Shown here: positions 1-64,000 of the stretch, piece after piece | How the letters are laid out: each line of letters starts with the position of its first letter | How positions within the stretch are numbered: position 1 is the first letter of the stretch | DNA from: Owenia fusiformis | Taxonomy: Eukaryota > Annelida > Polychaeta > Sabellida > Oweniidae | DNA: 64,000 nt | Assembly: GCA_903813345.2 (NCBI GenBank) | Contig: CAIIXF020000001.1 | Coordinates: forward strand, 20,229,915-20,293,914 | Reading direction: 5' to 3' | Made by a program: the position numbers and the translations under genes | The notes under the pieces: generated by a model | What the model was told of the DNA's origin: nothing | What the model saw: only the letters and a program-made list of their open reading frames with translations | Databases searched by the model: none

Positions 1-719
1 AAGTCGGGTCTTTCGTTACATAAAATGTTGTTGTTTATATAGATCAAAAGTCCTCGATTATTTTGATTGTGTAATGGATTATGAAATCCATTCAGCAAGA
101 AATTATCTTTAATTGATATAGTGGTCAAATTTCCAGTCTCACAAAGTCCCACAATTGATACATTCATTTCCTTAACTAGGTCATTCAGGGATTCAAATCG
201 AGTACCCGCATCGGCTCCAATACTATTTATATTGGAGAATAAAATGTTTAAGTTACCTTTATATGGGACTGGCCCTGGGTGAGGATGTACATCATTTGAT
301 AATGTAAGCTTGAGCTGATTGATATTAGGTTGCAGATAAGTGCCGCTTAATCCAGGAACACTTAAAAATATCAAAGTAATGCATATTAAGGCTAGCAAAA
401 ACCTTGGGTTAATTTTCCTGTGACATAGTGAGTATATTCTTAGGACTAGAAGCAGTGGAATAAGCAGATACATGGATGCTATATTTAAAACTGTCATTCC
501 AATTGTAACGGTAAAATATATCAGTTTAATTGTATCAAAGAGCTTTATCGATAACAGAGCGATAAGCGAAAATATCATCATAGCTATGATACAAGGCAAA
601 GAAAATGAAAGCACATAAGATTTGTTTATATTACTAATCCCTGTACTGAACATCTTGATGTTGTATAGGTTGAACCTGCCTATAGCTGACCTCCATTGGA
701 CTAAGCTAACCCCCATCAT
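1..719 (-). CDS. LINE ORF2, N-terminal part (hydrophobic domain, 2A-like motif, start of endonuclease), partial
   Basis: The frame opens at two ATGs (719 and 716) and stays open to the window edge, about 239 codons. The first ~130 residues contain three hydrophobic stretches. They end in NDVHPHPGP (about 275-249), a degenerate version of the 2A ribosome-skipping consensus D-[V/I]-E-x-N-P-G-P with H in place of N. Next comes ILFSNINSIGAD and GLCETGN, the opening of an APE-type endonuclease. The first residues (QWRSAIGRFN) match the start of the LINE ORF2 at 24774 (SWRRAVGLFN), so the N-terminal domain is conserved between families. The H at the 2A position should weaken or abolish skipping. 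Confidence 0.8.
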   Translation of the reverse strand, partial: MMGVSLVQWRSAIGRFNLYNIKMFSTGISNINKSYVLSFSLPCIIAMMIFSLIALLSIKLFDTIKLIYFTVTIGMTVLNIASMYLLIPLLLVLRIYSLCHRKINPRFLLALICITLIFLSVPGLSGTYLQPNINQLKLTLSNDVHPHPGPVPYKGNLNILFSNINSIGADAGTRFESLNDLVKEMNVSIVGLCETGNLTTISIKDNFLLNGFHNPLHNQNNRGLLIYINNNILCNERPD

Positions 720-992
720 AAAGATATTTCCCTCCCAGGATAGCAGCAGTAATTCCTATAAGTAAACAGAGTGTTTCAGTCATGATCGATATTAGAAGGC
801 AAAGGATTCAGGAGGGAATGGAGAAATCAAGCATACATATAATTTAATTATGGCATCAAGACATAAATACATGTGTATACAAGTTGCAGTGAGATATAAG
901 TGTTTTTGTATGTGGTTCCTCATTGAAATATGTTATGTGATCATAGCATATACGAGTTCCATGCTAAAGATTGTCACCTTCGGGGCTACAGT

Positions 993-2030
993 TTAGCTAG
1001 TGCTGGCAGTTGAAGCCGGGGGAACTCTCTGTTGTCTGGAACGGTGGATTTGAGATTGAACTATAGGGAGCTTCTCCATGTCAGAAATAATTCCTGCAAT
1101 GTCATCCACAACATTGAAAGCACGTATAGCACCATTCGCAGTTTTCCCCAGAATCTTACCATGATCGGACCAATGGTTGACTATGGATGGGTGCAGTTCT
1201 AATTGTTTTAGTAGAGCACGGTTCATTGGGCTAAGGTCCTCGTATATCCGTATTGGGGTACCCTTGAGAAGGGATCGGTTTTTGAGCAATGAATCTCTAA
1301 CGTGCCTGGATTTGAGACGAACAATTATGGATCTGGGTTTATCAGAGCTAGGTGAGGGGTTGCCAGGTACCCTGTGAGCAATCTCGATATCAGCTGCGGT
1401 GAGCGAGTCACTAAGTTTAGTGGAACTTAGCTCATTGCAGAGTGCAGAAACACAATGCTGGAGATTCTTGGAATCAGACTTTTCGTCGGCAGTTTCCTTA
1501 ATACCGTGTATTCTGATCAAGTCCTTGCGAGAGTACTGAGAGTTATGATTGGATTGCAAGATAACTTGGTTCAATTTTATAGACAGGTCTTCATGAGCCT
1601 TTTTGAGCTTCACGTTTTCTGATATCAGGCTTTCAATCTGGCTGTCATATTTATTCTCGAGCTTGATCAAAGGTTTAATCACACGCTCATCTAGGACTTT
1701 ATTGACAAATGATTCCAGATTATTTTCAAATCTCTGCTCGAATTTTTTGAAAAGTTTTTCCATACCTGACATTGAGACAACGTCAATATTATCCTCCTCG
1801 GCACTTGCGTAGGGGCTGCCCGTATTGGGAATGTTCTCAGGGTCATGAATACTACGCCCAGAATTTGATTTTCCGCGTTTGGTCGGCTGTTCTTGTTCTT
1901 CAACAGACATTGTCGATTCATTTGGGACTGCTGAAAATGTCATATCCCTAACGACGCCATCTTGGAAAATTTTAGGTGTCGACGTGGCCACTTTAGGCAT
2001 GAAGTTTATAATACTTGGTTGCGTTGACAT
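993..2030 (-). CDS. LINE ORF1 protein (coiled coil + RRM-like RNA-binding domain)
   Basis: 345 residues, uninterrupted. The N-terminal ~85 residues are low-complexity and polar. A coiled coil follows at about 90-160 (for example FKKFEQRFENNLESFVNKVL). Then comes the block SRKDLIRIHGI...EIAHRVPG...IIVRLKSRHVRDSLL, the typical core of L1-type ORF1 proteins (Transposase_22 RRM plus C-terminal domain). Family members form trimers that coat the element RNA and act as nucleic-acid chaperones. The intact frame suggests a fairly recent copy. It lies 274 bases upstream of ORF2 in element orientation. Confidence 0.85.
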   Translation of the reverse strand: MSTQPSIINFMPKVATSTPKIFQDGVVRDMTFSAVPNESTMSVEEQEQPTKRGKSNSGRSIHDPENIPNTGSPYASAEEDNIDVVSMSGMEKLFKKFEQRFENNLESFVNKVLDERVIKPLIKLENKYDSQIESLISENVKLKKAHEDLSIKLNQVILQSNHNSQYSRKDLIRIHGIKETADEKSDSKNLQHCVSALCNELSSTKLSDSLTAADIEIAHRVPGNPSPSSDKPRSIIVRLKSRHVRDSLLKNRSLLKGTPIRIYEDLSPMNRALLKQLELHPSIVNHWSDHGKILGKTANGAIRAFNVVDDIAGIISDMEKLPIVQSQIHRSRQQRVPPASTASTS

Positions 2031-2155
2031 GATTATCTGAAGTCCTATCAGTTCCGTAGGTATTTATGTTCAATCACACAGTATAATTTGCAGGTTAGAA
2101 TAGTAGGAGATGCCTAGAAACGTATAAACATTCTCCGGCTCCAATTTCCTAAACT

Positions 2156-3073
2156 AACATTGTTGGTGACGTCACTTCCACCTTCAAAACTAGTTTTTAT
2201 GTTTGACTTTGTAAATAATTATAAGATGCCTTCATATGTTTCAAATGTTTTTGAACAGTATAAGAATCAGGTAACCCACCAAAGACTTCGTCGTAGCAAT
2301 GATTTTAAGATCCCATTCAAAGCATCTGCTAAACTTAGAAAGTTTACAGCTTTATCCAGTATTAAATTATGGGATAATTTACCTGATGAACTGAAACAAG
2401 CACACTCACGCAACTCATTTAAGTATAAAATTAGAACATTTTTGAATGGGAAAAAGAAAGAATTCACAACCCCAAGATTAAACCTATCCAGAGATAAAGA
2501 AATTGTCTTAAATAAAACGAGATGTGATCTCATTTTTAGGCAGCATCTTTTTACACATAACTTCAAAAATATTCCAAATGCCAAATGTAAATGTGGTCAC
2601 TCTACTGAATCAACCAAACACCTATTGCTCCATTGCCCTCTTTTTAACACTCAAAGACTCAATTTTCACAGAGAACTAGGGGGACTGCCATCCTTTAATT
2701 TAAACTCTTTTAATAATAGAAAACAGGAGGACAGGGTAGACTTTTTACTTTTTGCAGATCCTTCTCTTGACACAATTACAAATAAAAAGGCTATTGAATT
2801 AACAGCCGAGTTTTTACACTCTATTGTCAAGGAAGTTAAACAGTCCAATATTCATTAATTTATACATATATCTCTGACCTGTCTTCATGTTTTCAAGATT
2901 ATTTTTATGTTCATAAATATGTTCTATATCTATCATTTTTACATTATGACCTATTTTAACTTATATTGTAACTACTTCAACAGGGCCAATAATGCTTCGG
3001 GGTAGGCCTGTATCTGTTTGTATGATGTATTATGAAATAAAGGAAATATAAAAATTAAAAAAAAAAAAAAAAA
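2156..3073 (+). mobile_element. 5'-truncated LINE 3' end with poly(A) tail
   Basis: Plus-strand segment with the C-terminal coding part of a LINE ORF2 (to 2858), about 200 bases of 3'UTR containing GAAATAAAGG near the end, and an A-run at 3057-3073. It abuts the inverted LINE 5' half on its left. It sits just upstream of the first visible exon of the coiled-coil gene, in that gene's intron. Confidence 0.85.
2160..2858 (+). CDS. LINE ORF2 C-terminal fragment
   Basis: About 230 residues with no reverse-transcriptase core left. The section KLWDNLPDEL and the cysteine/histidine cluster CKCGHSTESTKHLLLHC followed by PLF match the post-RT tail of CR1/jockey-like ORF2 proteins. The equivalent cluster in the LINE at 24774-28542 is CQCGEKFQTTEHFLIKC, so the two elements are related. 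There is no true start here: the frame is open upstream and the fragment is a truncation or inversion product. Confidence 0.8.
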   Translation: MLVTSLPPSKLVFMFDFVNNYKMPSYVSNVFEQYKNQVTHQRLRRSNDFKIPFKASAKLRKFTALSSIKLWDNLPDELKQAHSRNSFKYKIRTFLNGKKKEFTTPRLNLSRDKEIVLNKTRCDLIFRQHLFTHNFKNIPNAKCKCGHSTESTKHLLLHCPLFNTQRLNFHRELGGLPSFNLNSFNNRKQEDRVDFLLFADPSLDTITNKKAIELTAEFLHSIVKEVKQSNIH

Positions 3074-3174
3074 TGCCATCAAAATAATTGATTTGATTCA
3101 ATATTTAACTGAAGACAGAATAGAAAATGCATATTGTGAATTTGTTTTGAATAACCTACAATTGTAATATACAA

Positions 3175-3357
3175 ATGAAATGTCTTGAATTGAAGATCAA
3201 CCAAGCTGTGGATAGTATGACTGAGGAAAGAGCCAAGTTACAGGCTGAGACTGAAGTTAAGCAGCTTGAACTAGATACATTACAGGAAGCAAAATTTCAA
3301 CTTGAGGAAGAGAATGCTAGATTGCTAGAGAGAATGGGACAAGTGGAACAAACACAG
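3175..3357 (+). CDS. Coiled-coil gene, first visible exon
   Basis: The donor CAG|GTATTT is clear. The 5' edge is not: an AG at 3194-3195 would make 3196 the first base, while the frame is open back to an ATG at 3175. The pyrimidine tract is poor, perhaps because the LINE tail ends only 100 bases upstream. It encodes heptads around TEERAKLQAETEVKQLELD and ends in phase 0. Confidence 0.65.
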
Positions 3358-6300
3358 GTATTTATCTTCAGTGTGATCAAAATATGATTTTCCACCAAAA
3401 GTTTCATTTATTTATATTATTTACACAAACCTGCGTCCATTGATTTTATTCTCATAATATCTGCTCCATAGAAAGTTAACCCCTCTTAGATATGAGAATA
3501 ATAACTCTTTTATCATTGCCTGTTATAGAACTCACAACAGCAGATTGAGAAGACAATGTCAGATATCCTAGAACAGAAGAATAAGCTGGCTTATGATAAA
3601 GGAAAGCTCCAGTCCAGAGTGGAGCAGCTGGAGTCCCAGCTCCAGTCTCTTGCAACCACCCACACTAACTCTGTTCAGCAGAGAAACACATTCAACACTT
3701 TGCAGGGAAAGTACACAAAGGTACCTAGAATAGATCAGTAAATAGGATTTGTATGCTGTTTGGATGGCACCTGACACTAGTCATTTCCAAGAGAGTTATT
3801 TTATCACACTTTGAAAATGTGATATTTAGGAGTCCTCATTTTGTGCTGCTGGGTGTGCATGCATTCTTCTGGGTAGTTGGGCTTTTACCAAATAAATCTT
3901 GTAATCAAAATTCCAGGAAAACCCCTGAATCATTCAACTTGAAATTTTTACAGACGCAAGAGCAGTCTAGTGCCAACGTCTGATTAGGTTTTGGGCATGC
4001 TGGGTTAATAGCATAGTGGCCATTTTGCTTGTCAAAGTGTGATATTTATGACTGTGTCTTTATTAGAAAGTATTTGCAGTAAAATCAATTAAGAGGCTTT
4101 GTGGATGAAATCTCCCATGTTTGCTTATACGAGGGGTGATCAATAAGTAATGGACGCCTTTTTACACAGATGCTTTTTATAGACCAATCCCTTCGATTTT
4201 CTTACCAGTGATTCATCATTCAATTATCTATCAACTCTGAAGATTTGAAGACAAAATATATAATACATGTTGATATATCCTCATTTCTGTGAAGGAGGTA
4301 CGGGTACCCCGGGACCGACATTTACGTCACATATTCTGAAGATATTTTAGCGTGTTTAACATGCAATGCAGTTGAATGCAGGCTGAACAAAACAAACCAT
4401 TATGGTCATGAATTACCCCATTTTGTTATGCCATAGTTGATTTTGAATATTTTATCATCACTATGTGGTATTCATGCCACATTTATTCCACAGGACCCTC
4501 TAAATAGGTTCCATCAAGTGCTACATGTACACAATTCCTCATCCTCTTAACTCAAGATTGTAAGACAAGGCTGAATCCATTCTCTGACATGGTAGCAAGA
4601 TACAGTTTCATGGGTTGTTTTATTTAACCAATGTTAATAAACCTGCGTCTGTATATGTCTCTAACCTCTCTTTCTCTATGGAAATAAGTGGTACATAGAA
4701 ATAACAAGTCACATGTGAGCAGATGTGGACAATAAAGTGCATTGGCCAAGGGCTCAATTTTGAGGTCCAGGGATATTGTTTTCTGAACATTTTGAGATCT
4801 ATGGGCAGGTGCATTGACCATACGGAGTAGGGTTTTCCCTTCTCTCACCACCCCTTTCTTCCACAATGTTTTCTCAAATTGACCTGCAAACCCCTTCCAT
4901 ACAACACTCTGACATTACAATACTTTCTGTTTATGTGTTACCAGTCAGCAAAAAAATTCAACCAATACAACACTTGTTGCATATAAAAAGTTCAAATCTA
5001 ACTCAAATGTACCAAACTTGGCAAAAACTGAATATGAGACGTAAATGTCGGTCCCGGGGTACCTGTACCTCCTTCACGGAAATAAGGATATATCAACATG
5101 TATTATATATTTTGTCTTCAAATCTTCAGAATTGATAGATAAGTGAATGATGTGTCACTGGTAGGAAAATCAAAGGGATTGGTCAATAAAAAGTATCTGT
5201 GTAAAAAAGCGTCCATTACTTATTGATCACCCCTCGTATATCAGTTTTTTATGTTAACTGAAATCATTGATCTTTATAAAAATACCAAACCAAGATCTTG
5301 GAGACAATCTACGTCTAAAATGCTGATTTGACAGTTGTTTAACATTACAGAGTCAAAGTGATTATAATGCAGCCAATATTAAAATACAACGTTTGGAAAG
5401 TCAGCTGAAACAACTAAGTGCAATTGGTGAACGTAAGGAACAGGACTTTAGCATGGCCCTACAGTCCCGAGATGAAGCCATCCGTGAAGTAAACAAATTG
5501 CGAGATGTTGTCGAGTCAACAGATGGACGAGAAAAGCAAAAGGTATGTACATCATTGTAGCTTGTCAAAATATGCAAATTTTTCTCGACTTTTCTTATTT
5601 TCAAGAGACTGCTTGCCTATTTTCAAGATCTCAAGTTGACATAATGTCCATTTAGTTGCAGTGTTAGATACGTCTTAATCAGGAGCAGATGTGCATACTT
5701 TATTGGAATGTATTGTAGGGCACAAGTTTTTCTCTTCTTATAATGTCAGCATTACACTTTCTCTATTGAGGCTTGGAATCAAGTGTAAATCAATACTGTG
5801 CTTTATTATTTCCATGCCGTGATACTCGTTCTCTCATTGGTCAATTAGATACCATGTGACTAAAAATATATAGAGGTATTCCATGTCTCCCTGCTTCGAA
5901 AACGTGTGAAGAGTGTATTCACCGGCAGTGGCATCATTTTTAGTGAATACCACTATACGAGGGTATATCATAAAGTTCTCATAATATCTCTCTAATTTTT
6001 TATTATTTTTTACATTCTCTCAATTATTTTTATTTGCCCCGGGTGCCTTGATTTCCGGTTACTATGGCAACCATTACTTATCTAATATATCTGTTATACC
6101 AAATATTTTTTTGATAGATTAATACAGAATTCTATACTGCAGATTCTATGAAAATTTCATTAGAATATATTGAAAAATAAAAAAATTAGAGAGATATTAT
6201 GAGAACTTTATGATATACCCTCGTATATTCAATTAAAATGACATCACATCACTTAATTCCCGGGAATTTAATAAAAAGTATTTTCATCCGATATGACAGA

Positions 6301-9300
6301 CGGTGAAGTTGTATCAGGAAGTCCTCCCAAGAAAATGTTCAATACTGTATAACAAACGTGGGATAAAGATTTTACAAATGTATTCAAAATGTCAACTAAT
6401 CAAAGCACGAAGACTATGGACTTTAACATATGGAAGATCCTAATCTAATTTTTATATTTTATGGCGTGACAGAGATCGTGATTTATAACAGAATATTGGC
6501 AAACGTTTGGAAATACGTTGAAACTTCATATCATTACAATATTGTGTACTTCTAACTTTAATACTGTGTGCTAGTTTAATGAGGAAATAATAAAACAAAT
6601 ATTGAATTCTGTGATCTTTTAATATCTGTATATATTTCTGAGGGATGTATTCACCTGGCCCTTTGGGCTGCGGTGAATACACCTTCAGAAATATATACAG
6701 ATATTTAACTCCACAGAATTCAATATTTGTATAATATTAGATGCTTGCAAAATGCTTTGGGACTAAACCACTAATCATTCTATGAATGATTAAATGATGT
6801 ACATATTTCTGAGGGGGTATTCTATGCAGCCCAAAATCTGAGAAGAAAAGAAGAAATATGTATTAACAGTTTAACAATATTAATTTATTAACGACATATA
6901 TATAGTGTCTCAAAAAATGAAAATTGGATAAATAATGCCACATGTTTACAGAAGCCTATACATGTGACGTCACATTCATTGAATACCTGTGTGTATGCAT
7001 GTATTTATTTTTTAATCACATGGTACATGACTGACCAATCACATGCTGATTATCACTACAAAGAAATGATAAATAACATTATCACACTATAATGAAAATA
7101 TTGAGAGTGAAAAATGTCTTGTTTGCAGATAGTCAATTTGGAGCGCAACCTCTTGGAATCCAAAGAAGACAGTAGAAAGTTAGCTTCATCCCTCGATGGA
7201 ATCATCCAATCCCACAACCAGCTTCAGCAAGCCATGGAAACACTACAAACAGATCTGGGGAAAAAAGATTCCCAAATTGCTCAATTAAAGAATGAAAAGT
7301 ATGTACACTCGTGTTACTCTCATGTTCGTTTGAATCAAAAAAATGCAGAACATATGTGATACAAATTATCACATAATTACAAGTATATCTTTTATATTTT
7401 AATTCACATAAATGTACACTTACTGTATACTGTTTCAGAAAACAAAGATTTTAAGTGAAAATGCATCCTGACATTTTGGCAAACACTAATATAATATATT
7501 AAATATGAATCCAAATTTTCAGATCTTATTGTAATGATATTGTATATTCGTATGCTTATATAAAATACTTGCACTAAAACATACACATCACATTGATCAT
7601 TTCAGAAACCTAAGCCAGAATTCTTTACGTCAGATGCAGACAGAAATTGACACTCTCCAGGACCGTTTGGTTTCCATGGAAACTTTAGAGACAACAGAGG
7701 TATACTTTCTCGAAATAACTGCACTTCCCTTTTTCATTGTCCCTCACAGACGTCTAGATATTTAAAACTGACCATAGACCTTAGAGTTATGTCGTAGTGT
7801 CTTACTTGATCCAAGTCTAGATTCAAATCACAGACAGTAAACACGGTGTATAACCCAAACGCTCCTACATGCACGACGGAGCGTTACATTTACGCGGAAA
7901 CGCTCCGGAGCGAAATAAAATGGCGGCTAATGAAGATTCTACTATGACCGTAAGTATTGTTTCTCTCGTTTCTCTTACATATCATATGTCATGGTGAAAT
8001 ATTATGTACAATTCGATGAACAATACCGTGAGCAAAGATCCTATTTATTCAACTTCTGGTGGTAAACTGTTATTTGCTTGATCAAAGCTCCGTAGTGTAG
8101 ATCGAACGAATCTGAAGATGACGATTTGACCACAAATTACGAATTAAACTAGTATTTCTATGAAAACGTTAATCTTTCTGTTTAAGTAGTAGATCACAAA
8201 CTCGTATATTCTCATTTCCTAAAATCCCAGTCCAAATCCATTACTTGTTCTCGAGAAATCGCTTGTTTTCCTAGAAACGCTCCGTCGATTTAAACCACAA
8301 TTTTAGAAACGCTCTGACCATTTTGTTTTGATATCATTTTCAGATTATTAGAGAAGAGTTCCGAATCGAGTCTATCTCTCAAAAACGTGTTGTACTTGTT
8401 AGGCAAATTGAAACATCTGAACCGGGTGGTGCTAAACGTGCAACTAGCTGATTAAAGCCTATACATTAGATGATGTCATGCCTACATATGTGCTAAATCA
8501 TAAAACTATAGAAAAAACGAAAAGTTATATGTGAATTAATCTTTCTTCTATTGATGCCAAGGGGTATAATAGATCTTTTCTTTCTCTTCCTGAAAAGGAA
8601 AGGCAAGCTATATATTTCCTTAACTGATCTAGACTACCGGAGCGTTTCCAATTCACTGTGTTAACCAGATCGGAGCGTTTCTTGAATATGAGAATGTCAT
8701 CATTTTTAAGACTGGATTTTCGGTCATCAAATCACTATTAGGATAATGTATGGTGCGTTGAAGCATTGGAATTTGACTAAAATATACGTTGGTGCTCTAA
8801 TCTTGGCTCAACTAATTACATGTATCGACAAAAGGGGTTTTGACCGGTAGAATGACAAATACGTTTTTGAATTTTGATAACTATACTGCTTCGTACAGCT
8901 CTTCCTAATTGCTTCAAACGTCAACAGCCAGCCACGTACAACATGAATATCACACCCATCGAATGGTATACTCGAAATATGTAACTCATACCTCTTATTT
9001 CCATTATTGGGGAACTTGTCAGACGGCTCATCATTCCCGCCAGACAGTTTTCCTACTCCGGAGCGTTTCTTTGTTTAATTTCAGTAATGAAACGCTCCGT
9101 CGTGCATGTAGGAGCGTTTGGGTTATACACCGTGGTAAAGGGGAACAACTGATTTGAAATTTGAATGCAGTAAATAAGCAATCTGACTGGTCGAGATTAT
9201 GGGTGAATTCTAAATACATTCAAGAAATAAATGTATTTTTAAAAAAAACTCCTAGATGATGGTTAAAGGGTTAAAACATTGAAAGGCGGAACTGAACTGG

Positions 9301-12300
9301 AAACTGTGTATTGGGGAGAAAACTTCAGGTACATGACCATGCAAAGGATGTCTGAAGCGTTGGTTGCTTTATCTGGGCTGTTAAATACTTTGGGGTACAG
9401 TTTTTGAGACACTCTATTTGATAAATGAATGATAAACATCTGCTTAAGAGTTCCAAATATGGTTTTTCAGATAACTCCTCTTAGGGAAGCTTTAGAGACA
9501 TGCAAATCTGATAATATAAAGATGGCCAACTCTTTAGATGGTGTGATGCATTCTAACAGGCAACTACAGGTCAAACTTCACAAACTTGAAGATGAATTAG
9601 CAAAGAAAACTTATCAATTGGAAGATACAATAAGTGCAAGGTAATGTATGATGTATGATATTTTTCTTTCTTGGCCATTTTTGTCAAATCTCAGATATCT
9701 CATAGTATTAAATGTTTGAAATTTATTATTTCTTTATATTTCCATGTTTTCTGACAACTTGTTAGCTACAATTATTGCTAAGGATATAAATATTAGCTAG
9801 CTATTCAGGAGACATCTAACTTGAAATTTTACCATAATTTTTTAAAATAAAATAGTCTAAAAATCCTCAATTTTGTATTTCAGAAAAAATGAACAAGACA
9901 CAATGAAACAGGAGATTTGTAGTTATGAAGAAAGGATGACTGCCTTAAAACAACAACTAAATAAAGACAGAGATAAATCACTCAAGAAAACTAACAAAGA
10001 AGTTGTTGAGGTATAGTATTGAAATCCTGTTGCTTGAACTTATTTTTATTATGTCACCAAAAGTGGCGACATATTGTTATAAAGTTCCCAACTTTTTTGT
10101 GAACTGAGTTCGGCGGTTGGTGTTCAGTGTTTGGAGTTTTGTGTCTAACAAATGGTGACATTTTGCATGTTAATGTCTTGTTTAATATTCTTATGATAGG
10201 TTGATCCTTGGAATTTTGTTAATGTGAATGATCTTGTAGATGTCTGGAGATCTTCCAACCCTGATAAAAAGAGTTACACTTGGTCAAGGAATAATCCCTT
10301 TATTGCACGAAGAATTGACTACATTTTTGTCAATAACAGTCTCAGTAACAACATTATTGAATCTGATATTATACCATGTTCAAATACTGATCATATGGGT
10401 ACTACAGTCTCTATAAAAGAGCAAAACTCGGACAGAGGTACAGGATTTTGGAAGCTAAACAATGAAATTTTAAAAAACCAAGAATATGTATCAATGATAA
10501 ACAAACTAATTGATGACACTGTTAACTCATATAAAAATGTAGTCAACGATCAAATTTTATGGGATACATGTAAATGTGTTATTAGAGATGCAAGTATAAG
10601 ATTTAGCAAAACTCGTGCTTCTAGAGAAAAATGTGGGTTAAAACAGATTGAAATAGAGCTAAAATTGGCACAAGATAAACTAGTAAATGAACAAAATGCG
10701 CAAAATATTAATAGAGTTCAACAGTTACAAGTAAAATATGATATTCAGACAAATAAGAAAGCTAAAGGGGCACAATTAAGATCAAAAGTTAAATGGGTAG
10801 AACGAGGTGAACTGAATACAAACTATTTCTTATCATTAGAGAAAAGTCATGGAAAAATGAAAGCCATTGAAGTGTTAGAGGATGATGGGGTATATACAAG
10901 CTCTATGAGTGAAGTTATGGAAAAACTGTTTAAATATTACAGTGAAATGTATAAGGAAAATGGGGATATTATTTATACGTTAGATGATTTTGCGATAGAC
11001 CTTGAAATGCCATCTTTAGATGATAATGACAAATTAAAATGTGAAGGTTTGATTAATGAACATGAATGTGCACAAGCTATTAAACAAATGAAATCTGACA
11101 GTAGTCCAGGGATTGATGGATTAACATCTGCCTTCTACAAAATGTTTTGGACGAAAGTAAAAAGCTTAGTAGTTAATTCATTAAATTATGGGTTTCAGAC
11201 AGGGCAACTTTCTAGCAGTCAAAGGAAAGGAATAATAGTATTAATACTTAAAGGCAAAAATATTCCAAGAAATCGTTTAAAATCATTCAGGCCTATATCA
11301 TTAACTTGTTGTGACTATAAAATAGGGGCAACTGTGTTGGCCAACAGACTGCAGACTGTAATCAAAAAATTGGTTGAAAGTGACCAGAATGCATATTTGA
11401 AGGAAAGGGGTATACATCTAAACTTAAGATTGATAGATGACATAATGAATTACGTTTATAATGATGACATTGAAGGTATTATGGTCGCTCTTGACTATTC
11501 ACGGGCGTTTGATTCTATTTCTAAGAAGTATGTTTATAAAGTTGTTGAAAAATTCAATTTTGGTCCTGAATTTCAAAGATGGATAGAAATTTTCACAAAA
11601 AATACACAGTCAACAGTCTCTAATAATGGATTATTCACAAAATTTTTCAATTTAGATCAAGGTTTGAGGCAAGGTTGTCCACTAAGTTCATTACTTTTTA
11701 TATTATCAACAGAAATCTTTGCTTGCAAAATTCGTCAAAATCAAAATGTGAAAGGAATTAAAATTCAAAACTGTAATACTGAAATTAAGTTAACAAGCTA
11801 TGCAGATGACACAACCCTCTTTGTTAAAGATTTGCAATCGTTAGAGCATACTTTAGATGATACAAACAAATTTTACTTAACATCGGGACTCAGACTTAAC
11901 TTGGAAAAAACAAAAGCAATGTGGATCGGAAGAAATAAAAATAATATTGAAAAGCATTTAGGAATCTGCTGGGAAGTAGGTGAAAATGCTAAAATAAAAA
12001 TACTGGGGACATACTTTTCAAACCACAAACCAGCAAATTTAATAGAATCAAATTGGACTGAAAAAATTGATAAGATGGAATGTTTAATGAAAAATTGGAG
12101 TAAACGCAACTTGTCACTGGTTGGTAAAGTCTGTGTTGTTAAAAATTTGATTGCATCACAATTGTTGCATATGTTAATGGTTTTTAAATGTCCAGACAAA
12201 TATTTAAAACAGGTCAATTCAAAAATACACAAATTTATATGGAGTAAATCTGGTAAAGGTTCAGAAAAAATAAAACGTAAAGTGTTGAGACAGCCTTACT

Positions 12301-15300
12301 TAAAAGGTGGAATCAACATGGTTGATATATTTGTTAATCAAGAGGCATTTATTATGTCCTGGGTCAGGCGTTTTATTGAGGATGAAAACTCAAATTGGAA
12401 AAACATGAGTAAAATGATGTTATCAAAGATTGGATTTGATTTCAGTATTTTTCATTTCAATTCAGACTTAAAATTTATAAAACCTCAAATTATTTGGGGG
12501 AATACAACCATCTTCTATGAATTCCTTTTGAAAACTTGGTTCAAATATAAAACATGTGATGATGTCATATTTGATAATAGCTATATTTGGAATAATCTAA
12601 ACATAACTTACAAGGGAAAAGTTATATTTTTTAAAAATTGGAAAAATGCAGGTATCAATTTGGTAAATGATGTACTGGACAATCAACAGAAACTAAAGAA
12701 TATAAATATCTTCAAACAAATGATGCCTAACAATGCAGCTATCACGCTTGAATATCTTGTCATTCAAAATGCATTGAAAAACAAGACAATTGCACTTGGT
12801 CAGAATAAAAGATTGTACAATAATATCATTATAAAAATATCAAAGTCGAAAGATTATAAACAATTAATTATTAAAAAAGAAAATATCATACCAGGAGCTT
12901 GTCAACGATGGAATAATGAATATCAAAATATTAATTGGTCTGATCATGGGCTTTCAACTAGAAGGGTATGCAACTCTATGTAATAACATGAGACCTTCAA
13001 AATGAGCAATGACATGCTTCCCTTTTATGACAATATTTCAAAAAGTATTCGATAAATGTATAATGTTTAAGTATTATTTTGAATAAAAATCAATTTTTAA
13101 TATGATTTAAGCATAAAATATATTCAATATCATATAAAAGTAAACAAAAGAGACCAATAAGAATAAGAGTTATCAAGATGTTCTCTTTGAGTATTGCATT
13201 GTGGGTAATTATTCAAGAACACATTCCAATAAAAACATAATTTGTGGGAGAATGTTCACTTTCTGTATTGTCATAATTATGATGAATTCCAATTTTTATT
13301 AAATTATCAAGATGTATGTAGAAGATCATGTTTTTATTTTTGAGTTATTTCTTTTAATCATCAATAAAAAGTACAAAATAAAATTTTCTTGGAATGTGTA
13401 CATTCTCCAATTTTGAAAACCCATGGCAATGTTTATGTATGAAATATGGGAAGTTGCCTACCCTTCTAGTTGAAAGCCCATGGTCTGATATTTGGAAAAT
13501 GATTCAAAATATTACTGAACCGAGATTAAAGAGCTTACAGTACAAAATATTGCATAGGGTATATCCCACAAATATTCATCTATTTAAATGGAAAATTGAA
13601 GGGACAAACTCAAACAATTGTAAATTTTGCAGAAATGAAGAAGACTCATATGCTCATTTCTTCATCTCTTGTAAAAAGGTAAAACATATATGGAAAGAAA
13701 TAATGAACAAAATAAATGCAAAATTTGGATGCTCTATAAAATTAACAGAAATGGAAATTTTGCTTAAATATACAAATAAGAAAAAATATATTGAGAATTA
13801 TGTAAATAATATTGTATTAATAACAAAAAACTGTATTAGCAAGTATAAATATGGTCAACATCCAAATTTAGAATACTTATTAGAACAAGAGCTATATATA
13901 AGAAAAGTCATGTGAAATTATTGTGTACTATATGTATGTAAAAATATTGTATAACTGTACTTGATAAACTGAAATAAAAAAAAAAAAAAGAAAAAAAAAA
14001 AAAAAAAAAAGTTGATTTTGGGCCAGTTGTATTCAGATTATTCAGGCTTTGAGTTTGTTTGTGTTCATCAGTAGAAAGGCGACTTTGATCTCAGCTTGGA
14101 TCCCACTATAATTGACCCATTCTGGATTCATAGCCATGGGATTTGCTTGGATGGTGACTGGAGGAGCTAATAACCACCCTCCATGTGTAACCATGCTTAA
14201 CCATCTCTATTTGTAATGTCACCATCAAGAAGTGGTAACATAATGTTACACACAACATTTTTGTGACTAGCAGTATTGGTGTTTGACATCTGTAATTGTA
14301 ACACCTTTTAAAGTTCAACAAGATGATGACATTTTGTCATGTACATGTTTTTTACTCTGTTACTATATTATAATCCATTTTTTGGCTTGTAGGTGAAGAG
14401 GCAGCTAGATGAACTGTGTAGTAAAAATGGGGATCTCTCTCGCGCTAATACTGAGTTACGCCATAAAATTACAGAGTTAGAATACCTCATTCGCAATGAT
14501 AAGGAGAGAATAAACAAACAGAAGGCACAATTAGAACATTTAAACAAAGTTAGGAAACAGCAAGAAGATTCTCTCAAAACATATAAGGTAATAAGTTTCT
14601 TTCAAATATGCACATTCAAGGTAATAACTCAGATTTGTGTTTCTTTTTTAGAGAATTATAATGTATCCACAATGTTCTAAAGTCCATTTTTAAAAGACTA
14701 CTGATAATGACTTTAAGTTTTTCAAAAACTGCTGAAAGATGATTTAGTGTCACCGCCAGAAGTGGTAGCATATTGTTGGTCTCAGACTTTTTGTGGATGG
14801 TGTTCGGCAGTCAGCATCTGTAAACAAATGACAAGTGGTGCCATTTGCATGTTCCTTGTTAAAGACTTTATGATGATTATTTGAGGTTTTTCAAAGATTT
14901 CTGTCCTGTGTAGTCATGTAAGCTGTCAATAATTCAGTGTCTGATTGGAAACTTATCTTATTAAGTTGAGGGTGGTAGAGTTTGGTATAAGAAAATTTTC
15001 CATCTTATGTCATAAGTCAATATTTGGAAGTAATGTAAAGTACTTGTAATGTAGCTAACCATTTAGATTGATACATTTAAGAAACACAAAATTAATATAT
15101 TCATGTTTCATAATGATGATTTCAATAAAACTCAAAACTCATATTATGTAATCAAATGGGATTCATTGAAAGGAGTTGGGTAAACTAGCAACAGAGAGTG
15201 CCCCAATTGAAGTGTGAAAAAACTTTTTTTAAGAATAGGAGAAAAAAACATCAGAAATGCAAAGATTGCAGTCTATATTTTTGGGTAGTATTTTTAAAAA

Positions 15301-18300
15301 AAATTAGAAAAATTGTTACGGTGTCTGGAGACCTTCAAAGAGGGTGGGGGCCAGAAGGAAAAAAATTCACATATTTTGCAACCCTCTTGATGAATTCCAA
15401 TTTACTCAGCTATAAATGAATGTTTTTGATTTATCTGTCCAGGATTATGTAAATATATATTTATTTGATCCATACATACAATTGATTTAAATACAGTTTA
15501 GAGGTAAGTAAAGCTTTGAAAGGACATTTCATGCTGAGTCTGGGTGACATTTTTATTCACTGGAGGTAGTAATCCTTTGAGTGTTTTCACATAGAGCATA
15601 ACAAGTCTCCACTCTAATAAGTGCTTCTTTAGTTACATAAATGTTATATTGTTGCATACAAAGAATAATTTTGATGGAGACTTATTATGCGCGATGTGAA
15701 TTTTAGAACTTTATAGAAAATTTTGCCTGCCATTTTTGTTGATTATTCAAAATGGCCAAATGCTATTCATGCTGCATATGTAGGAAGCAGGTAAATTCTC
15801 CTAGAAAACGGAGAAAGGTTACACAAGATTTAGCTTCACAAGTCAAGAATGCCAAAGTTGGACGGATAATATGCAATAACTGTCGTCTAGATTCAAAACG
15901 AACCAACCATAACTGTCATTTGGTATATAGGCTTCGCTAAGCACGAGGGTTACAAAGCCAAAGAAAAACCTCTGCAAGGGCATTATAAAATTTTAGATGC
16001 TAAAATACCTGAAACATCAAGTGGTTATATGTGCACAACATCTGAATCAGGTAGTTCAAGTGATGATGAGTAAAACTAATCAGAAAATGTTTCATTGTTA
16101 TTTCATTATAATCCAATGATGAAATGTGTTGAGATTTTAGATGTTTTTCACCTTTTAGGTGATCTCCAAGAAGTGATTATCTCCGTTATCTGTACTTACT
16201 GTTTCCTAGACATTATCAGAATGATTGATAATAAACTTAATAGTTGCTTTAAAATTATGTTGAATAATATCATTATGTTGAATTATAATATATACAGTGT
16301 GTGTGTTTAGTGTGTGGTTTTTAGCATACCCTATGTCGCTAACAGGAAGCAGGACATATTTCTCATAAAAAATAAACATTACTTTACGAGTCAAATTATG
16401 AAATGTACATTCTGAATTTAAATGAATTAAAAATAATAAAGTATTTTCATTATTTTAGGTACTTTTGTTCTCTTTCAGTGTGCGTGGGAAGGGCGGAATA
16501 TATTAATATAAATATCTCATTATTGGCAAATTGCCAATTTACTATATATTGTAATTCCAACCTCTATGAGACTAAATTCCTACAGATATTTGTGATATTT
16601 TAACCAAAAAGGTATATTTTTGTAGAAAATAATGAATTTTTTTAATTTGACCTTGACCTGGGGAATATGACCTTGACCTAAATTTTCATACATTTTTGAA
16701 ACACATATATCACATAGATTAATAAAATAAAGAGAAAACTTGAAAATCAGGTGGGGCTTAAAATGGCCTTGTTTACCCAACTCCTTTCAACATTTCCAGA
16801 TTAGGTTTTATCATATAGGTTGTTGGGGTCAGTGGCTTAATTTATTTAATTTTACAGCAGACATTAAACTATTGAGCATTCGAGTTCTATTTGGAAGGTC
16901 GAGAGTTGATTTTCAATTGAGCCGGAGTGACTTTTTAACATCAGCCCATAGTGTAGGATTTGATTCTATGTTTCAAAGAAATTGTTGAGGATTTTCCTCA
17001 TTTTATATGTACTGATTCCAGTTGTACTAACTAATTGTTTTAATTGTAAATATATTTGTTTCCATGCAAAAATAACATTTACATTAATACATGTAATATT
17101 AAAGTGGTTCAGTGCCTATTTTTGACCCTGAAATACCCCAACAGTTTCATAATACTCTTCAATATGCACAAACCTTCTATTTATATTAAAGCTTAAAAAT
17201 AATTCAAAAACTATGTGAGGATGTCTTATCAAACTGATAAGTACAGGTAAGATGCAGGTTTGTATTTTTGTCAGAGTAAGACACTCAACCATATTTTTGA
17301 TTGTTTTCAGAGCTTGAGCAATGAGATTGATGAGCTAGAGAGAGCAAAGCAAGAATATATCAAAAAGAATGAAGACCAGGTAGGCCACATTTCAATTTTC
17401 AGAATATATCAAGAAGAATGAAGATCAGGTAGGCCACATTTCAATTTTCAGAATATATCAAGAAGAATGAAGATCAGGTAGGCCACATTTCACTTTTCAG
17501 AATATATCAAGAGGAATGAAGACCAGGTAGGCCACATTTCAATTTTCAGAATATATCAAGAGGAATGAAAACCAGGTTAGTCATATTTCACTTTTCAGAA
17601 TATATAAAGAAGAATGAAGACCAGGTAGGCCACATTTCAATTTTCAGAATATATCAAGAAGAATGAAGACCAGGTAGGCCACATTTCAATTTTCAGGCCA
17701 ACCAAAATCATAGAATTATACATTATGCATAGATTTTTCATAACAATATTTAGATTGTGTTGGAACAATAGTTAAATTGGCTTTAATTGAGAAGATGCTA
17801 TTTATATGCAAGGGTCCTTTATAGTGAGATCACAGTGGCAAACACCCATGTATTAAGAATTCTTTATTCCCAAGTTGCACATGTTACATCTATCTTAACT
17901 GTAAAATCAATATAGAAATATATCAAGCTATAAAAATAATTCAATAGGATTAGACAAAAGTCATGGTATATATAGATAAATAATTTTAAGTTTTGGTACT
18001 GGGTTATTGAAATGAATATGATGCAATAAAAACATGTAGAAAATTACTTGTATACAGTATATATGTAAAAATCTAGCCATCCATATTATATCTGTGAATA
18101 TAATTCCACATTTGCACGGATAAACCTTGTAACCCTCAAATATTGCAAATAATCAACATAGGTGGTTTTTATACAAGGTGAAAGGAGGGTGTGGCATCAT
18201 GATTGCATTATAGAAAAGTAACAACTGTATCATGATCCACATAATCTGGTGTCTCAACCACAGCTGCTTTATGGTCTACATAACCTGTTGATTTCGCCAC

Positions 18301-21300
18301 ATCTGTGCTATGATCTACACAACCTTGTGTCAGAGCCACATCTTTTTTATGATCCATATAGCCAAGATTCAGAATCGCAGCATTATGGTCCACATAGCTT
18401 GGGGTTTGTGGCCCATTTTTGTCAATGTAATCTTGATTCTTTTTCACATTTTCATTATGATCAACATAGTCTGGGTGTTGGTCATCTGAAACAGATGACG
18501 TAATATTCTGACTGGTATGAGACTGAGTGTTTTGATTTGGTATTTCATTTTCAAAACAATCATGCTTGGCATCACTTTGAATTTTGGTATTTGGTAGTTC
18601 ATTCTCAACATAGCCTGTGTCAGGGTTAAGGGAAAATTCATGCTTGGCATCAATTTGAGTTTTGGTATTTGGTAATTCATTTTCAACATAGCCTGTGTCA
18701 GTGTTTAGGGAAAATTCATGCTTAGAATCATTTTGAGTTTTGGTATTTGGTAATTCATTTTCAACATAGCCTGTGTCAGCGTTTAGGGAAAATTCATGCT
18801 TAGAATCATTTTGAGTTTTGGTATTTGGTAATTCATTCTCAACACAGTCTGTGTCAGTATTAAGTAAAAAGTCATGCTTGGCATCACTTTGACTTCTGAT
18901 ATTTGGTAATAATTTATTTTCAACATAGCCTAGGTCAGGGTTCAAAGAAAATTCATGCTTGGCATCACTTTTGGTATTTTGTAATTCATTTTCAACATAG
19001 CCTGTGTCAGGTTTAAGAGAAAATTCATGCTTGGCATCACTTTGAGTTTTGGTATTTGGTAATTTTTTTTCAACATAGCCTGTGTCAGGTTTAAGAGAAA
19101 ATTCATGCTTGGCATCACTTTGAGTTTTGGTATTTGGTAGTTCATTTTCAACATAGCCTGTGTCAGGTTTAAGAGAAAATTCATGCTTGGCATCACTTTG
19201 AGTTTTGGTATTTGGTAATTCATTTTCAACATAGCCTGTGTCAGGTTTAAGAGAAAATTCATGCTTGGCATCACTTTGAGTTTTGGTATTTGGTAGTTCA
19301 TTTTCAACATAGCCTGTGCCAGGGTTAAGAGAAAATTCATGCTTGACATCACGTTGAGTTTTGGTATTTGGAAGTTCATTTACAACATAGCCTGTGTCTG
19401 GGTTAAGAGAAAATTCATGCTTGGCATCACTTTGAGTTTTGGTATTTGGTAGTTCATTTTCAACATAGCCCGTGTCAGTGTTAAGAGAAAATTCATGCTT
19501 GACATCACGTTGAGTTTTGGCATTTGGTAGTTCATTCTCAACATAGCCTGTGTCAGGGTTAAGAGAAAATTCATGCTTGACATCACGTTGAGTTTTCGTA
19601 TTTGGTAGTTCATTCTCAACATAGCCTGTGTCAGGGTTAAGAGAAAATTCATGCTTGGCATCACTTTGAGTTTTGCTATTTGGTAATTCATTTTCAACGT
19701 GACCTGTATCAGGGTTTATTGCTTGTTTAACATTCACTTTTGCTTTGGGCTTTGATCCATTTTTACTTGTTTCAGGGTGAATGGGTTTCCCAGTACAGGG
19801 TTGACGACATTCATTTGAACCTATTTGAATCACATAACCATTGTCATTCACTAGTCCAGGAAGGTTTGCCATCAATTCATGCTCAGGTTTAATCGCTGTA
19901 ATGGCTCTGCTATCATTGTGATTCAGTTTGTCATTGTCAATTGAAATGTCTGTCATTTCAGTTGATGCACCAAATTTAGAGTTTTCCTGAAAATACACCA
20001 ATACTGTTCTTTACAAAATATGACAATATATTTCCTATTTGATTCCTCTAAATATATTTGAAAACTGAGATATGCCTCACATTTGAAAAAGTTAACATTT
20101 TGTTATGTCACCACCACAAGAGTTTGTCATTCGGCATCTATAATAAATGGCAGTTGGTGATGACATTTTGCATTTTAATGCCTTGTTCTCGTTTATCATG
20201 TTCATGTGATTAATGAAGGTTTGAATAAAGAGAAATGTGTAAGTGTTTATGAGAGGGGAATAGCAGTTGATGTACTTGACACTTCCTATACATGAGGAAA
20301 ACAGTTCCTACCATTATGCTTTGATTGATATGATATTTTAAATGTTCTAACTCAGTTGATCACTCTCTTAGGTGTCACTGGGGGGCATATCCCAATCTTG
20401 ACCTCTAAGAAACAAGTGAAGAACAGATTCTTACCATTGGTCTGTGGTCAGTCTCTGGAATTGTCTGATAGTAATTCCCTATAATGACTGTTGGATACTC
20501 TAATGTGCCACTACATGTGGGATTTGTTGTAGGGGAGGTGAAATAAGGAACCTGAAAATGATTATGTTAAAATTATAAATTTTGGACAACGGTTATTCAA
20601 TGCTTTAAAACGTTCATTTTGAAAATCAGAACTGGAGAAAAAAATTCAGAACTTTTAAAGCCTAATTGTTGGAGCATTTTGAAAAATTTATAAATGAATA
20701 GGTGCCGACACTACTTACACTGATGAGTTGCTTGGTCTTCTTTTCCTGCTTTATCAAAAGTCTGAAATACATAGGAAACAAATGAAAAGTGCCATTAATC
20801 CGAACTAGTGCTCATATTTTATTTTATTGGGATCCACTGAAAGGTTGCATTTTTGATAAATTAATGTTTGATAATATTCACTCTATGTAGCATTTGCATC
20901 TCTTGTTCTGAAACTCCATTAGAAAAGCTCACTTAAGAGTCAATACTGTGTATAAGATTATGATTATACTTACGTAATAATGAAGTAAATTCCCAGACAT
21001 ACAAGACCAAAGAAGAAAAAGCCAACTATGACTATCAAAGCTGTCATCCAAGGCTTCAATCCTGGACCTGTAACCCAATTTAATCTAATAAGATCTCATA
21101 TGCATGAAAAACCATTTGTTGAATTTACTCTTTAAAAGATTTTGTATTATCTTGAATATGTACAGAGTACTCTTGTGTTATAGTTGATGTTATTTTTCCA
21201 TCATATGTACTGATTACAAATCTAGTTTATATCAATATAAATATTTCAAATAATGAGACTTCTCCTCCGATTATGTAAGGTATATATGAAATTTACTTTG

Positions 21301-24300
21301 CGGACATCATGATGCCATAAATTGTCAAATCTGACAAAATTAAAAGTTTGAATTTACCTGCCCTAACAAGGGTTGTGATGGTTGGTGTATGGGGACCTTT
21401 CCCATGTTTAGTGACCGCCTCCAATGTGAGACTGTAAAAAGCCCCACCCTGCAGGCCTTCTATCTTGTGTTGTGTTGCAGAGCTGGCTACAGTGATGTTT
21501 ACAGTTGTCTCTAATAGGGGGGTAAAATACAATATTCATATTCACTGGGAAACAAAATACGGATGTATCGGTCATTTGCCAATGATTATCATATACATGT
21601 AAAGTAAAGATGAGCACGTGCAAATGAAAAAGTAATAGCATATTTTAATGGGATCAATTATAAGAACATTATAAATGAAGCAATTTAAATGATTAAATAT
21701 GAAAGAATTAGCACCTACTTTCACAGTCTTGTTTTCTACAGTAGCGAATCATATAGTGCTGCACTATTCCATCATATTTATTGCATGGATAGTGGCTCCA
21801 GTGCACTTGTAAACTCTCTGCCTGTTTGTTCTCCACAATAACATTGAGGGGATGTTCTCGTGGTGGAGCTATTCAATAAAATAAACTTTCATTTCAATCA
21901 ATCCAAGAAAAAGAAGGATGGTCAAATATTCTTCATAAAATTTTTAAACTCTGAGGATAGGTGAAAGGGGGTCATTTGAACATAACTGTTTTTTGTGCAT
22001 TCCATCATTGGTAGAGATGTTGAGGTTGTTTATTGTTTTAAAATAAAATAATGAAACATATGTCTCATCTTGAGTATGACTAAGGGGTTAATGTTCTTGC
22101 AGAAGCTAAGGCTTCATAAAGCAGTTTTCAGTCCACTGGATTCCATTATAAAGTAAAATATTACATGTAACCAGCCTTATGTTCATCAGTATCATACAAG
22201 CATTCAGCCTACTGGATTCCATTATAAAGTAAAGTATTACATGTAACCAGCCTTACGTTCATCAATATCATATAAGCATTCAGCCCACTGGATTCCATTA
22301 TAAAGTAAAATACTACATGTAACCAGCCTTACGTTCATCAGTATCATACAAGCATTCACCCCACTGGATTCCATTATAAAGTTAAGTATTACATGTAACC
22401 AGCCTTACATTCATCAGTATCATACAAGCATTCACCCCACTGGATTCCATTATAAAGTTAAGTATTACATGTAACCAGCCTTACGTTCATCAGTATCATA
22501 CAAGCATTTGGCCCACTGGATTCCACTGCTTGTTTCAGCAAATTCTGTAGACAGACCAAATAGGTAATTTCCAGGTTTACCAAGTTCAAGAAGGCTGAAG
22601 TTCTGGGTATCACCAGCAAGAGTTTGCCATTGCAAATCACCCTTAAACAAAGAGAGGAATTACATTATTTCTAATATTTGAAATAATGGCCCCTTACTTT
22701 GTGATGAACACTACAGTAGTTGTGAAAAAAAATATTCACAAAAAATCTATTTATTGGCTCATTTTGTGCATGACTAGAGGCAATCTCGGTCTGTTACATG
22801 TCCAAACCCTCCAATATATGGGTTTCATTCAATTGTAGTTTTACAATGTAGTTTGAAAACATCATATTGGAATCTTTAAATAGAAAGAGGATGCATTAAA
22901 AGACAATTCATCAGTTTGTGTGAGCATTCATTATTAATGTTTGTAGATTACCTGACATTTGTCACCTGGAGCCCTGTGGCACCAGTAGGCTGTATGGTTA
23001 TATGGACTATTGGACCACTCAAATATGACCAGACTCTGATCAGGATGCTGCTCTCTCCTTACCATCCATGTCATAGGATGTTGTATACCTGTTAATTAAT
23101 CAGAGGAAGAATCAAACATTTGACTTGTACACCATGATTATGCAAAACTTATTAAAGTTTTCAAAATGATTATCACTTCACAATTCTCAATGGCACAACT
23201 TACGTTTATTTGCTTTGTGTACAACAATTCTTTGAATTGGTAATGAAGAATTAGTTCCCTTCTTTGTAGCACTTGTCACTTCAAATGTCATCTGAATATC
23301 TTGTGTTTTCCGGAAAGTTCCTGAGGTAGAAGTTGAATAAAGAGGTATCTCATTGTTAGGACTGACCATTCTTGGGGTATAAGTTACGACACCATTCCAA
23401 AGTCTTTTCATGATTTCTTGCCAGTATATTGTAACATATGACTGCTCTCCTTCTGTATATTCATAAAATGCTCCTGTTGTTAAAGTAGGAATTCCGCCTG
23501 GCACTGAAAAATATCAATATAAAGTCATCATAACTGGGTGCATTGTGGGTGCCACAGCCTCTACCATCGCTTGAAGAGAATAAACATCCTTCAGAAGAAT
23601 TATATGACAAGGATCCTTGATAAAATCATACTAACTGGGATGTTTTATCAGAAGAGTTTGTAAAGTTAATCATTTCCAAGTTTATTGTTTTTTGTCACCA
23701 TCACAAGTGGTGACATATTGTTATGGTTAGTCCCATGGTAAGGCCCATAGCTCATAATAAGCTAAAGCCCAACATACACCAATGGGGCACGATGGGATCT
23801 CCATATGCTTAACATTGCATGGGACCTTGTGGGCTTAATGTCCCATCTTGCCCCATCACATCCCAACCGTTTCCGGTCAGTATGACCTGTGATAACTTGA
23901 AGTTTCGAAGCACTCGATGTTATTCTGGATTTTAAACGACAAATCGATGGGATATTGTGTATTGAAGTTGGCGACAGAAACAGCAAGGTAATGCATATGA
24001 TATATGAGAATCCGAGTGCTATATAATGTAAACTAAATAGTCAAAATTATTAGTATAAAGTAGAAAGCTACCGGTAAGATTTGGATCAATTTTTTCATTC
24101 AATCCAGTAAGCATTTGTGATTTAACTGATACAGTTTTCAGACACTGCATGTACTCGGTTTTTCCCATATCATTATAACATTGGTAATATAGCCTAGCTT
24201 TCAATAGTGTAACACGGTGTTTTTGTTAGCGTTCAAGGAGCTTAGCGGGCACCCAAAGGGGAGATTGAAAAGTGTATTTGTAAATAGTCTATTGTATTTG

Positions 24301-27300
24301 TGTAAATGTATTTTTAGAGCATTAATTTGTATTTTGTACGAGTTAGTGTGGGGGGGGGGAGTTATTGTTGATGAACGTAGTACCCTTTGGGAACCCGCGT
24401 AACCTGTACATAGGAGTTACCTAAATTTGGAGATCCTGAAAGCTGTTCGTTACTTCTTATTTTCGTGTGACTGTATTGTTTATAAATGAATATCTTATTA
24501 TATGAGGAACTCAACAAATTACTAATATCTAGGCACTGTTCCTCATATGTTTTAGGAATTTCTGCCTTTCCAGGCAAACCAGTATGTTGGCAAAATGCAT
24601 ATATGTACTTGTAATCAGACTGATGTATTGGTTTGTGTTTGATTGTGTTTGTGTTTGTTTTGCTTGCTCATCCAAGTCACATGTATCTAATTGTACACGT
24701 ACATGTAGCTCATACTTTTCAAATGAACTTATCAAGAGTCCCTATAGCCCTGCAAGATCAGGAATAGGGTAATATGCCCTGTTGTACTGAATCATGGAGA
24801 AGAGCAGTTGGACTTTTTAATTGGCACCACATATTAAGCTTGGAAAACATATTGGAACCGGGCTCTCAATTGAAATGTGAATACTCTACTGAATTTTACC
24901 AGCTGGCTGTTATTTTAGTTGCATTTTTAACTCTCTTACTGATTGTAGGAGGGTTACATGTATCTAGTTGTAAATTGCAAATTCTGCCCTTTGTCTTGGT
25001 ATTTGCATTTCACATAGTCTACATTTGCATTATTTTATATACCATGTTGTCTATAATAAGATATTTGGTGAGTCTCTATTCACATACAATACCAATTATA
25101 CTTAATATTTCATTACTAACTGTGGTCATTTCATGTATACCTGGATCTACATTACTTATACATAATCCAAGCCACATGTATTACTTATTGCTCCTATTAT
25201 GTGGGGATATTGAAAGTAATCCAGGCCCATCAGATGACTTAAAAATTTTGTTCAGCAACATTAACAGTGTGAAGGCAGACTCACTAAATCGCTTAAATTT
25301 CCTGAAAAATTATGCAGCAAAGGAGGAGTTTCATATTATAGCCCTATGCGAATCGGGTAATATCACACCTGAAGATCTAAAATCAAAGAATTTTGACATA
25401 AGTAACTATGGCGCACCAAAATTTTGCTCAAACTCTGGCAGAGGCTTGATTTTATGGTCCCATGATTCTGTTGAAGTAAAAATTTTGGATCAATTTAGAT
25501 CAGCTGACCTGGTCAACTGCTGGATTGAAGTTAAACTAAACTTCAAAACATTTCTATATGGATTTTTTTACAGATCACCATCAATGAATGCTAATGATAC
25601 CAGGCGGTACTTCTCTGATTTCAAAGATAATATATCTAATGTGGCAATACATCCGAATAATGGGATATTTATTAATGGGGATTTTAACGCAAGAAATGAT
25701 GTATGGTATGAACATGATCATAACAATTTAGCTGGAACTGAATTATTTAGTACATTAACTGAACTTGATCTTTTGCAACTCGTCTCTGAACCAACCAGAG
25801 TCAGGCAGAACTCAAAGACATGCATTGATTTACTCATAACCAATTCCGAACATGCGATTTCTCACAGAGTTGATCCCCCGATTGGAAACTCTGACCATTG
25901 TGCAATTGTGTCAACCATAAGATCGAGGATCCCAAGAGAGCCATCTATTAAAAAGACCATGTGGAACTTCAGTAATGCTGATCTACAGCAACTTAATGCC
26001 AATATTACTAACTCTGATTGGAGTTTCATATTTGAAGACTCTGTCAATAGTGCAACCAATAGATTTATTGATAATTTTATGTCCATAATCAAGACAAGTA
26101 TTCCTTGCAAAATTTTTTCTACACGTTATGATGATCAACCATGGTTTAATAGCTCAATTAAAAAGGAAATCTATAAACGTAATAAACTTCATCATAAATT
26201 CAAAGCAACAGATAACATAGAATTTTATGAAAAATATGTGACCCAAAATAGAAAAGTAAATCTATTGATTAGCGAGGCCAAAGCAAACCACGAAATCAAA
26301 CTCAGAGAAAAGATTGATAATGTTTCAAAAAACTCTACAGAATATTGGACTTTAATCAAAACTCTTTTGGGTAAAAATCATACAAGCTCATTTCCTGTTC
26401 TTATTGATCCTTTGACAAATATCTCAGCATGCAGCAGCTTTGAAAAGGCTGAAGCTTTTCTAAAATATTTTGCAAGTAAAAACTGTGTTGATATTAATAA
26501 TACCAATGAACCACCACTTGAACTTAGAACAAATACAATATTGCCAGAAATCAGAACTTCTCCACAGGAGGTATTTGAGCTGTTCTCTAACCTAGATGTA
26601 AATAAATCCCATGGACCTGATGAGATAACCAACAAAATGATTAAACATAGCGCCTCTTCTCTTTGTCTTCCTGCCAGTCAATTGTTTAATAGAATTTTAG
26701 ATGAGAATATTTTCCCAGACATCTGGAAAGAAGGCACTGTCATCCCAATATTTAAGAAAGGGGACAGAGGCACAATAAGTAATTATAGACCAGTGACCCT
26801 CTTATGTACTTTTTCTAAAATATTGGAAAGGATCATCCATAAGAGATTACTTCTCCACTTGCTTGAAAATAATTTATTATACAAACTCCAAAGTGGCTTT
26901 TTACCCAAACATAATACAGTGAACCAACTTATTCATATTGTTCATGACCTCCATACTAACATCGATAATGGTAAAAATGTGCGTTCCATATTTCTTGATC
27001 TCACGTCAGCGTTTGACTTAGTTCCACACCATCTTCTTTTAAAAAACACTAAAAGCCTATGGATGTAATGACAATTTTATCTCCTTAATGACATCTTATC
27101 TTTCAAATAGGAGAATACAAGTACGGGTAAACAATAGTTTATCCAAATGGTCAAAAGATCGGGAACAGCGTAATGCCAATTTTGATCCTGGCCATAATGG
27201 TAGTCATAATTTTACCATAAATGCGGGTGTGCCGCAGGGGTCTGTTTTGGGACCCCTATTATTTCTAATTTATATTAACGACTTACCCGACAATCTCAAC

Positions 27301-30300
27301 TCAAAAACTTTTATTTTTGCTGACGACACTTCACTGTATGATGCGTATGATAAAAATGAAGTCTTTTTAAACATTAATCAGCCATTACAAGATGACCTTG
27401 ACACTTTACACCAATGGTCATTACTATGGAGAATGAAATTTAAAGCTCAAAAGAGTGCTGACATAACTTTCTCGGGACAACGCACCCAGAATATTAACCA
27501 ATCTCCCCTAACTTTGGGAGGTGAAGAGATACCCATTTGCACAACGCATAAACATCTTGGACTAGTCCTGGATTGTAAACTTAATTTCAATGCCCATATA
27601 GATCAATTAATTGGTAAAATAACCTCCCTAATTAGACCCTTGAAAGCTCTCTGTAAAAATTTACCAGGTAAGCACCTTGAAAAAATCTATAATGCCTATT
27701 TTTTACCACACTTTGACTATTGTGACATAATCTATAATAAAGCCTCCTTAGCAAAACTACAAGCTCTCGACAGACTGCATTACAAAGCAGCATGCCTGGT
27801 GTCTGGTGCTATCCATGGATCAAGTACAGACAAAGTTCTTTCCTCTATTAATTGGAAAACCCTCTCCTCGAGAAGAGATGAACATTTAAAAATTTTCTTA
27901 TTCAAAGCTCGCTTCAACTGTTTCCCACCCTTTATTTGTGACCTAGTTCGTACATATGAAATCACTCATACCAGAGACCTCAGATTCCAGCATGACTATA
28001 GAATTCCGAATCATTTGAGTTCATCTTGTGGTAAATCCACTATTTTTAATTCCATGAAGGTTTGGAATAAACTGCCAGCAGCGATTAGAGTTGGTCAACC
28101 CATTTCAAGGTTTAAAAGGTCAGTGAGAGAGTACACGAGCCTTGTCTCTGTATCAACTACTAAAATGACTAGGTGCATGCCAAGGCAAATAGAAATCAAA
28201 TTCAATAGACTAAGAGCTGGTCTACTTTTGAACAGTCACTTTTATTCTCATAATTTCCTGTCGGTAACAGATCCCAAATGTCAATGTGGTGAAAAATTTC
28301 AAACCACTGAACACTTTTTAATCAAGTGTCCACTGCTCCTTAATGAACGTGAAGTTCTTCTTGCAGGACTATCAGACTTGGACTGTTTACGAGATTTTGA
28401 AGCATACTCAATTCAAAGGAAAACACATTTTCTATTAAATGGAGATGAAAATTTGGACTTTGAAACAAATGAAAAACTGATTGAAATCACTGCTCACTAT
28501 ACATTTCAAGCTATACTAAGTCTGGGACAGGGTAATTTTTAACATTTGAGCTTGATACCACAACTTGGTACTGGGGAACAAGCAAACCAAACATCAACAA
28601 AAAAGAAAAAGCTTCTCTGAACATTTTGTGTATTTCTGAATATCAATTTTTATTTATCAAAATGTTTCAATTGCCGATAATGTTGTCCTGTCAACAATGG
28701 CAATTTGTAAAAATGTAACCGATTGATTTTTAGAAATAAATATGAAGTATGTAAAAAAAAAAAAAAAACATCCCATGAGGTCCCACATAGGCTCGGTGGG
28801 GCAAAATACCACTGAGTCCCATCAAGCCCATCGAGAATGAACATGTTCATTCTTTCCATGGGACATTGTGGAATTTTCGATCATATGACGTGTTGTGTGA
28901 AGCCCAACATACACCAATGGGGCACGGTGGGATTTGATGGGGACACCATGGGGCATGATAGGACTCTATGGGGCAAAGTCATCAAGGTACCATGGGATTT
29001 TGTGGGATTAGATGGGACAAGATGGGACTCATTGGCTAAATGAGATTTTGCCCCATTGGTATAGATTGGCTTAAGGAGATTCTCAGTGCCATATCTATGT
29101 CAAAACTTAATTGTTAATTGTTATGCCATGACATTAACATGCAAGTGATTTATAATACAAATATGAAAATGGATGTGTTTTAAGCCTCATGGCACAATTC
29201 CTTAGGTAGCAAAATTCTCTTGGGGGCATCTCTAATTTCTGTAAAACCAAAGATCTGAGAATTTATTTTCTTGATATTGATTTCTCACCATCCTCGGGTG
29301 TTTTTGTCATGACTTGAGATGAACTGCTGGGATAGCCCACTATGCTGTTGTTATAGATGGCTCTAACAATCACTTCTATTGTATAATTTGTGAAGGGCAC
29401 AAGACCTGTGATGTGAATGGCTTCTGCCTCTATTTGTAGTCTTAATGTCTGGAAGTAAATGAAATATATGGAGATGATTTAAAGTCCAGGTGTTTTTCTT
29501 TATATAGATGTCGCCTGTATTTTTGCATAATAAGGTATGGCTGGGGTTCACAAAAAGACAACAGCTCTCTAAACAAAATCTTATAAATGAAAAATCCAAT
29601 GCTTGGTCTATTATGTCTAATTTCAGTCATACATTTTAAGCAAACACTAACTTGAAAATCTTACATATTATTATGGTTACCTTATTTTTGTCCCATTTTG
29701 AAATGTAACTGATATCATAGACAACTTCTTTTCCAATTGGGGCAGTTCTCGTCCAGTTGACATAGATACATGTGCTGTTAATAGGTGTAGCCTTAGCAAT
29801 CACAGGATCTGGCTCAACTAAAATTAATATACAGTATATATGTGCATGTACAGTGAATAGCAGCTTGAAATCTCCGGAAATTTTTATCAAAGTATTTGAT
29901 ATTACATGTAATTGTTATCTAATTTTTTTTGTTTATGCCTGGTTTATATTGAACTTTTTTTAGCTCATGGGAATAAATTGCTACTCACTGAATGTTTGTG
30001 GATTTCCTATGAATGTCTGCGAATTTCCTTCAATTTTCAGTTTATTTGCTATGCTTACTTCAAACTTGATATATGTTGCATTTTGTGGGGTTTTTACTTT
30101 GCAAGCTGCTCTGTCAGTGTGTGATGTGGACCATGGACAGGCTGCTTGTCTATTGCAATTTTCGCTGAAATTGTGTGCTCATTCATTCATTTAAATCAAC
30201 AATGTGTAGAATGTAAACAAATGCATACATAAAAATCATGCTTTGGATATCACTGCTTAGGTCAATATGATTTGCTATGTTTCATCAGTGCCATTTTCTA

Positions 30301-33300
30301 GTTTTGTTTCCAATGCAAAAAACTTACCATTGATATTCAAACTTTTGATGGAAAATAATGGTTTGAATATGCTCCAGAGTTGGCCCTGGTGATACTTAAG
30401 TCTTCGCTTCTGATGAGTGTAAAAATATTAATAAAAATAGGTACAATACCATCCATTTGATGCTGTATATATAAGGTGAGAATGGAGTATATATGGTTCA
30501 TGATATTACTGAGTTTATTTGTGAGCATTCTAGCATTCTCACAGAAATTAATTTCTCTTATACAAGGTGACACCAAAAAAACAACTCACCACCATGTAAC
30601 AAATGTAGTTACATTTGTATGCAGACTAATGGGAAAGCTCCCAGGTTGCCAGCTGAATTCTAACAAGCCATTCCAATTTCTCATTTTACACTCAATATTG
30701 TGTGGCTTTTCAGGTAAATCTGTGAAAGAAATGGAATATGTACATTAATATTAGGATTCCTTGCTCTGTGTTCGACCAGATACTTGTTCAATTGAGGGAG
30801 CGTTTGAATTATTTATGGTCTTGGTATCTGTAGTGTTTTATGAACATATGAAGAATGGTGATTGCTAAAAGTGGTATGTACTATAATGTCTAAATTATAA
30901 AATGCTTACATCCTATAAGAGTCATTGTTTCTGCCAATATCTCATCCTCTTTAATGAGGCAGTTGTGAAAGCAATATCCTGTTGTGTTGAGTGTAGACAG
31001 GTGAAAGTGTGGCATATTAGGAACAGACAGGAAAGCTGTATGGTTATTGACCACTGTGACATATTCAGCTGGATATTCTATGGGGTTGCCATTATTGAAA
31101 CTATTTGATAGATACTGAAATAAAAATGATGCCTTGCACAAATGCCAAGAATTATATAGAACACAGGCACTGGCACAAATAGTTGTCCAAAGAAAATCTT
31201 ATTGTTGATTATTGAGATAAATATGGTTGCTCAGTATCAAAACTGAAAAGACTGTATGTGTGTCCTCTGGATAAGACCAAAAATATACTAGCAAGACTGA
31301 ACTGAATTGAACACTAATATCATATTACCCTGGTTTAAAATTCATATTGAAAATCAAGCATGAAATAACCTATATTTATATAAAACATCTAAAATAATGT
31401 GGAAATAAAAAAACATAAACATTACATATATATAAAACAACATAAAAAAACTTATTAAAAAAATGTAACATTATTTAAAGAAAAATTACTAGGACACCAT
31501 TCACTGATGAATCAAAGTAGATCAATCAAAAAGCAATAAATTTACATGTACATTTTGAAATTGTCCTAATCCTCACCTCAAAAGTTATATCATGTGCATT
31601 TTTGTTTCCCTGGTAACCATCTCCAATGATGCATGTTAGGTTCAAATTTCCCCCCACTGCAGCACAGGATTCACCTCCATCCATATGCTTACATAATGGA
31701 TCAGCAATGATTCCTATAATAGAAAGTATTCATTAAGATGATGGGTGATGTGGTGAGAGAAATGTTCTAAATGTTTATGAAGAGGGGGAGAAACCACAGG
31801 GTTCAAAGATGACGTACGTCTATAATGTAAATCTGTATTGATATGACCTATGGTCCTGATTGGTCCAAATAGACAAACAAAAATGGCGGATTCAAAATTT
31901 TCTAATAACGCTTTGAATAATATTATGTTAATTTCTGGGCGTGTTAAACAATATCATAGCCTGTTATTTCACATCATGATAAAGAAAGATGTAAGGAATA
32001 TGTATACACCCTATGCAGACAGAGCCTGTGGGAAATATTGGGTGCGGCGCAAATGAGCAGAGGGTGCGGAGCTAACGGTCATTTTTGAATTTAAAATTGG
32101 GATATTTCTGAAACTAAGCCGTTTTGGGACTTCAAATATACCAAGATATGTGTATTTGACACCAAATATCAATACAATTGTGAAAATAGTAGCGCAATTC
32201 ATTCTATAGCGATGCAGTGTGCCTTAAACCTTTCCCAGACCTATATATTTTGAAACTATCCTTTTAATACTGCGTCCCCAGCATTCATAAAAAATGGTGT
32301 TCAAGATACACTACCCATGCAAATTATTTTTGCATCTTGGAAGCCAGGCAGTATCTGTGTGATTTTATAAAAATTCGGAAATGTTCTTCAGATATGAGCC
32401 CCCTCTAAATATTGGGTGCGGAGGTACGTTTATGGAGCTGCTCCGCACCCAATATTTAGAGGGGGCTCATATCTGAAAAACATTTCCGAATTTTTATAAA
32501 ATCACACGGATACTGCCTGGCTTCCAAGATGCAAAAATAATTTGTATAGATAGTGTACCTTGAACACCATTTGTCACCACCAAAAGTGGTGACATATTGT
32601 TATGGTCTCCGTTTTTTGCGACGGCGTCCGGCGGTTTGTGGTTGGCGTCCGGCGTCTGTAACAATTTCTTACAACTTCCTATAACTTAACAAATACTGTT
32701 TAGACTGACTTCAATTTTTTTCTAAATCATCTACATGTTCTCAGAAGTTCAAATCTGACTTTAGATTTGACATTTGACCTTCAATGACCTTCTCAAGGTC
32801 AAAAAGGTCTTTTTTCAACTTGCTTCACATTGACTAAATTTTTTTCAAAATCATCTACATGTTCTCAGAAATTCAAATCTGACTTAAGATTTGACATTTG
32901 ACCTTCAAATCTGACTTTAGATTTGACATTTGACCTTCAATGACCTTCTCAAGGTCAAAAAAGGTCAAAAAGGTCTGTTTTCAACTTGCTTCAAATTGAC
33001 TAAATTTTTTTTTCAAAATCATCTAAGTGTTCTCAGAAATTCAAATCTGAGTTAAGATTTGACTTAAGATTTGACATTTGACCTTCAATGACCTTCTCAA
33101 GGTCAAAAAAGGTCAAAAATGTCTGTTTTCAACTTGCTTCAAATTGACTAAATTTTTTTTTCAAAATCATCTACGTGTTCTCAGAAATTCAAATCTGACT
33201 TAAGATTTGACATTTGACCTTCAATGACCTTCTCAAGGTCAAAAAAGGTCAAAAAGGTCTGTTTTCAACTTGCTTCAAATTGACTAAAAAAAATTTTCAA

Positions 33301-36300
33301 AATCATCTACGTGTTCTCAGAAATTCAAATCTGACTTTAGATTTGACTTAAGATTTGACATTTGACCTTCAATGACCTTCTCAAAGTCAAAAAAGGTCAA
33401 AAAGGTCTTTTTTCAACTTGCTTCAAATTGACTAAATTTTTTTTTCAAAATCATCTACATGTTCTCAGAAATTCAAATCTGACTGTAGATTTGACATTTG
33501 ACCTTCAATGACCTTCAATGACCTTCTCAAGGTCAAAAAAGGTCAAAAAGGTCTGTTTTCAACTTGCTTCAAATTGACTAAATTTTTTTTTCAAAATCAT
33601 CTACGTGTTCTCAGAAATTCAAATCTGACTTAAGATTTGACTTAAGATTTGACATTTGACCTTCAATGACCTTCTCAAGGTCAAAAAAGGTCAAAAAGGT
33701 CTGTTTTCAACTTGCTTCAAATTGACTAAAAAAAATTTTCAAAATCATCTACGTGTTCTCAGAAATTCAAATCTGACTTTAGATTTGACTTAAGATTTGA
33801 CATTTGACCTTCAATGACCTTCTCAAAGTCAAAAAAGGTCAAAAATGTCTTTTTTCAACTTGCTTCAAATTGACTAAATTTTTTTTTCAAAATCATCTAC
33901 ATGTTCTCAGAAATTCAAATCTGACTTTAGATTTGACATTTGACATTCAATGACCTTCTCAATGTCAAAAAAGGTCAAAAAGATATTTTTTCATCTTGCT
34001 TCAAATTGACTAAATTTTTTTTCAAAATCATCTACATGTTCTCAGAAATTCAATAATGTCTTTAGATTTGACATTTGACCTTCAATGACCTTGTCAAGGT
34101 CAAAAAAGGTCAAAAAGGTCTTTTTTCAACTTGCTTCAAATTGACTAATTTTTTTTTTCAAAATCATCTACATGTTCTCAGAAATTCAAATCTGACTTTA
34201 GATTTGACATTTGACCTTCAATGACCTTCTCAATGTCAAAAAAGGTCAAAAAGGTATTTTTTCATCTTGCTTCAAATTGACTAAATTTTTTTTCAAAATC
34301 ATCTACATGTTCTCAGAAATTCAAATATGACTTTAGATTTGACATTTGACCTTCAATGACCTTGTCAAGGTCAAAAAAGGTCAAAAAGGTCTTTTTTCAA
34401 CTTGCTTCAAATTGACTAATTTTTTTTTTCAAAATCATCTACATGTTCTCAGAAATTCAAATCTGACTTTAGATTTGACATTTGACCTTCAATGACCTTC
34501 TCAAGGTCAAAAAAGGTCAAAAAGGTCTGTTTTCAACTTGCTTCAAATTGACCAAATTTTTTTTTCAAAATCATCTTCATCTTTTCAGAAGTTCAAATTT
34601 GACTTTACAAGTTCTCAGAAATTCAAATCTGACTTAAGTTTGAACTCATAATATTGTGAGCAACTAGGTGGTGACATTTTGTCATGTTAATGCCTTGTTT
34701 ATGAATGCTGGGGACTCAGTATTAAAAGGATAGTTTCAAAATATATAGGTCTGGGAAAGGTTTAAGGCACACTGCGTCGCTATAGAATGAATTGCGCTAC
34801 TATTTTCACAATTGTATTGATATTTGGTGTCAAATACACATATCTTGGTATATTTGAAGTCCCAAAACGGCTTAGTTTCAGAAATATCCCAAATTTAAAT
34901 TCAAAAATGACCATTAGCTCCGCACCCTCCGCTCATTTGCTCCGCACCCAATATTTCCCACAGGCTCTGTCTGCATAGGGTGGTATACATCGATTAAAAA
35001 CATCACAACCACGTGTTATATTCAAAAACTAACAGGTGAGAATTGGCGCAAATGAAGATGGTATGCAAGCGACGTAATATGTCTGTCATCACTAGAGCTC
35101 TGGGGGTTTCCCTCCTCTTATGTTTATGTATGTTGAGATAAATTCATAAACTACTGAGTTGTTATTAGCAAATTATACATGTTTATGTTGGTCTGTTCAC
35201 TTTCAGTTAATGATTTATTTTGTAGAGTTTAAGGGCCGCCTGAATCAATTATCAATTAAATACCGATCTCTGCTTATATGTTTGATTTATTATCCTTTTT
35301 TCTGGAAATCTGAATCTCATTAGTAGATTAAATATACATCGTCAATTAATGATCATCTAAAGTGGATACACTACACAGTAAAACCTGTGTAAGTGGAACA
35401 TCCTTTGGACCACCATTATTGTATACTTCAAGTTAAAAGATGTTATAAACTTGTGGGTTCCACTTGTGGGTTGCTCTATTTACAGACAGGTGTTTCACTA
35501 AACAGTTTTTACTGTATTTAGTAAGTTAAAAAACAGACAGCGCCAGGATATATCATGTGAGAATGAGTCTACTCACTTCCCTTTGTTAGGCCCTGCACAA
35601 CTTCAAGAATCATTTGTAGAATAAAGACTTTCTGCATCAGGGTCATATTGATAATGATATAAGACCAATCTCAATTTAAGTTGAATCCAAGCATTATCTG
35701 GAAAGTAGATACATATTTTAGTATATTGGCCTCGGGAAATATCATATGGACACTCGGCCTTCACCCTCGGTCAATATCATATTTTCCTTGGTCAATATCA
35801 TCTTAAAAATAAAATTCATATTCCATCCCTCTCATTAAATAACCTCTATTTATCTAATACACCTCACATATCAAATACATACCTGCACATATATGGGTAT
35901 GTATAAGATATGTGTGGGTATGTATTATATACCCACACATATCAAATACATAACCATTCATGTCTTAACCACACATCTTACATCTTTACACATCATCACA
36001 TCTACTTTAATCTTGACAGTTATACATTATTCAGCAGAGATATAATTTATGGTTTCACAGTGCTCTTTTACTCCCCACATAGCCATACGATTTTCATTAC
36101 AGAGCAACAGTGATTATCGATTCATATCTGTTCATTTTAGACCGTTGTATGAAGCACAGGTGAACAGTAATGTGATATAACATTGCTTTTCCCCATTATA
36201 AAGACATAAGGAAAAAGAATCAATACAGAAAATGTATCCTTTTTCGAATAATGTTTATTCCATATGATCATTCATCTATATTTGATTTATCATATCATTA

Positions 36301-39300
36301 GTTAATTGAATGATTCTTTGGTTGCCTTGGTAACAAAGAATGTATAGCACAACTCAGGCGAATTGTTTCTTCATTCCGTTTTGTCTCTGTCTATTGTACT
36401 ATATTGTGAACACCACATCTTTTTTGTGTTATCAGTTGGTGTTTGGCTGTTGTTCAGCATTTGGTGGTTGATGTATGGCAGTTAGTGTTTGGTGTCTGAA
36501 CAAATTGCAGCTGGTGACCTTTTGCATCTTAATGTCTTGTTATGTCACCACCAAAAAGTGGTGACATGGTTTCTATTTTTTGTGGCGAGTTTGGTGGTCA
36601 GTTATCGAAGGGTGGCAGTTGGCGTCTGTAACGAATTCTTACAACTTCCAATAACTTAACAAATACTGACTTCAAGTTTTTTTCAAAATCATCTCCAAGT
36701 TATCAGAAGTTCAAATCTGACTTTAGATTTTAGATATGAATGATCTTCTCAAGGTAAAAAAGATTTTCTTTCAAAAAGATTTTCTTCAACTTGCTTCAAG
36801 TTGACCAACTTTTTTTCAAAATCATCTACAAGCTCTCAAAAGTTAAAATCTGACTATACATTTGACCTTCAATGACATTTCAAAGTTCTCAGATATTCAA
36901 ATCTGACTTGAGATTGAACTTATTATATTGTGAGCAAATAGGTGGTGACATTTTGTCATGTTAATGCCTTGTTATGGTGTGCTGATAATTCTGACAGTCC
37001 TACATGTATTAATAGTGAAAATATTCTATTATTATAGGACAATTACAGGATGTAGTTTCACTTCCTCAAAGAATGTCTGTTTATACATATCTTACATGTA
37101 TATGTTTTGAGAGATCATATTTTACTGATTGTATCTGTAAGAAAACCAGCTCACTAACATTAACATTTTTGTCAAATTAAATGTGCAACAGTGCTTAACT
37201 ACTGTAAATACTGTATCCAGATGCCATATTCAAGTAATAAAGAAAAAACAACATTCTTCTTGATAACTGTGTAAATAAAAACAAAGAGGGGAATGGGCTT
37301 TATAAATGCCTAATGCATTCACTGTTGAGATTCAGTTTATTTTGATAGGAAAATGTGGGTGGAGTTGAGGAGGTTTTCTAGGAAATAATTTTAATGATAT
37401 CTGATATGCCATTGTTTCATATCCATCATTCATGAAAATATATACAATACATACAATTTACTGTAAACATTTTCATTTCCACATATATGTTTTTTACACA
37501 TCACATATTATTATAAATTAATGATTTTACTACATTGTAAAACATGTAACATTGTAAGAATGCTTGAATAAGAAATACATTGCTAAGAATTTCAAAATTC
37601 ATGAAAATTGTACAAAATGAATTCAACATTTCATTTTCTTGCAATGTTTATACAGCTTAACAATACTGTGAAAATGCCATGAATAACAAATTGGTTCGAA
37701 AATAAGGGAATGGTAAAAAAATTAGCTTAACTTATCTTTCTATTGATTTTGAGAAGATGCTTTAATCACTGTTGTAGAGAATTTGATAATCTGATAATCA
37801 TAGTTCTTAATAATTCATTATTGTTGAAATGGTGGGAAATTCAAAATCCCAAAACCTTTATTTATATTTTCAAATAAGATTCAATATTAATACATAAAGC
37901 TACATACCTTTTTAGTCACCAGTACATGCTCTGTACGCTTGCAATATTCTTGCACAATCTCCAAGACAGTGTGTTCATAGTAGTATCAACCAGCAGGTTA
38001 TGTTGTGCCTCTAGGAGTAAAGAAGTTTTTGTTCTTGAGGAAGTTGGTTACTCATTAAGCTTCTGCTTAACAGATCATGATGACTATGAATCATGTCCAT
38101 ATCGAGGCTTCAATTGGTGGAGGGTGGAGCATATCAACATGTACCCTTGAAGTCAAAGCCTAGCGAATAGGCGAATCTCTCTTTTAAAGAAGCAGCATCA
38201 ATATTCAACATTTGTATTAACCTGTTTTGACACCTGAACCAGCCATGGTGGGGGGGGGGGGTTCCCCTAGAGCAAAAGGTGTCAGGGAATCTTCAATATT
38301 GTATGAAACATTTTAGGTTGGCCTAGAGTAAAAGCCCTTTAGGACTGAAGTAATATTTTTGTTAAAAATGAGCCTCAAGTTGCCTTCGCTTGATTTGCCA
38401 CTCTGCTTCACCAAATGAATTATACATGTATTTTTATTAGTTATTTTTTAGTTAGAATGTCATCCTTTACACCCTGTGACTTATAATGTAAACACAATGT
38501 CACTTTCTGGAAACTTTCATTTGTATGCTTAGGCGTAGCCAGGTGGTTGCCCCCCCCCCCCCCCCCCCCCCCCGGCTGCAAGCTGACTACGCCCCTGTAA
38601 ATGTAATAATTATTATACTGGAGCCTTCTAAATTGATAAAAAATATAAATTGAATGAGTCACAGTGTGCAATTGAGGAGCCTTGACTTCTGTTTTTCTAA
38701 TCTATGGCAACATTCTCAATAAAACTTCCTCGTATGAATCAGGTAATTAAGTAGAGAAATTGGGCGTTATATTGTCATAAACAGATGCTGTGTATAAACT
38801 GATAAGGCTCACATGATAAACAGGGACATGCCTGGGATAATTTTTTATGTTTGGTCTTCATAATTTACTTGCAAAATTGTACTTCTTTTAACAATTTGGT
38901 AATTGAAATGATTTTTCAGACTATTCTATGAAATATCAGTGGCTTCATTAGAATTTCTGACAACAAGCTAATCAAATGAAAAAAACCACAGCCAATATTA
39001 TCAGAAATAATAATTTTAGGATGGAACAGTTTCAAAATTCTTTAAAACAACAAGCAATTTTGGCAAAATCTGAGAATATTGCCTGTTGCCCAGTGTTGGG
39101 GTGAAACTCCAAAATATGGTGAAATATGGTTGTTGTTCTAATATATTGCATCTGCAAGGGAGTCAAGCTTGACATTCTTGCAGATGCAATATATTATAAC
39201 AGCATCAATATTCAACATTACAGCTGTATTAATCAGTATTGACACCTGAACCAGCCATGGTGGGGGGGGGGGGCTCCCTTAGAGCATGATGTGTCATTTG

Positions 39301-42300
39301 AAATATGGATAATTGAATATGTTTAATAGTCTTTCAAAATGCATATTGGAAAGATATGTTGGCTGTGAGAACTACACCTGATGATCTCCAGTCTTCACAT
39401 TGGAGTATCTGGACAAGTGAAGAATGAATGGTTTGGAATTTAATATTAATCTCCAGTGTTTTCTTGAATATAACTGCTTGCTTTGAAGATATTCATGAAT
39501 GATTTCTCAAATGTCTCAAAAGATATAGTTACTGGGCAAGAGAGAATTATGTCCCAATAGACACCATAGTTTGCAAGAACTGACCATCCTTCAAAATGCA
39601 GCAATTGACAAAGCAAAAGCCGAACATTCCTAGTGAGTCAGTGAGACCTTGTGCGTCAGTGAGACCTTGGAAGCACAGCTGCAATGGTTAGCATATTTGA
39701 CATCATTATTGAGTTCAATTTTTATGTGTAGATATAAGCAAAAGGCCAGGCAGATATTTGGTTATAAACTTTGTTGAGGTACCAGTATGTAATGACCCAA
39801 GGGTGGCTTGAGGGAATGGCAGATTGCATCGTGTAACAATGTTCCTTTCAAAACAATTGAAAAGGATGACATAGATGAAAGAATATCTATTATGCCGTTA
39901 TGGATACTGTCATAAGTATTTATGAGAACATAATTTCCAATATTTGGACACTAGAAACAATTGTTGACCTCTAAATTGTTTACTTCAACTTGAAAGTTTA
40001 AAGTCTCAGTATACAAGTTTAACAGTTCACCTCAACATGAATGGAAGATGTCAAATGAAAGGTGTAAAAATCCAAGCCATGAATCACAAATTCATTTTCT
40101 ATCCTTCCTTCATGCAAATATTTACAAATATACATATTACAGTAGAACCTGTGTAAGTGGAACACCCTCCGTTCTGCCAAAAAGCGTTCCACTTAGGAGG
40201 TGTTCCACTTACGGAGATTTTGGGTTCGCGGGGATTTAATGAACATACAAGATCAAATATAGAATTTATATGTATCACTGGAAATATGATTCTCCCTTCA
40301 TTGCAAGGCAGGTATACACTGGCAGGGGGCAGATTTCTACCCCCTTGGGTGGGCCCAGAAAAAAAATTGGCCCTAAGGCCCCAATAAATGGGCTTTTTAG
40401 GCATTACTTGGCCTTTTTAGGTTTATTTTATAATCTTAGACCAAATTCTGAAGAAAATGGGCCTATTATTTTCAAACTTTAGTCCCACGTTTTGCCCCCC
40501 CCCTTTGTTGGTTCCCAGATTTTCCCCTGGGTATATACCATTAATAATCCATTTGGTTTCATCCTCCGATCACAGGGCTTCAAAATCCAGAATATCTTCT
40601 TTCTTTTACCCCCTGCTATAACCAAGTTGGACGCGCCCGATTAAACTGAATCACGTGATCTTATTATGCGCCGATGACGTATACATGATTTCTGTCGCAG
40701 TGTTGCGACAGCCAATCAAATTGCGAGTTCTTAATCGGGGAAATGCTAACTGCTTATAGCAGGGGGAAGAAGGAGGTGCGGATTCTGGACACCTGCTTAG
40801 GAGGATGATTTGGTTTACTTAAAAAGGTATCTGACATTCTTAATCCTCCTCATACTGCCAAAAATGTTCTGACATTCTTAATCCTCCTCATTCTGCCAGT
40901 CTCAGGTACAACGGTTTGGCAATTAAGTTTTAAAGACTTGTTCCTACTGCTAATAATTCAATTGTTTTTCAACTGATATTCTTAATCTTACTTATCAAGT
41001 TTGAAACAAACAGCAAGGGGTATAAATTAGTGGTAGCATCACATGTCCATCTCTACAGGAGGTTAATCCAATTTTCTGAATGATAATCTTATGAAATCCT
41101 AATTTGCTGATTATCAAATTAATTAGTGGTTGCATCATGTGTTGACCTCTACAGGAGGTTCATCCAATTTGCTGAATGGTAATCCATTAAAAAACCCAAT
41201 TTGCCAATTATCAAATTATTACCTGTTTTCATACCTAGATATCACCGTAGGAGGTTAATTCTGTTTACATAAGTATCAATATTGAAATTTTGGGAAATTG
41301 ACTGTTCCACTTAGCAGGTTAATTTTCAATATGGGGTGTTCACTGTTCAAGTTTGGAGGTGTTCCACTTACAGAGGTTCAATTAACACTAAGTTAATGGG
41401 TTTTTAAAACGGGACTTTGAAAAAGCGTTCCACTTTCGAGGTTTTCCACTTACAGAGGTGTTCCATTTAGCAGGTTCTACTGTACAATTATGTCTCCGCA
41501 TAAGCCATTCCGTATGATGACATTCCAGTGTTATTAGATTTTTTCCCGAAGACAATGAAAATGCAGATCATTTATAATGATTGTTAAACAAAAGAACTGA
41601 TCAATATTTTGTTCACTTAAGGTGTACAATTTCTTAGCTCGTCACACATTCATGCAGGGAAGGATATTATTATTACAATTGAAGATATTCTATTTTTCTA
41701 GTATCTTCAGGCATTGAGTATGCAATGTAATATTGATTTCATTATTGTATAGGCCAAGAAAGTCTCACTTGTTTGAGGCTTGATTGACAAGAGAGATATA
41801 TCAGTTTTTGAGATCTTAGAAACTCAATCTACTAATTGCCTTCTCAATATTTTTTAATATTATCCCAAGTGTCATTTAAAAAAGGTATTTCTCCCTCGAC
41901 TTCACTGTACAGTATTTACACAAACAAATATGACAGAACAAACTCTATAAATTTCTGCTAATATTTAATACTTATTTGAAATTACAGATGTCTAAATGTT
42001 CAGTGACTGATTTCTCAGTTTCACAAAAATGTAAGATAATAAAAATCAGTATTTGTTCAAAATGTCTACCTTGCAAATGTTTTACCAAACAAATGAAAAC
42101 TGGCTGTTGTCTAACTAATGCTTACAAGTATATCCATTTATGGTTGTTCATATTGGTAGTTTACATCATGACTATGAGTCTCAAATCTTACTTTTGCTTT
42201 GTTTTGGAGAAATCAGATTTTTTGTCATCAAAATATCACATTTTTCATTATTTACAAGTCTGTTCATTTAATTTGTTACCAAATCAATAATGTTTAGAAG

Positions 42301-45300
42301 TATCAATGCCAAAATGTTACTCACAAATTTATTTATGATTATATGTTCTTGAATAGATATTCATTTTTAACATTTTTGATTTAACACATTCTGTTTGCAG
42401 TCAAACACAATCAACAACTTCATGTGCCAAATATCAAGTCTCCAGGCAGAGCTCAAGGCATTGTCTAAGGCCCAGTCAGACACCAGTCATATTGTCCTGC
42501 AGAGGGAGGATGAACTCTCAAAGAGCAGGAGGGAATATAGTGATCTTAAACAAAAATATCAGGTAGGTCCCTAGTTTTGGATGTCATGAAAACCTCTGTC
42601 ACTCAATCTATCCATCTCTCCATCCATTTAGCCAACATGTTTTGAATCTATGTCTCAGCAATAAGACAAATACCAGTGAACCAATTTTGTTACATTAACC
42701 AAGGCAAAGGGGGAAACCATTATTAAACCTAATGTATTGGAATCATTAAACGGAATATGATCAGCCTAAAACCATTGAAGTAAATGTAGTGTATAATTGA
42801 TGACTTTATATCATTTTCAAGGAATCCTGTCATCGAGAGAAAGATTTAGAAAAGCGATGGCGGGAGACTGAAGACAAATTGTTAGAAGCCAGTAATGAAT
42901 CTGTACAGGTATGATTTAATCATGTTAAACATGAATGAAATTCAGTTAAAAGCGATCGTGACCTTGTTTTGTTTTTGTGGGTCATCATTTGGAATCATTG
43001 ATGAACATTATTTATTTGCTTCATCTTATTAATTGCTACCCTTTGCATTCGTTCATCTTCACTTCTTAAAAGAGAACTTTGTCTTCACTCTTTCAGTTTA
43101 CAATAAATCTCTGATCTCACCGAGCCAATCAGAGTTTGTTGTTGAAATACGGACAACTCTTTATTTATGGTCATTTCTTCTGACATTATCACATAGTTAT
43201 GCACCATTCAAAAGTTTGCGCGAGGTCTCCCCACGCAGGCATGAATGGGGAATTTGGAGCAATAAATATTATTTGAAATCTATTTTTGAACATCAGATAT
43301 CCTTGTTAGTAGACTAATGCTCGTGAATGTTGAGGGATCAGATTAGATACACCATAGCTATATGGTCATAAGATTCTTTGCGGAAAGTCTACTTCACATG
43401 CTACAACTAATTTATGAATGAAAATTTTGCTTACAATTTACATATAACCAATAGAGAAGCAGCTTCTAAATGATGCAATTACCTGCGAAATTAAAAGCCA
43501 ATGAATACAGTCCATTTTATGATGTTTTCGCAAATTGCCTGAAAGTTTTGACAAAAACGAGCCGAGAGGGACATGGTTTTACTATTTGTTTGTATCTACA
43601 AAAGTGGAGAACATACCTGTATGAACAATCATTTTTTGTGGAATGGGCGGGGGGATTTCTGAGTTTGATGGGTACAAACCAGGAACAAATCCACATCGTA
43701 GTAATTCTTGAAAGGTCTCTTGTAATTTATGCAATGACGTATCTTAAGATATTGGCTTTTTATCTTAATAGGTTACTTCCCTCCATTTTATTTTATTATC
43801 TATATCACATTAATTAAATTAGAATTTTTTCGAACGTAAAATTTTCCAAAAATTTATTTTAAATTAAATTAATCATCTATATTAAATCTATTGAATAATG
43901 ACAAGCTTATAAATATAAGTAGAACTCGGATGTGCAATTTTTCGAAGGGAGGGCGAAAACAAGCTTGACACCAATAATTACGACACTGTAGTATTATTCT
44001 ACAAATCCTCTCTCCAGCAGTTATTCTCGGCAATACCACCCCTGAAACTACACCCAACGTGAGATGAGTTATTTTCTTCTGTTCCTGATATGAGGGATCA
44101 TTATTTCACTGAATATACAGATCATATGCAAATCCCGAAAATCCTAAAGTGTATACTGGACGAAACAGTTTCAGTCAAAAATCCCAATTCCCGGGCACAT
44201 GTAAATCAAATTCCGCACCCCGGGACGACAATCTTTGTCAAATTCCTACCCACTTTGTCAAATTCCTACAAACTTTTGAATGGTGCATTAATGAGCATTA
44301 GTAGAGGTGTCACACTGACCCAATGACGACCCGAATCTCAGGTCAGAAGGTCTGGGCCGGGTCGGGTCACAAACAGCTACTTACCAATTTCGGGTGGGGC
44401 CGAATATTCATTATCGTTTATTTTTGTAAAATGCTTTATATTCCCAGTAAAGTTTTCGAACTTCTAGCTGGCCTATTTCTTGTATACATATTCACAGGCT
44501 GGTATCGAAAAAATTGTCCGCTGTGATGGAGCGTGCTATTTTGCATAGAAACACTAGAAAATCCACACAATTTATTTTTTTACTCGTACGTATTGCTATA
44601 TCAAAAAAATTACCTACTCCATGCAATGGATATATCATTTGCCTGTAACTTTAACTTCTGTTTGAAGTCCAACAACGCTAGGAGTAAAAGTTTTTGAAAA
44701 CGGCGTCCGAGTATCATACTCCAAAATGTACCATTTCTTTTATTTCTTTTTAATGGTACAATATAATGACACAATAATATTTACATATGTTTTCAGCATA
44801 ACTCTGAAGGTATTAATGAGATCTAGATGTATTGGTTATTTCTATTTTTTTAAATAAAAAATAATGTTTAAATTTTTTGTCGGCTGTGACGGAGCACTTT
44901 CAAATCTGAAATACGTTAAGAATTTAATTGCAAATTATATCTTTTACAACTACTTAGAGGAGCGAACGTTTCATATCTCTTTCGTAATGTATTCCGAAAG
45001 ATTAAACGTAATAAAAGTACACAATTCAAATTCTGAGATGTATATATACTACCAGCTTTTTTCTCAGTTTTTTTCTCAGCCGGCGTTTCAGTTGAGGAAA
45101 TCTAGTCAAAGCACTAGAACATTTTGCATAGTTATCTTGACACTATAAAGACACCATGACACTTAAGACATCAGTTTAAATATGAACTTACAGTTAAAGA
45201 GTGTATTAGTACGTGTAACACATATTTAAAATGAGTATAGTTCAATTGTTAAAGATATTGCTGTGTTACTATCTACTAGAAATATATATGCTTGCGTCAA

Positions 45301-48300
45301 ATATATTTTGCATCAGAAATACAAAGTTATAATCAATTACGAGGACTCATGTTTTGGACTAACATGTATATCTACCCTTTTTATTGGCTCACACAGTGAG
45401 CCTATGGGATTGACCAGGCGTTCCCAAGTTCGCCCGGTTTCCGAGAAATTGCGGATTTTGACGTCAAAAAGTCAAATTTTCTGTAAATACTAGACACTTT
45501 GTTGAAGTAGAACTTTCAAATAACTTTTAGTAGTTGGTGTATATGCAACTTATGTCCTCTGAAGATTTCAAAGCTCTCGGAATTACGGTTTTTGGTTTTT
45601 ACTCTATAAAATTTGAAAAAAAGTAGGACTTAGTCATTTTCAGGAAACTTTCTCATGTATAAAGTCAATGGCAGGTTTTGTGATTGACAAGATTCTTAAA
45701 GTTTGCCTTATACTTGATCATTTCCTGCAATAAATTACATCATTAATAGATTCAAGCATTCCCTACATATTTCTCAATATATGTCAGCATCAAATTTCTA
45801 CGGTTTTTGAGATATTTGACGTCAAAAAACAGTAAAAATAAGTTATTTTTCAACTTGCTTCAATTTGACCAAATATTTTTTTGAAAATCATCTACAAGTT
45901 GCCAGGAGTTCAAATCTGACATTAGTTCTAGGATTTGACCTTTACCTGACCTTCAGTGACCTTCAAAAGGTCAAAAAAGTTGATTTTTCAAATTGATTTT
46001 TGGTATAAATTTTGGTCAGCTTAATCACAAAAGACCTTACTGAGCTCTGAATAAGTAAAATTTTCAAGGTCAAAGGTCATCAAACTAGGTCACACAACTA
46101 TGCTATCTAAGTTTCTTAAAGTTCGAGACTACAAATCCAAATCAATATTTTTGTTTGAAAGTCAGGATATAAATTCCTCTGAAGGTTCCAAACTGTGTGA
46201 GCACAGGACCGTGGGTCCTTCATTAACCCAAAACCTGACAACGTCATTTTGATAACTTAAAGCACTTGAAATGTCGATCCCATTGTAAGTTAAGAGGTAA
46301 ACAGTTTACCCTCAGAACGTACTACTCATTTGACGTTAATGCCAGATAGGCCAAAATGAAATCTCATGATTGAATCTTGAAGAACGTTTGTGAACCTCCA
46401 AGTGTTCCGGGTTAGCCAAGTATTCCGACTCTTGCTGAAGTATTCTGACTTGGCCCAAGTATTCTGGGTTTACTTATTTTATCAAATACAGGGTGATCAA
46501 TAAATAAGGTAAAAGTATCTGGCATTTTGTAAATATTGGTCCAAACATCTTGAAATTTGGTCAGAATATACCTTGTACATTTCTGAATTAAAACATATAA
46601 ATATATAACTTCTGCCATCTGATTTGTTAATATTATAGTTACTATGGCAGCTGGAGTCGGGGGTACCCGGGGCAATTTCATTGCGTCCAATTTGAATAAA
46701 AAATGATAAAAAGCACATCTTTTTCAAACTGAAAAGAAATAAACGTTGGTGCCAGCATTTATTGTTTTAATACTTTGTTTCCATTGTTACATATTTTCTT
46801 CCAAATTTGATGTTTGATGTCACGGAAAAGATAAATATATAATGAAAACTGATGTGGTCATATAGAGTCTATGACACAGGTCAATGATGAAAACAATCCC
46901 CACAGAAGAGATTTGATGAGAGCAAAGAGGAAGAAGCTAAGGGGCCTGCAAAACGTTTCACATTGCACTGGGGATAATGCTCCGTCTCACAATGCTATTC
47001 TCACGGTACAAACCATTGAAGCACTGGGTTTCCCACTGTAAGGTCATGTACTATACTCGCCTGACTTATCCCCTTATGATTATACCGCCATGCCGGTGAG
47101 CTGAAGAGGGAGTTGAGAGAGTTTCTCATGGGATAACTTGAAGTCAGCCGTCTTTTGCAGTCTATGGGAAAATGGGTTTAAAAAGTGTTCAAAGACTGGA
47201 GTAGTAGACATGAACTATATATAATGTTAAAAACAAAGGACATTAAGTAGCAGTTATGGAGTATGAAATAAGAATATGATATGCCATTTTAATTGTGATT
47301 TTAAAAATATTATCAAAAGTGTTTCGACTCAAAATTTAGTTTTTTGATAGTTGCCCCGGGTCTTCATGCTTTCTGTTGCTATGGCAACCATAACTTCAAC
47401 CAATCACATCACTTTGATCTGTAACTTATTATATCAATTCAATAATGTTTGAACATTATTCTGTGCTAATTTTATGAGGATTGGGTAAAATCTGAAGAAA
47501 TGCCAGATACTTTTACCTTATTTATTGATCACCCTGTACACTCGATACGGTGATTTTCAATTTATAATATCAATTTTAGGTTTCTTCAAACATGACTGTT
47601 GAAATTAAGCGAATGAAACCACTTATAATGTGGCTGCCTCGTTCACAAAAGGCTTTCCATTTATTCATATAAACTAACAGGGTACCCATTGGGAATGTAA
47701 AATCCCCGGTTGTTCGACTTTTGAACCATGGGACACTCCTGAGCAATAGAATATTTAGACAGAATATATTAATATAATTAGGCTGGATCTAATTTTGGAA
47801 AATGGGCCTTTAGAAAAAATGGGCCTAGATTTTAAAAATTGGGTCCATATTTTTAAAAATTGGGTCAAAAATTTCAACGAGTCAACATTTTAGGACTCTC
47901 TTTTTTTATCCTAGCATTTTTCCAGCAAGATTTTATTTTTTGAACCCTCTCTTGTGAATTATAAGATCATAACATAAGCGATCTCGGAACACTTGGGTTG
48001 TCAGAACAGTTGGGCAAAATTCAGAACACTTGGGTAGCCCAGAACAGTTGAGCTTCCACAAACGTTCTTCAACTTAAGTTACACATATTTAAGGTTATTA
48101 TTTTTATGTGGTAAAAGGTTATATATCTGTCGGAATGCAGGATATCCGTGCGCTATTTCAAATAAATTTGCATTAGCCCTTTTGCCATTACACGTGACAT
48201 TCCAAGATGTCTTGGGAAAATGTATTAGAACTATCATGTTGAGTTTACACCATGTTGATTTCAGTGCAAACCTCCAAAAATGCTAAAAGAGCGGTCGTTT

Positions 48301-51300
48301 TTATATCTCAGATTTACATTAGGCCTACCCCAGATCTCCTAGACTACTTGTCATAATTTAGGAAAGTGATTTGAGACATTCTCTCCTCTAGGCCTAGGGG
48401 TACTTTTAAAAGATTTGAATCTTAAATTCTTAACGCATTTCAGATTTTAAAGTGCTCCATCAGCCTGTGATATTAGCCTATATAGATCACAAATAGAAAA
48501 CAGTTCTTTAACGATTTAATGCTAAGTTTCTATTATTTTTCCTTTATCAAAGCATGATATGCAATAATGCTGGCTTAAACAGTCTTTTAATGTGGCGTGT
48601 ATTCATTCAGCCATTTCAGATATTAATATTAAATTCATTTTTCTGATTTTTCTGACCCAACCCGAAATTACCCGACCCGCAAACTTTTTTTCTAGCCCGA
48701 CCCAATCCAAAGAATATCTAACCTGTGACACCAGCTCTAGTATTTAGCACATGTTCCTTCCAGTTTGCTGATTGGTTGAGAAAAGGTCAGTGTGGCAGAT
48801 TTGAAATGATTTGTGACACAGGCTGTCACAGGCACTGGCTGTGTATGTACATGTATCTACCCTGAACAGCATTGATCGCAAATTTTTTGAACACCCTGTA
48901 GAAAGTATCAAATATAATATGTAGCACAGTATTGCTAAATGATTTATGAAAACTACATTCATAATTAAGTGCTACACCTTTTAGATATCATCAAATCTAC
49001 AAGAGGCTCATGACTGGTTCAAGGTGAAGTTTGAAAGTCTTCAGGCTGACTTGAAGTCATCTAAAGACAGCCAATCAGAGTTAGAACGCGTCAATGCAGA
49101 AAAAGACCACATGTTACAGGAAGAGAAATTTAAGGCAGAACAGATGGCTAAGAGAGCTCAAGAAATGATAAGAGTAAGATACCTTGTAGTATTAACTGAT
49201 GCATATACATTTTTAAAATGCACATCTAGAGAATTTCATAAAATATTGCTGGAAGCCATTGTTGAATATCCATCAGTAAGACAAATTTTATCAGATAAAT
49301 ATCACAGGCTGGTATCGAAAGATTTGTCCGCTGTGACTGAGCATGTTATTTTTCATAAAAACACTAAGAAAACCACACAATTTATTTTTAACTCATATGT
49401 TTCGTTATATCAAAAAAACTTCTTACTCCATGCAATGTATATTTCATTTGCGAGTAACTTTCACTTATGTTTGAAGGCCTATAATGCTAGGAGAAAAAGC
49501 TATTGAAAATAGCGCCGGAGTATCATACTCCAAAATGTTACGTTTATTTTTTATTTTTTTAATGGCACGATATAATGACATGATAATATTTACATATGTT
49601 TTCATCATAACTCTGAAGGTATTAATGAGATATTGATGCATTGGGTCTTTTTAATTTTTAATAAAAAATTATGTTTATTTTTTGTCCGCTGTGACGGAGC
49701 AGTTGCAATGTGAACTGTTAAACTGCTCCGTCACAGGGGACAAAAGATTTATAAACATTATTTTTTATAAAAAATTAAAAAGACCCAATACTTCCAGATC
49801 TCATCAATACATTCAAAGTTATGCTGAAAAAATATGTAAATATTATTGTGTCACTATATCATGCCATCAAAAAGTTAAAAATGAAATGGTACGTTATAGA
49901 GTATGATACTCTGGCGCTGTTTTCAATAGCTTTTACTCATAGCATTATTGGACTTGAAACAGAAGTGAAGGTTACCCACAAATGATATATCCATTGCATG
50001 GAGTAAGTTATTTTCTTTGATATAACGAAACATATGAGCTAAAAAATAAATTGTTAGTTTTCATAAAAATAGTATGCTCCATAGACAAATCTTTCGAGAC
50101 CAGCTTGTGAATATCATATTAAAGAAGATTGGTCATTTTATGAACACTATGAACAATATCGTAAAACCCTGACATATTCAAGACATATACAGTAAACTCT
50201 TTCAATACATAATAACATCATTGCCAACTGTGCGAGTTTTGCCATGTGAACATAGAAACTTGCGACCACATCATCTTTAATTGTGACTGTACAAAACAGT
50301 TTTGGAAATCAATTATAGATAATACTTTAAAAGATCTCGACATTTTTTCTCTGCTTACAGTATTATTTGGTAACCCAAAATAATAAGAGAATATAATAAT
50401 ATAATAATTAACAAGAGCTTCCAAATCATTAAACTAAGGCATATTTAGATTGTTGTTTAAAAATGAACTGATTTTAACAGTATGATGTTATGAGTGGTGA
50501 ATGTGGGTGAATGGGTAATTTTCACATTTTTGTATACATTTTAAAGGACAAGTCTCGGTTTGGAGAACAGTCTACTGGGCTTATATTATAATTTTTTTCA
50601 TGAAAAATATAGAAATATCACCCAAATTAAATTCTGAATATTCAAAAAATTCTTCAAGATGTAAAAATATATCACAATTGTTCGAAGCAGGGGTAACGTG
50701 CAGTAGACCAATTCAATAAAATACAAGTCTCTATTTGGAGAAAGAAGTTCATCAATGTACTGGGCTAATAATGTTTTTATGAAATATCACCCAAATAAAA
50801 TTATGACTATTCCAAAGAAAACATTCAAATCTATATCATGTAAAAAAATCAAAGACTGGAATTCAAAATGGCCACCTTTTCACAAGAAAAATAACGCAAC
50901 TGCAAGCACTAGTTAACAGCTTTGGTCAAACTTTTGTAGGCTAATGTCTAATGGTCATAAAACCTCTATTCAAGAAAGAAAGCGATTCGATCAAATATGT
51001 TTTGTTTGATGGGATTTGCTACTCAGAAAGTTGTTGTATTTCTACGTTTATCATTGTATCTGAATACTCGGTCCAGAATCAAATGATTTGCCGAGAACCT
51101 TATAAGATGCTGTTATATTTGTTTTAATAGTAGTTATCCCACTGAACGAAGTTCGAGGGGGATATAGAAAAGCCATCCGTCCGTTAGAAAATTAGAAAAT
51201 GACAAGGAAAATATATACCCTCCTGAACTCAAACTGAACAAGGAAAATGCAAATAACGATGTAGCAACATTTCTCGACATGAAACTCACAATAGAACACA

Positions 51301-54300
51301 AGAAAATTACTACACAAATATATGATAAGAGAGAGGATTTTAATTTCAATATAGTTTCCTATCCAGACCTTTCGGGAAACATTCCAAGAAAACAATCATA
51401 TGGAGTCTATCCGTGTCACAGATAATCAAGAGTCTGCAGTGTTGAAAAAATTGCTTCCAAAAGAATCAAGTCCTTGGGGAAAAAATTAATATCTCAAGGA
51501 TATAAGAAAGAAACACTGTCAGCATATATCAAAAAGACAATTGCTAAAAATGAATGGATACAGATAAAATACAAAAAATCAAATATTAAAGATATGGTCA
51601 GAGTTTTAAGACTAATAAGGAAATGAGAAAAACAACAAGAATGAACAGAATCTAGATATCAGTCTCCGAAATGAGGGTAAACTATAGAAGAAAAACAGCA
51701 ACAAAAACAAACATCGATAAAGACAAAGGGGAAGGGGAGTGTTACCGGTAGAAAAAGCGTTAACCCACCGACGTGTAGTCACAAGTCTGCAGACCCGACA
51801 CCAAACAAGACCAAAGAAGAAAACTAATAGGGAGACAGAAGACCAAGAAAGAAGAAACTAAAGAAGACAAGAAAATAACAACAACAGAAAAAAGAAGCTA
51901 AGAAGACAAAGAGTGAAAGGAAAAGACAAATAAAATCAGAATAAGAAGGAATCAACAGCAACAACAAATAGATTTTCAAGCTGGACTGAATGATGATGAC
52001 ATGAACAGCATATAAACAAGACGTCCGTTCATCCGTCCGTCTGTTCGTCCATCCGTCCGTTCGTCCGTCCGTTCGTGGTCGTGATCGTGGTCGTGATCAT
52101 CCCGCTTTTTGTCATCGCCGTTTAGGAAAACTGCTTCACCACCCTTAGATATCTCATCAAATAAATGTCAAAAATATATTGGTCCCTGGAAATCTCCCTC
52201 GTAATATATTACTTGACAAATCTATCATTTCTAATTGGGGCATATTGTGGGAAAACCCAGGTTCAGTTGCAAATATTCCATTTTCTGCTAGAACCATCTT
52301 CTTCAAATGGCAGTGTTTGAAATATCGCAAATGTTTGTTTTCTAGCACAAAGGGCATGAGGGTAATTTGTTTATATATGATCGCCTCAATTGTTGAATTT
52401 TGTAGACCTTCAAATGCATCAAATAAAGCTATTCTGGAATCAAGTTTTGATTCATCCCCCAGACCATTGACTTGAATTGTGCGTATATTTTCCAATGGCT
52501 TGTAAACAAGTTTGTGAAAAGACTCTGGTTTGAAAGGATTTTTACCTATCATAAGATACTGCAGATTTACAAGTCCAGTAAATGTATGGTTTCCAAAAAT
52601 AGCTATTTTGTTCAGATCAATGTCCAACACTTCCAAGTTCTGATATAGTTGTCCTAACAACCCATCAGGCAAATGAGTTATGCAATTATTATATAGTCTA
52701 AGGACTGTTATATCTCTTGGTAACTCTTGTGGCAATGACGCAATATTTCTTGATGAGCAATCGGCAGTGAGGCCAACACAGTCACACACTTGACAGCTGC
52801 TTTTGTGTTTTGATTCCAATGCATTTCTAGAAGCAGATATTAAGTTTCCATAAACATGTACCAACAAAGATATCAGAAGACAAGCTATCATCAGCTGGTA
52901 TGAAATCATTGTTCTAATATTCCTCAGTACTTAAAATTGAAATTCAATTGGGATTCAATTTTTGTCTTGTTTATATATGTATTTGAATTGTACATGTAAT
53001 TTGGACCCATTAATTATAGAAAATAAAAGGAAGTAGCAAAAACAGGAAGAATGAAACCTCATTTTATCAAAAGAAATCTTCCTGTTTTATGACATTGTGA
53101 ACACTGTAATCTTAAAAGATATTGTGATATTGACTTTGGCTATCAGCCCTTATGTATTAGCAAAGTTCAGTCTGGTGACATTGTTCCATCCACCTACTTT
53201 TCTGTTAGACAGCATGCTGAGATGGAAACAATTTCTCAAAGTCATTGCTTGGCACATTGACCACTGTCCACAGAAGAACATTCATAACTAGATATATTTG
53301 AAAAAGTTATTGTGTTAGATTGACATAAAAGTATTTTTACAGCCATAATTCCAGACATAAAGGCAATCGAATACTGCAAATACAATTCAATTACATGTAG
53401 TAATATTAGACTAAACTGATCAAAGCCATGATATGTAAAATCTTAATCTTGGCTTATACATGGAATATAGGATTACTTATATAATAACATTATCAAACCA
53501 AGTTAGTGAGAGAGTTAAAAATGTCAGATTTTTAACAGGTTCATTAGGAATCCTGATTGCAACTCCTATATGTTTTGTTTATAAACTTTATGTGTCACTG
53601 ACGTTAATGGTTAACAGAATCAAGGATATGAGTTCAGGTCGAACTTAAATATCATAGAGTATCATTAAGTTTTTAACTTCTCATCAAATGTATAGAGGGT
53701 CAATTTCTCAATAGGTCAATCTACAAATCTACATGTAGATAGTGTTTCATTATCCAATAAGTTTTTGTAGAACTTCATTGTCACCATCATTACTCTGGTA
53801 TAAATACTGGCTGTCTTCATCTCCCTGGTATCTTGGGTCACCAAGAGCATCTTTCATCTTCCTCCAGAACAGCTGTTTCCTGTCATCATCCTCACTCCAC
53901 TCCAGGTACACCTGGGTCTCAAGTAGTGAACGTAGAGTGGGTGTGATCAGCTCTGGGGGTAGGACATCCACAGGCTCTTTTAGTATCAATATCAAACAGT
54001 CTCGCCCCCTGGTAGCAAGCTCACCTCTGGCAAGGTTCATTTCAAATGTGCACCAACCACTTCGGAGAAAATTATGGCTGATAATCAGAATTATTTTGTT
54101 GCTTTTGCTGATGCTTTCAATGATAATGTCAGCAATGTAAGCACCTGGCATGAAGTTGCGGTCATCTATGCATATATTATAGTTGTATTTATCTGCTAGA
54201 TGTGCATATATGTTGGTCAGTGCCCAGTTTTTGTCCAGAGAGCTGTAACTCATAAATCCATCAAAGTCAAACTGAAAATCAACCTGTTGATGACGTCTGA

Positions 54301-57300
54301 GTAATGCCCTTATAAGAAGGGCTAGATAGTGTATTTTGTATCTACGCCTGTAGATACAGATAACAAGCACACTGCCTAGAACAACAAGTCCAAAAGATAC
54401 CACAGGTGGAATTATCATAGCCTTCCAGCAATCCCATTCCATCCCAGGTAACAAAATGTCATTGATTGCCACTTCTGAGCCATTGATGTGAATACATGTT
54501 ACTTCTTGCCATTTGTAGATGTTATAACTATGTGTCTGCATCCAGTCTATAAGCTTGAAAGAATCACAGTTACAGATCAAAGGATTATGTCTGATGTCTA
54601 TTGTCAAATTCGTTCTTGATGTTCTTATTAGTTCATCAATTTCCTTTCTTTTGTTCTCTTCAATAGCATTTAAATGATTGTTTGATATATTGAGCAGTCT
54701 CATTGATTTAAGCTGTTCCAGTAATATTGTGATCTGTTTCATTTTGTTACCACTTAAGTTGAGAATTTCAAGTCCTGTTGTGTCAACAAAGGCCTTTGCA
54801 TCAATATCTGTAATATCATTGTATGACACATCAATTAGTTGCAGTTGGGAACAGTTTCTGAAGATGGTGGAAGAAGAATTGGAGGAATGAAGTATTGCTC
54901 TGTTGTTGGCCAAGTCAAGATATTGTAGTCTTTCAAAGTATCCAGTCTCACATGTGAAGAATTCAGGTGCAATTATGCAGTCATTATCACTATATACAAG
55001 TCTTTCCAAATTAACCAGTCCTTTCAGTGCTCTGCCTATATAAGTGGTGATAAAACTAGCAGAGGCTTCAATGATCTTGATGTTATTGTTTCGTTGAAAC
55101 CTTATTCCATATGGTAAATGACAAGGGGTATAATCCACATTACTCTCTCTCAGATGTACCTCAATGAGGCCCCCAGGAAGAGCCCATTCATTTTCACTCA
55201 TTCTTTTAGAAAATGGGACATATGGATTGTTTTTTTGGAATGAACCTTGACTGTTGCCTTCTATTTTCACAACCTTTAGATGTATCATAAAGTATATTTC
55301 CAAAAGCACACCCCTGGTCACTGGAAGTACCCCTCTTATTATATTCTTTGACAAATCTATTGTTTCTAAATAGGGCACATATTTAAAAATCCCTGGTTCA
55401 ATTGCAAATATTCCATTATCTGTTAAAACCAGGTTTTTCAAATGGCAGTGCTCGAAATATTGAAAATGTTTCTTCTGTAGCATAAAAGGCATGAGTGTTA
55501 TATAGTTATATGTGATAGTTTCAATTGTAGAATTTTGTAGACCTTCAAATGCATTGAACAAAGCTATTCTAGCATCAAGTGTTGATTCATCCCCGTGCCA
55601 GTTCACATGGATGGTGCGAATATTTTTTAATGGCTTGTAAACAAGTTTGTGAAAAGACTCTGGTTTGAAAGGATTTTTACCTATCATAAGATACTGCAGA
55701 TTTACAAGTCCAGTAAATGTATGGTTTCCAAAAATAGCTATTTTGTTCAGATCAATGTCCAACACTTCCAAGTTCTGATATAGTTGTCCTAACAACCCAT
55801 CAGGCAAATGTGTTATGCAATTATTATATAGTCTAAGGATTGTTATATCTCTTGGTAACTGTTGTGGCAATGACTCAAGATTTCTTGATGAACAATCGGC
55901 ACAACACAGTCACACACATTACAGCTGCTTTTGTGTTTTGTCTCCAATGCATTTCTAGAAGCAGATGTTAAATTTCCATTGATAGGTACGAAAAGACATG
56001 TCAGAAGAAACGCTATTTTCAAGTTGTAGGAAGGCATAGTTCCAATATTCCACTACACTTCTTGATATGAATATTATGATGGCCTCTGTTCGATTTAGAG
56101 ACAATCTGATGTTGGAACCAAATTAAATGGAAATGTGCCAATATATAAAAATGCAAAGAAGTATAGAAATGATTTTATTTATTAACAATTTATCTTCCTG
56201 ACTTTTAAAGTATAATATATGAAACACTTGGGGTTAAATAAATCAACTTCAAGATACAAAGTTGGTTAAGTTTGATATATACATGTACATACCATATATT
56301 ACACTGATTATAACATAAAATCATGAAATTTTATTTCCTAGTAGATTGATATTTTATTGCATATTCAATACAATAACATATTTCAACATGTACAGCTTTC
56401 ATCGTGTTCATTTACATCATTGTAATACATAAATAATTAAGCAATTATATCTAAATATATCTTTATATTCCTTAACCTTTAATAGGGGTCAAGTAATGAT
56501 CACAAAGACACTTTCACCTTTTTTCACAAAAGAAAGCGTCGGCCAGAAAATTGAAAATACAATTTGGAAGGTGTTCAAGATATTCTGGATCTTGTTGTTT
56601 TTAAAATGATTAAAATTGGAATTGTGCAGAAAGAGTAGCACCCTAAATAGCATTAATGGTTTTCTCCTAACCATGTCACATTAGTTTGAAATGTGTCATC
56701 TGAATATTGCAGGCTTCATCATCTGATTTCTGAAAGGTTTACAAGTACCAATTGAACAATGTTGTCATCATAAATCTGAATTAAGGAACAAGGAATCTTT
56801 AAATTATGGACAAATCATTTAAAATGATCTCATGTTATCCTGATCCAAGCTTGATCAGCCTTTTAATCACACCATCGGTGGGATATAGTCGTCATACTGG
56901 TCGTGGTCGTTGTCGTGGTCGTGATCGTGGTCGTGGTCGTGATCGTCCCGCTTTTTGTCATCGCCGTTTAAGGAAAACTGCTCATCAGATTTTCTCCAAA
57001 TTCGCAGAGATGATAGAGCATATGAAGTACTAGAGCTGATTTACTTTTGGGTGGCCATCTTGTTTTCTGGCAGCCATTTTGAAGGTTTTTCGAAAAATCT
57101 TGTCATCGCCATTTCAGGAAAACCGTTCATTGGATTTCCTTCAAATTTACACAAATGATAGAGGATATCAAGTACTAGAGCTGATTAACTTTTGGGCGGC
57201 CATCTTGTTTTCTGGCTGTCATTTTGAAGATTTTTCAAAAAATCTTGTCATCGCCATTTCAGAAAATCCGCTCATCAGATTTCTTTCAAATTTACACACA

Positions 57301-58641: not shown

Positions 58642-58900
58642 TTCCAAGATGTAATGATAAAATGAGTCCAACATTTCAACAGTTGTGCAAAAAAACATTG
58701 ACTTGTTTGAAGGGATAATGACAATTTTGTTTAAAATAATGTTAATTTCCATATCCGGGAAGTAAACCTATTATCATGATTTTTTGCATTAATATCTGTT
58801 AGATATATATCTGGCAGTCCACTCACAAAGCAAAACAGAAAAAAAAATTCCCCATTGTTGGTATTTGAAAACTATCCCCTCCTGAACCAAGCATATATAT

Positions 58901-59718
58901 AGGGTGTCTCAAAAAAAACGAGACACTTTTTGACAAGTATTTTCTCAGCAACTGATCAACCAAATTCACCGAAAATTTATACAAATAGCCTAAGAGCATC
59001 ATTAGCAAATTGTGAAAATATAAAAATGATCAAGTAATTATTCTGTGAGAACTAAGAAATTCAAAGTAGCATGTCAAAAATCCCCATATCAGAGCTCTGC
59101 GATGAGACCGCTATAGTGTTTGTACCACCTATCAGGTGATAGCAACTGCTAATCAGTCAAAATAGCTTGCCTATGTGTTAGGTCTACTTAAAATTCATTT
59201 CATTCTTCCCAAATATCCAAAATCCATTCATTCTCCAAATTAATTGGAGGTGATATTGTTAGAATAAATACGGAAAAGTATTTTTGCTTGGAAATGGATT
59301 AGTAATCGAATTTTACATTGATATTGGTTATTTTGACATACTGTCTTTAATTCAAAAATACACACATAATATGAGACCAATCTCTTACATATTCGTAGCA
59401 CTAGCAGTGCCTCACTAGTGCCTCAGGTAAAGTTTTCCCAAAATTTGGCTCATCTATAGCTGAGAAATTACTTGTCAAATTGCTTCCCATTTTTTGGTAC
59501 AAACACTATAAAATTCTCACTGCGATGCTCCGGTATGGGACATTTTGACATGCTATCTTATAGTTCTCACATAATATTAACCCAATCTTTTTTATATTTA
59601 TACAACTTATATTTATGGCAATACTCATGGGCTACTTTGTACGAATTTTCAGTAAATTTGGTTCATTAGTTGCCGAGAAAATACTTGTCAAATAGTGTCT
59701 CATTTTTTGGGACACCCG
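58901..59718. mobile_element. Mariner-type foldback element
   Basis: Left end AGGGTGTCTCAAAAAAAACG, right end TTTTTTGGGACACCC. The long arms match through TGACAAGTATTTTCTC and further in (GTTTGTACCACC versus TGGTACAAACACTAT). Inserted at TA-rich DNA 260 bases after the coiled-coil gene's stop. No transposase. Confidence 0.7.
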
Positions 59719-59881
59719 ATATATGTACAGCCACTTTTGATACATATAATATAATGTTTAGAGGTGTGAATTTAAGCCTACTGGTTAGGTTAAAAATGAC
59801 ATCCATAATATATTTAATATTTACTGAAAAAATATGTAATGCAAAATGTAATAAATAGAATTATGAGTAAAATATGTTGAT

Positions 59882-59900
59882 CCATGGGCTTTCAACTAGA
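59882..59900. mobile_element. Solo end of the CATGGGCTTTCAACTAGA MITE
   Basis: CCATGGGCTTTCAACTAGAT, the end sequence of the MITE at 12945-13480. The Helentron-like copy 9 starts 8 bases later. Confidence 0.6.
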
Positions 59901-59908
59901 TTTTTTTA

Positions 59909-60033
59909 TGTCACCACATCAAGTGGTGACATATTGTTATAATGTCCAAAATTGTTGAGAACAGTGTTCGGCGATTGGGAGTTGACGTATTAACAAATAG
60001 CAGGTGTTGACATTTTACATGTTAATGCCTTGT
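59909..60033 (+). mobile_element. Helentron-like element, copy 9
   Basis: TGTCACCACATCAAGTGGTG start, ATATTGTTATAATG, and end GACATTTTACATG then TTAATGCCTTGTTT. About 125 bp without core. Confidence 0.65.
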
Positions 60034-62165
60034 TTCGTGATGTTTAAATAGTAGGATGTACTTTCAATTTGGCCCAGTTCTTTCTTAAACAGAACTTATT
60101 CCCCTACTTTGAATTGAAGCTTCTCCTTTTTGATGTGTATACGTCTACTTTTTGGTTGAATATGGTGAGGGAGTGAATAGAACAGCCAACTTGAATTTTG
60201 AAATCTAAAAATGACCTTGGGTGGATTGTTGGTTATATAATGCAATACAGTAACATAAAATAGCGTGTTCTGATTGGCTGGAATTGGACACACTTTGCCT
60301 GGTTATGTGAGAAGGAAGATGTTAGATCATGTTGATCATTAAACAAGTTACACGCCATTCATCCTGAAAACAACTCGCAGATAAAGCGAAGTTAACTTTG
60401 CATTAAAATATTTCTGATATTTATAAATTATTGCAGAGTTTAAATTTGTGCCTAACCTACTGACACAGACCAAGGACGTCTATTGCACAGACGTATGTCA
60501 TTCCTGAAGTCATACTAAGCATACATGTATCTACACGTTTTCTGAAGAGGTACTCATCAGCTGCACGTACGCAAATAAACATTGTGTCTTTTTAAATAGA
60601 TCTCACACGCTCAGATACTCGAAGCTATCAATAATAAGAACAATTCAAAGAAGACCAAAGTACAGTTTTTACCATACCGTACACCTCTATTAGCGATTAT
60701 TCGTAAAGAACAATGACTATAGACACCCCTGGGGTCACTTAACATTTTTTGAAAAATGCAATGTCGTTAATTTCCTTGATATGTAGGATCAAATTGTAGA
60801 TAAATATGTATATTTTCAAGAAATAGCAATAAAAAACATTCAAGATTACTGATATTAGTATATTTTGGTTGATTTGGGAGGTATGTATCACTTCCTGTGA
60901 AAATGTGAATTTTTTATCAGTCTCAGAAAATGTCTCCAGAATGTATAAACCCAACTTGGCAGAAGTCCCATTGTTTGATTGTGTCACTCTAAACACTCAT
61001 TGGATTAATATTTTGTACACATAAATAGTCACTTTTCAATAGTCATTGAGTAGGGATTAGTTACCGGTATGTTTGCAATTGTGTTGACCTACTTATTTTT
61101 AGAGAGAGGAAGGTCATGATAAACTCTTGCTTTGTTCATATAACGCTTGGTTCGTACCTAGAAAGTTATATGTAGTAAGGGAATAGTGTACTTCTAAGGT
61201 ACATCTTGAGATATATAAAAATCTAGGTAAGGACCAAGCGTTGTGCAAAAATAGAACTTTTATGCAATTTTCAGCATGAAATAAAATGATATCAGCCATT
61301 TTGAAAATGCTTAGAATGATTGTGACAATTGTGTTTTATATATTCAAGTATATTTTCTTATTTCATATTATAATTTCAGGAACTAATAGTTATGCTTGCA
61401 CTGAAGCATGACCTCTAGAGAAGCATTTATTTTTCCCTGGTCTAAACAACATAGCAACATGCAGACATGTACTTCCTTTCTATACATTCATATAAATGTA
61501 CATGCAAAATTGAGATGATTGTTGTACAATCATTTAATCTTCATATGACAGACATCATTTCAGTCAATGAATATTTTTTTATATTATCATAGTTCACTGG
61601 CTGGTCATACCAATGTTCATATTTAGAAATCCAGCTCAACCTTATTGTGCAGAAGAAATATACTGTAAGTCACAATCAGTAAAACGACATTTGCTAATAA
61701 AATGCCCAAAGCAAAGGGAACTGTATGAGTGAACTGCAATCACTCAATACCCCCTATATGGAGACAGAGGGGTTACATCTAAATCGTAGTGGACTCTTTT
61801 GAGGACTTCCCAATTTTGACTGAAGACGATGTATGTCAACTCACTTTTGTTGGTGTTGTTCATGCCCAGTTAGGAGTACAAGAGATATAAAAGCAAAAAG
61901 AACTGCACAAAGTTTGACATTTTAAAATCAAAAGATACGTCTGAAATGTTGTCATCTGAAGGAGATGATGATAGCTCATAGAGTCTCTTATTATAATGAA
62001 CAAACACATGAATGCGCTCAACTACAGAAAAACAACAGTTATGTGAAGTCCAGGGTAACCTTTTAGAAATTGTTATATTTTATGTGAAATAATAAATTCA
62101 GTATTTCACTGCCACTTTAATGCAAACTGTATATGAGCAATTGCTCTAAAGAAAGCTGATCAATA
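60034..62165. other. Gene-free 3' flank of the coiled-coil gene
   Basis: AT-rich with no recognisable coding content. The longest open frames are under 90 codons. GAACCAAGCGTTATATG-like and GACCAAGCGTTGTGC phrases at 61137-61245 form a loose inverted pair. Confidence 0.45.
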
Positions 62166-63158
62166 CAATGCGTATCAAAAAAACGCAACAGATTGTTATC
62201 TCGGAAAAGCACAAAACCAGTGATAACAGCATTGATTTCATTCAATGCACCATAAAGCCACGTGTCTCCTCTTTACAATGATATATCATTCATTGATATT
62301 TAGGTATGGTTGAGCGAGTAATCATTCCATTTGCAAAGTGGGCCAAAATTAGCTTTGGACCAAGTTATAAACATCGCAAAAGTCAATGTACGGAGCCCGA
62401 TGCAATATTGGAAGAAAACATAAAACCAATGCTGACTGCATCCTTTTCATTCAATGTACCAAAAAGCCAAATTACTCCTCTTTGCAATGGAATATCATTC
62501 ATTCACAGGGAGTCATGATTGGCCGAATAATAACTAATTTTGCAAAGTGGGGCAAAATTCAGCTCGGACCTAGAAGTTTTAAACATTGCAAAAGTCAGTA
62601 CAAAGGGCATAGGGGCTATTGGAAGAAGGTGTGACAGGTGTGTGATAGACAGTAAATTGTTCATACTCATACTCTTGCAAGTATACATCCTATAACCCCT
62701 CCAAATTGCCACCACTTTCCTGCACATAAGGATGCGCTCATCTGTCAATGTCATGCATGGTTCAGCCTTGAGTCATCTGTGGGTTAAAGCAGAGAAAAGC
62801 AGCCCATGGGCAATTCTTTCTCGAGGTTTTGCAATATCTTGTGGAGGAATTGTGAGCACAGATGCTCCTGAGATAGCTCCAAAAGAAAAAGTCACAACAA
62901 TTCAAGTCAAGGGAACTTCCATTGGCACTTAGCCCTTGTACTGATTTTTGCAATATCTAAAACTTGGAGCAGAGCCGATTTTGACCCACTGTGCAAATGG
63001 AAGGATTTCTCACCCAACCATTACATGTGAATGAATGACATATCATTGCAAAGAGGAGAGACGTGGCTTTATGGTACATTGAATGAAATTGATGTAGTCA
63101 TCATTAGTTTTGTGATTTTACGAGATAACTACTTGTTGCGTTTTTTTGATACGCCCTG
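62166..63158. mobile_element. Mariner/IS630-type element, 993 bp, TA target
   Basis: Ends share GCGTATCAAAAAAACGCAAC; TA on both sides (62164-62165, 63159-63160). Arms extend through GTGTCTCCTCTTTACAATG and beyond. A decayed transposase is on the minus strand. GCGAAAGT-type internal duplicates (62230-62300, 62420-62520) repeat part of the arm. Confidence 0.75.
62640..62953 (-). pseudogene. Mariner/IS630-type transposase remnant
   Basis: The minus-strand reading has SSLDLNCCDFFFWSYLRSIC, close to the superfamily hallmark 'SPDLNPCDFFLWGYLK' with the last catalytic Asp. Downstream, MHDIDR...YVQESGGNLEG in a broken frame resembles the transposase C-terminus. Stops and shifts show it is dead. Confidence 0.65.
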
Positions 63159-64000
63159 TAGTATAATTGATTGATACGCATTTTTGACTTGTTAATTACT
63201 TCATGTGTTTTTCAATGTTGCCCCTTGTTTTTTCTCATTGTGATGTAAATTAAAAAAACTCAATATTCTTTTCTGACACATTTTTGCAAACTTTTTGTAG
63301 ACAATTGATTTCAATAAAGTATAAAGAAGATCACTATTCAGTATTTTTTGCATTTTTGACTTGTTATAATTTATGTGTTTTCGAATGTTGCCCATTATGC
63401 TTTGTCACTATTAACTAAGATAGTACCAAGATGATCAATTAAGAAAGTCTTAAATGATACTAAATAATGATTATTTTGATAATAGATAGAAACAGTGACA
63501 ATAATGATGTGAAAAGAGTGATTTTTCCTTCAAAAGGTCATTTTATACATGTTAATAGAATGACCTATATTTTGAAATATAAAGGTCAGAATGGCCTAAT
63601 TTTTAAACCTGGTTATCAAACAAAGTCCTTTCTTTGATATTCTGTACAATTTCTTCTAAATATATTGGGGGCTAGTATAGGGTCTTAAAGACACCTGTCC
63701 TTTTGTCAATAAAATTAAATCTTTCAGATTTGTTGGGTTTTCGCTGGAAATAAAAATCGACCTTCGCGCTAGTTTTTGACACATTGGTTGATTGAAGAAT
63801 CCAATAATTGTATAGGAAAAATGCAATCCATTTACATATTTTTAAGTCGTAATAATTTAATTTGTATAATTTACAGACATATTTGATAATGTAACGTAAC
63901 GATCAGAAATGTTTTAAAATTAAAAAAGTAATAATACTGCACGTTATATATAGACTAATACCACTGTCTTAAGCCTCTTGTAGCGCCCTTTAAGAAGGCG
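63159..64000. other. Gene-free right end of the window
   Basis: AT-rich. TTTTTGACTTGTTA and TGTGTTTTTCAATGTTGCCC recur at 63182 and 63353 as a diverged direct repeat. No gene seen. Confidence 0.45.

Follow-up and report, generated by a model that had tools for sequence, protein, structure and literature searches.

A receptor gene lies on the minus strand of the window, that is, the whole 64,000-nucleotide stretch of the Owenia fusiformis genome analyzed here. Its 15 phase-matched exons encode residues 25–1314 of the public protein P0001 with full identity, in which IL-12Rβ2-like domains D2–D6 are followed by a transmembrane helix and a 645-residue tail (Table 1). P0001 is an annotation on the same contig, so that this identity gives no independent proof of expression. 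An upstream exon for its first 24 residues (signal peptide) was not located. Two other minisatellites near the repeats of the last exon overlap exon ends.

Table 1. Exons of the receptor gene and sequence features of its last exon (window positions).
Feature	Position	Strand	Remark
First exon located; D1, part 1	31577..31713	-	D1 Ig-like, by position
Exon, D1, part 2	30910..31114	-	
Exon, D2 start	30590..30719	-	Cytokine-receptor homology region
Exon, D2 end	29989..30164	-	
Exon, D3 start	29681..29817	-	
Exon, D3 end	29289..29448	-	GYPSSSS at the expected WSXWS place
Exon, D4	23204..23503	-	FN3-like, by alignment
Exon, D5 start	22952..23088	-	
Exon, D5 end	22485..22641	-	Overlapped by a 76-bp tandem repeat
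Exon, D6 start	21719..21868	-	fn3
Exon, D6 end	21358..21510	-	
Transmembrane exon	20974..21067	-	Helix, P0001 645–669
Juxtamembrane exon, 43 bp	20719..20761	-	LLIKQEKKTKQLIS; size and phase shared with paralogue C6
Exon with Box-1-like VPYFTSPTTNP	20435..20551	-	4 Tyr; Box 1 by resemblance only
Last exon, bulk of cytoplasmic tail	18208..19986	-	592 codons and stop; 20 Tyr
Single YVIQ (YxxQ type)	19825..19836	-	GYVIQ in paralogue C6
TGYVEN array	18553..19719	-	15 tandem 26-residue units; Tyr in 13/15
Distal series, Y-[VIM]-D-[HK]	18232..18468	-	7 motifs spaced by 11–13 residues; Tyr in 6/7

IL-12Rβ2 ranked at the top of 52 PDB sequences compared with the receptor (E = 3e-11), and residues 88–603 of the query were colinear with it over D2–D6. 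Next came contactin-4 (6e-11), the FN3 domains of which score close to IL-12Rβ2, and RPTP-delta (1e-10), but both through D6 alone. With D2–D3 alone, no cytokine receptor fell below E = 1 (GCSFR 1.5, IL-12Rβ2 3.1), while contactin-2 reached 2e-4 and LAR 1e-3. Two stretches matched the Pfam fn3 model (E = 2e-19; best at 518–608), and D4–D5 were assigned through the IL-12Rβ2 alignment only. The class I signature of the first cytokine-receptor module is reported as CX9-10CXWX26-32CX10-15C (PMC1963337). The receptor in the window lacks its strict form and carries it only with Phe in place of the second Cys; WSxWS is also absent, and GYPSSSSQ is located near the D3 end. Since neither signature occurs in its strict form, the protein is described as a divergent relative rather than a member by the strict class I signature. 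The VPYFTSPTTNP segment soon after the membrane resembles Box 1 and is a candidate for that JAK-docking element. By its sequence, the gene is identified as a gp130/IL-12Rβ2-related receptor with the repeats in its cytoplasmic tail, and P0001 together with the IL-12Rβ2 similarity thus bears out the receptor context proposed in the sequence-only reading.

A protein search with the tail reading frame gave no match at E = 0.001 among 7994 scored candidates, from which length limits left out the full receptor. Pfam returned SapB_1, Tax, Adeno_E3, and three other models for the tail, all of which scored below their own cut-offs and were dismissed as low-complexity noise. Two further protein queries, one of the ectodomain with the proximal tail and one from D5 to the transmembrane helix, each found only the receptor protein itself and one FN3 protein; no orthologue from another species was hence available.

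The last exon (19986–18208) is one open frame with only its final stop, while the other two minus-strand frames contain 19 and 112 stops. A non-coding array was rejected on this ground, as the receptor frame is the only open one of the three and equals the annotated protein. Every one of the 20 tyrosines in the 592-residue product falls within the YVIQ, a 26-residue unit, or a YVDH motif, which supports the proposal of a receptor tail with repeated tyrosine motifs (15 units and 7 distal motifs in one open exon). The single YVIQ, which had been said to stand ahead of the arrays, is found there and is conserved in the closest paralogue. It is the only YxxQ of the exon; the other 19 sites are not of this type, and the +3 residue is N or H, not Q, at 17 of the 20. 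Patterns for ITIM, ITAM, Crk, Grb2, p85, and NPxY gave no match in the last exon. YxxPhi matched the tail twice, both times outside this exon. The tail composition is within the disordered range.

In the distal series, six of the seven motifs retain Y-[VIM]-D-[HK], as had been claimed. The pattern [YC][VIM]D[HK] was observed 7 times in the distal 90 residues, as against a mean of 0.03 and a maximum of 2 in 20,000 shuffles. This result and the Tandem Repeats Finder score of 1776 for the 26-residue array exclude chance. For units defined by the motif itself, pN/pS was 0.18 in the window motif and 0.78 in its spacers. When the genome was searched with only the YVDH array, 15 matches came up, all of them in three of the receptor genes.

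Four paralogue loci in the same genome carry the common D5–D6 exons, a count that leaves out three weak matches of the D5–D6 search. All four possess transmembrane exons, and the joins from the transmembrane through the juxtamembrane to the box exon were checked in the closest paralogue, denoted C6. C6 contains the YVIQ and 29 YVDH-type units of 13 residues (GYVDHNAAVAQNP), of which 27 keep Asp, 24 His, and 24 Tyr, together with two VEN-type units that have Thr and Cys in place of Tyr. As assembled, its reading frame shifts ahead of the array. With 29 of 33 picked units (four off-array picks omitted), pN/pS was 0.285 for the motif, the lowest of 13 four-column blocks, and 0.688 for the spacer; all 33 picks gave 0.398 for the motif and 0.77 for the rest. 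Over the whole C6 unit, synonymous changes showed no excess (19 vs 20.2 expected, P = 0.82), and stops were avoided (0 vs 2.3 expected, P = 0.01). In the window gene and in C6, the two arrays tested, constraint is hence stronger on Y-V-D-H than on the spacers.

Another paralogue, at C1:29.2M, carries 11 YIDH/YVDH-type motifs. The two C4 paralogues lack an array and show scattered Y-[VIL]-x-H motifs (GYVSH, GYLPH, GYIPH), in which Asp is not kept; Y[VIL]xH, a pattern picked after the tails had been read, accounts for 2 of the 8 last-exon tyrosines in one and 4 of the 13 in the other, as compared with 0.03 and 0.06 expected. Separate amplification of all three YVDH series was rejected, because spacers from the window series or the C1 series resemble one another within a gene (identity 0.19 and 0.18) no better than they do between genes (0.14–0.33). 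The YVDH motif is constrained, present in two paralogues, and seen as Y-[VIL]-x-H in the two array-less ones, and support for its function therefore differs from that for the TGYVEN array.

The TGYVEN array consists of 15 units of 26 residues, two of which bear in-frame indels (24 and 27 residues). TGYVEN had been counted in 13 of 15 units; the tyrosine is indeed kept in 13, but the exact hexamer in only 10, and Tyr occurs together with Asn at +3 in 12. Units 7, 8, and 10 are 1–2 bases apart and unit similarity declines with distance (permutation P = 0.014), in agreement with the claimed near-identity of central units and recent turnover. For alignment, two gap codons were placed in unit 10, an extra codon was removed from unit 11, and unit 15 was masked at its final two codons. 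Eight columns of the unit are invariant and Tyr is not among them; special conservation of Tyr within this array was rejected, since column counts show it to be no better than average. Evidence of selection on the array is weak, with P = 0.09 for an excess of synonymous changes. These features indicate that the 26-residue array is young and weakly constrained. The comparison across units that had been suggested thus set Y-V-D-H below its spacers in pN/pS but found weak selection on TGYVEN. The sequence-only reading would also have been contradicted by tyrosines not conserved in orthologues. Tested in paralogues, this speaks partly against the TGYVEN tyrosines, absent from both C6 units, and favors YVDH and YVIQ, which are retained.

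A doubtful but serious alternative is that the array is a coding minisatellite that expanded within a disordered tail through slippage or unequal exchange, with its tyrosines as passengers and signaling confined to the YVDH series, the YVIQ, and the membrane-proximal tyrosines. The youth, homogeneity, and weak constraint of the array would fit this, as would the loss of Tyr from 2 of 15 units and both C6 counterparts, the disorder-like composition, and the two further minisatellites at nearby exon ends. Against it, none of 44 distinct changes among units created a stop, while 1.8 were expected (P = 0.10) and the other frames would give 4 and 3; each of the 13 array tyrosines is preceded by G and followed by V, the core seen in YVDH-type sites and a STAT site described below; and C6 carries an amplified related unit. 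There is modest support for the 26-residue unit being an old dimer of 13 residues with its second Tyr changed into Asp, for which DAKH or DVKH in register with YVDH gave P = 0.013 and 0.007.

The Owenia genome contains a JAK-type FERM exon (best match JAK2, E = 1e-5) and STAT_bind exons, about 2.5 kb downstream of which an SH2-end exon best matched STAT5A (E = 8e-11). The tyrosine site of this STAT5-type gene is NEGYVGL, so that G-Y-V is common to the 26-residue units, the YVDH-type sites, and the animal's own STAT. Most likely, the tail is a multivalent phosphotyrosine docking platform of a JAK/STAT-type pathway, a reading that we consider probable from sequence comparison. Ligand would bring receptors together, and tyrosines of the tail would be phosphorylated by receptor-bound JAK. 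The sites Y-[VIL]-x-[H/N/Q], mostly after Gly, would then be bound by SH2 proteins, with the STAT5-type STAT as the likeliest; many copies would presumably benefit signaling. The family motif would be Y-[VIL]-x-H, and tandem duplication would have amplified different Tyr units in different paralogues: 26 residues in the window gene, 13 in C6, and perhaps the YIDH unit at C1:29.2M. The platform was most likely enlarged through at least two separate amplifications.

It is improbable that the arrays instead recruit a SOCS- or SHP-like protein, or some other inhibitory or adaptor protein with an SH2 domain, and serve as a brake, a sink, or a p130Cas-like scaffold. The prevalence of N or H at +3, with YxxQ fitted only at YVIQ, would suit such a partner, and p130Cas demonstrates a scaffold built from 15 reiterated tyrosine sites, as described in part of PMC3983058; the lack of matches to the ITIM, ITAM, Crk, Grb2, p85, and NPxY patterns in the last exon and the match of G-Y-V to the Owenia STAT site argue against it. 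Still less probable is that the unit is no phosphosite but directs trafficking or, through its Asp-His pairs, has a structural or metal-binding role. Asp and His in C6 are as frequent as Tyr or more so, but the 26-residue units keep Y-V-E-N without His at +3, the array-less paralogues retain Y and H and not D, and the location of both YxxPhi matches opposes trafficking.

The docking platform may be compared with known systems. In gp130, five distal tyrosine motifs serve as SH2 sites, according to passages of PMC13203501. The Owenia receptor resembles the tall class I receptors gp130 and IL-12Rβ2 in its D2–D6 colinear with the latter, its transmembrane helix, its long tail, and one YxxQ, but differs in the missing WSXWS, the signature Cys replaced by Phe, the 20 last-exon tyrosines (13 in a tandem array, 6 in a second series), and the predominant N or H at +3. 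Drosophila Domeless, compared here by description only, is likewise a receptor of an invertebrate and combines a cytokine-binding module with three FN3 motifs; passages of PMC2914635 give YXXQ as the consensus STAT-binding site and mention no tyrosine array. The p130Cas substrate domain recruits SH2 proteins through its reiterated motifs on a disordered chain, but it belongs to a cytoplasmic scaffold and its YxxP pseudo-repeats have a spacing conserved in placental mammals (PMC3983058, in part), whereas the Owenia arrays are near-identical young units in receptor tails. The disordered EPIYA tail of Helicobacter pylori CagA carries a variable number of phosphotyrosine segments that bind SH2 proteins (excerpts of PMC4957108); CagA is an injected bacterial protein and the Owenia tail belongs to the animal's own receptor, so the likeness is a comparison only. 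Among the titles and abstract openings of the matches listed in a literature search, with subscription papers mostly outside it, no annelid, Owenia, polychaete, or tandem-repeat receptor tail of such kind was found.

These observations suggest a signaling tail that gains or loses docking sites over evolutionary time. We tentatively propose, as a possibility rather than an expectation, that an invertebrate gp130-like family made its STAT-docking motif an expandable array, with paralogues amplifying the 26-residue TGYVEN, the 13-residue GYVDH, and perhaps an approximately 13-residue GYIDH unit. Site number, and with it the gain, threshold, or duration of the pathway, would then evolve via repeat turnover and probably differ between individuals, and STATs would read Y-[VIL]-x-[H/N], not YxxQ. 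One animal holds a natural paralogue series of no array (two genes) and 7, 11, and 29 YVDH-type units, with 2 or 15 VEN-type units. With this series it could be tested directly whether JAK/STAT output is set by the number of docking sites and whether repeat instability is a route to evolving signal strength; the series would likewise test if the STATs of annelids recognize sites by a code different from YxxQ.

The last exon of the receptor gene sits where the sequence-only reading had put it and reads through 592 codons to its stop, the remaining two minus-strand frames having 19 and 112 stops. Fifteen exons with GT/AG sites and agreeing phases were joined into a 1290-aa chain with no internal stops. 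This chain is identical to residues 25–1314 of P0001, an Owenia fusiformis 'unnamed protein product' found by protein search; the exon coding its first 24 residues was not located. Since P0001 is annotated on a contig that equals the window's own in length (62,201,769 bases; assembly size 498 Mb), it backs the gene model but does not prove expression independently. The receptor gene also contains a 76-bp tandem repeat (5.2 copies) that overlaps the D5 exon at its 3′ end and donor site and is the gene's second minisatellite on a coding boundary, and an intronic non-LTR-type retroelement with endonuclease and reverse transcriptase domains, its frame broken into two overlapping ORFs. An apparent neighbouring coiled-coil gene contains a 49-bp repeat (×7); each copy shows, by eye, coding sequence resembling the end of an exon, together with a GT donor-like site. 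Inverted repeat arms of 288 nt (98% complementary, 2400 nt apart) flank a 136–148-bp satellite array; this is likely a dispersed mobile element, because ORFs in two other Owenia loci (L013 and L025) show similar sequences.

Coordinates of the receptor gene, its paralogues and other elements (window positions unless a contig is named)
Feature	Location	Strand	D5-D6-TM matches	YVDH-array matches (lower bounds)
Window receptor gene, on C1:20229915-20293914			5	2
Its 15-exon chain	31713 -> 18208	−		
Its last exon	19986-18208	−		
76-bp repeat	22127-22525			
Retroelement	24768-28542	+		
49-bp repeat	17352-17696	+		
Inverted-repeat element	32007-34982			
C6 paralogue (L025)	C6:3.68M		4	9
Frame shift in C6 paralogue	2397-2439 of C6:3668001-3678000	reverse		
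C1 paralogue	C1:29.2M		3	4
C4 paralogue	C4:16.76M		2	
C4 paralogue	C4:8.80M		2	
FERM exon (L014)	G000:C3:12811612-12811821			
STAT_bind matches	G000:C1:53979425-53979732			

For the ectodomain and transmembrane helix (TM; 659 aa), IL-12 receptor β2 ranked first among 52 PDB sequences (E 3e-11), aligned over residues 88–603, which cover modules D2 to D6 in the same order. The runners-up, contactin-4 (6e-11) and RPTP-delta (1e-10), aligned via the D6 FN3 domain only, and the Pfam match was fn3 (E 2e-19). Against the class I cytokine receptor signature, as given in the available text of PMC1963337, the Cys/Trp pattern is present but for a Phe at the second Cys, and WSXWS is absent from the receptor, with GYPSSSS close to the D3 end. 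A D2-D3 query alone gave no cytokine receptor match below E 1. The receptor is therefore described as gp130/IL-12Rβ2-related, and its divergence keeps it out of the strict class I group. The FERM exon in the Owenia genome has JAK2 as its best PDB match (E 1e-5), which bears on a 2026 survey whose available text reports an Owenia JAK without FERM or without the kinase domain. The SH2-end exon of the Owenia STAT gene was nearest to STAT5A (E 8e-11), and this STAT's own site, NEGYVGL, aligned to STAT5A DGYVKP. G-Y-V is common to that site and most tail sites, a three-residue likeness that is only a lead. The two adjoining STAT_bind matches both cover the first part of the profile, one with an internal stop, and are perhaps a duplicated, alternative STAT exon.

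The tail (645 aa, 24 tyrosines) falls within the disordered range in composition. All 20 last-exon tyrosines lie in motifs: the single YVIQ that had been claimed, 13 in the array of fifteen 26-aa units, and six in the distal YVDH series. They are followed at +1 by V (18), I (1) or M (1) and at +3 by N (12), H (5), K (2) or Q (1), with G at −1 in 16. TGYVEN had been said to be kept in 13 of 15 units, which is correct for Tyr; the exact motif is kept in just 10. Scanning the last exon with SH2, PTB, ITIM and ITAM patterns gave no matching site except YVIQ; the tail's single ITIM match and two YxxPhi matches lie upstream of this exon. The proposed dN/dS comparison across units indicated constraint on the distal motif codons and weak constraint in the 26-aa array. 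The distal motif codons gave a ratio of 0.18 (pS 0.80, pN 0.15) and the spacers 0.78, a comparison biased by picking units by the motif itself. The 44 distinct changes in the 26-aa array comprise 14 synonymous, 30 nonsynonymous and no stops; in the alternative frames they give 4 and 3 stops. Both the synonymous excess (14 vs 10.5 expected, P 0.09) and the stop avoidance (0 vs 1.8 expected, P 0.10) are weak, and the eight invariant columns do not include Tyr. Adjacent units are more similar (P 0.014), as local turnover would give, in line with the suggested ongoing expansion or contraction. These observations mark the 26-aa array as young and coding, and the constraint that can be detected on it as weak.

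Querying the genome with D5-D6-TM gave 19 matches at E 0.1, of which three weak ones (E 0.01–0.09) were left out of the comparison; 10 kb was examined at each of four clear paralogue loci, from the D6 region downstream. At C6, the TM, 43-bp juxtamembrane and box exons are joined in the window-gene phases, and TM exons were visible at the other three loci. The last exons differ among the four paralogues. The C6 tail has GYVIQ within an aligned context, two VEN-type units with Thr and Cys replacing Tyr, and an array of 29 13-aa units (consensus GYVDHNAAVAQNP; Tyr in 24). Its proximal part and array, separated by a frame shift as assembled (an assembly error, a true frameshift or an intron), were read in their two frames separately, the sequence uncorrected. 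The C1 paralogue has 11 Y[VITF]D[HN] matches, some within a run of six DHP units (Tyr in 4). Arrays are absent from both C4 genes; Y[VIL]xH, a pattern picked after the tails were read, occurs at 2/8 and 4/13 of their tyrosines, against shuffle expectations of 0.03 and 0.06 (P 0.0004 and 0/20,000). These six sites do not count as six independent events, because some look like shared positions. The C-termini of the two C4 tails (L027, L028) are also almost identical, RADSGYTE[FS], and may hold a further conserved tyrosine site.

The YVDH array alone, searched against the whole genome, gave at least 15 matches at E 0.1 (34/34 candidates scored), with none outside the C6, C1 and window genes among the matches found. 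All 11 matches of the 26-aa query at E 0.001 were within the window exon. The arrays are thus associated with this receptor family, in which the window gene and C6 expanded different units. With C6 units chosen by the full 13-aa consensus and not by motif, Y-V-D-H still ranked first in constraint among 13 four-column blocks (0.285 vs 0.688 for the rest); the full unit had no synonymous excess (19 vs 20.2 expected, P 0.82) and avoided stops (0 vs 2.3 expected, P 0.01). Spacer identity within genes was 0.62 for C6, 0.19 for the window series and 0.18 for C1, and 0.14–0.33 between genes. The C6 array thus expanded recently by itself, and the window and C1 YVDH series may be ancient and in part derived from a common ancestor.

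The sequence-only reading had stressed the TGYVEN array. The strongest evidence instead concerns YVDH: the TGYVEN array is younger, shows less constraint and has C6 counterparts that lack the Tyr; its 13 tyrosines may add function or ride along. Reiterated tyrosine sites, as in this tail, are already known from p130Cas (15 YxxP sites; PMC3983058) and CagA (PMC4957108), in the available text of both sources. None of the literature matches listed reported tandem arrays in the tail of a cytokine receptor, in line with the earlier statement that no such tail is known to have been described. The tail is best read as a putative multivalent phosphotyrosine platform with the family motif Y-[VIL]-x-H, with different tyrosine units tandemly amplified in at least two paralogues, perhaps three.
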